Origin: Pseudomonas oryzihabitans | GTDB lineage: Bacteria; Pseudomonadota; Gammaproteobacteria; Pseudomonadales; Pseudomonadaceae | Assembly: GCF_001518815.1 (NCBI RefSeq) | Contig: NZ_CP013987.1 | Span: forward strand, 2,502,501 to 2,566,500 | Direction: 5' to 3' | DNA: 64,000 bases | Shown: positions 1 to 64,000 of the stretch, piece after piece | Position numbering within the stretch: the stretch's first letter is position 1 | Layout of the letters: each line of letters begins with the position of its first letter | Notes under the pieces: generated by a model | Told to the model about the DNA's origin: nothing | Database searches by the model: none | The model's input: the letters and a program-made list of their open reading frames with translations, nothing else | Translations under genes and position numbers: made by a program

Positions 1-131
1 AGCTCACCGTGCTAGACATCCTGGCGACCGGGGTGACGCTCAAGCGTGGCGTGGATTTCCAGCCGCACCTGCGCAAGGTCAAGGAAAGCCTGGTCGCGAC
101 CCGCTATCCCTCGGAGCCGGACCAGGGCTGA
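1..131 (+). CDS. C-terminal end of an unidentified protein (partial)
   Basis: The window opens inside a reading frame that ends with TGA at 129-131. About 42 residues are visible, containing [13 protein letters not shown] and ending SEPDQG. The tail is basic and hydrophilic with no recognisable motif. Codon use is G/C-rich at third positions, like the neighbouring genes, which supports real coding. I do not recognise the family from this fragment. The start and most of the gene lie outside the window. Confidence 0.5.
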
Positions 132-152
132 GGGCGCTCCTGCGCTGTGCGC

Positions 153-311
153 AAAAGCCTGATTACAAGCTCGCAAGCCTGCGTCAAACGACCCCGTGAA
201 AACGCCTGAGGACGCTCGTCTACCTAGGGTGAACGAGCATTCCGACAGGACTGGTCTTCCAGGCCGTTTTCAGCGTGACTGGCCGACGCGCGGCAAACCG
301 TAAGCAGGGTT
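153..311. repeat. Dispersed intergenic repeat, copy A
   Basis: Non-coding stretch related to the elements at 16992-17148 and 23235-23419. Shared blocks include GAACGAGCATTCCGAC near the middle and TGGCCGACGCGC near the right end. The ends are imperfect inverted repeats (AAAAGCCTG on the left, AAGCAGGGTTT on the right). It fills the gap between the partial gene and the AI-2E permease gene and ends at that gene's stop codon. Boundaries are approximate. Confidence 0.55.
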
Positions 312-1361
312 TCAGATGTCATCGCGGTGGCTGAACAGGTCCCAGGTCGACATGAACAGCGCCGCGATCAGCGGGCCGATGACGAAGCCGTTGAGACCGA
401 ACAGCGACATGCCGCCGATGGTGGAGATCAGCACCACGTAGTCGGGCATCTTGGTGTCCTTGCCCACCAGGATAGGGCGCAAGATGTTGTCCACCAGGCC
501 GATCACCACCACCGCGAAGACGATCAGGATCACTCCCTTGAGCACCGAACCGGTCGCCAGGAAGTAGATCGCCACCGGTACCCAGATCAGCGCCGAGCCG
601 ACCGCGGGCAACAGCGACAGGAAGGCCATCAGGGTACCCCAGAGCACGGCGCCCTGGACCCCCAGCACACCGAGAATGAAGCCACCCAGAGCGCCCTGCA
701 CTGCAGCGACGATGATGTTGCCCTTGACCGTGGCGCGCACCACGGCGGTGAACTTGGCCATCAGGCTGCGCTTGTGCATGTCGCTGAGCGGTATGGCCTT
801 GCGAATCATCGCCACCAGCTGCGAACCGTCGCGCAGCAGGAAGAACAGCAGATAGAGCATCACGCCGAAGCCGATGAGGAACTGGAAGGTGCCCTGGCCA
901 AAGCTGAACGCCTGGGTAGCGACCCATTGACTGCCCTGCATGGCGCCGGTGGACAGCTTCTGGCGGATGCCATCCAGGTCACCAGCGCCAAAGCGCTGCA
1001 GGACGCCACGGACCGAGTCCGGTAGCGCACCCCAGACCTGCTGGTAGTACTGGCCGAAATTGAGTTGACCGCTACTGATCTGTTGGTAGAGCAAGGAGCC
1101 TTCCTGCACCAGGGAAATGGCGATGAACACCACCGGCAGGATGACGATGAGCAGGATCACGAACAGGGTGCAGAGGGCGCCGAGGTTACGTCTGTTGTTG
1201 AAGCGGCTGACGAACCAGCGCTGCAGGGGGGCGAACAGGATGGCGAGGATGGCACCCCAGAACACCGCGCCCAGGAAGGGGGTGAGGATCCAGACGAAGG
1301 CCAGCGAGACCACCACCAGCAGGATCAGGAACGTCTTGTTTTCCAGCCGAGCACTTTTCAT
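312..1361 (-). CDS. AI-2E family transporter (PerM/YdiK-like permease)
   Basis: 349-residue polytopic inner-membrane protein, the usual length for the AI-2E/PerM family. It has clusters of hydrophobic segments at both ends (about residues 10-80 and 155-340) around a more polar central part (about 85-150). Glycine/proline-rich late segments such as GLNGFVIGPLIAALF are typical of the YdiK subgroup. Members have been linked to autoinducer-2 export or Na+/H+ exchange, so the substrate here is unknown. The start MKSARLENKTF gives a short cytoplasmic N-terminus before the first membrane helix. It is a single gene, followed by repeat copy A. Confidence 0.85.
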   Translation of the reverse strand: MKSARLENKTFLILLVVVSLAFVWILTPFLGAVFWGAILAILFAPLQRWFVSRFNNRRNLGALCTLFVILLIVILPVVFIAISLVQEGSLLYQQISSGQLNFGQYYQQVWGALPDSVRGVLQRFGAGDLDGIRQKLSTGAMQGSQWVATQAFSFGQGTFQFLIGFGVMLYLLFFLLRDGSQLVAMIRKAIPLSDMHKRSLMAKFTAVVRATVKGNIIVAAVQGALGGFILGVLGVQGAVLWGTLMAFLSLLPAVGSALIWVPVAIYFLATGSVLKGVILIVFAVVVIGLVDNILRPILVGKDTKMPDYVVLISTIGGMSLFGLNGFVIGPLIAALFMSTWDLFSHRDDI

Positions 1362-1486
1362 TGGCGTTTCGCGATTCCAAACAAGGAAGACAGGCCTTGC
1401 TTAGAGCCTCGGAAGCCGTGGGGTTCCCATAAGCACCCCCAACTCGGCCTGGAGAGGCGCGCCGGAGCTTCCGGCGCGCCTCCGGA

Positions 1487-3163
1487 TCATACACGGAACT
1501 GGCGGACCAACCCGTTCAGGCGTTCGCCCAGGCCGACCATTCCAGCGGTACTCTGGGCCCCCTGCTGAGCACCCTGAGCCATGCTGTCGACGGCATTGGC
1601 GATGGTATGGACGCTGCGATTGATCTCCTCGGCCACCGCGGTCTGCTCCTCGGCGGCGCCAGCGATCTGGATGTTCATGGCGTTGATGGTGGCGATCAGC
1701 TCGCTGATGGCGGCCAGCGCGGTGCCAGCCTGCTCGGCCTGGGCGGTGGTCGCCTCACCCATGCCACCCGAGCGCTCCATGGCACCTACCGCACGCCCCG
1801 TCGCCTGCTGCAGGCGATCGATCATGCCCTGGATCTCCTGGGTGCTCTGCTGGGTGCGACTGGCCAGCGCCCGCACCTCGTCGGCCACGACGGCGAAGCC
1901 GCGACCGGCTTCACCGGCCCGGGCTGCCTCGATGGCGGCGTTGAGGGCCAGAAGGTTGGTCTGTTCGGCGATGGCGCGGATCACATCCAGAACGCCAACG
2001 ATGGCCCCCACATCCTGCTTGAGGCCGTCGAGGGAGACGCTGCTCTGGCGGACCTCTTCGACCAGCTCATGGATGCGCGTCACGCTGGTGGCAACCGTTT
2101 CCCGAGCCAGACGCCCCTGCTCCTCGGTCTGCCGGGTCGCCTCCGAGGCCTTCAGCGCGCTACTTGCCACTTCCTGGGCTGCAGCGGACATCTGATTGAT
2201 GGCGGTGGCCACCTGATCGGTTTCGCTGCGCTGACGCTGCATGTCGCGATCGGTGTGCTGGGCCTGCCGAGCGACATCTCCGAGCAGACCGGTGAATTGC
2301 TGGGTGATGTCGACGACCTGGGTGATGGTGCCCTGGATCCGATCGACGAAACGGTTGAAGGAGGCAGCGAGCTCACCGATCTCGTCGCGACCGTTGACGG
2401 GCAGCCGACGAGTGAGATCGCCCTCTCCGGCGGCGATGTCGTCGAGATTCTCGCGGATCTGCGCCAGGGGCCTCAGGGTCCGCGCCGCGAAGACGTGCGC
2501 CACGATACCGATCACCATCAGCAGCACGCCCGCCACGCCAAGGATCAGCCAGAGCTGGGCACGGGTGCGCTCGGCGACCTGATCGGCTACCGCCGCGACC
2601 TCGGCGTCCACACCGTCCAGGTTTACCGCCGACCCTATCACCAGGTCCCACTTGGGCAGGTAATCGGTGTAGGCGAGCTTGGGGACCAGCATGTCCTTGT
2701 TGCCCGGCAGCGAGGAGCTGTAGCGGCTGAAGTGAGAGCCGTCCTTGCCGGCACGCACCAACTCCTGGTTGAGGTAGACGCCCGCAGGATCGCGGTTGTC
2801 CTTGAAGCTCTTGCCGATGCCGGCCGGGTCATTGCCCTTGAACAGCCGGACGACGTTGGAGTCGTAGCCGAAGATATAGCCGTCCTTGCCATAGCTGATC
2901 GACGACAACAGGCGGATGGCCTCCTTGCGCGCCTCGGCATCACCTTCCGCGGCCTTGTCGTACAACGGCTTGACCACGGTCATGGCCGTCTCGACGGTGT
3001 TCTGCAACGCACTACGACTCTGGGCCATCAGCCGCTCGCGGGCGTCGGTGACATCCTTGAGTGCCTGCTCATGCAATACCCAGTAGGACAGGCCACCCAG
3101 TACAAGGGTAAACAGGCAGACGGGTAGCACGGCCAACAGGGTAACTTTCAGTTTGAGGCTCAC
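1487..3163 (-). CDS. Methyl-accepting chemotaxis protein with periplasmic Cache domain
   Basis: 558 residues in canonical order: membrane helix at about 8-28, periplasmic sensor at about 35-195 of single-Cache (sCache_2) type with DGYIFGYDS and a GIGKSFKDN-like block, second helix at about 204-226, HAMP at about 227-280, then the coiled-coil signalling domain. The hairpin tip is recognisable in [19 protein letters not shown] and [15 protein letters not shown]. No C-terminal CheR-docking pentapeptide is seen; the protein ends LVRQFRV. It would signal to the CheA/CheW array at the inner membrane. sCache_2 receptors often bind short carboxylates, but the ligand cannot be inferred here. Confidence 0.93.
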
Positions 3164-3236
3164 GGCATTCTCCTTGGTTGCAAGAGCGTGTGCCGTTATC
3201 GGCTACCGCGCAGCAAACTTGACCGCAAAGTCACCT

Positions 3237-4577
3237 CTAGTACGGGTGTTTCGTGCTCGTCCTTGGGAACGGCAGCCGGATGACCACGGTGAGCCCGCCC
3301 AAACTGGAGGGCTCTAGCGTCAGGGCTCCACCACAGCTCTCGACGATATCCCGAGCGATCCCCAGGCCCAGGCCGTGTCCCTCGACACCCTCATCCAGGC
3401 GCGTGCCGCGGCTCAGGATGGCCTGACGCTCGTCTTCCGGCACCCCCGGGCCATCGTCCTCGATCAGGATCAGGTATCCCTCTTCCTGCCGAGCGACTTC
3501 CAGACGTACCCGCTGCGCGGCCCATTTGCCCGCGTTGTCCAGAAGGTTGCCAAACAACTCCAGCAGATCCTCCCGATCCCAGGGCAGACGCAGCCCCTCC
3601 GGCAGCCGGCAGTCGAAGGTCAGGTGCTCGCCATGCACGCGCCTGAGCAACGCACAGAGCTCCTGTAGCTCGGCGACATCCAGGTGCGCCCCGGGCAGGG
3701 CCTCGCCGGCGAGCCGGGCACGCCGCAGCTCCCGCTCCAGCCGTTCACGGATGCGTGCCAGCTGCTCGCGCAGCACGCCGCGCTGATCAGGCAGCGCCTG
3801 CAGCTCGGGTCGCTCGGCCAGGCTGGTGAGTACCGCCAGGGGCGTCTTGAGCGCATGCCCCAGGTTGCCGATGCCATGGCGCGCGCGCTTGAGGCCCTCA
3901 TCCGTGTGCCGCAGCAACCCATTCATCTCGGCTACCAGCGGTGCCAGCTCGGCAGGTACCGTGGCGTCCAGTGCCGTGCGCCGCCCCTGATGCAGCTGGG
4001 CGATCTGCTCGCGCACCTGGTCCAGCGGTCGCAACGCGCGGCGGACGATGAGCCGCTGCAGGAGCAACACCAGCAGCAGCGTCGCCAGCCCTAACAGGGC
4101 ACCGAGGCCAAGGATACGGGTCAGGCTCGCCAACAGCGGATTGTAGTCATCGGCGACGGTCACCCTCACGCGCTGGCCATAGCGCTGATAGTCGGCACGA
4201 TAGGTGAGCAGCTGCTGGCCACTAGGTCCGTCGGCTAGCGACTCGGTCAGGCCTTCGGCGGACGGTGTCTCGAGCTGGGCATCCCAGAGCGAGCGCGAGC
4301 GCCAGCGGATATCCAGCGCCGGAATCTCGATGAGGAAATAGCGGCCAGACAGGGGCCGGGTGTACAGACTGCCCAGGCGGCCTTCGTCCAACTGCAGGCC
4401 ATGAGGGCCGCGCACCAGAGCAGCCAGCAGGTTTTCCGTCTCACCGCGCAACCCGGTTTCCAGATAGCGCCGCAGTGCGTGGTCCACCAGCCAGGCACCG
4501 CTCAGCACCAGCAGCAGCCCCGCCACCAGCAGAATGGCAACCAGCCCGATCCTGAGCCGGGCCTGGATGGACCTCAA
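3237..4577 (-). CDS. bqsS: Sensor histidine kinase, BqsS/CarS-like
   Basis: 446 residues. There are two membrane helices (about 10-32 and 155-175) around a periplasmic domain of about 120 residues, a short HAMP, then an H-box [14 protein letters not shown] of the PhoQ-like class, an N-box [10 protein letters not shown], and G-boxes EDDGPGVP and [12 protein letters not shown]. The start overlaps the response-regulator stop by 4 bp, so the two are co-translated. BqsS/CarS of Pseudomonas aeruginosa responds to Fe2+ and Ca2+; the RExxE motif reported for its iron sensing was not found in this sensor domain. The name rests on the regulator, the PepSY partners and the upstream box. Confidence 0.72.
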
Positions 4578-5239
4578 TCCACACCGCCCAGGCGATAGCC
4601 CTGACCGCGGCGTGTTTCGATGACGTCTCGCCCCAGCTTGCGCCGCAGATGGTTGACGTGCACCTCGATGACGTTGGAATCACGCTCGCTCTCACCATCG
4701 TAAAGATGATCGTTCAGGCGCGTCTTGGACAGGATCTGTCCGGGATGCAGCAGGAAGCAGCGCAGCAGGCGAAACTCCGCGGCGCTCAGGGGGATGGTCT
4801 CGCTACCGCGAACCACGCATTGGCGCGCCTCGTCCAGCGCCAGCCCCGCGGCCTGCAGCAACGGCTGATTGGTCACGCCCCGCACCCGCCGCAGCAGCGC
4901 GGCGATGCGCAGGCCCAGTTCCTCGGGATGGAAAGGCTTGGTCAGGTAGTCATCGGCACCAGCCTTGAGACCCTCGATACGCTCCGCCCAGCTATCACGG
5001 GCGGTCAGGATCAATACCGGGGTTGCCAGGGCGGCGGCGCGCCACTCGCCGAGCACCTCCAGGCCTGGTCGCCCCGGCAGGCCGAGGTCGAGCACGATGA
5101 GATCATAGGGCTCCTGGGCGCCCTGCCAGGCCGCGTCCCGACCATCCGCCAGCCAGTCGACGGCATAACCCTGGCGGGCAAGGAATGCGGCGATCTCGTC
5201 GGCCAGGGCTACGTCGTCCTCCACCAGCAGCAAGCGCAT
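4574..5239 (-). CDS. bqsR: OmpR-family response regulator, BqsR/CarR-like
   Basis: 221 residues: receiver domain 1-120 with acidic pocket VEDD, phosphoacceptor Asp in [10 protein letters not shown], conserved Thr in LILTARD and Lys in [13 protein letters not shown], then a winged-helix DNA-binding domain ending [14 protein letters not shown]. It is transcribed with the kinase (4-bp overlap) and begins immediately after the second PepSY gene. Identification as BqsR is supported by three TTAAG repeats with 6-bp spacers upstream of the first PepSY gene, matching the TTAAG-N6-TTAAG box described for P. aeruginosa BqsR. PmrA-type regulators are similar in sequence and remain an alternative. Confidence 0.8.
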
Positions 5240-5596
5240 CTAATCGTCCACCTCGTCTTTCATGATGGCGCCGTCCATCGCGCCGATTTCCAGCTCGCGG
5301 ACCACATCATCGACGAGAATCTCGATCTCGTAGCGATACTGGCCGTCCTCCTCCTCCAGCTCGGCCTCCAGCAGCCGTGCCTGGGGATAACGAGCATTGA
5401 CCTGTTGCAACAGGGATTCCAACGGGCGGATCACCCCTTCCTTGCGAAGCCTCAAGGCCTCGTCCTGATCCAGATCGCGAGCCTGGATCAGGGGTGGCAG
5501 GCTGCCGAGCAACAGCAGCCCGGCCAGCGCGACACCTAGTCGTCGCGCTGGTCTTTCAGGACTTCGCCGGTGGTGGCGTCGAGTTCCAGATCCCAT
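5240..5596 (-). CDS. PepSY-domain protein (second of a pair)
   Basis: Up to 118 residues. A hydrophobic signal-like segment (GVALAGLLLLGSLPPLIQA) is followed by a single PepSY unit of about 75 residues ending in an acidic tail MKDEVDD. The only in-frame ATG gives a 61-bp overlap with the preceding PepSY gene and a long arginine-rich leader, so the true start may be a non-ATG codon or the leader may be real. It lies directly upstream of bqsR, as PepSY genes do in the P. aeruginosa bqs/car cluster. The protein is probably periplasmic; such proteins are thought to bind metal or inhibit peptidases. Confidence 0.7.
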   Translation of the reverse strand: MGSGTRRHHRRSPERPARRLGVALAGLLLLGSLPPLIQARDLDQDEALRLRKEGVIRPLESLLQQVNARYPQARLLEAELEEEDGQYRYEIEILVDDVVRELEIGAMDGAIMKDEVDD

Positions 5597-5844
5597 TTCA
5601 CACCTTTGGGGTCACGCAGTTCCAATTGGTAGACATAGCGGCCGTATTCTTCTTCCAGCTCGGTTTCGTGGGTCGTCGAACCCGGGTGCTTGGCAATGGC
5701 GGCCTGGTTGAGCACCTCGAAGCTCTTGATCTTGCCACTGTCACGCAGCTTGAGGGCTTCGTCGGGGCCGAGGTCGCGGGCCTGGGCTACGCCCACGCCG
5801 GCGAGCAGGAAGGCGGCAGCAGCGATGGTGGTCAGCTTTTTCAT
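5536..5844 (-). CDS. PepSY-domain periplasmic protein (first of a pair)
   Basis: 102 residues from MKKLTTIAAAAFLLAG, chosen because it starts a clean Sec signal peptide with cleavage after AQA; the longer in-frame start adds 18 unlikely residues. The mature part is one PepSY domain with DLELDATTGEVLKDQ near the end, the usual strand-turn signature. It heads the four-gene unit PepSY-PepSY-bqsR-bqsS and is the first gene downstream of the TTAAG array. It is paralogous to the following gene (shared RDL-x2-DEAL-x-LR near the start of the mature part), indicating local duplication. Confidence 0.82.
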   Translation of the reverse strand: MKKLTTIAAAAFLLAGVGVAQARDLGPDEALKLRDSGKIKSFEVLNQAAIAKHPGSTTHETELEEEYGRYVYQLELRDPKGVKWDLELDATTGEVLKDQRDD

Positions 5845-5907
5845 GGTGATTCCTCTCTGGTTGCAGTTCGATCTGGGTCCAGAGTAGCGATTCGCCATTA
5901 ATCGAAA

Positions 5908-5934
5908 CTTAAACGGCGCTTAAGCCAAGCTTAA
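5908..5934 (-). promoter_or_regulatory. Triple BqsR-type box (TTAAG-N6-TTAAG-N6-TTAAG)
   Basis: On the minus strand TTAAG occurs three times at exact 11-bp intervals (plus-strand CTTAA at 5908, 5919 and 5930), 64 bp upstream of the first PepSY start codon. The published BqsR site is two such repeats with a 6-bp spacer, so this is that site plus one extra unit. It overlaps the stop codon of the DUF3253 gene. It implies autoregulation of the PepSY-bqsRS operon. Confidence 0.75.
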
Positions 5935-6177
5935 TCGGATCGGGCCCTGCCAGGGCACTTCGGCATCCAGGGGTCCGCCCTTCTGCGTCACCCGCAGCCG
6001 ACCGTCGCGGGCCAGCTCGCGAGCCGCATGGCGCAGCGGCTCCATCAGCGGCCGCCAGTCCGCGGCCAGGTCGCGAGCCACTTCCGAAGGGCAGAAGGTC
6101 GTGCCTGGGCGCCGTGCCGCCGCCTTGGCCAGCAAGGCGTCACGCAACTGTGCGTCGGTCGGCTTGAGTGCGGTCAT
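5920..6177 (-). CDS. DUF3253 domain protein
   Basis: 85 residues starting MTALKPTDAQLRDALLAKAAA and containing PGTTFCPSEVARDLA and DGRLRVTQKG, which match the small winged-helix-like DUF3253 family in order and length. The start is the ATG at 6175-6177; the frame stays open far upstream, but only as a shadow of the topoisomerase gene. It is divergent from topoisomerase IB with 60 bp between start codons. No function is established for the family. Confidence 0.8.
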   Translation of the reverse strand: MTALKPTDAQLRDALLAKAAARRPGTTFCPSEVARDLAADWRPLMEPLRHAARELARDGRLRVTQKGGPLDAEVPWQGPIRLSLA

Positions 6178-6237
6178 GAGAACCCGGTCCCTTTTCCTGG
6201 AGTCCACCGTTTCGACCAGGAAAACGTCGGTGTAGTC

Positions 6238-7356
6238 ATGACCTCTCGCTCGAAAGTAATGCAACGTCTCGCCCAGACCGACCTGCCCGTCCCCGATGAC
6301 GAGCGTGATGACACCGGTACCGCTCTCTGCACCCCCTTGCCGCCCGACCTCAGCTACGTCGACGACAGTCAGTCGGGCCTGAGTCGGCGCAAGCTGCGCG
6401 GCAAATGGGCCTATTTCACCCCGGACGGCGAGCGCATCCGCGACCAGGCCGTGGTCGAGCGCATCAACAAGCTGGCCATTCCACCGGCCTATACCGAGGT
6501 ATGGATCTGTCCGGATGCCAACGGCCACCTGCAGGCCACCGGTCGCGATGCTCGCGGCCGCAAGCAGTATCGCTATCACCCCCGCTGGCGCGAGATCCGC
6601 GATACCGACAAGTACGAGCGGATGCTGGCCTTCGGTCAGGCCCTGCCCAAGCTGCGCCAGCGCGTGGAAGAGGATCTCGCCCGGCGAGGCCTGTGCCGGG
6701 AAAAGGTCATGGCTACGGTCATCAGCCTGCTGGATGCCACCCTCATCCGCGTTGGCAATGCCCAGTACGCCAAGAGCAACAAGTCCTACGGCCTTACCAC
6801 CCTGCGCAACCGGCACGCCGAAGTCCATGGCAACACCATCGCCTTCCACTTCCGTGGCAAGAGCGGCGTGGAGCACAACATCAAGGTCAGCGATCCGCGC
6901 CTGGCACGTACCGTGAAGAAATGCCGGGAGTTGCCCGGCCAGCACCTGTTCCAGTACGTGGATGCCGATGGCGAGCGTCACACCGTGACCTCTTCCGACG
7001 TCAACGCCTACCTGCACGAGTTGACCGGCGCCGACTTCACAGCCAAGGACTATCGCACCTGGGCCGGCAGCGCCCTGGCGCTAGAAGCCCTGCGTGAACT
7101 GCGCTGCGAGACCCAGACCGACGCCAAGAAGGAGCTGGTGGACATGGTCAAAGCGGTGTCCCGCACCCTGGGCAATACCCCAGCGGTGTGCCGCAAGTGC
7201 TATATCCATCCGGGTGTGCTGGATGCCTTTCTCGCCGGCGACCTCTGCACCCTGCCCAAACCGCGCAAGCGCAAGGGCCTCAAGGAGGAAGAGGTGCTGC
7301 TGCTCAACTTCCTGCAACGCCTGGAACAGCGGATGGCGGAAACCCAGGCCGCCTGA
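6238..7356 (+). CDS. DNA topoisomerase IB
   Basis: 372 residues from the ATG at 6238; the frame is open further upstream but without family similarity. Poxvirus-type topoisomerase IB: N-terminal domain with KWAYFTPDGERI and IPPAYTEVWICP (about 50-95), then the catalytic domain with the RVGNAQYAKSNKSYGLTTLR block (about 178-197) and the nucleophilic tyrosine in CRKCYIHPGVL (about 321). It relaxes supercoils through a 3'-phosphotyrosyl intermediate. An alternative start eight codons in is possible. It is a single gene, followed by a hairpin. Confidence 0.93.
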   Translation: MTSRSKVMQRLAQTDLPVPDDERDDTGTALCTPLPPDLSYVDDSQSGLSRRKLRGKWAYFTPDGERIRDQAVVERINKLAIPPAYTEVWICPDANGHLQATGRDARGRKQYRYHPRWREIRDTDKYERMLAFGQALPKLRQRVEEDLARRGLCREKVMATVISLLDATLIRVGNAQYAKSNKSYGLTTLRNRHAEVHGNTIAFHFRGKSGVEHNIKVSDPRLARTVKKCRELPGQHLFQYVDADGERHTVTSSDVNAYLHELTGADFTAKDYRTWAGSALALEALRELRCETQTDAKKELVDMVKAVSRTLGNTPAVCRKCYIHPGVLDAFLAGDLCTLPKPRKRKGLKEEEVLLLNFLQRLEQRMAETQAA

Positions 7357-7363
7357 TGATCAG

Positions 7364-7379
7364 GGCGGCTTAGGCCGCC
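7364..7379 (+). terminator. Weak intrinsic terminator after topoisomerase IB
   Basis: GGCGGC-TTAG-GCCGCC hairpin starting 8 nt after the stop codon, followed by a pyrimidine tract (TTCCCTTCC) rather than a clean T run. It separates the topoisomerase gene from the zinc operon. Confidence 0.5.
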
Positions 7380-7477
7380 TTCCCTTCCATCTTGACCTAT
7401 TGGCCGCTCGTAGCGCGCCTTGCCCACTCATGTCGCCTTCACACAGCCGCCAAGCGCCTTGATGACTCACCAAAAAC

Positions 7478-7490
7478 GTTATGTTATAAC
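7478..7490 (+). promoter_or_regulatory. Zur box upstream of the zinc transporter operon
   Basis: GTTATGTTATAAC, with perfect inverted arms GTTAT/ATAAC around a 3-bp centre, lies 27 bp upstream of the first start codon in an AT-rich patch. This matches the core of the gammaproteobacterial Zur operator. It predicts repression of the operon when zinc is plentiful. Confidence 0.72.
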
Positions 7491-7517
7491 TTAAAAGACG
7501 TTAATCAAGGTTCGATC

Positions 7518-7634
7518 ATGGCACCCCACCACTCTTCCCTCCTGCTGCTCTCCGTCCCTACTCGCCTGCTGCTCACCTGCATTCCACTGGTCGCCCTGTG
7601 GCTGGCGGTCTCCTGGGCGGTCGCCTTGCCATGA
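7518..7634 (+). CDS. 38-residue membrane peptide, first gene of the zinc operon
   Basis: MAPHHSSLLLLSVPTRLLLT followed by one hydrophobic helix ending AVSWAVALP. It has a good Shine-Dalgarno sequence (AAGG, 7 nt before ATG). Its TGA overlaps the ATG of the ABC ATPase gene in an ATGA quartet, the same coupling seen between the next two genes. Two histidines lie near the N-terminus. I do not recognise a family. It could be a single-span accessory subunit, a zinc-responsive regulator of the transporter, or simply a translational leader. Position under the Zur box and coupling argue that it is translated. Confidence 0.6.
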   Translation: MAPHHSSLLLLSVPTRLLLTCIPLVALWLAVSWAVALP

Positions 7635-8365
7635 GCGCCGCCATCGAATTGCAGGACCTGACCCTGGCCTATCAGCGTCACCCAGCCATCCACCACCTCA
7701 GTGGCCGTTTTCGGACCGGGAGTCTCACCGCCATCGTCGGCCCTAACGGGGCGGGCAAGTCGACCCTGCTCAAAGCCATCGCCGGCACCTTGCGTCCCGT
7801 CAGCGGGCGGGTCAACCGGGCCGTATCCCAAAGACGCCTGGGCTATCTGCCGCAAGCCGCGGAGATCGACCGCAGCTTTCCCCTCAGCGTGCTCGAAACC
7901 GTGGTGTTAGGCGCCTGGCGCGGACTGGGCATCTGGCGTGGCGTTACCGCCGCCCACCGGCAGGAGGCGTGCCAGGCACTGCGGGCGGTAGGTCTCGAAG
8001 GCCTTGAAGATCGTCTGGTAGGCGCCCTGTCCTCCGGGCAATTCCAGCGGGTGCTGTTCGCCCGCCTGCTGCTGCAGGACGCACCCGTCTTGCTGCTCGA
8101 CGAGCCCTTCACCGCCATCGATGCCCGAACCACTGCGGATCTGCTGACCATAGTCCGCCGCTGGCATGGTCAGGGCCGCACGGTGATCGCCGTGCTGCAC
8201 GACCTTGAGCAGGTCCGCCAGCATTTCCCCGAAACCCTGCTGTTGGCCCGGGAAGCCATCGCCTGGGGCAGCACCGAGCAGGTGCTGGTAGCCGACAACC
8301 TGGCTCGGGCGCGCAATCTCGCCGAGCGCTGGGACGCCAACGCGGCGGTCTGTGAGCGCGCATGA
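7631..8365 (+). CDS. znuC: Zinc ABC transporter ATP-binding protein (ZnuC/AztA type)
   Basis: 244 residues from the ATG at 7631. Walker A is GPNGAGKST (about 42-50), Q-loop GYLPQAAEID, ABC signature LSSGQFQRVLFARLLL, Walker B VLLLDEPF and switch His in VIAVLHDLEQVR. The LSSGQ-Q signature followed by DEPFTAID is typical of metal-uptake ATPases of the ZnuC/AztA/MntB group. It would energise zinc import at the inner membrane with the permease and binding protein downstream. Overlaps of 4 bp on both sides show tight operon structure. Manganese specificity cannot be excluded by sequence, but the Zur box favours zinc. Confidence 0.88.
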   Translation: MSAAIELQDLTLAYQRHPAIHHLSGRFRTGSLTAIVGPNGAGKSTLLKAIAGTLRPVSGRVNRAVSQRRLGYLPQAAEIDRSFPLSVLETVVLGAWRGLGIWRGVTAAHRQEACQALRAVGLEGLEDRLVGALSSGQFQRVLFARLLLQDAPVLLLDEPFTAIDARTTADLLTIVRRWHGQGRTVIAVLHDLEQVRQHFPETLLLAREAIAWGSTEQVLVADNLARARNLAERWDANAAVCERA

Positions 8366-9231
8366 CCCTCTATCAGCTGCTTTTCGAACCCTTCGTCGAG
8401 TTCGGCTTTATGCGCCGTGCCCTGGTTGCCTGCCTGGCCCTGGCGCTGGGCGCCGGTCCGGTCGGCGTCCTGCTGATGCTCAGGCGCATGAGCCTGGTGG
8501 GCGATGCCATGAGCCATGCCGTGCTACCCGGCGCAGCCCTGGGCTTCATGGTCGCGGGTCTGTCACTACCGGCCATGGGTATCGGCGGCATGCTCGCCGG
8601 GCTCCTGGTGGCCGGACTCGCCGGGCTGGTCAGCCGCTTTACCAATCAGCGCGAAGACGCCAGCTTCGCCAGTTTCTACCTGATCTCTCTGGCCGCCGGA
8701 GTGCTGATCGTGTCGCTGCATGGTTCCAGTGTGGATCTGCTGCATGTGCTGTTCGGCACCATCCTGGCCATCGACTCCACTGCGCTCTACCTGGTCGCCA
8801 GCATCGCCACCCTGTCGCTGTTGGTCCTGGCCGTGATCTATCGACCGCTGGCCCTGGAATGCTTCGATCCGGGCTTTTTGCGCGCCGTTGGCGGTCGTGG
8901 CTCCCTCTATCACCTGCTGTTCCTGTTGCTGGTGGTGCTCAACCTGGTGGCCGGCTTTCAGGCCCTGGGCACCCTGATGGCGGTGGGCCTGATGATGCTT
9001 CCGGCCACGGCTGCGCGCTTCTGGGCCACCAGCCTGCCCGGCCTGATGGCGGTGGCCAGCCTCATCGCCAGTCTCAGCGGCCTGGTCGGCCTGGTGCTGT
9101 CGTACCACCTTGGCTATGCGTCGGGGCCCGCCATCGTGCTTACCGCTGGCGGCTGCTACCTCTTTTCCCTGCTGTTCGGCCGTCTGGGCCTGTACCGGCG
9201 GCTACGTCCTCGCCCTCATCTCACCCACTGA
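8362..9231 (+). CDS. znuB: Zinc ABC transporter permease (ZnuB/AztB type)
   Basis: 289 residues, an integral membrane protein of the ABC-3 family with about eight helices. It contains RRMSLVGDAMSHAVLPGAALG (about 41-61), the conserved loop of metal permeases that docks on the ATPase, and ALGTLMAVGLMMLPATAARF later. The start ATG overlaps the ATPase stop. The C-terminus is short and basic. It forms the channel for zinc crossing the inner membrane. Confidence 0.9.
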   Translation: MTLYQLLFEPFVEFGFMRRALVACLALALGAGPVGVLLMLRRMSLVGDAMSHAVLPGAALGFMVAGLSLPAMGIGGMLAGLLVAGLAGLVSRFTNQREDASFASFYLISLAAGVLIVSLHGSSVDLLHVLFGTILAIDSTALYLVASIATLSLLVLAVIYRPLALECFDPGFLRAVGGRGSLYHLLFLLLVVLNLVAGFQALGTLMAVGLMMLPATAARFWATSLPGLMAVASLIASLSGLVGLVLSYHLGYASGPAIVLTAGGCYLFSLLFGRLGLYRRLRPRPHLTH

Positions 9232-9242
9232 AAGGAGTCATC

Positions 9243-10163
9243 ATGAAATCCCTGTTCTCGCTGGGCGCCGCCCTGTTGCTCGCCGTTGCCGGCCAGGCAC
9301 AGGCCGCGCCGGTCAAGGCCGTCGCCACCTTTACCGTAATCGCCGACGTGGTCAAACAGGTAGGCGGCGACCAGGTGCAGGTCACCTCCCTGGTCGGTCC
9401 CAACGGCGATCCTCATGCCTACGAGCCCACTCCGGCCGATGCCCAGGCGCTGAAGCAGGCCGACGTGGTCTTCATGAGCGGCTTGCACCTGGAAGGCTGG
9501 ATGGATCGGCTGATCAAGGCCTCCGGCCAGGCGCGTCCGCCAGTGGTGCTCAGCCAAGGCGTCAAGACCCGGGAAATGGCAGAAGACGAGGATGATCACG
9601 GTCACGACGACCACGGTCATGACCATGGCGGCATCGATCCCCACGTCTGGAACAGCCCGCTCAACGTGATCGTCTACACCCGCAACGTGGTGAAGGCGTT
9701 GTCCGAGGTGGATCCGTCCGATGCCGCCCTGTTCAAGGCCAACGGCGATCGCTACATCGCCGAACTGGAGGCCCTGGATCGCTATGCCCGCGAACAGATT
9801 GGCCAGGTCCCCAAGGCCCAGCGCAAGGTGCTGACCTCCCATGATGCCTTCGGCTATTTCGCCGATGCCTATGGCGTGACCTTCATTTCTCCCCTGGGGC
9901 TGTCGACCGAAGCCGAGGCCTCGGCCCAGGACGTCGCCAAGCTGATCCGCCAGATCAAGCAGGAGCACGTTGCCGCCTACTTCTTCGAGAACTCCAATGA
10001 TCCACGCCTGGTACAACAGATCGCCAAGGCCAGCGGCGCGCAACCGGGTGGCGAGCTCTATGTGGAGGCCCTGTCACCCGCCGATGGCCCGGCGCCTACC
10101 TACGCGGCCATGTTCCGCTACAACGTGGATACCCTGGTCAAGGCGATGAAGGGCGCTCACTAA
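9243..10163 (+). CDS. znuA: Zinc-binding periplasmic protein (ZnuA/AztC type)
   Basis: 306 residues from MKSLFSLGAALLLAVAGQAQA, a clear Sec signal peptide; a longer open frame upstream is ignored. The mature part is the cluster A-I metal-binding fold: first metal His in GDPHAYEPTP, then an acidic/His-rich loop EDEDDHGHDDHGHDHGGIDP (about 116-135) that is a hallmark of zinc rather than manganese binders, then DPHVWNSP, TSHDAFGYFADAYG and a late acidic ligand region FFENSNDPR. It starts 11 bp after the permease. It captures Zn2+ in the periplasm for the permease. Confidence 0.92.
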   Translation: MKSLFSLGAALLLAVAGQAQAAPVKAVATFTVIADVVKQVGGDQVQVTSLVGPNGDPHAYEPTPADAQALKQADVVFMSGLHLEGWMDRLIKASGQARPPVVLSQGVKTREMAEDEDDHGHDDHGHDHGGIDPHVWNSPLNVIVYTRNVVKALSEVDPSDAALFKANGDRYIAELEALDRYAREQIGQVPKAQRKVLTSHDAFGYFADAYGVTFISPLGLSTEAEASAQDVAKLIRQIKQEHVAAYFFENSNDPRLVQQIAKASGAQPGGELYVEALSPADGPAPTYAAMFRYNVDTLVKAMKGAH

Positions 10164-10206
10164 CAGTCGAGTTCTCCTGACAGCGCAAGACGCAGGTCCC
10201 GCCGCC

Positions 10207-10288
10207 TTGGGCTTCGACGGCAGAGCCGTCTCAGCCCAACCTACGTCCGTAGCATCCGTAGGTTAGGCTGAGCGCAGTGAAGCCCAAC
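10207..10288. repeat. Intergenic hairpin repeat (GTAGGTTGGGCT family), copy 1
   Basis: Inverted repeat TTGGGCTTCG...CAGCCCAACCTACG facing CGTAGGTTAGGCTGAG...GAAGCCCAA. Two better-conserved copies lie at 63628-63704 and 63727-63805. It sits between znuA and the convergent chlD gene, where it may also act as a bidirectional terminator. Confidence 0.75.
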
Positions 10289-10292
10289 AGGG

Positions 10293-12016
10293 CTAGACGA
10301 CCGGCACCTCTTCGAGATGCCGGTACTCCGCCCCCAAGCGGCGAGCCAGTTCCGCTGCCCGCCCCAGGCGCAGCGGACCCAACTCGATGTCCAGGACCCG
10401 AATGGGACAATTCGGGACCGCCAGGCCTTCCAGCTCGCGCAGCCGCCCATCGGTGACCAGCAGCAGCTGGCACTCTTCACCGGGTTGCTGCCGGCGGCGG
10501 CGCGCCAGCCAGTCCTCGGCTTCCGCCAGCCCGGCCAATAACGGCGTGCCGCCGCCCGCTTCCAGCTGATCCAACCAGGCCTGCAACACCTGCCCACTAC
10601 GCTGTCCCTGGAAGGACCACTCGGGTCGCGCGCCCGCCGCTTGCAGCACCGCCACCCGGACCCGCTGTCGATAGGCCTGTTCGAACCAGTCGGCCAGCAC
10701 CCCCTTGGCCTGGGCCAGGGCGCCATGGCGACGAGTGGACGCAGAGTGATCGAGGATCACCAGCCAGAGTTGGGCTGGCCGTCGACTGCGAGGCTGGCGC
10801 ACGAGATCGCTCATGCGCTGCGGGCGACCGCGAAGCAATGTGGGCACCCAGGCGACGGCGCCTGCTGCGCCCGGTGACCGTGCGCCCTGACGACCGCCTG
10901 ACGCCTTGCCCACCCCGACCCGGGCATCGCGATCCTGGGTGTGGGGAGATCGGATGCCTAGGGCTTTTTTAGCCCGCCCAGTCGACGTCTGGGGCCGCCT
11001 GCCACAGGCTCTGGCGCCAGGGCACCCCAGGCGTCTCCCTCACCTCCCGCAGGCTCGCCTTCACCCTGTCCCTGTTGGTTACCCATCCCCTGCTCAGGAG
11101 TAGCGGAAGGAGGTGACTCATCCTGTAGGGGTGGTATTGTCTGAGCGGAATCCGCCGGCTCTCTGCGCCGATGGCGCAGGGCGAAGTCGGCTACGGCGGT
11201 AATGTCCGCGTGTTCTATCGCCGCGGCGCCGCGCCAGGCGGCATGCGCTCGAGCGGCGCGCAGCCAGACCAGGTCGGCGCGCAGGCCATCGACGCCAGCC
11301 TGGTGGCAGCCCGAGGTGATGGCCTCAAGGGCCGCATCATCCAGGGGAATGCTGGCCAGGCGCTCACGGGCCTGGGCGCAACGTTCGCGCAACCGCGCCT
11401 GATCAGGCTCCCACTGGGCGACGAATGCCGTGGGATCGCTATCGAAGGCCAGTCGCCGACGCAAGATCTCAGCGCGTTCACGTGGCGCCGGCCGGCTGTC
11501 CAGTGTCAGGGCGAAACCGAAGCGGTCGAGCAACTGCGGACGCAGCTCGCCCTCCTCTGGATTCATGGTGCCTACCAGCAGGAAGCGGGCAGCATGTTCA
11601 TGGGAGATGCCGTCGCGCTCTACCCGGTTGAGACCACTGGCGGCTACGTCCAGCAGCAGGTCCACCAGGTGGTCCGGCAGCAGATTGACCTCGTCGACAT
11701 AGAGCACACCCCCGTCCGCGGCGGCCAGCACCCCGGGCGCGAAGCGCGCCTGCCCCGCGCCGAGGGCGGCGTTCAGATCCAGGGTGCCGACGATGCGCTC
11801 TTCACTGGCCCCCAGCGGCAGGGTGACGAAGGGGCCGTCCCCGAGCAGATCTGCCAAACCACGCGCCAGGGTCGACTTGGCCATGCCGCGGGGGCCTTCG
11901 ATCAGCACCCCGCCAATGCGGGGGTCGATGGCATTCAGGCACAGCGCCAGTTTCAGGTCGTCCGCGCCGACCACGGCGGCCAGGGGGAAGACGGGAACGG
12001 TCATTTCAGGCTTCAT
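10293..12016 (-). CDS. chlD: Cobaltochelatase ChlD-like subunit, AAA+ plus VWA, joined by -1 frameshift
   Basis: Two overlapping frames together make one ChlD-like protein of about 574 residues. Frame 1 (10958-12016) is a MoxR/BchI-type AAA+ ATPase. Frame 2 runs to 10293 and holds a VWA domain with the MIDAS motif DHSAS, a GGTPLL threonine and VTDGR. Frame 2 is open from before the frame-1 stop, and its first candidate start is only a GTG at 10913. At the junction lies A AAA AAG, a 5-nt spacer and a hairpin. A -1 slip gives the join [13 protein letters not shown] with no stop. It adjoins cobN, so the chelatase inserts cobalt in aerobic B12 synthesis. Programmed frameshifting has been reported for chlD genes. 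Confidence 0.8.
10923..10970 (-). promoter_or_regulatory. Programmed -1 frameshift signal in chlD
   Basis: Reading the minus strand, codons CTA AAA AAG present the heptamer A AAA AAG (10964-10970) in the correct phase. CCCTA follows as a 5-nt spacer. Then a stem pairs GGCATC with GATGCC and CGATC with GATCG (10958 down to 10923) around a loop. The zero-frame TAG lies one codon after the slip site. This is the classical dnaX-type arrangement. Confidence 0.78.
10958..12016 (-). CDS. ChlI-like AAA+ ATPase, short (unshifted) product of chlD
   Basis: 352 residues when no frameshift occurs. Walker A is [14 protein letters not shown] (about 40-53), Walker [21 protein letters not shown], with sensor 1 Asn in [20 protein letters not shown] and an arginine finger region after it. 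The tail from about residue 305 is a Pro/Glu/Gly-rich linker ending [10 protein letters not shown]. It would act as the small AAA+ subunit in the chelatase ring, with the shifted product supplying the VWA-bearing subunit. It overlaps the cobN stop by 11 bp. No separate chlI or cobS gene is visible in this window. Confidence 0.85.
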
Positions 12017-15000
12017 CCATATCCATCAGTAGCTGTTCGAGGGCTTCACGGTAGTCGCCTGGCTCCTGCCAGAGGCCGCGCTGCTGGGCTTCCAGCAGGC
12101 GTTCGGTCATGTCGCGCAGGGCTTCGGGGTTGTGGCGCTCGACGAAGTCGCGGGTATCGGCGTCCAGCAGATAGGCATCGGCCAGTTGCCGATAGTGGTG
12201 GTCCTCCACCAGTTCGGTGGTGGCGCCAAAACCGAACAGATAGTCCACGGTGGCAGCCATCTCGAAAGCGCCCTTGTAGCCATGGCGTTTCATGCCGGCG
12301 ATCCATTTGGGATTGGCCGCTCGCGAACGCACGACCCGGCCCAGTTCTTCCTTGAGAGTGCGGATGCGTGGCAGGTCGGCCTGGGCATGGTCGCCGAAGT
12401 AGCTGGCGCGGCGCTGGCCGCTCAGGGTTTCGGCAGCCGCCAGCATGCCACCCTGGAACTGGTAGTAGTCGTTGGAATCGAGCAGGTCGTGCTCGCGATT
12501 GTCCTGATTCTGCAGCACCGCCTGCAGGCGGCCCAGACGCCGGGAGAAGTCGTCGCGCGCAGCAGTGCCCTCGTCCTCGGCACCATAGGCATAGCCGCCC
12601 CAGTTGAGATAAGCGGTAGCCAGCTCGCTGCGGTCCTGCCATTGGCGCTCCTCGACTGCACCCTGGACACCGGCGCCATAGGCCCCAGGCTGGGCGCCGA
12701 AGATGCGCCAGCCCGCCTGACGCCGGGCCTGGTCGGCCTCGATGCCGGCCGCTTCCAGCGCCGCCCGCTCCCGCCGCACCTGGGCAGCCAGGGGATTGAG
12801 GTCGTCCGGTTCGTCCAGCGCGGCGACCGCCTGGATCGCGGCATCGAACAACCGTACCAGGCCACCGAAGGCATCGCGGAAGAAGCCGGAGATACGCAGG
12901 GTGACATCCACTCGCGGTCGATCCAGCAGTGACAGTGGCAGGATCTCGAAGTCTTCGACCCGGGCGCTGCCGGTCTGCCACACCGGGCGCACGCCGAGCA
13001 GCGCCATGGCCTGGGCGATGTCATCGCCGCCGGTTCTCATGGTCGCCGTCCCCCAGACGGAAAGGCCCAGCTGGCGCAGGTGATCGCCCTCCTCCTGTAG
13101 ATGGCGCTCCAGCAGCAGGTTGCCCGACTGCCAGCCAAGTCGCCAGGCCGTCATGCTTGGCAGGTTGCGCACGTCCACGGAGAAGAAATTGCGCCCGGTG
13201 GGCAGCACGTCCAGTCGGCCGCGACTCGGCGCCCCACTGGGCCCGGCCGGGACGAAGCGACCGCCTAGAGCGGCCAGCAGGCCGGCGATTTCCGCAGGGC
13301 CACAGCCATCCAGGGCCGGTGCCACCTGGGCGACCAGCTGCTCCAGCACCGGGCGGGTCGCCGGCAGGTCGGCCAATGCCAAGGGCAGTGGTTCGCCATC
13401 CACCATCGCGGCGACCAGGGCGAGCGCGAGCACCTCAAGACGCTCGCGGGTGTCGCCCCGGGTGCGCCAGGGTTCCGCGGAAAGCGCGGCAAGGCACGCC
13501 GGACGGTCGCCCTGCCAGGGCTCGCCAAGATCGGCGGCCAGAGGATCGAACGCCAGCTGCAGATCCTTGGCCAGGGCGCGCAGCAGGCTGGCGTTGCCGC
13601 CCTGGGCGTCGCCGCGAGGAATGCGCAGCAGGGCCACCAGGGTGTCGCGGCGCAGCTGGCCGGTCGGGGATTCGCCGAACACGTGCAGGCCATCGCGGAT
13701 CTGGGATTCCTTGAGGTCGCAGAGATAGGCATCCAGCTGGGGCAGCCAGCTGTCGGGGTCATCGGTAATGACCAGGCCCAACTCGCGGTCCAGGGCAGTC
13801 TCGCGCACCAGCTGCAGGATCTCGGCGCGCAGCTCGGTGGCCCGGCGCAGATCCAGCAGGCTGGCGTCATAGTATTCGTCGGCCAGGCGCTCCAGGTCGC
13901 GCAGCGGGCCGTAGCTCTCGGCCCGGGTCAGCGGCGGCATCAGGTGATCGATGATCACCGCCTGGGTACGACGCTTGGCCTGAGCACCCTCGCCCGGATC
14001 GTTGACGATGAAGGGATAGACGTTGGGCAGCGGCCCGAGGATGGCGTCCGGCCAACACTCCTGCGACATGCCCACGCCCTTGCCCGGCAGCCACTCCAGG
14101 TTGCCGTGCTTGCCCAGGTGGACCACCGCCTGCGCCCCATAGGCCTCGCGCAGCCAGAAGTAGAAGGCCAGGTAGCCGTGGGGCGGGACCAGCGACGGGT
14201 CGTGATAGACCGCAGCGGGATCGACGTCATAGCCGCGGGCCGGCTGGATGCCGACGAAGGTCAGGCCGAAGCGCACCCCGGCCACCATCAGCCGGCCACG
14301 CCGCTGCATGGGATCGGCCTCGGGCGGCCCCCAGCGCTCGGTCACCGCCTCCTGCAGGCTTGGCGGCAACTGGGCGAACAACGCCTGGTAGTCATCCAGC
14401 GCCAGGCTCTGCAAGGCTGGGCGCAGATCGCGTAGGGCACTGTCGTTGGTGACGCCACCGAGCAGGCGCTCGATCAGGGCAGTACCGCTCTCCGGCAGAT
14501 TGGCCACCGGATAGCCGGCCGCCTGCAAGGCCTCCAGCACCTTGAGGGCAGCCGCCGGGGTATCCAGGCCTACGCCGTTGCCGATACGACCATCGCGGGT
14601 CGGATAATTGGCCAGGATCAGGGCGATGCGCTTGTCCGCCGCCGGGCGCCGCGCCAACTCGACCCAGTTGCGCGCCAGGCGGGCAACGAAGGCCATGCGC
14701 TCCTCGTCGGCCTGGTAGTTGACCACGTCGCTCTGGCTGCGCTCGCAGCGCCAGGCCAGACCCTTGAAACTGATCGGCCGGGTGATGATGCGCCCATCCA
14801 GCTCTGGCAGGGCGATGTGCATGGCCAGGTCGCGGGCGCCCAGGCCCTGGGGATTCTCCAGCCAGCGCTCGCGGTTGTCCTGGGCACAGATGGCCTGGAG
14901 CACCGGCACCGGTCGGCGGAAAGGTGCCAGGTTAGGCCGCTCCGGACTGGATTGGGCGAAGCCGGTGGTATTGAGGATCAGCGCGGTACCGGTCTCATCC

Positions 15001-15755
15001 AGCAGCCGCTCCACTTCCGTCAGGCAAGCGGATTCCTTGAGACTGGCCACGGCGATGGGCAGCGGATTCAGTCCCTGGGCCTGCAGTTGCTGGCAGAAGA
15101 TATCAACGAAGGCCGTGTTGGCCGACTGCAGATGGGTGCGATAGAACAATAGCGCCGCCGTCGGCCAATCCGGCTGCCAGCGTTGGCGCCAGCCGTCGAG
15201 GCCAAGGCCTTCGGGCTGGTACACCGCCACGCGCGGCAATTCTCGTGGCGCCTCGTGGGTGTAGCTGGCACCCAGGCATTCGGCGGCCAGGCAATGGAGA
15301 AAATCCCGGGCATTCGTCAGACCGCCCTGGCGCAGATAGCGCCACAGTCGCTCGGCCAGCTCGGGCGCGACCGTACCCAGGGCCATCAGCTCCGGATCAG
15401 GGCGATCACAACCCGGTACCGCGATCAGGGTCAGACCCCGTGCGGCCAGCTCGGTGAGGCGTTCCATGCCATAGCGCCAATACCCCTGGCCGCCGTGCAG
15501 GGAGATGAACACCACCCGCGCCTGGCTCAGCACCTCCTCGACATAAAGATCCACCGAGGCGTGGTTCTGCAGCTGCATGGGGTTGGCCAGGCGCAGGCTG
15601 GGATAGCCGTCATCCAGGGTGCGGGTGGCCTCGGCCAGGAGCGCCAGGTGCGAGTCGCCACTGCAGAGGACAACGATTTCACCCGGCGTCTGCGCCAGGT
15701 GGGCAATGCCGTCATCCGGGACAAAACCGCCCGGCTGGGTACGCAGCAGATGCAT
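12006..15755 (-). CDS. cobN: Cobaltochelatase large subunit CobN
   Basis: 1249 residues, normal for CobN. It contains CobN/magnesium-chelatase H-subunit blocks such as [19 protein letters not shown] (about 545-563), [19 protein letters not shown], and late [18 protein letters not shown]. It binds hydrogenobyrinic acid a,c-diamide and inserts Co2+ using ATP hydrolysis by the AAA+ partners. The stop overlaps the start of chlD, and cobW ends 6 bp upstream of the cobN start, so cobW-cobN-chlD form one operon transcribed away from the B12 riboswitch. CobN paired with ChlD-like rather than CobS/CobT partners is a known variant. Confidence 0.95.
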
Positions 15756-15761
15756 CTAGGT

Positions 15762-16814
15762 TCAGGCCACCGCAGCGCGCAGCTGAGCGGTGATCGCCGC
15801 CTGGTCCAGCTCCTGGCCGATCAGCACCAGTTGGGTGCGACGGGGTTCCGCCGCCTGCCAGGCACGGTCGAAATGCTTGTCGAAACGGGTGCCGACTCCC
15901 TGTACCAGCAGGCGCAGCGGCTTGCCGGCAATGGCGGCGAAGCCCTTCACCCGCAGCACGCCATGGCGCTTGACCACCTCGGTCAGGGCCGCCAGCAGGG
16001 TCGCTTCGGCGACTTCGGGCAATTCGACACCAAAGGAGTCGAATTCGTCATGATCATGGTCTTCATGCCCCTCGAGGTCGTGGTGGGTCGGACGGCTGTC
16101 GATATGGGCCTCGGACTCGGCCTGCAGCCCCAGCAGCACCGACAACGGCAGCACGCCGCGACTGGCTTCCACCACCTTGACCGCCGGCGGCAATTCCTCG
16201 GTCACCTCGGCGCGGACCCGGGCCAGCGCCTCGGCATCCAGGCCGTCGGCCTTGTTGAGGATCACCAGGTCGGCACTGGCCAGCTGGTCTTCGAACAGCT
16301 CATGCAGCGGCGACTCGTGGTCCAGGTTGGGATCCTGGCGGCGCTGAACGTCCACCTGCTCGGGGTGGGCGGCGAAGGTGCCGGCAGCCACGGCCGGACT
16401 GTCGACCACGGTGATCACCGCGTCCACGGTGCAGGCGTTGCGGATCTCCGGCCACTGGAAGGCCTGCACCAGCGGCTTGGGCAAGGCCAGGCCGCTGGTC
16501 TCGATGAGGATGTGGTCGATGTCGCCACGACGCGCCACCAGCTCCTTCATGACCGGGAAGAACTCTTCCTGCACGGTGCAGCAGAGGCAGCCGTTGGCCA
16601 GTTCGAAGACCCGACCCTGGGCTTCTTCTTCGGTGCAACCGATGCTGCACTGACGGAGGATCTCCCCGTCGATGCCCAGTTCGCCGAATTCATTGACGAT
16701 CACCGCGATGCGGCGGCCTTCGGCATGGTCGAGCATGTGGCGCAACAGGGTGGTCTTGCCGGAGCCGAGGAAGCCGGTGACGATGGTGACGGGGGTCTTG
16801 GCCAGGGTTTTCAT
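15762..16814 (-). CDS. cobW: CobW, cobalamin-associated G3E GTPase metallochaperone
   Basis: 350 residues. P-loop GFLGSGKTTLLRHML at about 15-29, the zinc/cobalt-binding CxCC motif in NGCLCCTV, GTPase motif NKADGLD, and a His/Asp-rich stretch HHDLEGHEDHDHDEFDSFG around 240-260. A C-terminal CobW_C domain follows (LRVKGFAAIAG). CobW family members deliver metal; this one is assigned to the cobalt pathway by its place directly upstream of cobN and under a cobalamin riboswitch. It ends 6 bp before cobN. Confidence 0.94.
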   Translation of the reverse strand: MKTLAKTPVTIVTGFLGSGKTTLLRHMLDHAEGRRIAVIVNEFGELGIDGEILRQCSIGCTEEEAQGRVFELANGCLCCTVQEEFFPVMKELVARRGDIDHILIETSGLALPKPLVQAFQWPEIRNACTVDAVITVVDSPAVAAGTFAAHPEQVDVQRRQDPNLDHESPLHELFEDQLASADLVILNKADGLDAEALARVRAEVTEELPPAVKVVEASRGVLPLSVLLGLQAESEAHIDSRPTHHDLEGHEDHDHDEFDSFGVELPEVAEATLLAALTEVVKRHGVLRVKGFAAIAGKPLRLLVQGVGTRFDKHFDRAWQAAEPRRTQLVLIGQELDQAAITAQLRAAVA

Positions 16815-16930
16815 GGGCTGCCCTTAGGTGAAATGCGAGAAAAGGCGGGCAGGCATGCCGGACGCTCGCACGCTGGCGAGGCCCTGGTGGCAGCCCGGAT
16901 CACCCCGCCCGGTTGCGTATGGAAAACTAG

Positions 16931-17243
16931 CGAGGCAGGTCTCCTGGCTCACGGCGCCCGACTCCGGCCTTCCCGCGTGAGCAGTGGCCTTAGAGCTTGT
17001 TCATGATTTCGCGAGCTAGAGTCGAGCAAGGCGAAGATACTTAAGGAAGCGGATCGGACTCGCGCTCGAGTTTACGAATGGTAAATGAGCATTCCGAAAG
17101 CATCTTCAACGCAGTTGACCGACGCGCAGCACATTATGAACAGGCTCTGTGGAGAGGCTGAAGATGCCGCTTACAGTTGCGGGGGCAGCCGCGGTGTCGC
17201 ACCGCGTTCCCTTTCAAGCTCTTGCGGACAAGAGCACCTCGAA
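16931..17243 (-). promoter_or_regulatory. Cobalamin riboswitch upstream of cobW, interrupted by a repeat element
   Basis: The minus strand shows the full set of conserved aptamer blocks: GAGGTGCTCTT near 17240, AAAGGGAACGCGGTG, GGCTGCCCCCGCAACTGTAA near 17170, then after a 157-bp insert GGCCACTG, GCGGGAAGG and finally GAGCCAGGAGACCTGCC at about 16931-16950. The insert (16992-17148) sits in the peripheral arm between the CAACTGTAA and GCCACTG blocks. Without it the aptamer would be about 156 nt. About 116 nt separate it from the cobW start, leaving room for an expression platform. B12 should repress cobW-cobN-chlD. Confidence 0.88.
16992..17148. mobile_element. MITE-like element, copy B, inside the cobW riboswitch
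   Basis: 157 bp with imperfect terminal inverted repeats: left AGAGCTTGTTCATGATTTCG, right (reverse complement) AGAGCCTGTTCATAATGTGC. It has no coding capacity. The interior shares TAAATGAGCATTCCGA and GACCGACGCGC with copies at 153-311 and 23235-23419. No clear target-site duplication was found. It is probably mobilised by a transposase encoded elsewhere, or is a decayed remnant. Confidence 0.72.
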
Positions 17244-17325
17244 GCCCGACAGGCTACGAGTGCCCCGCCGGGGTGTCAATCGAACAGGCTTGACCGTCGG
17301 ACGACCCGCGTGGTCTGCTCGACCC

Positions 17326-17637
17326 TGCTTCAGGTGTCGCGACTCCGCCATGGGTCGCGGTGAAACGGGAAGCCGGTCCAAGTCCGGCACTGCCCCCGCA
17401 ACGGTAGACGAGCGCAGGATCACGATGCCACCCGGCCGGCAAGCTTGGGGAAGGCGATCCTGGTAGTCGTACGGGAATGCGATCTTGAGCGAGCCCGCGC
17501 ACGGCAAGACGAAACCTTCGTAGCAAGCGTCATTTACAGGGTGTAGATGAGTCTTGCGGAGAAGGATTCGACAACGCCGGGCCGAGCGCAGCCAGCCCGC
17601 CCCCACAAGACCCTCGTGAGTCCGGAGACCGGCCTGT
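17326..17637 (+). promoter_or_regulatory. Cobalamin riboswitch upstream of cbtB, enlarged
   Basis: Plus-strand blocks GCTTCAGGTGTCGCG, GTGAAACGGGAAGCCGGT, GGCACTGCCCCCGCAACGGT, ATGCCACCC, GGGGAAGGCGATCC, and, about 160 nt later, GTGAGTCCGGAGACCGGCC (about 17617-17635). The usual distance between the GGGAAGG and GAGNCNGGAGACC blocks is a few tens of nucleotides, so roughly 140 nt are inserted. It lies about 100 nt before cbtB and should shut off cobalt uptake when B12 is abundant. The 3' boundary is less certain than for the cobW copy. Confidence 0.72.
17479..17593. repeat. Probable decayed copy D of the dispersed repeat, inside the cbtB riboswitch
   Basis: GAGCGAGCCCGCGCACGGCAAGACGAA, here cited only as positions 17487-17512, aligns by eye to the TCGCGAGCTAGAGTCGAGCA region of copy B. 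Positions 17545-17593 follow the middle and right part of copy B, including a GATGAG-rich core and a GCCGAGCGCAGCC end. The terminal repeats are not recognisable. Similarity is partial and unscored. Confidence 0.35.
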
Positions 17638-17738
17638 CGCCTTCAAGCAACCCGCGGTGGGCGGTCGTGCTGGACGGCGGCTGCCTACCGGCCCGCTGCC
17701 TAGGCGCGTCCCTGCCGCTTCGACTCCGAGGCCTCGTC

Positions 17739-17924
17739 ATGACCGCTGCCCGCTCCACCACCGCCCTGCCCCAGACCAGTACCCGCACCCAACGCCTGAC
17801 GGCCACCCTGCTCGCCTGCCTGTTTGGCCTGGGCCTGGTGTTCCTGGCCGGCTTTTCCCATGTCGAGGCCCTGCACAACGGCGCCCACGACACCCGCCAC
17901 AGCGAAGGCTTCCCCTGCCACTAA
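17739..17924 (+). CDS. cbtB: CbtB, small subunit of cobalt transporter
   Basis: 61 residues from MTAARSTTALPQTSTRTQRL. One membrane helix (LLACLFGLGLVFLAGF) is followed by the family's metal-binding tail HNGAHDTRHSEGFPCH. This start is preferred over an upstream in-frame ATG at 17547, which would lie inside the riboswitch. CbtB works with CbtA in B12-regulated cobalt uptake. The gene ends 12 bp before cbtA and is the first gene after the plus-strand riboswitch. Confidence 0.93.
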   Translation: MTAARSTTALPQTSTRTQRLTATLLACLFGLGLVFLAGFSHVEALHNGAHDTRHSEGFPCH

Positions 17925-17936
17925 GAGGAGATCGGC

Positions 17937-18614
17937 ATGTTTCAGCGTATCGCCTTCAGTGCCGGCGTGGCCGGCCTGCTCGCCGCCCTTCTGCTGAGCG
18001 TCCTGCAGAGCCTCTGGCTGACCCCGCTCATCCTTCAGGCGGAAACCTATGAGGTACAGGTCGAGGCACCGGTCATGACGGAGCATCATGAGCACGGCGC
18101 AGAAGCCTGGTCGCCGGAAGACGGCTGGCCACGCACCCTGGCCACCTTTGGCGGCAACCTGGTGGTGGCTGTGGGCTTCGGCCTGGTCCTGGCGGGCCTG
18201 TTCAATCTGCGCACACCGCACCGAACCTACCAGGGCCTGCTGTGGGGACTGGCTGGCTATGCCACCTTCTGCCTCGCGCCCAGCCTCGGCCTGCCACCGG
18301 AACTGCCAGGGACCGCCGCAGCCGACCTGACCCTAAGGCAAACCTGGTGGATCGGCACCGCTGGGGCCACCGCGTCCGCCCTCGCCCTGCTGGTCTTCGC
18401 CCGCCATCCCGGCTACAAGATCATCGCTCTGGGTCTGCTGGTATTGCCGCATGTGCTAGGTGCGCCCCAGCCCATCGAGCATTCCAGCCTGGCACCGCAC
18501 GAGCTGCAGCGGCACTTCCAGATCGCCGTGCTGGCGAGCAATCTGCCATTCTGGTTGTTGCTGGGACTGGCCTGCAGTTGGCTGTTTCGCCGTCAGGGCG
18601 CGTCACACCCATGA
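17937..18614 (+). CDS. cbtA: CbtA, cobalt transporter membrane subunit
   Basis: 225 residues with about five hydrophobic helices, as expected for CbtA. A periplasmic loop contains HHEHGAEAWSPEDGW (about 55-70), a conserved His-bearing block of the family; later GLLWGLAGYATFCLAPSLGLPPELPG is another family signature region (about 100-125). A good Shine-Dalgarno sequence (AGAGGAG) precedes the ATG. Its stop overlaps the cobE start in ATGA. It would import Co2+ for the aerobic B12 pathway. Confidence 0.93.
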   Translation: MFQRIAFSAGVAGLLAALLLSVLQSLWLTPLILQAETYEVQVEAPVMTEHHEHGAEAWSPEDGWPRTLATFGGNLVVAVGFGLVLAGLFNLRTPHRTYQGLLWGLAGYATFCLAPSLGLPPELPGTAAADLTLRQTWWIGTAGATASALALLVFARHPGYKIIALGLLVLPHVLGAPQPIEHSSLAPHELQRHFQIAVLASNLPFWLLLGLACSWLFRRQGASHP

Positions 18615-18985
18615 AACGGGTCCTGGGCCTGGGCTGCCGGCGGGGCTGCTCGCTGGACGAACTCGCCGAACTGGCGCAGTCGGTGTTGCAGGAAGCCGAG
18701 TGCGAAATCACCGCCCTGACGGCCCTGGCCACGGTGGAAAGTCGACTGGAAGAAGGGGCCTTATGCGCCCTCGCCGAGCGCTGGCACCTGCCACTGCTCG
18801 GTTTCACGGCGGCGCAATTGGCTCAGCAGGTCGGCGTCCTTTCACCCAGCGCTGTCGCGCTGGAACACACCGGTAGCTCGAGCATTGCCGAGGCCGCGGC
18901 ATTGAGGGCGGCTGGCGAAGGTGCCCGATTGCGCGTGAGCAAGCGCAAGAGCGCGGCCGCCACGGCGGCCCTGGCCTATTCCTGA
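18611..18985 (+). CDS. cobE: Cobalamin biosynthesis protein CobE (CbiG C-terminal domain)
   Basis: 124 residues. Starts LGLGCRRGCSLDELAELAQSV, the usual opening of CobE/CbiG-C proteins; the middle has LTALATVESRLEEGALCALA and the end GARLRVSKRKSA. CobE is involved in the ring-contraction stage of corrin synthesis, but its exact role is unresolved. The start overlaps cbtA by 4 bp, so it shares the riboswitch-controlled operon. The 3' end overlaps the convergent scpA by 10 bp. Confidence 0.88.
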   Translation: MKRVLGLGCRRGCSLDELAELAQSVLQEAECEITALTALATVESRLEEGALCALAERWHLPLLGFTAAQLAQQVGVLSPSAVALEHTGSSSIAEAAALRAAGEGARLRVSKRKSAAATAALAYS

Positions 18986-19818
18986 GGCGCCACTTCGGCG
19001 TCGGCGCCACTGATCCGGGCGCGGACATGGATGGGGCTGAAGGCTTCGTGCTGGACCAGCTCCACCAGGGATTCCTTGACCAGTTCGAGGATGGCCATGA
19101 AGGTCACCACCACACCGAGACGGCCTTCTTCCTGGGTGAACAGGGCGACGAAGGGCACGAAGGCGCCGTCCTTGAGTCGCTCCAGCACCTGGCTCATCCG
19201 CTCGCGGGTAGATAGCACCTCACGAGTCACCTGATGGCTCTCGAAGAGATCCGCCCGGCGCAGTACCTCGCCCATGGCCAGCAGCAGCTCGCCCAGTTCG
19301 ACCTCGGGCAACAGTTTGCGCGCACGCGCCTCGGGCGCCGGCAAAGTGGGTACCACGAAGTTACGCCCCTCGCGCGGCAGGTCGTCGAGATCCTCGGCGG
19401 CCTTCTTGAAGCGTTCGTACTCCTGCAGCCGGCGAATCAGTTCGGCGCGCGGATCCTCATCCTCGGCTTCCAGGCCTTCGGCCCGGGGCAACAGCATGCG
19501 CGACTTGATCTCCGCCAGCATGGCCGCCATCAGCAGGTACTCGGCGGCCAGTTCCAGCTGCACCGCCTTCATCAACTCGACATAGCTCATGTACTGCCGG
19601 GTGATCTCGGCGACGGGGATGTCGAGGATGTCGATGTTCTGCTTGCGGATCAGATAGAGCAGCAGGTCCAGCGGCCCTTCGAAGGCTTCGAGAAAGACCT
19701 CCAGCGCATCCGGCGGGATATAGAGGTCCTGGGGCAGCTCGGTGAAGGCCTCGCCATACACCAGCGCCAGGCGTAGCTGCTCGGGTTCGAGCAGCTGGGG
19801 ATCCAGGGCCTCGCTCAT
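18976..19818 (-). CDS. scpA: Segregation and condensation protein A
   Basis: 280 residues, kleisin of the SMC-ScpAB condensin. N-terminal signature FEGPLDLLLYLIRKQNIDILDIPVAEIT (given by its place, about 46-74), central linker with LLPRAEGLEAEDEDPRAEL, and a C-terminal winged helix that includes EEGRLGVVVTFMAILELVKE. It follows yciO with a 4-bp overlap. In most pseudomonads scpB lies directly downstream; here the downstream gene is the convergent cobE, so scpB is not adjacent. Confidence 0.93.
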   Translation of the reverse strand: MSEALDPQLLEPEQLRLALVYGEAFTELPQDLYIPPDALEVFLEAFEGPLDLLLYLIRKQNIDILDIPVAEITRQYMSYVELMKAVQLELAAEYLLMAAMLAEIKSRMLLPRAEGLEAEDEDPRAELIRRLQEYERFKKAAEDLDDLPREGRNFVVPTLPAPEARARKLLPEVELGELLLAMGEVLRRADLFESHQVTREVLSTRERMSQVLERLKDGAFVPFVALFTQEEGRLGVVVTFMAILELVKESLVELVQHEAFSPIHVRARISGADAEVAPQE

Positions 19819-20444
19819 GCTTCGATCATGAAGGGCGTGGGATCACCGGCACCGACACGGATCACCTCGGGCTCGTCGTCGGCCAGGCTGATGACGGTGG
19901 ACGGCTGCAAGCCACCGGGTCCGCCTTCGATCACCAGGTCGACGAAGTGGTCGAGGCGTTCGCGGATTTCCCAGGCATCGCCGAGGGCGTCCTCATCCCC
20001 GGGAAGAATCAGGCTCACGCTCATCAGCGGCTCGCCCAGTGCTTCCAGCAGCGCCAGGGTGATGGGATGCTGGGGCACCCGAACACCAATGGTGCGCCGC
20101 TTGGGATGCAGCAGCATCCGCGGCACCTCGCGGGTAGCGTTGAGGATGAAGGTATAGGGCCCGGGCGTATAGGCCTTGAGCAGGCGGAAAGCGCTGGTAT
20201 CCACCTTGGCATAGATGCCGAGCTCCGAGAGATCGCAACACACCAGGGTGAAGTTGTGCTTGTCGTCGAGCTGGCGGATGCGGCGAATCCGCTCCACGGC
20301 GCTCTTCTCGCCGATTCGGCAGCCCAGCGCATAGGACGAATCGGTGGGATAGGCGATGACACCACCGGACTGGATGATTTCCACGGCCTGACGAATCAGC
20401 CGCGGCTGGGGATTCTGCGGATGAATCTCGATGAACTGGCTCAT
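19815..20444 (-). CDS. yciO: YciO/YrdC/Sua5-family protein (threonylcarbamoyl-AMP synthase-like)
   Basis: 209 residues from [20 protein letters not shown], chosen because its ATG overlaps the upstream PHP-gene stop by 4 bp. It shows the YrdC fold motifs GGVIAYPTDSSYALGCRIGE (about 26-45), KHNFTLVCCDLSELG and KRRTIGVRVPQHPI. This set is the YciO branch, which resembles the tRNA t6A enzyme TsaC but may have another role. It sits in a translationally coupled row PHP-yciO-scpA. Confidence 0.9.
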   Translation of the reverse strand: MSQFIEIHPQNPQPRLIRQAVEIIQSGGVIAYPTDSSYALGCRIGEKSAVERIRRIRQLDDKHNFTLVCCDLSELGIYAKVDTSAFRLLKAYTPGPYTFILNATREVPRMLLHPKRRTIGVRVPQHPITLALLEALGEPLMSVSLILPGDEDALGDAWEIRERLDHFVDLVIEGGPGGLQPSTVISLADDEPEVIRVGAGDPTPFMIEA

Positions 20445-21313
20445 TGGGGTTCCCGATTCTGAGGGTACAGCGGTTGACTGAAGCGCGCCCAGAGGGGCGG
20501 CAGATCTTCGGGCAACGGACGGTACATGCCCAGGTCCGACCAATCGGCTGGCGCATGGAAATCGCTGCCCGCACTCACCATCAGACCAAATTCCCGCGCC
20601 AGAATTGCCAGGGTGCCGACCTGCTCGGCCGGCTGTATGCCGTTGACCACCTCGATGGCATGGCCGCCACCGGTGACGAATTCGCCGATCAGCTTCCGCA
20701 GCTTGGTGCGCGTGAAGCCATACGCCAGGGGGTGCGCCAGGCTGATCCAGGCCTTGGCGCCCTTCAGGGTGGCCAGGGTATCGGCCAGGGTCGGCCAGTG
20801 CTGCTTGACGTCACCGAGCTTGCCGCCGCCCAGCCACTTGCGAAAGGCATCGCCCCGGTCTTGGACAAGACCGGCCTGTACCAGGTATTCGGCGAAGTGC
20901 GGTCGCGCCGGCGCGTTGCGACTATCACCCAGCGCCAACTGCACCGCCCGAGCGCCTTCCAGAGTGCCGGGCATGCCCTTGGCCGCCAGCCGCCGGTCGA
21001 TTTCCCGGGCACGCTCCCAGCGTCCTTCGTGCAAGGCTTCCAGGGCGGCGTTCAGCGCTGGGGCCTCGGGATCGAAGTTGTAGCCCAGCACATGCAAGGT
21101 CGCCCCGCCCCAGGTACAGGACATCTCGATCCCGGAGAGCAGGCGAAGACCCAGGCCATCCGCCGCCTCCAGCGCTTCGGCGTAACCGTCCAGGGTGTCA
21201 TGATCGGTGATGGCCAGCAGCTGTACCCCGCGCTCATGGGCCCGTCTGACGACCTCGGCGGGCGCGAAGGCGCCGTCCGACGCAGTGGTATGACAGTGCA
21301 GGTCGATACGCAT
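20441..21313 (-). CDS. rnm: PHP-domain 5'-3' exonuclease (RNase AM/YciV family)
   Basis: 290 residues. N-terminal PHP metal site [18 protein letters not shown], then [13 protein letters not shown] (about 33-45), a [10 protein letters not shown] acid ligand, [15 protein letters not shown] and C-terminal SAGSDFHAP. The family removes nucleotides from short RNA 5' ends and hydrolyses 3',5'-bisphosphonucleosides. It heads the PHP-yciO-scpA operon with an ATGA overlap and is divergent from yciB, separated by 61 bp. Confidence 0.88.
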
Positions 21314-21374
21314 GGGCTTTCTCCTTCGGCTTCATCGGGTATTATGCCGCGATGCACTGCTATCGGCTGCGTTA

Positions 21375-21959
21375 ATGAAACAATTCATCGACTTCATTCC
21401 CCTCCTGCTGTTCTTCCTGGTCTACAAGCTCGATCCGCGTCCGGTGGAATTCGCCGGGCACGCCTTCACCCTGGGCGGCATCTTCAGTGCCACCGCGGTG
21501 TTGATCATTGCCTCTCTGGTGGTCTACGGCGTGATCTACGCGACCCAGCGCCGGCTGGAGAAGAGCCAGTGGCTGACGCTGATCGCCTGCCTGGTATTTG
21601 GCGGCATGACCCTGGCGTTCCACAGCGAGACCTTTCTCAAGTGGAAGGCGCCGGTGGTGAACTGGCTGTTCGCCCTGGCCTTCCTCGGCAGTCAGTTCAT
21701 CGGCGACAAACCGCTGATCCAGCGCATGCTGGGCCACGCGGTGCGCTTGCCCGCGCCGATCTGGACGCGCCTGAACATCGCCTGGATCATCTTTTTCATC
21801 GTCTGCGGCTGCGCGAATCTCTATGTGGCCTTCACCTACGAAAGCTTCTGGGTCGACTTCAAGGTCTTCGGCAGCCTGGCGATGACCCTGGTATTCATGC
21901 TCGGTCAGGGCCTCTATCTGGCGCGCCATCTGCAACCGATGGATGAACCGCGAGATTGA
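21375..21959 (+). CDS. yciB: Inner membrane septation-associated protein YciB (IspZ)
   Basis: 194 residues, five or six membrane helices. The opening [19 protein letters not shown] is the invariant start of the family, and [20 protein letters not shown] and [12 protein letters not shown] match its conserved blocks. The ATG at 21375 is used rather than the upstream in-frame ATG, which lacks family similarity. YciB affects cell-envelope integrity and septation; its biochemical role is unknown. It lies 4 bp before cpxR. Confidence 0.93.
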
Positions 21960-21963
21960 TTCC

Positions 21964-22641
21964 ATGAGTCAGATTCTGCTGATCGACGATGATCAGGAGC
22001 TGTGCGAGCTGCTCGGCGCCTGGCTGAAACAGGAAGGCTTCGAGGTCACCGCCTGCCACGCCGGCAGCGACGCGCGCATCCAGTTGCGCGACGCGACGCC
22101 GGACGTCGTGGTGCTGGACGTGATGCTGCCCGACGGCAGTGGCCTGGAGCTGCTCAAGCAGCTGCGTAGCGATCATCCGCAACTGCCGGTGCTGATGCTC
22201 TCGGGACGGGGCGAGCCGCTGGACCGGATCCTCGGCCTGGAGCTGGGCGCCGACGACTACCTGGCCAAACCCTGCGATCCGCGCGAACTCACCGCGCGCC
22301 TGAGGGCCATCCTCAGGCGCAGCCATCCGGCCCAGCCGGCAGCACGCCTGCAACTGGGCGACCTGTCGCTGAGCCTGGCACGGGGCGTGGCCAACATCGG
22401 CGAAACCGAGATCACCCTCACCCTCACCGAGAGTCGCATCCTCGAAGCCCTGCTACGCCAGCCCGGAGAACCCCTGGAGAAGCAGGCCCTGGCCCAGGTG
22501 GCACTCGGTCGCAAGCTGACACTCTATGATCGCAGCCTGGACATGCACGTCAGCAATCTGCGGCGCAAGCTCGGTAGCCACGCCGATGGCCGTCCACGCA
22601 TCCTGGCGCTGCGCGGTCGCGGCTACTACTACAGCGTCTAG
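21964..22641 (+). CDS. cpxR: CpxR-like envelope-stress response regulator
   Basis: 225 residues from MSQILLIDDDQELCELLGAW. Receiver with IDDD pocket, phosphoacceptor in VVVLDVMLPDGSGLELL, and Lys in DDYLAKPCDPREL; the effector half is an OmpR winged helix with TESRILEALLRQPGEPLEKQ and RGRGYYYSV at the end. The wording of the N-terminus and the order cpxR-cpxP-cpxA match the Pseudomonas CpxRA system. It begins 4 bp after yciB, so readthrough from that gene is likely. A GTAAA-N6-GTAAA site follows it. Confidence 0.88.
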   Translation: MSQILLIDDDQELCELLGAWLKQEGFEVTACHAGSDARIQLRDATPDVVVLDVMLPDGSGLELLKQLRSDHPQLPVLMLSGRGEPLDRILGLELGADDYLAKPCDPRELTARLRAILRRSHPAQPAARLQLGDLSLSLARGVANIGETEITLTLTESRILEALLRQPGEPLEKQALAQVALGRKLTLYDRSLDMHVSNLRRKLGSHADGRPRILALRGRGYYYSV

Positions 22642-22656
22642 CACCGCCACGTCGCC

Positions 22657-22672
22657 TTTACCCCCTCTTTAC
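22657..22672. promoter_or_regulatory. CpxR box upstream of the cpxP-like gene
   Basis: TTTAC-N6-TTTAC on the plus strand, that is GTAAA-N6-GTAAA on the minus strand, about 84 bp before the cpxP-like start codon. The E. coli CpxR consensus is GTAAA-N4-8-GTAAA. It predicts induction of the periplasmic gene by envelope stress. Confidence 0.7.
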
Positions 22673-22755
22673 GCCCGCTGACCGCCACTGACTCCCCCTG
22701 CTCCTAGACTGGGCCCATCCGGTATTGCACCGGTCATCCCAAGGAGATTTCCCCG

Positions 22756-23190
22756 ATGCGCAAGCTCATGCCCGCCGTGCTGTTCGCCGCCCTGCTGCCG
22801 ACCCTGACCCTGGCCGCCACCCAGGACGGCCCTGACATCACCCCGCCGCCCCACGGCAAGCTGATGGATGGCGGCCCCCGTGGCGACGGCCCTCTGCGCG
22901 ACCTCAAGCTCACCGCCGAGCAACGCGAGCAGGTCGGTAAGCTGATGGGCGAAGAGCGTCAGCAGCAGCGCGAGATCGTCAAAAGCTATCTCGACAAGCT
23001 GCCCGAGGATCAGCGCAAGGCCCTGCATGATCAGCTGGATGGCAACCGCGACAAGACTCGTCAGTCCATTCGCGCCCTCCTCAAGCCCGATCAGCAGAAG
23101 CGCTTCGACGAAATGGAAAAGAAGCGGGAGGATCGCGCCAAGGAGTGGGCCGAGTTCCAGCAGTGGAAGCAGGACCACAAGTCCTCGTAA
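22756..23190 (+). CDS. Periplasmic CpxP/Spy-like protein
   Basis: 144 residues. Signal peptide MRKLMPAVLFAALLPTLTLA, then a mostly helical, highly charged protein with an LTxxQ-like motif in LKLTAEQREQVGKLM and a second repeat unit around DQQKRFDEMEKKRED. CpxP/Spy proteins act as periplasmic chaperones, and CpxP also dampens the CpxA kinase. Position between cpxR and cpxA and the GTAAA repeats upstream support a Cpx role. Distant enough from E. coli CpxP that the gene symbol is withheld. Confidence 0.82.
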   Translation: MRKLMPAVLFAALLPTLTLAATQDGPDITPPPHGKLMDGGPRGDGPLRDLKLTAEQREQVGKLMGEERQQQREIVKSYLDKLPEDQRKALHDQLDGNRDKTRQSIRALLKPDQQKRFDEMEKKREDRAKEWAEFQQWKQDHKSS

Positions 23191-23234
23191 TTCCCACCCG
23201 CTGCGCCGATGGTCCTCGGCGCAGCGCCCAACCA

Positions 23235-23419
23235 AGAGCCTGCCCCCAATCTCGCGCGTTAGAGTCAGACAAGGCTAGGCGGCCCCGCGAAAACACCTGA
23301 AAAAGCGGATCGGACCTGCGCTCACGGTTACCACTGGCAAGTGAGCACTCCGACCGGGCTGACGACCCAGGCCTTTCCGACGCAGTCTGGCCGACCCGCA
23401 ACAGGATAAAAGCAGGCTT
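23235..23419. repeat. Dispersed intergenic repeat, copy C, between cpxP and cpxA
   Basis: 185 bp with inverted ends AGAGCCTG and CAGGCTT and interior similarity to copies A and B (CGCGAAAACACCTGA, GAGCACTCCGAC, CAGTCTGGCCGAC). It finishes 12 bp before the cpxA start codon and so forms most of that gene's leader. Non-coding. Confidence 0.65.
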
Positions 23420-23431
23420 CAAGGCGACCGC

Positions 23432-24805
23432 ATGGTTTTTCGCTCTCTCTTCTGGCGCATCTTCGCCACCTTCTGGCTGGCCATCCTGTCCGCGGTGGGC
23501 CTGACCATGCTGCTCGGCCACCTGGCCGATCAGGACTCCTGGATCCTCGCGCAGCATCCCGGCTTGCGCGACCTGCCCGAACAGTGGGTGCAACGCTATG
23601 AAAACGAAGGCCCCGCCGCCGCCCAAGGATTGCTCGAACAGCGCAAAGGCCGCTACGGCATCGATGTGCTGGTGCTGGGCGAGAACGGCTCGCCCCTGGT
23701 GCGCGGCACCCTGCCACCGCGCATCTTCGACCAGGATCTTGACCAGCCGCAGCGTCAGCAGCGCCCCGGCCCCGGCGCCCGCGATCCAAACCGTCCGTTG
23801 CCCTGGCGACGGCTGACCGACGAATACACCAGTTCCAGTGGCCAGAACTACCTGTTCATCTATCACCTGCCCACGCCCGAGCTAGGCGCCTGGCGCCGTC
23901 AGAGTCTGTTCTGGCCGGTCGGCATGCTGGCCATCGCCACCGTGGTGTTGACCCTCTTCAGCCTGCTGCTGACCCTGAGCCTGACCCGGCCGCTCAATCA
24001 CCTGCGGCGCGCGGTGCACGATCTCGGCCAGACCGCCTATCAGCAGGACACCCTGGCGCGTCTTGCGCGCCGCAAGGACGAACTGGGCGTGCTGGCCGGA
24101 GACTTCAATCGGATGGGCGCCCACCTGCAGCGCCTGATCGACAGCCAGCGCCAGCTGCTGCGCGATGTGTCCCACGAATTGCGTTCACCCCTGGCACGCC
24201 TGCGCATCGCCCTGGCACTGGCCGAACGCTCCGATCCCCACGACCTGGGCAACATGTGGCCGCGCCTCACCCTGGAATGCGATCGCCTGGAAACCCTGAT
24301 CGGCGAGATTCTCGCCCTCGCCCGCCAGGAAGCGGATCCGGGCCCACCCGAGCAGCTGGAACTGCACCCGCTGCTCGAAGGCCTGGTCGAGGATGCCCAG
24401 CTCAGCGCGCCTCAGCAGCGGATCGAACTGGACGTTCCCCTCGCCCTGCGCCTGGACGGTTGGCCCGATGTGCTGGAACGCGCCTTGGACAATCTGCTGC
24501 GCAATGCCCTGCGGTTCAATCCGCCAACACGGCCCATCGTCATCTCCGCGGCAGTGGCGGAGGGGGAAGTGCGCATCCAGGTGCGCGACCACGGCCCCGG
24601 CGTCAGGGCCGAGGACCTACCGCGCCTGGGCGAGCCCTTCTTTCGCTCGGACCAGCAGCAGGCCACTGGCTACGGCCTGGGCCTGGCCATCGCCCGGCGT
24701 GCCGTTGAGCGCCATGGTGGCGAGCTGCACCTGAGCAACCACCCGGACGGCGGCTTTCTCGCTACCGTCACCTTGCCACTCAGGCCGGTCCTGGCCAATG
24801 GCTGA
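23432..24805 (+). CDS. cpxA: CpxA-like sensor histidine kinase
   Basis: 457 residues. N-terminal helix LFWRIFATFWLAILSAVGLT, periplasmic domain about 30-160, second helix about 165-185, HAMP, then H-box LLRDVSHELRSPLARLRIAL, N-box ALDNLLRNALRF, G-boxes VRDHGPGV and GYGLGLAIARRAV. Start ATG has AAGG 7 nt upstream, next to the repeat copy C. It would phosphorylate CpxR in response to misfolded envelope proteins. The last 26 bp overlap the convergent nitroreductase gene. Confidence 0.88.
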   Translation: MVFRSLFWRIFATFWLAILSAVGLTMLLGHLADQDSWILAQHPGLRDLPEQWVQRYENEGPAAAQGLLEQRKGRYGIDVLVLGENGSPLVRGTLPPRIFDQDLDQPQRQQRPGPGARDPNRPLPWRRLTDEYTSSSGQNYLFIYHLPTPELGAWRRQSLFWPVGMLAIATVVLTLFSLLLTLSLTRPLNHLRRAVHDLGQTAYQQDTLARLARRKDELGVLAGDFNRMGAHLQRLIDSQRQLLRDVSHELRSPLARLRIALALAERSDPHDLGNMWPRLTLECDRLETLIGEILALARQEADPGPPEQLELHPLLEGLVEDAQLSAPQQRIELDVPLALRLDGWPDVLERALDNLLRNALRFNPPTRPIVISAAVAEGEVRIQVRDHGPGVRAEDLPRLGEPFFRSDQQQATGYGLGLAIARRAVERHGGELHLSNHPDGGFLATVTLPLRPVLANG

Positions 24806-25346
24806 CCTGGGCGCTCAGATCGCGCGCCGCCGGAACTCGCGGCGCCACCTCCGGCGTGCCCAGGTAGATGTAGCCCACCAACTGCTCGTTATCGGTCAGC
24901 CCCAGGCCCTGCAGCACCCAGGCGTCGTAGCTGAATTCACCGGAGCGCCAAACCGCGCCCAGGCCCAGGGCGAAGGCCGCATTGACCAGACCGTGGGCGA
25001 CGCAGCCAGCGGTGATGATCTGCTCCTGCAGGGGCACCTTGGGGTGCTCCTGGGGCGCGGCGACGACGGCGATCACCAGGGGTGCCCGCAGCGGCATGCG
25101 TCGGGCCTTGTCCAGGGCGGCAGCATCCGCCTCGGGCTCGCGGCGACGCAGGGCTTCGGCATAGAGCTCACCGAGGGCGGCTCGATCCTCGCCAGACACC
25201 AGAATCAGCCGCCAGGGGCGCAGCAGCTTGTGGTCCGGGGCACGGTCCGCGGCGCGCAGCAGTGTCTCGAGTTGCTCGGGGGTGGGGCCCGGTTCGGTCA
25301 GGCGACCGACCGAGGCGCGGTTGCAAAGGGCTGCGAGGGCATCCAT
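24780..25346 (-). CDS. Nitroreductase family protein (YdjA-like)
   Basis: 188 residues from MDALAALCNRASVGRL; the ATG at 25346 fits the family start, with a longer in-frame form judged spurious. FMN-binding elements: N-terminal RAS-VGRL, APDHKLLRPWRLILVSG (about 36-52), and a late GLGAVWRSGEFSYDAWV block with HWPGPA close to the end. YdjA-like enzymes are compact NAD(P)H-dependent flavoproteins with unclear natural substrates. Tail-to-tail overlap with cpxA. Confidence 0.88.
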   Translation of the reverse strand: MDALAALCNRASVGRLTEPGPTPEQLETLLRAADRAPDHKLLRPWRLILVSGEDRAALGELYAEALRRREPEADAAALDKARRMPLRAPLVIAVVAAPQEHPKVPLQEQIITAGCVAHGLVNAAFALGLGAVWRSGEFSYDAWVLQGLGLTDNEQLVGYIYLGTPEVAPRVPAARDLSAQVSHWPGPA

Positions 25347-25546
25347 AGCGTCTCTCCTGTAAAGATGCCGCAGTGTACCCCAGGGACGACTGGTGATTTT
25401 CGATGTCACAGCAGCGGAATTGCTGACATTCTTGGCCGCCACCCAGGCGGTCAGCTAAGATCGCGACAGCTAGAAAACCCGGCCGCTTTCATCGTCGCGA
25501 ACGGAGTTATCCCGACCTCTCGCCTTTCTCGAAACGGACCCGACAG

Positions 25547-26929
25547 ATGAAGTTTGCGCTCAACCGGTTCCTCGCTGCATCCGGTGACAGCCTGGGCGTC
25601 TACTACGCTCGGGTATTCGCCTATCTGATCGCCGCCGCCAGCGTCACCGCGGGTTACTACACCCAAGCCGATGCCGTGGGCCTGTGGCTGATCCCCTATG
25701 CCCTGCTCTATCCCCATGTGGCCCAGACCCTGAGCCTGAAGCTCAGGCGCGATCGTGGCGCCCAGACCGATATCCTGCTGGCCGCCATCGATGCCATCCA
25801 TGTCGGCATGGCCGCGGTGGTGTTGCGCTTCCCGCTGATGCCCACCCTGATGCTGCTGTTCATGCTGGGCTACACCAGCATGTTGCGAGGCGGTCCGCGC
25901 CTGCTCGGTCTCTGCCTGCTATTCGCCACCAGTGCCGCGGCGCTGGGCAGTGCCACCTTCTTCCAGGGCGTCGACCTCACCAGTCCGCTACTGGTGGCCG
26001 TCACCAGCGTGGTGGGCACCATGCTGCACCTCTGGGGGACCGGTTACTTCCTGCATCGGCAGCGCAAGCGCCTCATACAGATCAACGACGACCTCAAGCG
26101 CGAGCAGGAGAAGTCCGCGATCCTCGCGCACAACCTGGCGAAATACCTCTCCCCTCAGGTGTGGGAGTCCATTTTCACCGGCAAGCAGCACATCGCCCTG
26201 GGTACCCAGCGCAAGAAAATCACGGTGTTCTTCTCCGACATCAAGGGCTTCACCGAGCTGTCCGAAGAACTCGAGGCCGAAGCCCTCACCGACATGCTCA
26301 ACAACTACCTCAACGAAATGTCGAAGATCGCCGTGAAATACGGCGGGACCATCGACAAGTTCGTTGGCGACTGCGTCATGGTGTTCTTTGGCGACGCCAA
26401 CAGCCAGGGCGCCAAGAAGGACGCCGTGGCCGCGGTCTCCATGGCCATCGCCATGCGCAAGCACATGAAGGTGCTGCGCCAGCAGTGGCGCAGCCAGGGC
26501 ATCAACAAGCCCCTGGAAATCCGCATGGGCCTGAACACCGGTTACTGCACGGTCGGCAACTTCGGCTCCAGCACGCGCATGGACTACACCATCATCGGTC
26601 GCGAAGTGAACCTGGCCAGCCGCCTGGAAAACGCTGCGGACGCCGGCGAGATCCTGATCAGCCACGAGACCTACTCGCTGATCAAGGACACCATCATGTG
26701 CCGTGACAAGAGCTGGATCACCGTCAAGGGCTTCAGCAAGCCGGTACAGATCTACCAGGTGGTCGACTTCCGGCGCGACCTGGGCGCCTCGCCCAGCTAT
26801 GTCGAGCACGAGCTGCCGGGCTTCTCCATGTACCTGGATACCAACAACATCCAGAACTACGACAAGGAGCGGGTCATCCAGGCGCTGCAGCTGGCGGCGG
26901 AGAAGCTCAAGGACAAGGTGATCTTCTAG
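25547..26929 (+). CDS. cyaB: Membrane adenylate cyclase, MASE2 plus class III catalytic domain (CyaB-like)
   Basis: 460 residues. The first about 190 form a MASE2 sensor of six hydrophobic helices; a short linker helix (KREQEKSAILAHNLAKYLSP) leads to the class III cyclase domain. Metal-binding Asp residues are in VFFSDIKGFTELSEEL and the loop GDCVMVFFGD; the substrate-specifying lysine region and RMDYTIIGREVNLASRLE transition-state block are also present. Length and layout match P. aeruginosa CyaB, the main cAMP source for Vfr virulence control. A terminator shared with deaD follows. Confidence 0.93.
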   Translation: MKFALNRFLAASGDSLGVYYARVFAYLIAAASVTAGYYTQADAVGLWLIPYALLYPHVAQTLSLKLRRDRGAQTDILLAAIDAIHVGMAAVVLRFPLMPTLMLLFMLGYTSMLRGGPRLLGLCLLFATSAAALGSATFFQGVDLTSPLLVAVTSVVGTMLHLWGTGYFLHRQRKRLIQINDDLKREQEKSAILAHNLAKYLSPQVWESIFTGKQHIALGTQRKKITVFFSDIKGFTELSEELEAEALTDMLNNYLNEMSKIAVKYGGTIDKFVGDCVMVFFGDANSQGAKKDAVAAVSMAIAMRKHMKVLRQQWRSQGINKPLEIRMGLNTGYCTVGNFGSSTRMDYTIIGREVNLASRLENAADAGEILISHETYSLIKDTIMCRDKSWITVKGFSKPVQIYQVVDFRRDLGASPSYVEHELPGFSMYLDTNNIQNYDKERVIQALQLAAEKLKDKVIF

Positions 26930-26951
26930 CCGACCGCTTTCCTGCAGGCAG

Positions 26952-26980
26952 AAAAAAGCCCCGGATATCCGGGGCTTTTT
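26952..26980. terminator. Bidirectional terminator between cyaB and deaD
   Basis: Perfect hairpin GCCCCGGAT/ATCCGGGGC flanked by A6 on the left and T5 on the right, in the gap between two convergent genes, so it can end both transcripts. Confidence 0.93.
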
Positions 26981-26996
26981 CATGTGACCGCGGGGA

Positions 26997-28703
26997 TCAA
27001 TCCTCGCGATAACGACGCAGGCGCAGGGCCTTGCCCGCCACGCGGGTGTCCTTGAGCTTGGTCAGCAGACGCTCCAGGTTTTCCTCGGGCAGCTCCACCA
27101 GGCTGAAGGAGTCACGGATCTGGATGCGGCCGATGGCCTCGCGATCCATGCCGCCTTCGTTGATGATGGCACCCAGCAGGTTCTTGGCAGCAACGCCATC
27201 GCGCGCGCCCAGGGCGGTGCGGCAGCGGACGCGGCCTTCCGGCAGGGGCTGCATCGGACGACGCTCACCACGATCGGGACGCTCGCCGCGCTCGCCGCCA
27301 CGATCAGGGCGTTCGCCACGCTCGCTGCGCTCGCCACGGGGACGCTCGCCACGGCCGGCGCCGGGGGTCAGCGGCTGCTCACGGCGCACCGACTCCAGGT
27401 CCAGGGCACGGCCGCTGGTCAGCTTGGCCAGCAGCGCCGCCGCCAGGGTGGAAGGATCACACTGCAGACGCTCGCACAGCTCCTGACGCAGCGCGCCGTG
27501 GGTGGCGTCGGCATCGGCCAGCAGCGAACCCACGCCATCGGCCAGACGGGAGATACGAGCTTCCAGCACGGCTTCGGCGTCGGGCAGACGGATCTCGCCA
27601 ACCCGCTGACCGGTCACGCGCTCGATGACCTGCAGCATGCGACGCTCGCGCGGGGTGACCAGCAGCAGCGCGCGGCCTTCACGCCCGGCACGACCGGTAC
27701 GGCCGATACGGTGCACGTAGGATTCGGGATCGTAGGGCATGTCCACGTTCAGCACGTGGGTGATGCGCGCCACGTCCAGGCCACGGGCCGCGACGTCGGT
27801 GGCGACCACGATGTCCAGCGAACCGTCCTTGAGGGATTCGATGGTCTTCTCGCGCTGGGCCTGGGGCATGTCACCGTTCAGGGCGCTGACGCGATAGCCC
27901 TGGCGTTCCAGCAGTTCAGCCAGATCCAGGGTCGCCTGCTTGGTCCGCACGAAGGCGATCAGGGCGTCGAAGTTTTCCACTTCCAGCAGGCGCAGCACCG
28001 AGGCCGGCTTCTGGTCGGCATGGACCATCAGGTGCGCCTGCTCGATGCGGGCGACGGTCTGGGTCTTGGCCGCGATGCGGACGTGTTGCGGCTCCTTGAG
28101 GTGACGCTCGGCGATGGCACGGATCGACGGCGGCAGGGTCGCCGAGAACAGTACGGTCTGGCGGGTTTCCGGCATGGCCTCGAAGATGAATTCGAGGTCG
28201 TCCATGAAGCCCAGCTTGAGCATCTCGTCGGCCTCGTCGAGCACCAGACGCTGAACGGTGGCCAGCAGGTTGTCGTCACGGCGCAGGTGGTCGCACAGGC
28301 GGCCGGGGGTAGCGACGAGTACCTGGGCACCCATGCGCAGGGACTTCAACTGCGGCCCCATGGGCGCGCCGCCGTAGAGGGCCACGACCTTCACGCCGGG
28401 CATCTCGGTGGAATAGGTTTCGCAGGCGGTAGCGACCTGCAGGGCCAGTTCACGGGTAGGAACCAGCACCAGAATCTGGGGTTCACGACGGGACGGGTCG
28501 AGCTGCGAGAGCAGCGGCAGAGCAAAGGCTGCGGTCTTACCCGTACCGGTCTGCGCCTGGCCGATCATGTCGTGGCCGGCGAGGATCACCGGAATGGACT
28601 GCGACTGGATGGGCGACGGCTCTTCGTAGCCGACGGCCTTGATGGCGGCGAGGATGGCGGGATTGAGATTGAGCGCAGCGAAATTGCTGATGTCCTGGGT
28701 CAT
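26997..28703 (-). CDS. deaD: DEAD-box RNA helicase DeaD/CsdA
   Basis: 568 residues from MTQDISNFAALNLNPAILAA. Q-motif YEEPSPIQSQSIPVIL, motif I AQTGTGKTAAF, DEAD box VLDEADEMLKLGF, SAT motif LFSATLPP, motif VI HRIGRTGRAGREGRAL. After about 430 comes a low-complexity Arg/Gly/Glu repeat (units like GERPDRGGERGERPDRGERR) and then a DbpA-type RNA-binding domain (RCRTALGARDGVAAKNLLGA). It remodels structured RNA in ribosome assembly and cold adaptation. The start at 28703 is preferred over the 28742 start because family homology begins at MTQD. Confidence 0.93.
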   Translation of the reverse strand: MTQDISNFAALNLNPAILAAIKAVGYEEPSPIQSQSIPVILAGHDMIGQAQTGTGKTAAFALPLLSQLDPSRREPQILVLVPTRELALQVATACETYSTEMPGVKVVALYGGAPMGPQLKSLRMGAQVLVATPGRLCDHLRRDDNLLATVQRLVLDEADEMLKLGFMDDLEFIFEAMPETRQTVLFSATLPPSIRAIAERHLKEPQHVRIAAKTQTVARIEQAHLMVHADQKPASVLRLLEVENFDALIAFVRTKQATLDLAELLERQGYRVSALNGDMPQAQREKTIESLKDGSLDIVVATDVAARGLDVARITHVLNVDMPYDPESYVHRIGRTGRAGREGRALLLVTPRERRMLQVIERVTGQRVGEIRLPDAEAVLEARISRLADGVGSLLADADATHGALRQELCERLQCDPSTLAAALLAKLTSGRALDLESVRREQPLTPGAGRGERPRGERSERGERPDRGGERGERPDRGERRPMQPLPEGRVRCRTALGARDGVAAKNLLGAIINEGGMDREAIGRIQIRDSFSLVELPEENLERLLTKLKDTRVAGKALRLRRYRED

Positions 28704-28984
28704 TGTCTTGCCTCGTGTGCTTCGCAAAGACCCCAAAGCCAAGAGCTGCGCTTATCCGAATGACCGAAGTCGCCCAGGCAGCCAAGGTGTGAGCTTTTTG
28801 CGAAATAGCGGATGAAAGGGGGTGAAGCGTCTAGGATTGTTCGCCGTCGGGCGAACGCACGACCGGCGTGGCCATGGTGGCGGACCGGGAGAATGCAGTT
28901 CCTGAACGGAAGGTCAAAAAGACCGGGGCGAATAATACCCGAACCCTGGACATTTCTCCAGAGAACCTTGGTCTATCTTGATGG

Positions 28985-29734
28985 TCAGGTTGCCGCACGC
29001 AAGTTGTCCAGGTAGGACTCCACATCGAAGCCTATCTGCGGGGTCAACTCCCTTGCGCGCCGCCGCGTCTCGGGCTGGTCCAGCTCCTGTTCCAGACTGG
29101 CCGGCACCAGCAGGATGACATTGCCTTCCACCACCGGGCACTCCCAGTAATGATGGCGGAACAGCCCGCGCAGCAGCGCGGCGCCCAGGGGCTTGCCGTC
29201 GGTGGCGCTCCACTGGTTGATCATCAGCCAGCCGCCGGGATTGAGCTTGGCCTGGCAGTTTTCCAGGAAGCGCCAGGCCAGATGGGCACTGGACGGACCG
29301 ACATCGGTATAGAGATCGACAAAGATCAGATCGGCAGGCGCCGCGCTGTCGAGCAGGTCCAGGGCATCGCCGATGCGGATGGCCAGGCGCGGGTCCTCGT
29401 CGAGGCCCAGATGCTGGCGCGCCAGGCGTGGCACCGCAGGGCGCAGCTCCAGGGCTTCCACCGCCTCCAGGGGCAGCCACTTGAGGCAGGCCTGGGTCAG
29501 GGTGCCGGCGCCCAGCCCGAGAAACAGCGCCCGTCGCGGCTGCGGGTGGCAGAGCGCGCCGAGCAGCATGGCGCGGTTGTAGTCGTATTCCAGCCAGGCG
29601 GGGTCCGCGGTGAAGACGCAGCTCTGCTCCACCTCCTCGCCGAACTCCAGGAAGCGATAGGGCCCCACCTCCACCACCCGGATCCGGCCATGGTCATCGA
29701 CGACCTCTTCCAGCAACACTTCCGTCTCGGCCAT
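28985..29734 (-). CDS. Spermidine synthase-like SAM-binding protein
   Basis: 249 residues from the ATG at 29734; a GTG one codon earlier is possible. A Rossmann fold with motif I ALFLGLGAGTLTQACLKWLP, acidic LELRPAVPRLAR, and DLIFVDLYTD, similar to SpeE-type aminopropyltransferases and related methyltransferases. It is shorter than true spermidine synthase and the polyamine site is not evident (VFTADPAWLEYDYNRAM replaces the usual motif). Stand-alone gene between deaD and the DAHP synthase. Substrate unknown. Confidence 0.75.
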   Translation of the reverse strand: MAETEVLLEEVVDDHGRIRVVEVGPYRFLEFGEEVEQSCVFTADPAWLEYDYNRAMLLGALCHPQPRRALFLGLGAGTLTQACLKWLPLEAVEALELRPAVPRLARQHLGLDEDPRLAIRIGDALDLLDSAAPADLIFVDLYTDVGPSSAHLAWRFLENCQAKLNPGGWLMINQWSATDGKPLGAALLRGLFRHHYWECPVVEGNVILLVPASLEQELDQPETRRRARELTPQIGFDVESYLDNLRAAT

Positions 29735-29847
29735 CACCGCCCTCCTCTATAGGCGCCCATGGTAGCTGCGATGGGCACTGTCTATCGAGCGTTACACCCT
29801 TCATCGGTTAGTATGAAAGGCTTCATCGAACCACCGCAGAGAGAGCC

Positions 29848-31193
<1,346 letters not shown>

Positions 31194-31227
31194 GTCGAGG
31201 TCGGGAGGTCGCCTGCGCGGCGACCTC

Positions 31228-32427
31228 CTAGTGCCGCGCCAGTGCCTCCTGCAGCAGGCTGGCCGGACCATGCAGCGCTACCTCCGCCAGGCCCAGCCAG
31301 TCCGCCAGCGCACGCAACTGTCCTGCCAAGGCATCGCAGCCCTCGTCATCCAGCCCCGCCGGCTCCAGGTGCACGGCATGCACCGCCAGCCGTGAGGCCG
31401 CTCGCTCAGCCCGTAGATCCACTCGCGCCGCCAGGCGTTCGTGATAGAGAAAGGGCAACACGTAGTAGCCATAGACCCGCTTGGGCGCAGGTGTATAGAT
31501 CTCCAGTCGATAGCGGAAACCAAATAACTGCTCGGTACGTTCACGCTCCCAGACCAGGGAGTCGAAGGGCGACAGCAGCGCCGCGGCGCTTACCGGCCGC
31601 CCGGGGCTTGGAGTGTTCGCGACATAGGCGAGCTTCGCCCAGCCCTGTACCTGAATAGGCCGCAAGCCGCCCTCCTCCTGCAATTCGGCGATGCCCTGAC
31701 GGGCCTCGGCCGGACTTAATCGAAAATAGTCACGCAGCTGGACCTCGGTCGCTACGCCCAGGGCTCTGGCGCTGCGCAGCAGCAGTGCCCGGCGCGCCGC
31801 CTCCGGTGTCGGCGCAGGCGCGGCAAGGGTCGCCGCCGGCAGGACCCGCTCCGGCAGGTCATAGAGCCGCTCGAAGCCCCGCCGCCCAGCCACCGTGACC
31901 TCGCCGGCGGCAAACAGCCACTCCAGCGCCAGCTTGCCCGGGCTCCAATCCCACCAGGGACCGGCCTGATCGACCCGCTTCGCCAGGCTGCCGGCGCCCA
32001 GGGCGCCGCGCTGCACCACCGCCTCCAGGGTCTGGGCCACCAGCTGCGGCTGCTCGGCCGCGAAACGCGCCAGCTGCCGATAGATGCCGATGCCCTGACG
32101 GGCCAGCTCACGGCGCCAGCGCAATTCGGCCCAGACCTCCGCAGGCACCAGGGAGGCTTCATGGGCCCAGCATTCATAGAGCTGTCGCGCCCTGCCCGAG
32201 CCCCAGGCCAGGGCGTCGAAGTCGGCAAGGTCATAGCGTCCCAGGCGACTGAACAGCGGCAGATAGTGCGAGCGGACCAGGGCATTGACCGAGTCGATCT
32301 GCAGCACGTTGAGGCGTGCACCCTGGCGGTACAGGGCGGCCAGGCCGGCGCCGCCCTTGGGTTGGCTACCGAAACCCTGGGCACGCAAGGCCAGGCGCCG
32401 GGCCTCGCGCAGGGAAAGGCTATCCAT
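31228..32427 (-). CDS. YcaQ-type DNA glycosylase (winged-helix, HTH_42 family)
   Basis: 399 residues. Family landmarks: RRLALRAQGF near the start, the catalytic Q-hydrophobic-D motif in NVLQIDSVNALVRSHYLPLFSRLG (about 39-43), HEASLVP, then winged-helix modules and a C-terminal SPFDSLVWERERTEQLFGF block. YcaQ-like enzymes unhook interstrand cross-links and alkylated bases; QxD marks the housekeeping branch as opposed to the QxQ self-resistance branch. The gene is convergent with the DAHP synthase gene and separate from DUF1127 by 33 bp. Confidence 0.85.
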   Translation of the reverse strand: MDSLSLREARRLALRAQGFGSQPKGGAGLAALYRQGARLNVLQIDSVNALVRSHYLPLFSRLGRYDLADFDALAWGSGRARQLYECWAHEASLVPAEVWAELRWRRELARQGIGIYRQLARFAAEQPQLVAQTLEAVVQRGALGAGSLAKRVDQAGPWWDWSPGKLALEWLFAAGEVTVAGRRGFERLYDLPERVLPAATLAAPAPTPEAARRALLLRSARALGVATEVQLRDYFRLSPAEARQGIAELQEEGGLRPIQVQGWAKLAYVANTPSPGRPVSAAALLSPFDSLVWERERTEQLFGFRYRLEIYTPAPKRVYGYYVLPFLYHERLAARVDLRAERAASRLAVHAVHLEPAGLDDEGCDALAGQLRALADWLGLAEVALHGPASLLQEALARH

Positions 32428-32460
32428 CCGAGCTCCTGCTTAAAGAGGTGATCCTCCACC

Positions 32461-32712
32461 CTAGCAGGATTGGCGGTCGCCCTCCTCTGCAGGCTGCTGC
32501 CAGAACGGCTTGTCGGCCTCCTGCCAGGCATCAGCGCGGCTCAGACCCAGGTCGTGCAGTGCGCCTTCATCCAGCCGATAGAGGGCCCGGCGCTGACGGG
32601 AGACCTGCACTGCCCGCTGCAGCCAGACCAGGATCCGACGCAAACGAAACCTGACGTCCGGAAACTCACGGACGCGAGTGGACGAATGACTGTGGTGAGC
32701 GAGCTGAGCCAT
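32461..32712 (-). CDS. DUF1127 domain protein
   Basis: 83 residues from MAQLAHHSHSSTRVREF. The C-terminal half is the DUF1127 module: WLQRAVQVSRQRRALYRLDE then LHDLGLSRADAWQEADKPFW. Such Arg-rich small proteins are stress- or phosphate-related and bind RNA in some species; the role here is unknown. It is divergent from a LysR gene 100 bp away, a pairing common in pseudomonads that suggests the LysR protein controls it. Confidence 0.88.
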   Translation of the reverse strand: MAQLAHHSHSSTRVREFPDVRFRLRRILVWLQRAVQVSRQRRALYRLDEGALHDLGLSRADAWQEADKPFWQQPAEEGDRQSC

Positions 32713-32812
32713 GGTGAATCTCCTTTTCCAAGGGTATGGCTCAGGTCTGAAAGCCCGGATAACATCAATCCAACGAATCCTTCTGATGTAACCCATTCAT
32801 CTGGTTGATGCC

Positions 32813-33664
32813 ATGAATTATCCGAGCATAGAGACCGATCTGCTGCGTACCTTTGTCGCTATTGCCGATCAGGGCGGCTTCACCCGTGCGGCCGAAGTGG
32901 TCAACCGTACGCAGTCCGCAGTGAGCATGCAGATGCGCAAGCTGGAAGACGACCTGCTGCAGCGCCGGCTGTTCGAGCGAGATGGGCGCTAGGTACGGCT
33001 GACGGCGGAAGGCCAGATTCTGCTGGGCTATGCCCGGCGAATCCTCAAGTTGCACGGCGAAGTCATGACGACCCTGCGTGCGCCGCACATGGTGGGTACG
33101 GTGCGCATCGGCACGCCGGACGACTATGTCATGAGGTTCATCCCAGGGATTCTCGCAGGCTTCGCCAAGGCCTACCCGCTGGTGCAGGTGGACGTGCACT
33201 GCGAGCCCAGCGCCGGCCTACTGCAGCGCCAGGACCTGGATCTGACCATCGTTACCCGCGAGCCTGGCAACGAGATCGGGCTGCCGCTGCGCCGGGAGCG
33301 CTTCATCTGGGCCGAGGCGCCCGGCTTCGATGTCCATCAGCGTGACCCGCTGCCCCTGGCCATGTTCAATACCTCGTGCTTTCTCAGCGAATGGGCCCGG
33401 CGTGCGCTGGACACTCGTGAACGCGGCTATCGCCTGGCCTACAGCAGCCCGAGCCTGGCGGCGCTGCTGGGCATCGTCAAGGCGGGCCTGGCGGTCACCG
33501 CGCAACTGGAAAGCCTGCTGCCCAATGAGCTGCGGCGGCTGAGCGAAGCCGATGGCATGCCGGACCTGCCCGCCTGCTCCATCGAACTGCTGCGCAATCC
33601 CCGCAGCGCCTCGCCGATCATCGACACCCTCGCCGAGCACATCGCCGAAGGCTTTCGGCAATAG
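32813..33664 (+). pseudogene. LysR-family regulator with a premature amber codon
   Basis: From ATG at 32813 the frame gives a normal LysR helix-turn-helix (LLRTFVAIADQGGFTRAAEV, then TQSAVSMQMRKLEDDLL) and reaches FERDGR, where TAG stands at 32990-32992 (codon 60). Homologues usually have a residue such as Gln or Arg before VRLTAEGQ, which follows here in the same frame; CAG to TAG is a single change. The rest of the frame is intact to TAG at 33664, with the effector domain well preserved. This suggests a recent nonsense mutation, a sequencing error, or suppression. Confidence 0.85.
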
Positions 33665-34414
33665 TCAGCGCAGCGCCAGCAGCACCGCACACAGCAGCAG
33701 GAAACCGCAGAACAGCAGGCGTAGCAGCCGCTCGGGAAGCTGGTGGGCCAGGCGCACGCCCCAGCTCACACTGAGCAGCCCACCCACCGCCAGCGGGATG
33801 CCCACGTGCCAATCCACCTCGCCGTGCCAGGCGTAGCTGGCCAGGGTGACACCCGTGGTGGGCAGCGCCATGGCCAGGGACATGCCCTGGGCCGCGACCT
33901 GGGTCATGCCCATGACGCCGGCCAGGATCGGGGTGGCGATGACCGCGCCGCCCACGCCGAACAGGCCACCGACCAGACCAGCCACCAACCCCAGCACGCC
34001 GAGGCCCAGCCGGCTGGGCGCGGTCAAGGGCGGCTGACCGCGGCGATAGAGCTGCCAGAGGTTGTAGAGGACCAGCAGCAGCAGGAAGCCCACGAAGCCG
34101 TGACGCATCGAGCGGGCGTCCAGGGATACCGCCAGCACGGTGCCTACCAGTGCCGAGACCATGCCCGCGCCCGCCAGCAAGGCGGCGCGACGCCAGTCGA
34201 TACGATTGCGCTGGTTGTACTTGTAGACCGACAGCAGCACGTTGGGCACCACCATCACCAGGGCGGTGCCCTGGGCCAGTTGCTGGTCGAGGCCGAACAG
34301 CAGGGCCAGCACCGGAATGGCGATCAACCCACCGCCGATGCCGAACAGGCCACCCACCACGCCCAGCACCGCGCCGAGGACGACATCGATCAAAAGCTCA
34401 GGCAGCAATTCCAC
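33665..34414 (-). CDS. TauE/SafE family sulfite/anion exporter
   Basis: 249 residues, eight predicted helices in two similar halves. Both halves carry the glycine-rich family motif: GVVGGLFGIGGGLIAIPVLA (about 18-37) and GLVGGLFGVGGAVIATPILA (about 138-157). The family exports sulfite, sulfoacetate or related anions; no specific substrate can be assigned. The gene's stop lies one base after the LysR pseudogene end, so the two converge. Confidence 0.9.
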   Translation of the reverse strand: MELLPELLIDVVLGAVLGVVGGLFGIGGGLIAIPVLALLFGLDQQLAQGTALVMVVPNVLLSVYKYNQRNRIDWRRAALLAGAGMVSALVGTVLAVSLDARSMRHGFVGFLLLLVLYNLWQLYRRGQPPLTAPSRLGLGVLGLVAGLVGGLFGVGGAVIATPILAGVMGMTQVAAQGMSLAMALPTTGVTLASYAWHGEVDWHVGIPLAVGGLLSVSWGVRLAHQLPERLLRLLFCGFLLLCAVLLALR

Positions 34415-34485
34415 AGCAGCACTATCCAGGGATGAATGGGTACGGAGAGGTCAGCCGGGCGCTACGACACCGGCGCCCAGACAGC

Positions 34486-34511
34486 AAAAAGCCCGGCGAG
34501 CCGGGCTTTTT
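34486..34511 (-). terminator. Intrinsic terminator after efp
   Basis: AAAAAGCCCGG-CGAG-CCGGGCTTTTT: a GC stem with A and T tracts on both sides, 15 bp downstream of the efp stop codon on the minus strand. Confidence 0.92.
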
Positions 34512-34526
34512 ATCGAGACGCCTGGT

Positions 34527-35093
34527 TTAGACCTTGGCGCGCGACTTGTACTCGTTGGTACGGGTGTCGATCTCGATGTGATCACCGATATCGCAGAACT
34601 CGGATACCTTCAGCTCGTAGCCGTTGTTCAGGCGAGCGGTCTTCATGACCTTGCCCGAGGTATCGCCGCGAACGGCCGGCTCGGTGTAGGCGATCTGGCG
34701 CACGATGGTGGTCGGCAGCTCGATGGAGATGACGCGATCGTTGTAGAACACAGCTTCACAGACGTCGGTCATGCCGTCTTCGATGAAGGCCAGGGCTTCG
34801 CCCAGGTCGTCCTTCTCGACTTCGTACTGGTTGTAGTCGGCGTCGACGAAGACGTACAGGGGATCGGCGAAGTAGGAATAGGTCACTTCCTTGCGATCCA
34901 GGATGACCGGCTCGAGCTTGTCGTCGGCACGGAAGACGGTCTCGGTCGCGCTGCCGGAGAGCAGGCTCTTCAGCTTCATCTTGACCACTGCAGCGTTACG
35001 GCCGGACTTGTTGTAGTCAGCTTTCTGGATGACCCAGGGAGCGTTGTCGATCATGGCCACTTGGCCGGCACGGAACTCTTGTGCGGTTTTCAT
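34527..35093 (-). CDS. efp: Translation elongation factor P
   Basis: 188 residues from [20 protein letters not shown], full length for EF-P. Arg32 lies in the domain I loop [10 protein letters not shown], the residue rhamnosylated by EarP in pseudomonads. Domains II and III are complete and the end EYKSRAKV is normal. EF-P relieves ribosome stalling at polyproline. There is no stop codon between earP and this gene, so its ATG lies inside a longer open frame. A weak Shine-Dalgarno-like GGAT precedes the ATG by about 7 nt, so independent initiation is plausible and probably necessary. Confidence 0.95.
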
Positions 35094-36269
35094 GCGGTTA
35101 TCCGTATGGATGGAAGAACGGGATTTCGAGGCGCCATATGATAGCCAATCTGAGTGGAAATGCACCAGGCTGGCAGCAAGATCGCTGTGAGAAGCCATCC
35201 GATCGCTCCAATCACGCGCCAGCAGACGCCACGCCGCCCCTTGCGCCTCCAGGGCTGACCAGGCTGCGGCCAGGTCACCGCGGCCGTTCCAGGCCAGCCA
35301 GAAGGCGGTGACCGCCGCTGCCAGTTCAGGCGAGGCGGCCTCGGTATAGCGCCCGAGAAAGGCCTCCAGTTTGACGAAGTGCGCGTCCTCCTCCTGCGGA
35401 TAGATGTGCCAGACGAAGGGGTGCGCGGCCCACTGCGCACGAACGAAGGAGTCCTCACCGCGAATGGCGTTGAAATCGCAACACCAGAGCAGTCGGTCGT
35501 AGGCCTGCTGGGAAACGAAGGGCAGTACCTGCACCCGTAACGCGCCCCGGTGATGGCTATCACCGGCCTTGAGCCAGTCGACCCCCAGCCAGGCGGCGAC
35601 GTTGGCCAGTACCCGGCCCTCGGGCACCAGCAGACAGGTGGGCTGGGTTGCCGCGCTGAGGGCATCGAGCCAGTCGATCAGTGCGGGATTCTCGTAGGCG
35701 AACAGCGAGAACAGCCGCTCGCCCGCTTGACGCTGGACGCCCAGGCCGGCGAGATAGGCCGCCGCGGCCGCAGGATCGGCGACGAAGCCGTCGCGCTCGC
35801 CGAGCAGTCCGCGCTCACGCAACAGCCCGCCCACCTTGGGAGTGAAGCCGGGAAAGAAGAAATACTTGTTGAGTCCGGTGGGCTGCAGCGAAGGCAAGCC
35901 GTGGCAGCCTTCGATCCACTCCTCGGCGCTCAGGTACTCCAGATTGAGCCATAGCGGGCGCTCGTTGCGGCGCGCCATGGCCGTGACGAAACCTTCCGGC
36001 AACTGACAGGCGAAGGCTTCCACCACCACGTCACCGGATTCGGCGTCGGCCCAGTCGGGACGCCATAACCGGACTTCCACCCCCCGGTGCCATTGCTGTT
36101 CGGCGGCTCTGTCCACGCCGGGCTGGATGCGCGCCAGGGGATAGAGGTCGTCGATCCAGAGGCGGACCTGCTGGTCGTGTTCGGCCACCAACTGATGGGC
36201 CAGGCGCCAAGTGATGCCTGCGTCGCCATAGTTGTCCACCACCGTGCAGAAGATGTCCCAGGCTGCCAT
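34527..36269 (-). CDS. earP: EF-P arginine rhamnosyltransferase EarP, in frame with EF-P
   Basis: The frame starting [20 protein letters not shown] is EarP (DUF2331): dTDP-rhamnose and EF-P binding elements [26 protein letters not shown]-like segment, [39 protein letters not shown], and [15 protein letters not shown] are all present up to about residue 378 ([10 protein letters not shown]). The frame then passes through a 16-residue linker to the EF-P methionine and ends at the EF-P stop, giving 580 codons. EarP is normally a separate protein of about 376 residues, so its own stop seems lost. A CTA TCA or later codon may have replaced it. Confidence 0.85.
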
Positions 36270-36407
36270 GCCTTACCTCTAAGTCGTTGATATCGAATCG
36301 GGTTCCGCTTCACCAGCGGTGCGATGCGGGACGGCTTCCAGTGAACCCAGTCACATCGCGACCCTGTGCGGGTCGGTAGTATCCGCGCTTTTTCGGACGG
36401 ATTCTCC

Positions 36408-37100
36408 ATGTCGTTGCGCTCTGCCCTGCTGTTCTGTTTGACCCTGGCGTCCCTGAGCGCCCTGGCGACGCCTCAACCGCCCCGTACCTTCAGCGAAGCC
36501 AAGGTGGTCGCAGCCAAGGTCTATGCCAAGCAGGGCGTGGACTTCTACTGCGGTTGCCACTACAGCGGCAAGACCGTGGATCTCAAGAGCTGTGGCTACA
36601 TCCCGCGCAAGAGCGCCCAGCGCGCCAGCCGCATCGAATGGGAACACATCGTCCCCGCCTGGGTGATTGGCCACCAGCGCCAGTGCTGGCAGAAAGGCGG
36701 TCGCAAGAACTGCACGGCCAAGGACCCGGTGTACCAGAAGGCCGAGGCCGACCTCTTCAACCTGGTGCCGGTGGTGGGCGAGGTCAATGGCGACCGCAGC
36801 AATTTCGCCTTTGGCTGGCTGCCGCAAAAGGCGACCCAGTACGGCGCCTGCCAGATGGTGGTGGACTTCAAGGCCAAGACCGCCATGCCGCGCCCGGAGA
36901 TCCGCGGCATGGTCGCCCGTACCTACTTCTACATGAGCGACCGCTACGGCCTGCGCCTGTCCAAGCAGGACCGCCAGCTCTACAGCGCCTGGACCAAGCA
37001 GTACCCGCCCGAGGCCTGGGAGCGCCAGCGCAATCAGCGCCTGGCCTGCATCATGGGCCACGGCAATCCCTACGTCGGTCAGACCAAGGCCTGCAAGTAG
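36408..37100 (+). CDS. endA: Periplasmic endonuclease I
   Basis: 230 residues from MSLRSALLFCLTLASLSALA, a Sec signal peptide. The mature enzyme has CGCHYSGKTVDLKSCGY, the catalytic RIEWEHIVPAWVIGHQRQCW block with His-Asn metal motif, DLFNLVPVVGEVNGDRSN, and a late KQYPPEAWERQRN. Cysteines are likely disulfide bonded. EndA cleaves double-stranded DNA in the periplasm. Divergent from earP by 138 bp. Confidence 0.93.
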   Translation: MSLRSALLFCLTLASLSALATPQPPRTFSEAKVVAAKVYAKQGVDFYCGCHYSGKTVDLKSCGYIPRKSAQRASRIEWEHIVPAWVIGHQRQCWQKGGRKNCTAKDPVYQKAEADLFNLVPVVGEVNGDRSNFAFGWLPQKATQYGACQMVVDFKAKTAMPRPEIRGMVARTYFYMSDRYGLRLSKQDRQLYSAWTKQYPPEAWERQRNQRLACIMGHGNPYVGQTKACK

Positions 37101-37106
37101 CGCGAC

Positions 37107-37715
37107 TCAGGCAGCGCTTGGAATACCGCTGTGGAATCTCATCTCGCGGTCGCTGGAGCTGATCAGCTCCACTTCCAGCGCGCGGACCTCGGCGATCTTG
37201 GCATCGACGTCGTCCCGCTCGCCATAGAGGTAGGCGAGCTTGAGATAGTCCTGAAAATGCCGCGCCTCGGAGGCCAGCAGGCCGCTGTAGAACTTGCCCA
37301 GCTCCTCGTCCAGGTGGGGCGCCACGGCGCCGAAGCGCTCACAGGAGCGACACTCGATGAAGGCCCCGATCACCAGGCTGTCGGTCAGCTTCAGGGGCTC
37401 GTGATTGCGACAGAGCTTGCGTAGGGCGCCGGCGTAACGCGCCGAGCTGACATTGCGGTGCTTGATGCCACGGCGCTTCATGATCTGCAGCACCTGCTCG
37501 AAGTGGCGCAGCTCCTCGCGGGCGATGCGCGACATCTTCCAGGACAGTTCGGCGCGATTGGAATAGGTGAACAGATAGTGGAAGGCGGCGCCGGCGGCCT
37601 TCTTCTCGTTGTTGGCATGGTCCTGCAGCAGCGTCGGCAGATCCTGCAGCGCGGCTTCGACCCAGGCATCCGGCGTACGGCAACCGAGGAATTCGTTCAT
37701 CTCGGGCAAGGACAT
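37107..37715 (-). CDS. miaE: tRNA-(ms2io6A)-hydroxylase MiaE
   Basis: 202 residues from MSLPEMNEFLGCRTPDAWVE; the open frame upstream is unrelated sequence. Diiron ligands fit a ferritin-like fold: ANNEKKAAGAAF, REELRHFEQVLQIM (ExxH), ECRSCERF and EARHFQDYLKLA (ExxH). It hydroxylates the isopentenyl side chain at tRNA position 37 using O2. It is convergent with endA, separated by 6 bp. Confidence 0.93.
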   Translation of the reverse strand: MSLPEMNEFLGCRTPDAWVEAALQDLPTLLQDHANNEKKAAGAAFHYLFTYSNRAELSWKMSRIAREELRHFEQVLQIMKRRGIKHRNVSSARYAGALRKLCRNHEPLKLTDSLVIGAFIECRSCERFGAVAPHLDEELGKFYSGLLASEARHFQDYLKLAYLYGERDDVDAKIAEVRALEVELISSSDREMRFHSGIPSAA

Positions 37716-37791
37716 CAGCGTAATCCCGTGCAAAAGCCGCGCATTATAGAGAAAGGCGCGCGCCTGGGCAGCGCCGCTCGCCTGCCAGCGC

Positions 37792-38268
37792 TCAGACGCG
37801 ACTGTCCACGCCTTCGAGCAGGAAGCGCGGGGCGATGTAACGGTCGTAGTGGGCTTCGGAGAGCAGGAAAAATTCCCGGTCGATGGCGTCACGCAGATCG
37901 GCCAGTGGCCGCTCGCGAAATTCCGGCAGCAGGCGCACACCATAGGCATCCAGCTGCTGGATATGCCGCGCACCGCGAGCCAGCAGCTGATAGGCCCAGC
38001 AATATTCCGACTGGTCCGGCCGGAAGCGGATGCTGCGCTGCTGCAGCTGCTGACGCAGCAAGGCCGGATCGAAGACATCGACCTTGGCCGACACCACCTG
38101 CACCAGCAGCAGTTCGAGACGCGCCCAGACGGCGCGGCGCTCGTCCTCGTTGTAGAGATTCCAGTTCACCACCTCGTGGTGGAATCTCTTGCAACCACGG
38201 CAGACGTGGTCGCCGAACATCGTCGAGCACAGGCCGACGCAGGGCGTCTTGATGACAGGAGCGGGCAT
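37792..38268 (-). CDS. DUF1289 domain protein
   Basis: 158 residues from MPAPVIKTPCVGLCSTMFGD. N-terminal four-cysteine module (CVGLC, then CRGCKRFHHEV) is the DUF1289 signature, probably a small metal site. The remaining 110 residues form a helical extension with LLVQVVSAKVDVFDPALLRQ and SEAHYDRYIAPRFLLEG, typical of the longer Pseudomonas members. Function not established. It follows miaE in orientation, with 76 bp between. Confidence 0.85.
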   Translation of the reverse strand: MPAPVIKTPCVGLCSTMFGDHVCRGCKRFHHEVVNWNLYNEDERRAVWARLELLLVQVVSAKVDVFDPALLRQQLQQRSIRFRPDQSEYCWAYQLLARGARHIQQLDAYGVRLLPEFRERPLADLRDAIDREFFLLSEAHYDRYIAPRFLLEGVDSRV

Positions 38269-38363
38269 GGACGGCAAGCCTTGGAGCAAAACGCCTAGTC
38301 TAGCCGGAAACGCCGATGACCGGCGCGGGTACCCGTGCCGGTCGTGCAGGATCAGCGGGTCGA

Positions 38364-39809
38364 TCACACTGCCGCCGCGCCCCGGACCGACAGCGGATTG
38401 GCGCTGCGCCGACTCAAGGCATAGAAGAACAGCCCGCCGAGGAAGCAGCCGGTAAACCAGGCGAAATTGGCGATCGGCTTGAACCAGGGCACGAAGGTGA
38501 AGCACAGCCCGATCAGCGCGGCAGCCACCAGTGCCTGCACTGCGACCCAATTGACGCCACCGCTGTACCAGTAGGCACCCTCGGGGGTGTCGTCGAACAG
38601 GGCAGCGACCTCGATCCGTCCTTTGCGCAGCAGGTAGTAGTCCACCAGCAGGATGCCGAACAGCGGGCCGATGCAGGAGGCCAGCACGTCCAGGGTGTAA
38701 TGGATCACCTCGGGATTGTTGAACAGATTCCAGGGCGTGATGAAGATCGAGGCCACCGCGGCGATCATGCCACCGGCGCGCCAGCTGATCTTGCTGGGCG
38801 CCATATTGGCGAAGTCGAAGGCGGGTGAGACGAAGTTGGCGACGATGTTGATGCCGATGGTAGCGGTGATGAAGGTGAAGGCACCCAGCAGCACGGCGGT
38901 GGTGTTGTCGATACGGGCCACGGTGGCGATGGGATCGTGGATCATCTCGCCGAACACCGGCAAGGTGCCGGAGACGATCACCACGGTGACCAGCGAAAAG
39001 GCCAGGAAGTTGATCGGCAGGCCCCAAAAGTTACCGCGACGCACGTCCTGCATGGAACGGCAATAACGACTGAAGTCCCCGAAGTTGAGGGTGGGACCGG
39101 AGAAGTAGGACACCACCAGGGCGATAGCCATGATCACCTGCCAGAACGCGGCCCAGCCGGTGAGTTGCTTTTCCGCCAGGGTGAAGCTGATGTTGCTCCA
39201 GCCGGCGCGCCAGACGATCCAGGCGGCGAGCAGGAACATCACCGCATAGACCGCGGGACCGGCCCAGTCGATGAAACGACGGATGGAGTCCATGCCCGCC
39301 CAGAAGACGCAGGCCTGCAGCACCCAAAGGGTGAGGAAGCCCATCCAGCCGAGATAGGACAGCCCCAGAAAGCTGGTGTCGCCAAAGGCGGCCAGGGCCG
39401 GAAAGAATCTGAGCACCACGATGATCAGCGCGCTGGAGGCGAGATAGGTCTGGATGCCGTACCAGGCCACTGCGATCAGGCCCCGGATCACTGCCGGGAT
39501 GTTCGCGCCAAAGACGCCGAAGGCCAGGCGGCAGATCACCGGATAGGGTACGGCGGCTTGCTGACTGGGCCGGGCGACGAGATTGGCGATCACCTGAATG
39601 ATGCAGATGCCCACCAGCAAGGCGATCAACACCTGCCAACTGGCCAGGCCCAAGGCGAACAGGCTGGCGGCGAAGACGTAGCCACCGACGCTGTGTACGT
39701 CACTCATCCAGAAGGCGAAGATGTTGTACCAGATCCACTTCTGCTCGACCGGCCCGAGATCTTCGTTATACAGACGTGGGCTATAGCCCGCGGGACGCTG
39801 CTGGGTCAT
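38364..39809 (-). CDS. NCS1-family nucleobase/hydantoin/allantoin transporter
   Basis: 481 residues from MTQQRPAGYSPRLYNEDLGP. About twelve membrane helices. Typical NCS1 elements: WYNIFAFWMSDVHSVGGYVFA (first helix, about 26-46), WYGIQTYLAS, RFIDWAGPAVY and NFGDFSRYCRS. The end is SANPLSVRGAAAV. With the GntR regulator and hydantoin-type racemase encoded divergently, uptake of a hydantoin, allantoin or purine-related compound is likely. The promoter region between holds two matching palindromes. Confidence 0.88.
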   Translation of the reverse strand: MTQQRPAGYSPRLYNEDLGPVEQKWIWYNIFAFWMSDVHSVGGYVFAASLFALGLASWQVLIALLVGICIIQVIANLVARPSQQAAVPYPVICRLAFGVFGANIPAVIRGLIAVAWYGIQTYLASSALIIVVLRFFPALAAFGDTSFLGLSYLGWMGFLTLWVLQACVFWAGMDSIRRFIDWAGPAVYAVMFLLAAWIVWRAGWSNISFTLAEKQLTGWAAFWQVIMAIALVVSYFSGPTLNFGDFSRYCRSMQDVRRGNFWGLPINFLAFSLVTVVIVSGTLPVFGEMIHDPIATVARIDNTTAVLLGAFTFITATIGINIVANFVSPAFDFANMAPSKISWRAGGMIAAVASIFITPWNLFNNPEVIHYTLDVLASCIGPLFGILLVDYYLLRKGRIEVAALFDDTPEGAYWYSGGVNWVAVQALVAAALIGLCFTFVPWFKPIANFAWFTGCFLGGLFFYALSRRSANPLSVRGAAAV

Positions 39810-39860
39810 GGATCGCCTCCTCCGTGGTGACAGGCACCTGCATACGGGGCCTATCTGATC

Positions 39861-39870
39861 TTGTATACAA
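39861..39870. promoter_or_regulatory. Palindromic operator TTGTATACAA, transporter side
   Basis: Perfect 10-bp palindrome followed by TTC, 51 bp upstream of the NCS1 transporter start. The same core with TTC occurs next to the GntR gene. It fits the (N)TNGTNNNACNA pattern used by FadR-subfamily regulators. Confidence 0.6.
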
Positions 39871-40070
39871 TTCGCCAGGCAGAGACCGTGCCAGTTACTT
39901 GGGAAAGGCGTTAACTTCCTGGCTCTACAACAGATTTTCTGAATGAAGCGCTTTGCCACGGGTCTTAGAGTGCTACCTGAAACGCACTTCCTTGGGGCGT
40001 TTGGTGGCGGCCAGGCGCTACCTTGGCGCACAGGGGTGGTGTTTCTCGCCCATCGTCGCGCGCGGCATTT

Positions 40071-40080
40071 CTGTATACAA
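40071..40080. promoter_or_regulatory. Palindromic operator CTGTATACAA, regulator side
   Basis: One-mismatch copy of the palindrome at 39861, again followed by TTC, 26 bp upstream of the GntR start codon. It suggests the regulator controls both itself and the divergent transporter. Confidence 0.6.
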
Positions 40081-40106
40081 TTCATCCAAATCGCCGGAGT
40101 TAGCCC

Positions 40107-40811
40107 ATGGGTGCAGCCCCCTCACCACTCGCCGTTGCCGCCTCTCCCCGGGACGAGCGGATCTACCAGGACATTCTCGACGCCATCGTCGAGCATCGAC
40201 TGACCCCAGGCACTCGGCTGCCGGAAGACACCCTGGCGGAAACCTTCGGCATCAGCCGAACCGGCATTCGCAAGGTGCTGCAGCGGCTGGCCCTGGAGCG
40301 GCTGGTGACCTTGCGCGCCAATCGCGGCGCCCAGGTCGCCCAACCCACCGCCAAGGAAGCCCAGGACATCCTGGCTGCGCGCCAACTGATCGAACCCGCC
40401 TTGATGCCCCTGGTGGCCGCCCGGATCGACAGCGCCCAACTGGCTCCCTTGCGGCAGCTCTGTAGCGAGGAGCACGAGGCCCAGCATGGCGGGCGCCACA
40501 GCCTGGCGATCCAGCTGTCCGCGCGCTTCCACGTCGAACTCGCGGCCCTGGCCGACAATCAGGTACTGACCGAGCAGGTCGCCCAGCTAGCCAGTCGCTC
40601 ATCGCTGCTGATCGCCATCTATGGTTCGCACCACAGCCTGGGCTGCGATTGCGGCCAGCACGGCGAGCTGCTGGACCTGCTCGCCGAGGGCCAGGGCGCG
40701 GCCGCCAGCGACTGGATGGCGCAGCACCTGCGCCTGATCCGTGAATCCCTCAGGATCGACCGGCCCGTGGCCGCCGAGCCTGATTTCCGCAGCATCTTCA
40801 AACGCAGTTGA
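40107..40811 (+). CDS. GntR-family (FadR subfamily) transcriptional regulator
   Basis: 234 residues. Winged helix at about 15-80 with [20 protein letters not shown] and [20 protein letters not shown], then an all-helical FCD ligand domain with [26 protein letters not shown] and [15 protein letters not shown], where His residues probably hold a metal as in other FCD proteins. It lies 8 bp before the racemase gene and divergent from the NCS1 transporter. The ligand is probably the transported compound or a breakdown product. Confidence 0.9.
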
Positions 40812-40819
40812 GGCGTCCC

Positions 40820-41551
40820 ATGCAGATTCAGGTCATCAACCCCAATACCAGTGCCGGCATGACCGCCAAGATCGGCCGCGCAGCCCAGGCCATCGCCCGC
40901 CCAGGTACCACCATTCTCGCCAGCAATCCCGAGGCCGGCCCGGTCTCCATCGAAAGTCACTATGACGAGGCGGTAGCCGCGGTCGGAGTGATCGAGGAGA
41001 TGCGCAAGGGCGTCGAAGCCGGCTGCGCCGCCCATGTCATCGCCTGCTTTGGCGATCCAGGCCTGCTCGCGGCACGGGAAATGGCCAAGGGGCCAGTGCT
41101 CGGCATCGCCGAGGCTGGCTTCCATCTGGCCAGCCTGCTGGCCACCCGCTTCGCCGTGGTGACCACCCTCACCCGTACGCGCATCATTGCCGAGCATCTG
41201 CTGCAGCGATATGGCTTCGCCGAGCTGTGCACCTCGGTGCGCTGCATCGATCTGCCAGTGCTGGCACTGGAGGACGCGGACGACAGCCTGATCGAGCTGA
41301 TCGCCGCCGAAGGGCGCCGGGCGCGTGACGAGGAAGGTGCCGGCGCCATCGTGCTGGGCTGCGGCGGCATGGCCGATCTGCGCGAAGCCCTGAGCGAGGC
41401 CATCGGCGTCCCGGTGATCGAAGGCGTGAGCGCCGCGGTCAAGCTGGCCGAGTCCCTGGTCGACCTGGGCCTGGGGACCAGCAAGCACGGCGACCTGGCC
41501 TATCCCATCGCCAAGCCCTTCACCGGGCGCTTCGCGCATCTGGGCCGCTAG
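40820..41551 (+). CDS. Aspartate/glutamate-hydantoin racemase family protein
   Basis: 243 residues from MQIQVINPNTSAGMTAKIGR. The two catalytic cysteines are in HVIACFGDPGLLAAREM (about 76) and GAIVLGCGGMADL (about 181), matching HyuE hydantoin racemase and allantoin racemase. NPNTS near the start is also family specific. It would racemise 5-substituted hydantoins or allantoin after uptake. Co-transcribed with the GntR gene. No hydantoinase or carbamoylase is visible in the window. Confidence 0.88.
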   Translation: MQIQVINPNTSAGMTAKIGRAAQAIARPGTTILASNPEAGPVSIESHYDEAVAAVGVIEEMRKGVEAGCAAHVIACFGDPGLLAAREMAKGPVLGIAEAGFHLASLLATRFAVVTTLTRTRIIAEHLLQRYGFAELCTSVRCIDLPVLALEDADDSLIELIAAEGRRARDEEGAGAIVLGCGGMADLREALSEAIGVPVIEGVSAAVKLAESLVDLGLGTSKHGDLAYPIAKPFTGRFAHLGR

Positions 41552-41662
41552 ACTACGGCCAAGGTCTAACAGCGTGACGCACACGATGCGACAACGCAGC
41601 GCTTAACTTCGCCAGAGGCTTGGCGTAGAATTAGGCAGCCTTATAGGCGCAATGTCCGATAC

Positions 41663-41786
41663 GAAGCTGTTTTCAAAGCGTCACGAGCAAAGTTTCCGGC
41701 GACCTTCCGGGCAGCGGCGGCCTCATCAACCGCCAACTGCCCGACCTGCCTTGCAGCAGCCGGCGTAAAACTTTGAAAACAGCTTC
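41663..41786. mobile_element. 124-bp element with perfect 16-bp terminal inverted repeats, upstream of acnB
   Basis: Left end GAAGCTGTTTTCAAAG and right end CTTTGAAAACAGCTTC are exact inverted repeats; the interior does not code. A TA dinucleotide lies just outside both ends (one extra base on the left), hinting at a TA target duplication. It lies in the 357-bp gap before acnB, where nothing else was recognised apart from presumed promoter sequence. Confidence 0.75.
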
Positions 41787-41908
41787 TAGCGGAGTGCGTC
41801 CGGCGTGACGGTGGTCCTGCCCGCAGCCTCCCCCGTCAAACCCTGCCGGATACATTTCGGGGCGCCAGCCCCCGGACGCAATATTGGACCACTGATGAGG
41901 GTCAACCC

Positions 41909-44509
41909 GTGCTTGAAGCCTATCGTAACCACGTAGAAGAGCGTGCCGCCCAGGGCATCGTGCCCCAGCCGCTGAACGCCGAGCAAACGGCCGGTCTGGT
42001 CGAACTGCTGAAGAATCCCCCTGCCGGTGAGGAAGCCTTCCTCGTCGACCTCATTACCAACCGCGTCCCGCCGGGCGTCGACGAAGCTGCCTACGTCAAG
42101 GCTGGCTTCCTCTCCGCCGTCGCCAAGGGCGAGGCCCAGTCCCCACTGATCTCCAGGCAGCGTGCCACCGAACTGCTGGGCACCATGCAGGGCGGCTACA
42201 ACATCGCCACCCTGGTCGAGCTGCTGGACGATGCCGAACTGGCCGCCGTGGCCGCCGAACAACTCAAGCACACCCTGCTGATGTTCGACGCCTTCCACGA
42301 CGTGGCCGAGAAGGCCAAGGCCGGCAACACCCACGCCAAGGCTGTCCTGCAATCCTGGGCCGAAGGCGAGTGGTACAAAAAGCGTCCGGAAATCGCCGAG
42401 AAGTACACCCTGACCGTGTTCAAGGTGCCTGGCGAAACCAACACCGACGACCTCTCCCCCGCGCCCGACGCCTGGTCGCGTCCGGACATCCCGCTGCACG
42501 CCCTGGCCATGCTGAAGATGGCTCGCGACGGCATCGTGCCCGAGCAGCAAGGCAGCATCGGTCCGCTGAAGCAGATCGAGGAAGTACGTGCCAAGGGCTT
42601 CCCGGTCGCCTACGTCGGTGACGTGGTCGGTACCGGCTCTTCCCGCAAGTCCGCCACCAACTCGGTGCTGTGGTTCTTCGGCGACGACATCCCCTACGTG
42701 CCCAACAAGCGCGCGGGCGGCTTCTGCTTCGGTTCCAAGATCGCCCCGATCTTCTACAACACCATGGAAGACGCCGGCGCCCTGCCGATCGAGTTCGATG
42801 TGTCCGCCCTGGAAATGGGCGACGTCATCGACGTCTATCCCAAGGCTGGCAAGGTCACCCGCCATGGCAGCGATGAAATCGTCGCCACCTTCGAACTCAA
42901 GACCCCCGTGCTGCTGGACGAAGTCCGCGCCGGCGGCCGTATCCCGCTGATCGTCGGCCGCGGCCTGACCGAGAAGGCGCGCGCCGAATTGGGCATGGGC
43001 CCGTCCGACCTGTTCAACAAGCCGGACCAGCCGGCCGAGAGCACCAAGGGCTACACCCTGGCGCAGAAGATGGTCGGCAAGGCCTGCGGCGTCGAGGGCG
43101 TGCGCCCCGGCACCTACTGCGAGCCGAAGATGACCACCGTCGGTTCCCAGGACACCACTGGCCCGATGACCCGTGACGAGCTGAAGGACCTGGCCTGCCT
43201 GGGCTTCTCCGCCGACCTGGTGATGCAGTCCTTCTGCCACACCGCGGCCTATCCCAAGCCCATCGACGTCAAGACCCACCACACCCTGCCGGATTTCATC
43301 CGTACCCGTGGCGGTGTCTCCCTGCGTCCTGGCGACGGCATCATCCACAGCTGGCTGAACCGCATGCTGCTGCCCGACACCGTCGGCACCGGTGGCGATT
43401 CCCACACCCGCTTCCCGATCGGCATCTCCTTCCCGGCCGGTTCGGGCCTGGTGGCCTTCGCCGCTGCCACCGGCGTGATGCCGCTGGACATGCCCGAGTC
43501 GGTACTGGTGCGCTTCAAGGGCAAGATGCAGCCCGGGATCACCCTGCGTGACCTGGTGCATGCCATCCCCTACTACGCCATCCAGAAGGGCCTGCTGACC
43601 GTCGAGAAGAAGGGCAAGAAGAACATCTTCTCCGGCCGCATCCTCGAGATCGAAGGCCTGGAAGACCTGACCGTGGAGCAGGCGTTCGAGCTGTCCGATG
43701 CCTCCGCCGAGCGTTCCGCTGCCGGCTGCACCATCAAGCTGTCGCCCGAGTCCATCACCGAGTACCTGCAGTCCAACATCACCCTGCTGCGCTGGATGAT
43801 CGAGGAAGGCTACGGTGATCCCCGTACCCTGGAGCGCCGCGCGCGCGCCATGGAAGCCTGGATCGCCAACCCGGAACTGCTGGCTGCCGATGCCGATGCC
43901 GAATACAGCGAAGTCATCGAGATCGACCTGGCCGAGGTCAACGAGCCGGTTCTGTGCGCGCCCAACGATCCGGATGACGCCCGCCTGCTGTCCCAGGTGG
44001 CCGGCGACAAGATCGACGAGGTGTTCATCGGTTCCTGCATGACCAACATTGGTCACTTCCGCGCTGCCGGCAAGCTGCTGGACAAGGTCAAGGGCTCGAT
44101 TCCGACCCGCCTGTGGCTGTCGCCGCCGACCAAGATGGACCAGCACCAGCTGACCGAGGAAGGCTACTACGGCATCTACGGCAAGGCTGGCGCGCGCATG
44201 GAAATGCCGGGCTGCTCGCTGTGCATGGGCAACCAGGCCCGTGTGGCCGCCAACGCCACCGTGGTCTCCACCTCCACCCGTAACTTCCCCAATCGCCTGG
44301 GCGACGGCGCCAACGTCTACCTGGCCTCGGCGGAACTGGCCGCAGTGGCTTCGATCTTGGGCAAGCTGCCTAGCGTTGAGGAGTACATGGAATACGCGAA
44401 GAGCATCGACAGCATGGCAGCGGACGTCTACCGCTACCTGAGCTTCGACCAGATCGCCGAATTCCGTGAAAGCGCCGAGAAAGCCCGTATCGCCGCCGTC
44501 GAAGTCTGA
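41909..44509 (+). CDS. acnB: Aconitate hydratase B
   Basis: 866 residues, standard length for AcnB; GTG start [21 protein letters not shown]-terminal HEAT-like domain, then the swivel domain with [33 protein letters not shown], and a core with cluster cysteines in [24 protein letters not shown] and [12 protein letters not shown]. It interconverts citrate and isocitrate in the TCA cycle using a 4Fe-4S cluster. Single gene with its own terminator. Confidence 0.96.
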
Positions 44510-44527
44510 CGCCAGCCTGCGGTACTG

Positions 44528-44555
44528 AAAAGCCGCCCTTCGGGGCGGTTTTTTT
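44528..44555 (+). terminator. Intrinsic terminator after acnB
   Basis: AAAAGCCGCCC-TTCG-GGGCGGTTTTTTT: GC stem with stable TTCG loop and a T tract, 19 nt after the stop codon. Confidence 0.95.
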
Positions 44556-44605
44556 ATGCGCCGCGATCCTGGCTCGCCAGGACGGCTCCTTCCCCTGAGC
44601 CGGCC

Positions 44606-44621
44606 TTAAGCGGCGGTTAAC
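44606..44621 (+). promoter_or_regulatory. BqsR-like half-matched box upstream of the first glycine-zipper gene
   Basis: TTAAG-N6-TTAAC, one mismatch from the TTAAG-N6-TTAAG box found upstream of the PepSY-bqsRS operon in this window, 44 bp before the ATG at 44666. Only a candidate: PmrA/PhoP-type regulators use similar repeats. Confidence 0.35.
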
Positions 44622-44665
44622 TCAGACGCCCTACGCTAAGGCTTTCCTTCTGCCGAGATCACCCC

Positions 44666-44878
44666 ATGAAACGTCTTGTCATCGTGAGCCTATCCACGCT
44701 GTTGCTCGGTCTCGGCCAGACGACGATGGCAGCGGGTTGTATCAAGGGCGCCGTGGTTGCCGGCGTGGCGGGACATGTGGCCGGACACCACGCCATCGCC
44801 GGCGCAGTCGCCGGCTGTTTCATCGGCCATCACCTGGCGGCGAAGGCGAAGGAAGAACAGCAGCACGGTCATTCCTGA
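44666..44878 (+). CDS. Small glycine-zipper secreted protein, paralog 1
   Basis: 70 residues. Signal peptide MKRLVIVSLSTLLLGLGQTTMA, then a glycine-zipper core AAGCIKGAVVAGVAGHVAGH with a second Cys in AVAGCFIGHH, and a charged His-rich tail EEQQHGHS. Two cysteines may form a disulfide. Probably periplasmic or outer-membrane associated. Closely related to the gene at 45216 in order and content. No function is known to me. Confidence 0.7.
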   Translation: MKRLVIVSLSTLLLGLGQTTMAAGCIKGAVVAGVAGHVAGHHAIAGAVAGCFIGHHLAAKAKEEQQHGHS

Positions 44879-45011
44879 ATGCGATAAGGCGCTTTCCAGA
44901 ACAGGACATGAGTCGCTATCAGCATCACGACTATTCACCGAAGCAGCCATTCGCACAGCGCCTGAGACGGCTTTAACGCAGACTCTTCACGTCATCCCCA
45001 AACCCAGTCCG

Positions 45012-45075
45012 TATCGCGGCCATGGGCCGCTCCTTAGGTTCAGGTATGGCTGTAGAGCGGCCCATGGCCGCGATA
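45012..45075. repeat. REP-type palindromic pair (BIME)
   Basis: Perfect 21-bp inverted repeat: TATCGCGGCCATGGGCCGCT(C) facing (G)AGCGGCCCATGGCCGCGATA with a 22-nt loop. The GCGGCCNTGGGCCGC core resembles Pseudomonas repetitive extragenic palindromes. It lies in the 337-bp gap between two paralogous small genes; nothing else was recognised in that gap. Confidence 0.85.
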
Positions 45076-45215
45076 TCGATAGTACGCCGACGACCCAGGT
45101 GATTAATGGCGTCCAAGACGACTTGGTAGCCAAGCTGTAGCGCGGGAGAACTGGCGAGGCTGGTGAAGGTCAATTGTTACAGGACATTACTTCGCACCCA
45201 CGAGAGGTCGCCACC

Positions 45216-45434
45216 ATGAAACTCCTGCCTACCCTTGCCCTTTCCGCTCTGCTACTCGGCGCTAGCCAAGCCACCTTCGCCGCCGGTTGCGTCAAGGGCG
45301 CCGTGGTCGGCGGCGCCGCGGGCCATGTCGCCGGGGGTCACGGCGTTGCCGGTGCCGCCGCAGGCTGCGCCATTGGTCACCACGAGGCCAACAAGAAGGC
45401 CAAGGAAGAACAGCAGAACGCACCCAAGCAATAG
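45216..45434 (+). CDS. Small glycine-zipper secreted protein, paralog 2
   Basis: 72 residues from MKLLPTLALSALLLGASQAT, a signal peptide; an upstream in-frame start is ignored. Mature core AGCVKGAVVGGAAGHVAGGH and GCAIGHHEANKKAKEEQQ parallels the gene at 44666, including both cysteines and the KAKEEQQ tail. Tandem duplication with a REP pair in between is likely. It is followed by a hairpin and the kdp promoter region. Confidence 0.72.
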   Translation: MKLLPTLALSALLLGASQATFAAGCVKGAVVGGAAGHVAGGHGVAGAAAGCAIGHHEANKKAKEEQQNAPKQ

Positions 45435-45440
45435 TCTCCA

Positions 45441-45468
45441 GGCCCCGCCAGCACTGGCGGGTGGGGCC
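45441..45468 (+). terminator. Hairpin after the second glycine-zipper gene
   Basis: GGCCCC-GCCAG...CTGGC-GGGGCC style stem starting 6 nt after the stop codon, with only a short following T run. Likely separates this gene from kdpF. Confidence 0.5.
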
Positions 45469-45496
45469 GATTTAACGCTTTCTTTACGCCCCGCCA
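45469..45496 (+). promoter_or_regulatory. Putative KdpE operator upstream of kdpFABC
   Basis: GATTTAACGCTTTCTTTACG followed by CCCCGCC closely follows the E. coli KdpE site pattern (TTTATAC-N-TTTTTTACACCCCGCC). A second CTTCTTTACGCCCC copy lies 32 bp further on, about 55 bp before kdpF. It predicts potassium-limitation control by KdpDE encoded downstream. Confidence 0.6.
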
Positions 45497-45576
45497 ACCT
45501 TCCCCGCCTCGCTTCTTTACGCCCCTCCTCCTGACAATTTCTCCACGCGGCAGCTGCCGTCTCTGGAGAACTCGTG

Positions 45577-45666
45577 ATGACCCCCTGGAATCTTCTGGCC
45601 CTGCTTCTGGCACTGGGTCTGTTCGTCTATCTGCTGGCGGCGCTGTTGCGCGCCGGCCGCTCCTAG
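45577..45666 (+). CDS. kdpF: KdpF, small subunit of the K+ transporting ATPase
   Basis: 29 residues, MTPWNLLALLLALGLFVYLL then AALLRAGRS: one membrane helix, the exact size of E. coli KdpF. It begins at the ATG at 45577 (a GTG lies one codon earlier) and ends 9 bp before kdpA. KdpF stabilises the KdpABC complex in the lipid bilayer. Confidence 0.9.
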   Translation: MTPWNLLALLLALGLFVYLLAALLRAGRS

Positions 45667-45675
45667 GGAGGCGGC

Positions 45676-47373
45676 ATGGACAGCCAAGCCGCGTTCCTGA
45701 TCCTGGCCTTCCTGGCCCTGACCTTTCTTCCCGCGCCCTTCCTGGGGCGCTACTTCTACCGTGCGCTGGAAGGCGAGCGGACCTGGCTGAGCTTTGTCGG
45801 CACGCCCCTGGAGCGCCTGACGCTAAAGGTGGCGGGCACCGACGGCCGTGGTCAGGACTGGCGCACCTATGCCATCGCCCTGGTGCTATTCAACGGGCTG
45901 GGAATCGCGCTGCTGTTCGCCATCCTGCTGCTGCAGGGCGGTCTACCACTCAATCCGCAGCAGCTGCCTGGCCTGGAGTGGACGCTTGCGCTGAACACCG
46001 CCATCAGTTTCGTGACCAACACCAACTGGCAGGCCTACAGCGGCGAGGCCTCGCTAAGCTACTTCAGCCAGATGGTCGGCCTGGGCGTGCAGAACTTCGT
46101 CAGCGCCTCGGTAGGCGTGGCGGTGCTCGCCGCCCTGGCGCGCGGCATCGCCCGGCGTAGCGCCCAGGAGATCGGTAATTTCTGGGTGGACCTGTTCCGG
46201 GTGGTCTTCTATGTCCTGCTGCCGTTGTGCCTGCCGTTGGCGCTGCTGCTGATCTGGCAGGGCGTGCCCCAGACCTTCATGCCCTATGTCGACGCCACCA
46301 CCCTGCAGGGCGCGACTCAGACGCTGCCGCTGGGGCCAGCCGCGAGCCAGATCGCGATCAAGCAGCTGGGCACCAACGGCGGCGGCTTCTTTGGCGTCAA
46401 CTCGGCGCATCCCTTCGAGAACCCCACCGCACTGAGCGATCTGCTGGAGCTGTCGGCCATCCTCATGATTCCTGCGGCCCTGGTATTCAGCTTCGGTCAC
46501 TACGTCAAGGATCGGCGGCAAAGCTGGGCGATTTTCGCCGCCATGTTCGGCCTGCTGGCAATCGGCGCCACGGTCGCCATCGCCGCCCAGAGCCAGGCCA
46601 ACCCGGCCCTGACCAATCTGGCGATCACCCAGGGAGCCTCGATGGAAGGCCTGGAAACGCGCCTGGGCGGGACTGCCTCCGCACTCTGGGCGACGGTGAC
46701 CACCGCCGCGTCCAACGGCTCGGTGAATGCCATGCACGACAGCCTGGCACCCCTGACCGGCCTGGTCGCACTGTTCAACATGATGCTCGGCGAGGTGATA
46801 TTCGGCGGCGTCGGGGCCGGTCTCTACGGCATGCTGCTCAACGTGCTGATCGCCGTCTTCATCGCCGGCCTCATGGTCGGCCGCACGCCGGAGTACTTGG
46901 GCAAGAAGCTGGAGGCACCCGAGGTGCGGCTGTTGGTGGCGACCCTGCTGGTGATGCCACTGGGCGTGCTGGTGCTGGGCGCCATCGCCGCCAGCGTCCC
47001 GGCTGGTGTAGCTGGCATCGCGGCCACGGGCCCCCATGGCTTCAGCCAGCTGCTCTATGCCTATACCTCGGCCACGGCCAACAACGGCTCGGCCTTTGGT
47101 GGCTTCGGCGCCAATACGCCCTTCCACAACCTGATGCTGAGCCTGGCCCTGCTGATCGGCCGCTTCGGCTACATCCTGCCGGTCCTGGCCATTGCCGGCA
47201 GCCTGGCGGCCAAGCGTGCCGTCCCGCTCGGCCCCAACAGCTTCCCCACCCACGGCCCGCTGTTCGTCACCCTGCTGGTGATCACCCTGCTGCTGGTGGG
47301 AGGCCTGACCTTCCTGCCGACGCTCGCCCTGGGGCCGATCGCCGACCATCTGCAACTGTTCGGAGTCCGCTGA
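45676..47373 (+). CDS. kdpA: K+-transporting ATPase subunit A
   Basis: 565 residues with about ten helices. Selectivity-filter-like repeats of KdpA are visible: [13 protein letters not shown] (about 115-127), [22 protein letters not shown] (about 231-252), [11 protein letters not shown] and [19 protein letters not shown] (about 468-486). KdpA binds and conducts K+ in the high-affinity pump. Second gene of kdpFABC; kdpB starts 1 bp after its stop. Confidence 0.97.
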
Positions 47374-47374
47374 A

Positions 47375-49405
47375 ATGGATGCCCAGACCCACACCCTGCC
47401 CACGCCCACTCCTGGCAACCTCTGGCGCCAGGCGCTGCGGCAGGCCTTCGTCAAGCTCGACCCACGGCAGCAGATCCGCTCGCCAGTGATGTTCGTGGTG
47501 GAGATCACCGCGCTGTTCTCCACCCTGCTGTGCCTGGCGCCGAACAATGGCGTCAGCACCGGGGTGGCGGTGCAGATCACCCTCTGGCTGTGGTTCACCC
47601 TGCTGTTCGCCAACTTCGCCGAAGCCCTCGCCGAAGGCCGCGGCAAGGCCCGCGCCGACAGCCTCAAGGGCATTGGCCAGAATCTCGCCGCACGCCTTGA
47701 GGAAAACGGCGAGAACCAGATGGTGCCGGCCAGCTCGCTGCGCAAGGGGCAGATCGTGCGGGTGGAAGCCGGCGAGCTGATCCCCGGCGACGGCGAGATC
47801 ATCGAGGGCGTGGCCGCGGTCAACGAGGCGGCCATCACCGGTGAATCGGCGCCGGTGATCCGTGAATCCGGCGGCGATCGCTCGGCAGTCACCGGCAATA
47901 CCCGCGTGGTGTCGGACTGGATCCGGGTGCGCATCACCGCCAACCCCGGCGAATCGACCCTGGACCGCATGATCGCCCTGGTGGAAGGCGCCAAGCGCCA
48001 GAAGACCCCTAACGAGGTCGCGCTGGACATCCTGCTGATCGGCCTGACGCTGATCTTCCTGCTGGTGGTGGTGACCCTGCAGCCCTTCGCCGCCCTGGCC
48101 GGTGGCGAGCTGCCGCTGCTGTTCCTGGTGGCCCTGCTGGTGACGCTGATCCCCACCACCATCGGCGGTTTGCTCTCGGCCATCGGCATCGCCGGCATGG
48201 ATCGCCTGGTGCGGCTGAACGTGATCGCCACCTCGGGTCGCGCCGTGGAGGCCGCCGGGGACGTCCATACCCTGCTGCTGGACAAGACCGGCACCATTAC
48301 CTTCGGCAACCGCCGCTGCAGCGCCCTGTACGCCGCCCAGGGCATCACCCCCAAGGCCCTGGCCGAGGGTGCCCTCTATGCATCGCTGGCCGACGAGACC
48401 CCGGAAGGCCGCTCGGTAGTTGAGTACCTGCGCAACCTGCACCCGCTGGAAGAGCCGCCACGCGCCCAGGTCGCGCCCATCCCCTTCAGCGCCGAGACGC
48501 GCCTGTCGGGCATCGACTGGCAGGGCCGTGAGTACCGCAAGGGGGCAGTGGACGCCGTGCTGATGTTTCTCGGCCAGACCCGCGCCGACCTGCCGGAGGT
48601 GCTGGCCCGGGAGATCGAGACCATCGCCAAGAGTGGCGGTACCCCGCTGCTGGTCTGCGGCGAAGGCCGGCTGCTGGGCGCCATCCACCTCAAGGACGTG
48701 GTCAAGCCGGGGATTCGCGAGCGCTTCGCCGAGCTGCGGACCCTCGGCATCCGCACCGTGATGGTGACCGGCGACAACCCCCTGACCGCCACCGCCATCG
48801 CCGCCGAGGCGGGCGTGGACGATGTCATCGCCGAAGCCACCCCGGAGAAGAAGCTGGAGCGCATCCGCAGCGAACAGGCCGAAGGCAAGCTGGTGGCCAT
48901 GTGCGGCGACGGCGCCAATGACGCCCCTGCTCTGGCCCAGGCCGATGTCGGCATGGCGATGAACGACGGCACCCAGGCCGCCCGCGAGGCCGCCAACCTG
49001 GTGGACCTGGATTCGGACCCTACCAAGCTGCTCGACGTGGTGCAGGTGGGCAAGGAGCTGCTGGTGACCCGCGGCGCCCTGACCACCTTTTCGGTGGCCA
49101 ATGACGTAGCCAAGTACTTCGCCATCCTGCCGGCGCTGTTCGCCGGCATCTATCCGCAGCTGAACGCGCTCAACGTGATGCACCTGGCCAGTCCGCAGAG
49201 CGCCATCCTTTCGGCCATCGTCTTCAACGCCCTGATCATCGTCGCGCTGATTCCCCTGGCATTGCGCGGGGTACGGGTCAAGGCCGCCAGCGCTGCCGCC
49301 CTCTTGCGCCGCAACCTGTTGATCTATGGGCTGGGCGGTATCGCCGTGCCCTTCATCGGCATCAAAGCTATCGACCTGGCGCTCGGCGCCCTTGGTCTGG
49401 TCTGA
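47375..49405 (+). CDS. kdpB: K+-transporting P-type ATPase subunit B
   Basis: 676 residues. P-type ATPase motifs: TGES in [11 protein letters not shown] (about 150), phosphorylation site [15 protein letters not shown] (Asp about 307), [10 protein letters not shown], and hinge [20 protein letters not shown]. It hydrolyses ATP to drive K+ uptake with KdpA. Located between kdpA and kdpC, 10 bp before kdpC. Confidence 0.97.
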
Positions 49406-49415
49406 GGAGACTGCC

Positions 49416-49967
49416 ATGCTCATGCAATTCCGTTCCGCCGTGCTGATGCTCCTGCTGCTCACGGCCCTCACCGGCGGCGTCTATCCCTTGTTGGTGACGG
49501 TGCTCGGCCAGGCGCTGTTCGCCGACCAGGCCGGCGGGAGCCTGATCCGTCGCGACGACGGCAGCGTCATCGGCTCCCGCCTGATCGCCCAGCAATTCAC
49601 TGGCCCCGAGTGGTTCCAGCCGCGTCCTTCGGCCGGCGACTACGCCACCGTCTCCAGCAGCGCCAGCAACCTGGCGCAGTCGGCGCCAGCGTTGCGCGAG
49701 CGGATCGAAAAGGCCATGCCGGACGTGCTGGCGGCCGGCCAAGGACCGGTGCCCCAGGAACTGGTGACCACCTCCGCCAGCGGCCTGGATCCTGACCTCA
49801 GCCCGGCCGGCGCCCGCTACCAGATCGCCCGTATCGCCGCCGCGCGCGGCCTCCCACCGGAGCGGCTGGAAGCCCTGGTACGCGAGCAGACACGAACCTC
49901 GCGCATCGGACCGGCAACAGTTAATGTCCTGCTTCTCAATCTGGCCCTGGCGGAACTGGCCCCATGA
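49416..49967 (+). CDS. kdpC: K+-transporting ATPase subunit C
   Basis: 183 residues from MLMQFRSAVLMLLLLTALTG. A single N-terminal membrane anchor, then GSRLIAQQFTGPEWFQPRPSA and DLVTTSASGLDPDLSPAGARYQ-type conserved blocks (ASGLDPDLSP about 126-135). It assists ATP binding by KdpB. Its stop overlaps the kdpD start (ATGA). Confidence 0.96.
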   Translation: MLMQFRSAVLMLLLLTALTGGVYPLLVTVLGQALFADQAGGSLIRRDDGSVIGSRLIAQQFTGPEWFQPRPSAGDYATVSSSASNLAQSAPALRERIEKAMPDVLAAGQGPVPQELVTTSASGLDPDLSPAGARYQIARIAAARGLPPERLEALVREQTRTSRIGPATVNVLLLNLALAELAP

Positions 49968-52591
49968 CCGACAACACCGGGCGCGCCGAGGCGCTGCTCG
50001 CCGAACACCGCGAAGGGCGTGGTCGCCTCAAGGTCTTCCTCGGGGCGGCGCCGGGTGTCGGCAAGACCTACGCCATGCTGCAGGCGGCCCAGACCGCCCT
50101 GCGCCAGGGCCGCCGGGTACGGGCCGGCATCGTCGAGACTCATGGGCGCCGGGAGACCGCCGCCCTCCTCGCCGGCCTGCCGCAGCAGCCTCTGCGACGG
50201 GTGGAGCACCGTGGCCTCAAGCTCACCGAACTGGATCTGGAAGGCCTGCTGGCCGATCCGCCGGAGCTGGTGCTGGTCGACGAACTGGCCCACAGCAACG
50301 CCTCCGGCAGTCGCCATGCCAAGCGTTGGCAGGACGTGGAGGATCTGCTGGCCGCCGGTGTCCACGTCTATACCACCGTCAATGTCCAGCACCTGGAAAG
50401 TCTCAACGACGAGGTGCGCGACATCACTGGCGTGCAGGTTCGCGAGACGGTACCGGACCAGGTGCTGCTCGATGCCGATGACCTGGTGCTCATCGACCTG
50501 CCACCGCGAGAACTGCTGGAGCGCCTGCGCGAGGGCAAGGTCTATGTACCCGAGCAGGCCCGTGCCGCCATCGACGCCTTCTTCAGCCAGACCAACCTCA
50601 CCGCCCTCCGTGAACTGGCCATGCGCACGGCTGCGGCCCAGGTGGATTCGGCGCTCGCCCTGAGATACCGCCAGCAGGGCCAGGCCGCGCCGCCGCTGCT
50701 GGGCCGGCTGATCGTCGGCGCTGGCACCGCCCCTTCGGCGGAACGCCTGGTGCGCCACGCCAGCCGCCTGGCCGACCAGCGCCACCTGCCCTGGACCCTC
50801 GTCCACGTCGACACCGGTCAGCCTTTGGACGATGCCGCCCGCACCAACCTGCAAGCCAGCCAGCGCCTGGCCGAGCGACTCGGCGGCGAGGTGCTGACCC
50901 TGCGCGACAGCGATCCCGCCCGGGCGCTGGTCCGTCATGCCCGCGACCAGCGCGCCAGCGTGCTGCTGATCGGCCGCGGCCGCCCGCGCGGCTTCAGCCT
51001 GAGGCGTCGCCTGGCCAGCCGCCTGTTGCGCCTGGCACAGGGGCTGGAGATCGCCATTCTCGACCTGGACCGCGACGCTCCACCCACCACGCGCCCCCGG
51101 CGAACCCTGAAACCTGGCCCCTATGGCGTTGCCATCCTGGCGACCGGCGTGGCCGCGGCCATCGCCGAAGGCCTTTCCGGGTTGCTGGAGCTACCCAACA
51201 TCTCGCTGATCTTTCTCGCGGCCGTCCTGCTGGTGGCGGTACGCAGCAGTCGCGGTCCGGCGCTGTTCTGCGCGCTGCTGGGCTTTGTCGCCTATGACGT
51301 CCTGTTCATACCTCCTGCCTTCTCGCTGACCATTAATCGCGAGCAGGATGTACTCACCCTGGCCTTTTTCCTGCTGATGGCCCTGCTCACCGGCAACCTG
51401 GCCGCACGCCAGCGGCGACAGCTGCAGGCGCTGCGCCTGACCCAACGCGAGACCCTGGCGCTGCTGGATTTCACTCGCCAGCTGAGCGCCGCCAGCGACC
51501 GCCAGGCGGTGGTCAGCGTGACATTCAAGCAGCTGGGCACCACCACTCGGCACGTCTGCCTGCTGTTGCCCGAAGACGGCGAACGGCTGGCGACTCAGCC
51601 CGCAGATCTGGCCCTGGCCGATAACGAGCGCATTGCCGCCGAGTGGGCCTGGAAGCAGGAAAAGCCAGCCGGTTGCGGTACCGACACCCTGCCGTCCGGT
51701 CGCTGGTGGTGGTGGCCGCTGCTGGCCGAGAGCGGCAGCCTCGCCGTCCTGGGCGTGCGCTGCGACGACGCCCAGCCGCTGGATCACGATGAACGTCGTC
51801 AGCTGGCCAGCCTGGCGCAGCCGCTGGCCCAGGCCCTGGCCCGGGTTCGTCTCAGCGAAGATCTGGAGGCGGCCCGCCTGCACGGCGAGACCGAACAGCT
51901 GCGCAGCGCCCTGCTGGCCTCGGTATCCCACGACCTGCGCACCCCACTGACGGTGATGCGTGGCTCCATCGACGCCCTCGCCACCCTGGGTGAGGCCATT
52001 CCCGCCAGCGATCGCCAGGAGCTGCTGGAGGCTACCCGCCAGGAGGCCGAGCGCCTCGACCGCTATATCCAGAATCTGCTGGATATGACCCGCCTAGGCC
52101 ATGGCAGCCTGCAATTGGCCCGCGACTGGGTCGATCCCGGCGACATTCTCGCCAGCGCCTTGCAGCGTCTTCAGCCGCTGCTAACCGGGCTGCAGGTGGA
52201 CACCCGGATCGAGCCGGGCTTGCCCCTCCTCTGGGTGCATCCGGCGCTGATCGAACAGGCCCTGGTCAATGTGCTGGAGAACGCCATCCGCTTCTCCGCA
52301 CCCGGTGGGCGCCTGGAGATCTGCCTGGGTCGCCAGGACGGCGAGTTGCAGATCACCGTGGCCGATGAAGGCCCAGGCATTCCGCCGGAAGACCGCTCGC
52401 GAATCTTCGACATGTTCTATACCGCCGCGCGCGGTGATCGGGGCGGCCAGGGCACCGGCCTGGGCCTGGCGATCTGTCAGGGCATGGTGGGCGCGCACGG
52501 CGGCCGGGTCAGCGTGGACGAGGGCCTGGGCGGCCGGGGTACGACGATGCGGATGCATCTGCCGCTGCCGGCGGCGCCACCTGCGGAATAA
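49964..52591 (+). CDS. kdpD: Osmosensitive K+ channel sensor kinase KdpD
   Basis: 875 residues. N-terminal KdpD domain with Walker A GAAPGVGKTYAMLQAA (about 27-42) and LVDELAHSNASGSRH; a universal-stress-like domain about 240-370; four membrane helices about 385-480; GAF-like segment; HisKA with SVSHDLRTPLTVMRGSID; ATPase with ENAIRFSAPGG and GTGLGLAICQGMV. Coupled by ATGA to kdpC, so sensor and pump are made together. Confidence 0.96.
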   Translation: MTDNTGRAEALLAEHREGRGRLKVFLGAAPGVGKTYAMLQAAQTALRQGRRVRAGIVETHGRRETAALLAGLPQQPLRRVEHRGLKLTELDLEGLLADPPELVLVDELAHSNASGSRHAKRWQDVEDLLAAGVHVYTTVNVQHLESLNDEVRDITGVQVRETVPDQVLLDADDLVLIDLPPRELLERLREGKVYVPEQARAAIDAFFSQTNLTALRELAMRTAAAQVDSALALRYRQQGQAAPPLLGRLIVGAGTAPSAERLVRHASRLADQRHLPWTLVHVDTGQPLDDAARTNLQASQRLAERLGGEVLTLRDSDPARALVRHARDQRASVLLIGRGRPRGFSLRRRLASRLLRLAQGLEIAILDLDRDAPPTTRPRRTLKPGPYGVAILATGVAAAIAEGLSGLLELPNISLIFLAAVLLVAVRSSRGPALFCALLGFVAYDVLFIPPAFSLTINREQDVLTLAFFLLMALLTGNLAARQRRQLQALRLTQRETLALLDFTRQLSAASDRQAVVSVTFKQLGTTTRHVCLLLPEDGERLATQPADLALADNERIAAEWAWKQEKPAGCGTDTLPSGRWWWWPLLAESGSLAVLGVRCDDAQPLDHDERRQLASLAQPLAQALARVRLSEDLEAARLHGETEQLRSALLASVSHDLRTPLTVMRGSIDALATLGEAIPASDRQELLEATRQEAERLDRYIQNLLDMTRLGHGSLQLARDWVDPGDILASALQRLQPLLTGLQVDTRIEPGLPLLWVHPALIEQALVNVLENAIRFSAPGGRLEICLGRQDGELQITVADEGPGIPPEDRSRIFDMFYTAARGDRGGQGTGLGLAICQGMVGAHGGRVSVDEGLGGRGTTMRMHLPLPAAPPAE

Positions 52592-52652
52592 GCCTAAGTA
52601 TCCCTGCAGCACCAGACGCTATGATGATGCCCTCCTGCCTGGAAAGCCCCAG

Positions 52653-53345
52653 ATGCCTGCTCACGTCCTCGTCATCGACGACGAACCCCAGATCCGCAAG
52701 TTCTTGCGCATCAGCCTCGCCGCCCAGGGCTACCAGATCAGTGAAGCGGCCACCGGAACGGATGGCCTCGCCCAGGCGGCCTTGGGCCAGCCGGATCTGG
52801 TGATCCTCGACCTGGGACTGCCGGATCGCGATGGCCAGGAGGTACTGGTCGAATTGCGCGAATGGTCCACGGTACCGGTACTGGTGCTGTCGGTACGGGC
52901 GGACGAGCGCGAAAAGGTCCGCGCCCTGGATGCCGGCGCCAACGACTATGTCACCAAGCCCTTCGGCATTCAGGAGTTTCTCGCCCGCAGCCGCGCGCTG
53001 TTACGCCAAACCCCCGCCACAGCCGCCCACCAGGCCGCAGCGCTGGAAGTAGGCCCGCTTCGGGTGGATTTCGCCTATAGACAGGTAACTCTTGCCGGTA
53101 TCGAGATCGCCCTGACACGTAAGGAATACGCGGTCCTGGCCGCCCTCGCCCAACATCCCGGGCGTGTAGTGACTCAACGCCAATTGCTGATCGATATCTG
53201 GGGGCCGAGCCACGCCCAAGACAGCCATTACCTGCGCATCGTGATCGGTCATCTGCGGCAGAAGTTGGCCGACGATCCGCTAGCGCCACGCTATATCGTG
53301 ACCGAACCTGGCGTAGGTTATCGCCTGCGCGCCGATAACGGTTGA
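52653..53345 (+). CDS. kdpE: Response regulator KdpE
   Basis: 230 residues from MPAHVLVIDDEPQIRKFLRI. Receiver with IDDE, phosphoacceptor in VILDLGLPDRDGQEVL, Thr/Ser in VLSVRAD, Lys in NDYVTKPFGIQEFLARSRAL; winged helix ending RYIVTEPGVGYRLRADNG. The FGIQEFLAR and SVRADEREKVRALD wording is diagnostic of KdpE. It lies 61 bp after kdpD and would bind the site at 45469. Confidence 0.96.
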   Translation: MPAHVLVIDDEPQIRKFLRISLAAQGYQISEAATGTDGLAQAALGQPDLVILDLGLPDRDGQEVLVELREWSTVPVLVLSVRADEREKVRALDAGANDYVTKPFGIQEFLARSRALLRQTPATAAHQAAALEVGPLRVDFAYRQVTLAGIEIALTRKEYAVLAALAQHPGRVVTQRQLLIDIWGPSHAQDSHYLRIVIGHLRQKLADDPLAPRYIVTEPGVGYRLRADNG

Positions 53346-53587
53346 GCGAATCGGGACAGCATTGGTTTCGCTATAGGCAAAGGCAGCCCGCCATGTGTTT
53401 GCCACTAAGACGAACCTTCTCGTTGGCACTGGCCGCCACGGATACGCATCGGAAGCTGATATGGCAGTGGCAGACATCCGCCTCTTTTCAGCGGATAGAA
53501 GCCGAAAAACCGCGCGCTAGTCTGGCGACTGCAACTTCAGCTGCTGGTCTCAACCAAGAACTATCAGGGACAGCAGAAAAAGGATGC

Positions 53588-53622
53588 CGGTCGGTAGCGG
53601 AGCCTTGCGCTGTTACCGACCG
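53588..53622 (-). terminator. Probable terminator after mvaT
   Basis: CGGTCGGTA/TACCGACCG perfect 9-bp stem with a 17-nt loop, 16 bp downstream of the mvaT stop on the minus strand, followed by CCTTTTTCTG a few nucleotides later. The rest of the 293-bp gap to kdpE shows no gene. Confidence 0.6.
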
Positions 53623-53638
53623 ACGTCCCGGCAGCTAC

Positions 53639-54013
53639 TTACTGCAGCCAGCCTTCGACGGTATCGGCGCCGTGTTCGGCTTTCCAGGCCTTGAGCACCT
53701 TGTGGTTGCCACCCTTGGTTTCGATGACTTCGCCAGTCTTGGGGTGCTGATAACGCTTGGTGCTGCGCGGACGACGCTTGCCAGCCGGCTTTTCCGGATG
53801 CGGCGTCTGCGCCTTGTGCTTGGGGGCAGCATTAGGATCCAGAATGCCAATGATATCGCCCAGGTTCATCTGGTATTCGTCCATCAACTCCTGCAGCTTG
53901 CTTTCGAATTCGATTTCCTTCTGCAGGGAACTGTCCTGCTTCAGATCTTCGAGCAATTGCAGTTGGGCGCGAAGTTGTTCTTCGGCGGCACGGAATTCGG
54001 CGAGACGGGACAT
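53639..54013 (-). CDS. mvaT: MvaT-family H-NS-like xenogeneic silencer
   Basis: 124 residues from MSRLAEFRAAEEQLRAQLQL. N-terminal coiled-coil oligomerisation domain (about 1-60), linker with DPNAAPKHKAQTPHPEKPAG, and a C-terminal AT-pincer DNA-binding domain with RRPRSTKRYQHPKTGEV and TKGGNHKVLKAWKAEHG. The family silences AT-rich horizontally acquired genes. It is preceded by a noticeably AT-rich promoter region, consistent with autoregulation. MvaT and MvaU are hard to separate from sequence alone. Confidence 0.9.
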   Translation of the reverse strand: MSRLAEFRAAEEQLRAQLQLLEDLKQDSSLQKEIEFESKLQELMDEYQMNLGDIIGILDPNAAPKHKAQTPHPEKPAGKRRPRSTKRYQHPKTGEVIETKGGNHKVLKAWKAEHGADTVEGWLQ

Positions 54014-54368
54014 AGGCACTCCTGATGAAAAGTAACGGCGAGACGTGAGACTTCGCTGACGGGCGAAAGTTGGAGGCGAAGATAAAGGATTAATGCCAGA
54101 GTTGCCAGTGACAAATAAAAAGGGACGCGGCAAAGACCCTGTCTTGCAAACGAAAGTTGATTTAATTAAGCAATCCTTAACTAAAGCCAATCCCTTGGCG
54201 CCAGTTGTGCCTAATGGAGCGCGCGCCAACATTGGTAGGCGCCAACTGTACCCCCGTAGTTCACGGCAGGATTCATGCTGGAAAAGGAGTAAAACAATCC
54301 CGTGAAAGTCACCTGGACACAACTTTTGCATGTCCAGGAAATTCGGCCAGAGGGCTCTGGTAGGCGCG
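54014..54368. other. AT-rich intergenic region upstream of mvaT
   Basis: 355 bp between mvaT and the next gene, with runs such as GACAAATAAAAAGG and GATTTAATTAAGCAATCC, clearly richer in A+T than the surroundings. A 70-codon plus-strand frame at 54093-54305 has no recognisable features and is not called. Likely holds the mvaT promoter and MvaT binding sites. Confidence 0.5.
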
Positions 54369-54944
54369 TCAGGCCGATGCTTCCACGTCCGAACGAGCTT
54401 CGGGCAATGGTGACCAATTGAAGGTTTCCGCAATTACCCGCCGGTACGCCGTGTCGATGGACACCGGTGTCCGACGGATATAGTCGCGCGCATGAGTCTG
54501 ACGATCGGGATCGAGTTTGCGCAGGTAGTCGAGCGCCTCTTCCACCGTAGGCATCCGCTGATTGAGCCCTGCGCTACGGGGTGGCAAGGCCGTCCAGACC
54601 ACCGCTTCCAGCTCCTTCGCACGCGCCCACTCGCCAATACGTTGCTGGAACTCTGATTGCGGGCCGCTCGGCCAGCTGCCGATGCACTCAGGCTGTTCTC
54701 GCGGCACGCCCTCGCGCTCGCGCAGGGCGTCGCGGGCTTCTTCCAGGCTATCGACAGCCAGGTAGGCCCAGAACACCTGAACGTCCGCGGCATCCTCACA
54801 GAGCACCGTGGCCAGCTCTCCGCTGTCGCCCTCCCGAGCGAACTCGATGGGCAACCGGGGTCCATCGACGAACCAATCCGAGGCCACCGGTAATTCCGCG
54901 GCCTTCCAGATCAACGACCCCCAGCCCAGACAGGCGATCTTCAT
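54369..54944 (-). CDS. Hypothetical protein, possibly cyclotransferase-like
   Basis: 191 residues from MKIACLGWGSLIWKAAELPV. GWGSLIW near the N-terminus resembles the YGSL loop of the gamma-glutamylcyclotransferase fold, and PIEFAREGDSGELATVL may follow as the next strands; overall similarity is too weak to assign activity. The C-terminal half is charged and helical (PTVEEALDYLRKLDPDRQTH). No signal peptide. Not part of an operon; lies between mvaT and the tRNA-Asp terminator. Confidence 0.72.
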   Translation of the reverse strand: MKIACLGWGSLIWKAAELPVASDWFVDGPRLPIEFAREGDSGELATVLCEDAADVQVFWAYLAVDSLEEARDALREREGVPREQPECIGSWPSGPQSEFQQRIGEWARAKELEAVVWTALPPRSAGLNQRMPTVEEALDYLRKLDPDRQTHARDYIRRTPVSIDTAYRRVIAETFNWSPLPEARSDVEASA

Positions 54945-55036
54945 GGCCACTCCCCGCGTATCGACGATGGGCATTGGAGGCCACCGAAGCGTTTGGGTTT
55001 CGCACCAGCAAGACGTGGCGACAAAAATTCAGGACG

Positions 55037-55066
55037 AAAAAAAGCGGCCACGAGGGCCGCTTCTTT
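55037..55066 (-). terminator. Terminator of the tRNA-Asp transcript
   Basis: On the minus strand GCGGCC-CTCGT-GGCCGC followed by seven T residues, 35 bp downstream of the tRNA 3' end. Confidence 0.88.
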
Positions 55067-55100
55067 CGATACCCGCGAGCCAGAGCTAGTGGGTGGTATG

Positions 55101-55177
55101 TGGCGCAGCGGACGGGACTCGAACCCGCGACCCCCGGCGTGACAGGCCGGTATTCTAACCGACTGAACTACCGCTGC
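55101..55177 (-). tRNA. tRNA-Asp (GTC)
   Basis: 77 nt with encoded CCA. The acceptor stem GCAGCGG pairs with CCGCTGC, the D arm has AGTCGGTTAGA, the anticodon loop is CTGTCAC with anticodon GTC, and the T arm has GGTTCGAGTCC. No integrase or repeat of the tRNA 3' end was found nearby. Confidence 0.97.
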
Positions 55178-55340
55178 GCATGGAAGCCTTGCGGCATCCT
55201 GCTGGCCTTTGCCGAGAACCTGTTCAGCGGGGTTCTCTGCACCAGCGGCAGCTAAGATACTGATTTATCAGGAAAGAAACAACAGGCACAGGAAAATATT
55301 TCTGATCGCGCCGCGAAGCCAGCCAGAAGCCCCGTTCTGT

Positions 55341-56288
55341 TCAAGCTTCGCCACCGCTCGCCTGGCGCCTGAGCAGGGTGAGAAACCCCTCCAGCGCCGC
55401 GCTGGGCACCTGTCCCGCGCGCAGCAGAATGCCGAAGGGTGTCAGGGGTTCGGTGATCTCCAGATCGAGGGACACCATCAGCCCGGTGCGCAGATGATCC
55501 CGTACCACCGCCTCGGTCAGCACCAGGATGGCGTCGGTGATCTGTACCAGCTGCAACATGGCGAACACCGAGCCGCATTCGATGACGTCCGCGGGTGGCG
55601 GCAGCTGCCGTCGGGCGAAGGCCGCCTCCAGGGCCACCCGTGCCGGGCTGGCTTCCGGCTGCAGGATCCAGGGCCACTCCGCCACCAGCTCCGCCAGATC
55701 GGGCGCGGCGCGACCGGTCAGCGGATGCCCGGTGCGCACCACCACCGCGAGGTGCTCGTTGCCCAGCGGCTCGAAGACGAAGCGTCCCAGGTCCGCCTGC
55801 TGGGTGAAGCGGGCGATGGCCACGTCGATCCGCTCCTGTTCGAGCAGCTCGGTGAGCTGGTCGCTGGTATCGCCAAGGATGCGCAGCTGCAGGCCGGGTT
55901 GGCGCGCCTTGCTTGCGGCGATGGCCCTGACCACCAGATCGGGCAAGGCGCCCATGATGGCGCCGATCGCCAGATGCCCATAGCCGCCGGAGCGCCGGGC
56001 GTCGAGATCCTCGGCGCAGCGATCCAGGCCATTCAAGGCGCGCCGCGCGAATTCCACGATCTCCATTCCCAGCGCCGTGACCTTCAAGCCCCGCGCCTGG
56101 CGCTCGAACAGCACGCAGCCAAAGGCCTCCTCGACCTCCTGCAACATGCGGGTGGTGGCGGGCTGGGACATGTGCAGGGCTTCCGCGGCGCGGTGCAGGT
56201 TGAGGGTCCCGGCCAGGGTCGCCAGCATCAGCAGATGCTTGTAGCGCAATCGATTGAACAGCGCGCGGGCATGAGGGGAGGCGTTCAT
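55341..56288 (-). CDS. LysR-family regulator of the rhamnonate cluster
   Basis: 315 residues from MNASPHARALFNRLRYKHLL; this ATG has AAGGA 8 nt upstream, while the ATG three codons earlier directly abuts it. Helix-turn-helix with LAGTLNLHRAAEALHMSQPA and TTRMLQEVEEAFGCVLFERQ, of the GbpR/CbhR-like subgroup. The effector domain follows, with LAIGAIMGALPDLV and LDLEITEPLTPFG. Divergent from the MFS-rhmD genes with a matching inverted repeat between them. It probably senses L-rhamnonate or a related sugar acid. Confidence 0.88.
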   Translation of the reverse strand: MNASPHARALFNRLRYKHLLMLATLAGTLNLHRAAEALHMSQPATTRMLQEVEEAFGCVLFERQARGLKVTALGMEIVEFARRALNGLDRCAEDLDARRSGGYGHLAIGAIMGALPDLVVRAIAASKARQPGLQLRILGDTSDQLTELLEQERIDVAIARFTQQADLGRFVFEPLGNEHLAVVVRTGHPLTGRAAPDLAELVAEWPWILQPEASPARVALEAAFARRQLPPPADVIECGSVFAMLQLVQITDAILVLTEAVVRDHLRTGLMVSLDLEITEPLTPFGILLRAGQVPSAALEGFLTLLRRQASGGEA

Positions 56289-56365
56289 CTGCAGCATCCT
56301 TGTGGAGAGATCAGTGATGCGTCCTGAGCGAGTCGGCGGGTCTGGCCAAGGCCACGTCGCCTGCC

Positions 56366-56391
56366 GATACCTTAAGGGTATCGATACTTAA
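56366..56391. promoter_or_regulatory. LysR-type operator between lysR and the rhamnonate genes
   Basis: GATACC-N5-GGTATC inverted repeat (56366-56382) overlapping GTATCGATAC, a perfect palindrome, and bounded by TTAAG and TTAA. It lies about 80 bp from each divergent start codon, the usual place for a LysR activation site. Confidence 0.6.
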
Positions 56392-56468
56392 CCAAAAGCG
56401 ATTATCCAGGCATTGCAACTGCGACTACCTTGGGCCGTGGCCGAATCACAACAACAAGAGAGATCGCC

Positions 56469-57767
56469 ATGCACACCTCCCTGTCACCGGGGCTGGTCGC
56501 CAAGGTCACCCGGCGCCTGCTGCCCTTCCTGCTGCTGATGTACGTCATGGCCTTTCTCGACCGGGCCAACGTAGGTTTCGCCAAGGTCGCCTTCCAGGCC
56601 GATACCGGCATCTCCGACGCGGCCTTCGCCCTTGGCGCCGGGATCTTCTTCGTCGGCTACGCCTTTCTCGAGATTCCCAGCAACCTGATCATGCACCGCG
56701 TCGGCGCCCGCCTGTGGATGTGCCGCATCATGGTGACCTGGGGGTTGATCTCCGCCGCCATGATGTTCGCCCATACGGCGACGGCCTTCTATGTGCTGCG
56801 CTTCCTGCTCGGGGTAGCCGAAGCCGGCTTCTTTCCCGGGGTCATCCTCTACCTCACCTACTGGTTTCCCTCGCGCTACCGCGCCAGGGCGCTGGGTTTC
56901 TTCTATTTCGGCGCGCCCCTGGCCTTCATCTTCGGCAGCCCGCTGTCGGGGCTGCTGCTGGAATTCGACGGCTTCGGCGGCCTGCACGGCTGGCAATGGA
57001 TGTTCCTGGTGGAAGGGGCGCTGGCCAGCCTGGTGGGGGTCTGGGCCTGGTTCTACCTGGACAACCGGCCGCGCGATGCGCGTTGGCTGAGCGATGCGGA
57101 AAAGCAGGCGCTGCAACAGGCGCTGGATGCCGAGGACGCCGCCAAGCCCCATCACGGTGGGCTGCTGCGTCTGCTCGGTCAGCCGCGCATCCTCCTGCTG
57201 TGCAGTATCTACCTGCTTATCCAGGCCAGCGTCTATGGCGTGGTCTTCTACCTGCCGACCCAGGTGGCCGGCCTGCTGGGGCAGAAGGTCGGTTTGCTGG
57301 TCGGCCTGGTCTCGGCGATTCCCTGGGTCTGCGCCCTGCTCGCCGCCTGGCTGATCCCCAGTTGGTCGGATCGTACCGGCGAACGCCGCCGCACCGCGGC
57401 CGCCACCCTGGCCATTTCCGGGCTGGGCATCGCCGCCTCGGTGACCTTCTCGCCGCTCTATGCGCTGATCGCCCTGTGCTTCGCCGCCGCCGGCTTCATC
57501 GCCGTGCAGCCGCTGTTCTGGACCTTTCCTTCCGACCAGTTGCGCGGCAGCGCCGCGGCCGGCGGCATCGCCCTGATCAACACCTGCGGCGCCATCGGCG
57601 GCTTCATCGCGCCCCTGGCCAAGCGCTGGGCCGAGGTGACCTTCGCCCACCCCGGCGCCGGCCTCTATCTGCTCGCCGGGACCACCCTGGTGGCGGCCGC
57701 CCTGATTCTCGGCCTGCGCCAGCGTCGCCAGGCCGATCCCCAAGCCCAGCTCACGCCCAGTCACTAA
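56469..57767 (+). CDS. MFS transporter, probable L-rhamnonate/sugar-acid carrier
   Basis: 432 residues from [20 protein letters not shown]; longer upstream start rejected since family homology starts here. Twelve helices of the anion:cation symporter group: [17 protein letters not shown] (about 29-45), the [21 protein letters not shown] block (about 115-135), [16 protein letters not shown]. It begins the plus-strand operon and directly precedes rhmD, as rhmT does in E. coli, so it likely imports L-rhamnonate. Confidence 0.85.
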
Positions 57768-57780
57768 GGGAGCCCTTTCC

Positions 57781-58965
57781 ATGACCCTACCCACCATCAA
57801 GCAGGTTCGTGCCTACACCCTTCGTGGCGGCGGCGCCGATTATCACGACCAGGGCGACGGCCACTGGATCGACGACCACATCGCCACGCCCATGGCCAAG
57901 TACCCGGAATACCGCCAGAGCCGCCGCAGCTTCGGCATCAACGTGCTGGGCACCCTGGTGGTGGAAGTCGAGGCCAGTGACGGTACCGTGGGCTTCGCCG
58001 TCACCACCGGCGGCGAGCTGGGCGCCTTCATCGTCGAGCGACACCTGGCGCGCTTCCTGGAGGGCGCCAAGGTCACCGACCTGGAAAAGATCTGGGACCA
58101 GATGTACCTCTCGACTCTCTACTACGGCCGCAAGGGCATAGTGCTCAACACCATCTCCGGAGTGGATCTTGCGCTCTGGGACCTGCTCGGCAAGCTGCGC
58201 CAGGAACCGGTACACCAGCTGCTCGGCGGCGCCGTCCGTGACGAATTGCAGTTCTATGCCACCGGCGCCCGGCCGGACCTGGCCAAGGAGATGGGTTTCA
58301 TCGGTGGCAAGCTGCCGCTGCAGCACGGCCCGGCCGAGGGCGAGGAAGGCCTGCGCAAGAATCTCGAGGCCCTGGCGACCATGCGCGAACGGGTCGGCGA
58401 CGACTTTTGGTTGATGCTCGACTGCTGGATGAGCCTGGACCTGAACTACGCCACCCGCCTGGCCCAGGGCGCCCATGAATTCGGCCTCAAGTGGATCGAG
58501 GAGGCATTGCCGCCGGACGACTACTGGGGCTATGCCGAACTCAGGCGCAACGTGCCGCGCGGGATGCTGGTCACCACCGGGGAGCACGAGGCCACCCGCT
58601 GGGGCTTCCGGCTACTGCTGGAGATGGGCTGCTGCGACATCCTCCAGCCCGACGTCGGCTGGTGCGGTGGCCTCACCGAGCTGATCCGCATCTCGGCGCT
58701 GGCCGATGCCCACAACGCCCTGGTGGTGCCCCACGGCTCCTCGGTCTACAGCTACCACTTCGTCATTACCCGCACCAACAGCCCCTTCGCCGAGTTCCTG
58801 ATGATGGCGCCCAAGGCCGACGAGGTGGTGCCCATGTTCCATCCGCAACTGCTCGACGAACCCGTACCGGTGCGGGGCCGCATGCGCGCCTCGGCGCTGG
58901 ATCGGCCTGGCTTCGGCGTGCGCCTCAATCCGGAGTGCGCCCTGGAACGACCCTATAGCCACTGA
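57781..58965 (+). CDS. rhmD: L-rhamnonate dehydratase
   Basis: 394 residues. Enolase-superfamily barrel typical of RhmD: opening [21 protein letters not shown], metal ligand Asp in [15 protein letters not shown] (about 218-232), Glu in [14 protein letters not shown] and [12 protein letters not shown], and catalytic His in [14 protein letters not shown] (about 316-329). The [13 protein letters not shown] and [10 protein letters not shown] runs separate it from galactonate and mandelate-type relatives. It converts L-rhamnonate to 2-keto-3-deoxy-L-rhamnonate. Confidence 0.93.
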
Positions 58966-58986
58966 GGCGTTGCCCGGGAGGGCTGG

Positions 58987-60321
58987 ATGAAAGCGACCCA
59001 AGATACCCTGGTGACACCGGTACCGAATGCGCGCCCCGCCGCGACGCCATTACCCCCCAAGAGCGCCCGCCTCAAGCGGGTGCAGGTAGTCGCGCTGGCG
59101 CTGCTGGTGCTGGCCGGCTTCGTCAACTACCTCGACCGCAGCACCCTGGCCATCGCCAACCAGACCATCAGCGGCGAGCTGGGCTTCACGCCGACCGAGA
59201 TGGGCCTGCTGCTGTCGGCCTTCGCCTGGGCCTATGCCTTTGCCCAGTTGCCCATCGGCGGCGTGCTGGACCGCTTCGGCGCGCGCCTGACCCTGGGCCT
59301 GGGCATCTGCCTCTGGTCAATCGCCCAAGGCGTGCTGGGGCTGCTCAGCAGCCTGCACCTGATGATCCTCGCCCGCATCGGCCTGGGTATCGGCGAGGCG
59401 CCGCAATTCCCGGCCGGTGCCAAGGTGGTCAGCGAGTGGTTCAACGTCCGCGAACGCGGCCTGCCCTCCGGCATCTTCAACCTGTCGTCGTCCCTGGGGC
59501 CGGCGATCTCCCAGCCGATCCTCACCGCCCTGCTGCTCTGGCTCGGCTGGCGGCAGATGTTCATCGCCATGGGCGTGCTCGGTGTCCTGGTAGCGGCGCT
59601 CTGGTACCTGAGCTATCGCGACCGGGTGCAGGTGGCGCTGGACGCCGCCGAGCGGGCGCACCTGGACGCCGGCCTGCCGCCTCAGGACGCCGGTATGCGG
59701 CTGACCTTCGCCGACTGGCTGGGGCTGTTCCGCCGCCGCCTGACCTGGGGCGTGGTGATTGGCTATGTGGGCATCATCTACATGCTGTCGCTGTTCCTGA
59801 CCTGGCTGCCGGCCTACCTGGAACGGGTCCATCACCTGTCCCTGTCCCAGGCCGGCTGGGTCGCCAGCCTGCCGTTCCTGGCCGGGGCCTGTGGCGTCAT
59901 CAGCGGCGGCCTGCTGGTGGATCGCCTGACCCGCAGCGGTCGCAGCCTGGCCTTCAGCCGCAAGCTGCCGATCTGTGGCGGTCTTGCTGCGGCCGGGCTG
60001 TTCGCCCTGTGCAGCGCCGGGGTAACCGGCATCGGCAGCGTCATCCTCTGCTTCAGCCTGGCGTTGTTCAGCCTCAACGTGGCGGTAGCCGGCACCTGGT
60101 CGCTGGTCAGCGTCGCCGTGCCTTCGCACCAGGTGGCGTCCCTGGCCAGCATCCAGAATTTTGGCGGCTACTTCGGCGGCGCCTTCGCCCCGGTCATCAC
60201 CGGCATGATCGTCCAGCAGACCGGCTCCTTTGGTCTCGCGCTGGGCATCGCCGCCGCCGTCGCGGTGGCCGGCGCCCTGAGCTATGGGCTGCTGGTGCGC
60301 CTCCCCGATACCCCTTCCTGA
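58987..60321 (+). CDS. MFS transporter, second carrier in the rhamnonate cluster
   Basis: 444 residues. A hydrophilic N-terminus of about 30 residues, then twelve helices. NYLDRSTLAIANQTISGELG (about 44-63) and RIGLGIGEAPQFPAGAKVVSEWF (about 127-149) are family hallmarks of sugar-acid carriers such as glucarate/galactarate transporters. It lies between rhmD and rhmA. Two carriers in one cluster suggest more than one substrate or redundancy. Confidence 0.85.
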   Translation: MKATQDTLVTPVPNARPAATPLPPKSARLKRVQVVALALLVLAGFVNYLDRSTLAIANQTISGELGFTPTEMGLLLSAFAWAYAFAQLPIGGVLDRFGARLTLGLGICLWSIAQGVLGLLSSLHLMILARIGLGIGEAPQFPAGAKVVSEWFNVRERGLPSGIFNLSSSLGPAISQPILTALLLWLGWRQMFIAMGVLGVLVAALWYLSYRDRVQVALDAAERAHLDAGLPPQDAGMRLTFADWLGLFRRRLTWGVVIGYVGIIYMLSLFLTWLPAYLERVHHLSLSQAGWVASLPFLAGACGVISGGLLVDRLTRSGRSLAFSRKLPICGGLAAAGLFALCSAGVTGIGSVILCFSLALFSLNVAVAGTWSLVSVAVPSHQVASLASIQNFGGYFGGAFAPVITGMIVQQTGSFGLALGIAAAVAVAGALSYGLLVRLPDTPS

Positions 60322-60339
60322 ATCCTCCTGGAGACCGTC

Positions 60340-61140
60340 ATGGATCTACCCCGCAACCCCTTCAAGGCCCGCCTGGCGGGCAGCGACACCCTCTACGGCC
60401 TTTGGGCCGGCTTCGCCACCGGCTACGCCGCCGAGATCGCCGCCAGTACCGGCTACGACTGGCTGCTGATCGACGGCGAGCACGCCCCCAACACGGTGCC
60501 GAGCATCCTCGCGCAATTGCAGGCGGTGGCGCCCTATTCCACGGCACCGGTGGTGCGCTGCGTAACCGGCGATGCGGTGCTGATCAAGCAGTTGCTGGAC
60601 ATCGGCGTGCAGACGCTGATGGTGCCCATGGTGGAGACCGCCGAGCAGGCCCGCGCCCTGGTACGAGCCATGCGCTATCCGCCCCACGGCATCCGTGGCG
60701 TCGGCGGCGGCCTGGCCCGCGCCACCCGGTGGGACGCAGTGCCCGACTACCTGCACACCGCCCATCGCGAGCTGTGCCTGATCGTCCAGGTGGAATCGCG
60801 CCTGGGCAGCGACAATGTCGCCGAGATCGCTGCGGTGGAGGGGGTGGACGCCGTCTTCGTCGGTCCGGCGGACCTCTCCAGTGGCCTGGGGCATGCCGGT
60901 AATCCGGGCCATCCGGAGGTCCAGGCGCGCATCCGCGCGGCCATCGAGGCGACCCGCGCTGCCGGCAAGGTGGCCGGGATCCTGGCGCCCCAGGAAGACG
61001 ATGCCCGGCGCTATCGCGACTGGGGGTGCCAGTTCGTTGCCGTCGGCATCGACATCAGCCTGTTCCGCCAGGCGGCGCTGGCCAACCTGGCCCGCTATCG
61101 CCCCCTCGAAGCGCCCCAGGCGCCCTCTCGCACCTACTGA
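60340..61140 (+). CDS. rhmA: 2-keto-3-deoxy-L-rhamnonate aldolase
   Basis: 266 residues of the HpcH/HpaI class II aldolase family. Substrate and metal elements: [11 protein letters not shown] (about 43-53), [33 protein letters not shown] and the [11 protein letters not shown] block (about 172-182). RhmA splits 2-keto-3-deoxy-L-rhamnonate to pyruvate and L-lactaldehyde. HpcH homologues for aromatic breakdown are similar, but neighbours rhmD and aldA fit the rhamnonate role. Confidence 0.9.
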
Positions 61141-61153
61141 CCCGGAGTTCGCC

Positions 61154-62587
61154 ATGGCCGATCTGCCCCTCTACCAGAACTACATCGATGGCCGTTTCCT
61201 GCCGGCCGCCGAGGACTTTCTCGTCCATAACCCGGCCACCGGCGAGGCCCTGGCCTGGGTGCCGGCGTCCAGTCGCGAAGACGTCGATCAGGCGATCGCC
61301 GCCGCCCGCCGTGCCCAGAAGGCCTGGGCGCGCAAGCCAGCCATCGAGCGCGCCGGCTATCTACGGCGCATCGCGGCAAAGCTGCGCGAGCACGCACCGC
61401 GGCTGGCCCGGACCATTGTCGCCGAACAGGGCAAGGTCCATGACCTGGCCGAGGTGGAGGTCAATTTCACCGCCGACTATCTCGACTACATGGCCGAGTG
61501 GGCGCGGCGCATCGAAGGCGAAATCATCACCAGCGACCGACCCGACGAGCAGATCTTTCTACTGCGCAAGCCGCTGGGCGTGGTGGCCGGCATCCTGCCC
61601 TGGAACTTCCCCTTCTTCCTGATCGCCCGCAAGCTTGCGCCGGCGCTGATCACCGGCAACACCATCGTCATCAAGCCCAGCGAAGAAACCCCGATCAATG
61701 CCCATGAATTCGCCCGCCTGGTGGCCGAGACCGACCTGCCGCCCGGGGTCTTCAACCTGGTCAGCGGTGCCGGCGCCGTGGGGGGCCAGCTCAGTGCCCA
61801 TGCCGGCATCGACATGGTCAGCTTTACCGGCAGCGTCGGCACCGGCTCGCGGATCATGGCCGCTGCCTCGCCGAATCTGACCAAGCTCAACCTGGAGCTG
61901 GGCGGCAAGGCGCCGGCCATTGTCCTGGCCGATGCCGACCTGGACCTGGCGGTCCGGGCGATCCGTGACTCGCGCATCATCAACACCGGCCAGGTGTGCA
62001 ATTGCGCCGAGCGGGTCTATGTGGAACGCGCGGTGGCCGAGGACTTCATCGAGCGCATCGGCCGCGCCATGGCCGCCACCCGCTATGGCGACCCCCAGGC
62101 TGATGCTGGCGTGGAGATGGGGCCGTTGATCAACGCCGCCGGCCTGGACAAGGTGGCGGCCAAGGTCGATGTCGCCCTCGGCCAGGGCGCTCGCCTGGTC
62201 ACCGGCGGCAGCCGCGCCGACCTGGGTCGCGGCTTTCACTTCCAGCCCACGGTACTGGCGGACTGTCGCGCCGAGATGCCGATCATGCGCGAGGAGATCT
62301 TTGGCCCGGTGCTGCCGATCCAGGTGGTGGACGATCTCGACGAGGCCATCGCTCTGGCCAACGACTGCGAATACGGCCTGACCTCCTCCGTCTATACGCG
62401 CAGCCTGAGCAAGGCCATGCACGCCATGCGCGAGATCGACTTCGGCGAGACCTACATCAACCGGGAAAACTTCGAGGCCATGCAGGGCTTTCACGCCGGG
62501 GTGCGCAAGTCCGGCATCGGTGGCGCGGACGGCAAGCACGGGCTCTATGAGTACACCCACACCCAGGTGGTCTATCTGCAGGGCTAG
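61154..62587 (+). CDS. aldA: Lactaldehyde dehydrogenase (AldA-like)
   Basis: 477 residues from MADLPLYQNYIDGRFLPAAE. ALDH motifs: ILPWNFPFFLIARKLAPALI (about 150-169), GSVGTGSRIM cofactor loop, general base Glu in LNLELGGKAPAIV (about 250), catalytic Cys in NTGQVCNCAERV (about 282-286). The end INRENFEAMQGFHAGVRKSG closely follows E. coli AldA. It oxidises L-lactaldehyde from the RhmA reaction to L-lactate. Last gene of the cluster. Confidence 0.92.
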   Translation: MADLPLYQNYIDGRFLPAAEDFLVHNPATGEALAWVPASSREDVDQAIAAARRAQKAWARKPAIERAGYLRRIAAKLREHAPRLARTIVAEQGKVHDLAEVEVNFTADYLDYMAEWARRIEGEIITSDRPDEQIFLLRKPLGVVAGILPWNFPFFLIARKLAPALITGNTIVIKPSEETPINAHEFARLVAETDLPPGVFNLVSGAGAVGGQLSAHAGIDMVSFTGSVGTGSRIMAAASPNLTKLNLELGGKAPAIVLADADLDLAVRAIRDSRIINTGQVCNCAERVYVERAVAEDFIERIGRAMAATRYGDPQADAGVEMGPLINAAGLDKVAAKVDVALGQGARLVTGGSRADLGRGFHFQPTVLADCRAEMPIMREEIFGPVLPIQVVDDLDEAIALANDCEYGLTSSVYTRSLSKAMHAMREIDFGETYINRENFEAMQGFHAGVRKSGIGGADGKHGLYEYTHTQVVYLQG

Positions 62588-62696
62588 GGGTCGAGGCTGG
62601 TGGCTACCCGCTTCGCTCGAATGTTCTTGGGCGAACGCGGGTCGAAACAGGCGCAATCCAAGATCAGGCACGGGCCAGCGGCCCCAGGGAGACCAG

Positions 62697-62921
62697 ATGC
62701 AGAACTACCACATCGTACCTACCGACACCGGCTGGGAATTCAAAGAGGAACATGGCGATCGTGCCCTGCTCAAGGCGTCGACCAAGGACGCCATCGTCCA
62801 CCAGGCGGCGCAATACCTGGATGGCAAGACCGGCAGCGTCAAGATCCACACCAGCGACGGTCGTATCGAGGAAGAGCGTACCTATCCACGCAGTGCGGAT
62901 CCGGCCCAGTCCAAGGGCTGA
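62697..62921 (+). CDS. DUF2188 domain protein
   Basis: 74 residues from MQNYHIVPTDTGWEFKEEHG. The YHIVPTDTGWEFKEE opening and VKIHTSDGRIEEERTYPRSA end match the small DUF2188 family, which is common as a single gene and has no assigned role. An upstream in-frame extension overlapping aldA is a shadow. AGGGAGA lies before the ATG as a Shine-Dalgarno sequence. Confidence 0.85.
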   Translation: MQNYHIVPTDTGWEFKEEHGDRALLKASTKDAIVHQAAQYLDGKTGSVKIHTSDGRIEEERTYPRSADPAQSKG

Positions 62922-63046
62922 CGCGTCAGGACCTTGCTGCTGAGCACGGCAGGGTCCTGCTTTGACCGCATCCCCCTCGCCTACCATTCGTAGTGGTGGT
63001 ATACCGTAAGACCATAACAATCAGAATGGCGGTCAGCGAGGTCAGC

Positions 63047-63613
63047 ATGAATTCATCTCCGCGTTTCTGCTGCCAGTGCGGCAGTGCCGAACTCCTTCGT
63101 AGGCGGCCAGCAGGAGATAGCCACGAGCGGCTGCTGTGCGGCGCCTGCGGTCATGTGCTCTACGACAATCCGCGAGTGATCGCAGGCTGCCTGGTGGAGC
63201 ACGAGGGACGCTACCTGCTCTGCCGCCGGGCCATCGAGCCACGCCGGGGCTACTGGACACTACCAGCAGGCTTCATGGAGAACGACGAGAGCGCCGAGCA
63301 GGCCGCGCTGCGGGAGACCTGGGAGGAAAGCGGGGTCAGGGCCCGGATCCTCGCGCCCTACTCCATCTTCAATGCGGCGGGCGTCAATCAGGTCTACCTG
63401 ATCTTCCGCGCCGAATTGGTCGAAATCGACGCCGAGGCTGGCATTGAAACCCTGGAGCGCCGCTTTTTCGCACCGGACGAGTTGCCCTGGGCCGACCTGG
63501 CCTATCCCTCGATTCGCCAGATCCTCGAACGCCGGCTTCAAGAACAGGTACAGGGCCATCATGGTCTCTATTTCGGTACCGCCGAAGCCGGACAGTTGCA
63601 TACCCTTGGCTGA
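63047..63613 (+). CDS. Nudix hydrolase with zinc ribbon
   Basis: 188 residues from MNSSPRFCCQCGSAELLRRR. N-terminal CxxC pairs (CCQCGS and CGACGH) form a zinc ribbon as in NudC-type enzymes; the Nudix box is GFMENDESAEQAALRETWEE followed by SGV (about 83-105). Likely hydrolyses a nucleoside diphosphate derivative such as NADH or a nucleotide sugar. Preceded by a possible promoter-like TATACCGTAAGACC segment. Confidence 0.9.
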   Translation: MNSSPRFCCQCGSAELLRRRPAGDSHERLLCGACGHVLYDNPRVIAGCLVEHEGRYLLCRRAIEPRRGYWTLPAGFMENDESAEQAALRETWEESGVRARILAPYSIFNAAGVNQVYLIFRAELVEIDAEAGIETLERRFFAPDELPWADLAYPSIRQILERRLQEQVQGHHGLYFGTAEAGQLHTLG

Positions 63614-63627
63614 CTTGAGCGGGCCCC

Positions 63628-63704
63628 GTTGGGCTTCGACGATGGAGCCGTTTCAGCCCAACCTACGGTAAAGGTAGGTTGGGCTGAGCATAGCGAAGCC
63701 CAAC
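63628..63704. repeat. Intergenic hairpin repeat (GTAGGTTGGGCT family), copy 2
   Basis: GTTGGGCTTCG...CAGCCCAACCTACG facing GGTAGGTTGGGCTGAG...GCGAAGCCCAAC, a long inverted repeat of 77 bp. Confidence 0.88.
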
Positions 63705-63726
63705 ACATCCAGACTCGGTGCCTCCC

Positions 63727-63805
63727 GTTGGCCTTCGACGATGGAGCCGTTTCAGCCCAACCTACGTATCTAGCGTAGGTTGGGCTGAGCGTAGCGAAGC
63801 CCAAC
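63727..63805. repeat. Intergenic hairpin repeat (GTAGGTTGGGCT family), copy 3
   Basis: Tandem copy 22 bp after copy 2 in the same orientation; GTTGGCCTTCG...CAGCCCAACCTACG facing GCGTAGGTTGGGCTGAG...GCGAAGCCCAAC. The two share the block TTCGACGATGGAGCCGTTTC. Confidence 0.88.
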
Positions 63806-63813
63806 GAACGGGA

Positions 63814-64000
63814 TCAGACGCCCAGGCAGAGGTACTTGATCTCGAGGTATTCCTCGATGCCGTACTTGGAGCCCTCGCGGCCCAGGCCCGAAGCCTTGAC
63901 GCCACCAAAGGGCGCGACTTCGTTGGAGATCAGGCCGGTGTTGATGCCGACCATGCCGTACTCCAGCGCCTCGGCCACACGGAATACGCGGGACAGGTCG
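63814..64000 (-). CDS. gabD: Succinate-semialdehyde dehydrogenase, C-terminal part (partial)
   Basis: About 62 residues up to the window edge. They read, in part, [20 protein letters not shown] and [20 protein letters not shown], the well-conserved end of GabD-type ALDH enzymes, closing CLGV. The enzyme oxidises succinate semialdehyde to succinate in GABA breakdown. The start is beyond the window. Confidence 0.9.

Follow-up and report, generated by a model that had tools for sequence, protein, structure and literature searches.

Divergent cobW and cbtB leaders and their aptamers

The window (the whole 64,000-nucleotide stretch of DNA analysed here, part of the genome referred to as G000) contains two Cobalamin riboswitch aptamers on opposite strands, the second starting 58 bases past the first. 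According to Pfam, both sit upstream of B12/cobalt genes, cobW-cobN in one direction and cbtB-cbtA in the other (Table 1). No further Rfam families were detected around the two aptamers at gathering scores in this part of the window.

A preliminary description had placed a B12 aptamer at 16931-17243 on the minus strand of the cobW leader and proposed that an element with inverted ends splits it. The covariance model confirmed the aptamer, as a single RF00174 match (gathering score 31.5 bits) contains those limits and joins the flanking blocks on both sides despite the insert. The limits of the element and its termini, which are inverted repeats, were confirmed as well. The second, divergent aptamer was not part of that description and encloses an element copy of its own, whose match to the element model (R1, see below) is independent of the building of that model, the copy being outside the training set.

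Table 1 Features of the two leaders and other element copies in the window
Feature	Position	Strand	Evidence
Cobalamin riboswitch aptamer of cobW-cobN, with insert	16917..17256	-	RF00174, 83.5 bits, E 1.7e-20, model 1-189
MITE-like palindromic element (157 bp) in peripheral arm, between CAACTGTAA and GCCACTG	16992..17148	-	inverted ends, empty relatives
Element core, cobW copy	17011..17129	-	R1 107.4 bits, E 4.9e-29; among the 34 model-building copies
cobW	15762..16814	-	Pfam cobW 4.8e-59, CobW_C 8.2e-19
cobN	12006..15755	-	Pfam CobN-Mg_chel, 1311.8 bits
AAA/Mg-chelatase ChlI-like gene, after cobN	10958..12016	-	Pfam AAA_lid_2, AAA_5, Mg_chelatase
Second Cobalamin riboswitch aptamer, of cbtB-cbtA	17315..17651	+	RF00174, 67 bits, E 9e-16, model 1-189
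Insert in cbtB aptamer, 136 nt	17471..17606	.	small hairpin there in relatives; limits by eye
Decayed element core in cbtB insert, antisense to cbtB	17489..17591	-	R1 60.2 bits, E 3.3e-15
cbtB	17739..17924	+	Pfam CbtB 2.3e-22
cbtA (cobalt transporter)	17937..18614	+	Pfam CbtA 4.3e-50
Further element core	23254..23401	-	R1 56.1 bits
Further element core	173..293	-	R1 39.5 bits

The inserted element and its family

Searched by BLAST at E ≤ 0.001, the 4.83-Mb genome contains 38 matches to the element, counting its own position. An alignment of 34 core copies was used to build a covariance model for the core, R1 (104 positions, 23 pairs); 37 copies had been found and 3 long ones were excluded (one each in L007, L020 and L028). 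At E ≤ 0.001, R1 detected 52 copies in G000, four of which are in the window, all on the minus strand; of these four, the cobW copy alone belongs to the 34 used for model building. The repeat had been described beforehand as mobile-type, lying in a peripheral arm and present elsewhere in the window, and these copies, together with the one covariance match that spans the insert, bear this out. The traits of a MITE are present, i.e., short length, terminal inverted repeats and multiple copies.

Seven of the training copies are themselves inside aptamers (cobW of G000, G006, G009, G010 and G012; cbtB of G003 and L084) and match R1 by construction, as they were used in building it. The aptamer copies of G004, G007 and L129 and those in the cbtB aptamers of G000 and G010 were outside the training set. 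R1 matches were detected in 47 of 59 Pseudomonadaceae genomes, and the five genus members in this set have from 50 to at least 61 copies each (at least 61 in three of them).

The inner stem of the core covaries. A total of 57 cells were changed on both sides versus 14.0 for shuffles, of which none in 500 reached 57. Of the cells, 95.9% were paired, compared with 34.5–54.9% with a slid partner, the former value being favoured by a structure taken from the same alignment. Among the copies (alignment A1; L001–L030), the inner stems differ yet remain self-complementary, and small GC-rich modules are variably present in the element loops. Varying inner stems together with loop modules are, we think, atypical for copies of one MITE.

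The element was presumably moved in trans by a transposase. Searches of its own genome with the end pattern and with PF13358 found no mobilising transposase: the element-end pattern, with up to two mismatches, was detected at 40 places in G000 versus 12 for a reversed control, and the one IS630 model searched, the IS630-type transposase DDE_3 (PF13358), had 0 matches in G000. One pair of ends about 1 kb apart (by eye) was considered as an autonomous partner and rejected, as it overlaps a 250-aa frame and flanks no recognised transposase. We take the product of this frame to be a CoaX-like pantothenate kinase, not a transposase.

Filled and empty aptamers in relatives

The cobW aptamer was identified in all 13 genomes assigned to the genus, and in 8 of them it contains the element or a remnant. 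The site used in the window is occupied in G000, G006, G010 and G012. In G003 the arm holds a 50-nt remnant, little beyond the inverted ends and without the core, and in G004 a different, diverged copy that is reversed in orientation and scores 45.4 bits with R1. The arm is empty in G007 and G009, which instead carry an element copy within the first hairpin loop (shortened to 91 nt in G007); in these two genomes the Rfam match begins within the element copy, and the aptamer's 5' part was identified by eye. Comparison with relatives lacking the element, as the preliminary description had suggested, showed a short arm without inverted ends in G001, G008 and G011 (aptamer of 183 nt); the arm is also short in G002 and G005 (190 nt). 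TA is found on both sides of the cobW-arm element in G006 and G010, plus one extra base, and the duplication is imperfect at the window's cobW site, where it is eroded in the window copy.

The cbtB aptamer is present in 11 of the 13 genomes, and 3 of these 11 (G000, G003, G010) have an R1 match inside it. Its length is 334–338 nt in these three genomes and 206 nt in G006, G007, G008 and G009. The two genomes lacking a cbtB-side aptamer, G001 and G011, also have no cbtA match in the stretch covered beside cobW, and the other 11 genus members differ in this.

Elements of this family were found in aptamers at multiple sites and in multiple lineages. Across 80 named cobW loci, in which cmscan detected 134 Cobalamin matches, R1 matched within an aptamer in six, i.e., L077, L078, L080 and L081 of this group, and L084 and L129 (CobW identity of 83% and 81%, respectively). 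In L129, from the species currently named Phytopseudomonas daroniae, the element separates the first hairpin of the cobW aptamer from AGAGGGAAC, and the Rfam match begins within the element. The TA duplication is clean there, reading GCTA[GAACC..GGTTC]TAAGAGGG, and six other leaders that were compared read GCTAAGAGGG. In L084, a metagenome-assembled genome labelled Pseudomonas, the element is in a cbtB aptamer of 372 nt.

Counting by site and orientation, we infer at least six separate insertions into the two aptamer types, four in the genus group (cobW arm, cobW hairpin loop, G004 and cbtB hairpin) and two outside it (L129 and L084). On the question of a single origin of the cobW-arm insert, the cobN tree requires at least two changes, for which gain and loss, recombination or repeated insertion would each account. 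Because the species with a filled arm do not group together in this tree, the number of events within the cobW arm is uncertain. In the cobW tree, 1 of the 10 inner branches is well supported.

Element copies were also seen beside aptamers. In L104, a copy (2272-2375, minus strand) follows the cobW aptamer and precedes cobW, where the expression platform is expected, and L091, L110 and L146 have copies at a similar place (about 1516-1625, minus strand), probably near the cbtB-cbtA junction.

Core conservation, predicted folding and the effect of the inserts

To compare filled and empty aptamers, deviations from the majority in the conserved core were counted in the cobW aptamers of ten close genomes, the distant G002, G004 and G005 being excluded. 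There were 5 deviations in the 7 filled rows and 3 in the 3 empty rows. Variable columns made up 4 of 129 in the core blocks (29 of the 129 being a conserved stretch directly past the Rfam match) versus 39 of 83 among the other aptamer columns, a contrast that is partly by construction because the blocks were picked by eye as conserved.

The inserts of the cobW leaders were largely isolated from the host RNA in the predicted folds. Cross-pairing summed to 0.00–0.37 in the eight cobW inserts, compared with shuffle means of 8.5–36.5 (40 shuffles each), and equally low values were reached by 0 of 40 shuffles for seven of them and by 1 of 40 for G003. The pairs of the empty fold were retained at a mean of 0.72–0.98 in the filled aptamers versus 0.73–0.98 in the empty ones, where retained pairs include non-native ones and the models ignore ligand and pseudoknots. 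As many pairs were retained by 1 of 40 shuffles for G000, 2 of 40 for G003 and 0 of 40 for the other six; the retained-pair mean of the inserts drops slightly in G009 and G004. The fold stability of G004 (-117.2) was not above that of its shuffles (mean -117.8).

Isolation in the predicted folds is weaker for the five inserts in the cbtB aptamers of G000, G003 and G010 and in L084 and L129. Cross-pairing was 5.43, 1.36, 0.01, 1.00 and 1.90, respectively, with equally low values in 1 of 30 shuffles for L084 and 0 of 30 for the other four. Retained pairs were 0.73 versus 0.86 when empty in G000 (as many retained by 9 of 30 shuffles), 0.84 versus 0.86 in G003 (4 of 30), 0.68 versus 0.81 in G010 (0 of 30), 0.88 versus 0.83 in L084 (0 of 30) and 0.89 versus 0.85 in L129 (0 of 30).

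Given these patterns, we consider it likely that both aptamers of the window carry a tolerated MITE-like insert and that B12 repression is probably kept. The insert in the cobW aptamer would be a short, non-autonomous palindrome, from a family common across Pseudomonadaceae, that entered a TA-containing site in a peripheral arm, and another copy of the family would have entered the cbtB aptamer on the other strand. As the element consists of a single long self-complementary hairpin, its RNA is predicted to form an extra side helix while the ligand-binding core would fold as before. The insert would persist because its own hairpin leaves the core free to fold and selection has not removed it. 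From this we infer that the response to ligand is retained, in which case B12 would probably still repress cobW-cobN and cbtBA. The extra helix and a core still able to fold had both been anticipated in the preliminary description, and the folding analysis upholds them as predictions.

The same description had raised the possibility that the insert breaks B12 control. If the riboswitch were disabled or strongly weakened, cobW-cobN (and cbtBA) would be constitutive and the aptamer would be decaying. In line with this, RF00174 scores fall from 115.7–122.2 bits in empty cobW aptamers (G008, G001, G011) to 83.5 in the window, and from 94.2–97.1 in empty cbtB aptamers (G006–G009) to 67, a decrease to which the insert itself contributes by costing score, and the window's cbtB insert is the least isolated of all in folding. 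However, the filled cobW aptamers show no excess of core changes over the empty ones, despite divergence from the window's copy of about 9% in cobW and about 12% in cobN among these close genomes, which makes a broken control unlikely. The element could also have been exapted, its hairpin tuning the switching, or a cut by RNase III giving a two-piece aptamer or faster mRNA turnover. The predicted RNA does contain a long imperfect duplex, the same two leaders repeatedly hold the element, and cleavage by RNase III has precedents in the available parts of two sources, i.e., Correia-bearing transcripts (PMC10969869) and an intervening sequence excised from rRNA (PMC4990558). Exaptation nevertheless seems rather improbable, as the insert is cut to 50 nt in G003 and missing in close species, and its site and strand vary between lineages.

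Insertion may instead have been targeted, the element preferring hairpin loops or B12 aptamers. The insertions counted above fall in two aptamer families, and two control RNAs, the TPP aptamer (127–128 nt) and RNase P RNA (356–358 nt), are free of inserts in 13 of 13 genus genomes. In addition, 2 of the 52 G000 copies are in aptamers; under a rough uniform model, the post hoc P value for this is about 0.001–0.003. Because the intergenic fraction in this model was assumed and the question was chosen after the data, a preference for B12 aptamers is not established. Independent events are few, moreover, and the controls are only two and both short. In 11 loci with further B12 aptamers from the genus, no R1 match fell within the aptamer, and none of 101 aptamers from 26 further Pseudomonadaceae genomes exceeded 285 nt, in a list that cannot include aptamers missed or split by Rfam through an insert; the three longest (282–285 nt) had no R1 match, and L202 may have a remnant of the element, seen by eye only. 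We hold targeting to be quite improbable. A further idea, to which we give a small chance, is that the arms are recurrent docking sites and that a self-insulating palindrome has been co-opted as an exchangeable arm, altering kinetics or mRNA processing between species.

The arrangement is real and unusual, in that riboswitches of a known class recurrently contain inserts of a mobile type. The aptamers resemble RF00174 in their full-length match, conserved core blocks and downstream cobW-cobN or cbtBA genes, and differ in a peripheral arm that holds a mobile-type repeat of 136–157 nt. A search judged by titles and abstract openings, with subscription literature mostly outside it, found no report of repeats or transposable elements inside riboswitches. 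The genus provides natural pairs of one riboswitch with and without the insert in close species, and with the insert in different arms. Such pairs allow direct measurement of the tolerance to mobile inserts and of their effects on control. The findings also suggest why such inserts survive, each folding into a hairpin by itself with little pairing to the surrounding RNA.

Insertion of ERIC and Correia elements involves a TA duplication. Like these, NEMIS and other bacterial MITEs, the element described here is short, palindromic, multicopy and inserted at TA, a likeness in general features. It differs in that the inner stem varies with compensating changes and that copies lie within riboswitch aptamers. 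The reverse arrangement is described in the available part of PMC10969869, in which pneumococcal BOX elements possibly contain T-box riboswitch motifs, i.e., a riboswitch-like motif in a repeat, whereas here the repeat is in the riboswitch. Intervening sequences of 23S rRNA are likewise selfish inserts, placed in a helix of another structured RNA; that insert is removed by RNase III (PMC4990558), whereas for the present element such a cut is hypothetical. R178 and R200 are intergenic repeats of Pseudomonas fluorescens (PMC2718517), and R178, 101 bp long with an internal inverted repeat, resembles the 104-position R1 core in its description. Triplex repeats were rejected as the family of the element, as their motif differs in the part of PMC4666352 available.

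In the flanks of L157–L186, a single core is bordered by three or more kinds of ends, including GAGCCTGTTCA, CTAGG(C/T)TCTGTACGAAAA and CCTCAGAAGCTGTTCACGATC. Four of the G000 copies (L005, L006, L010 and L022) start at an apparent gene stop codon, as judged by eye with no gene called.
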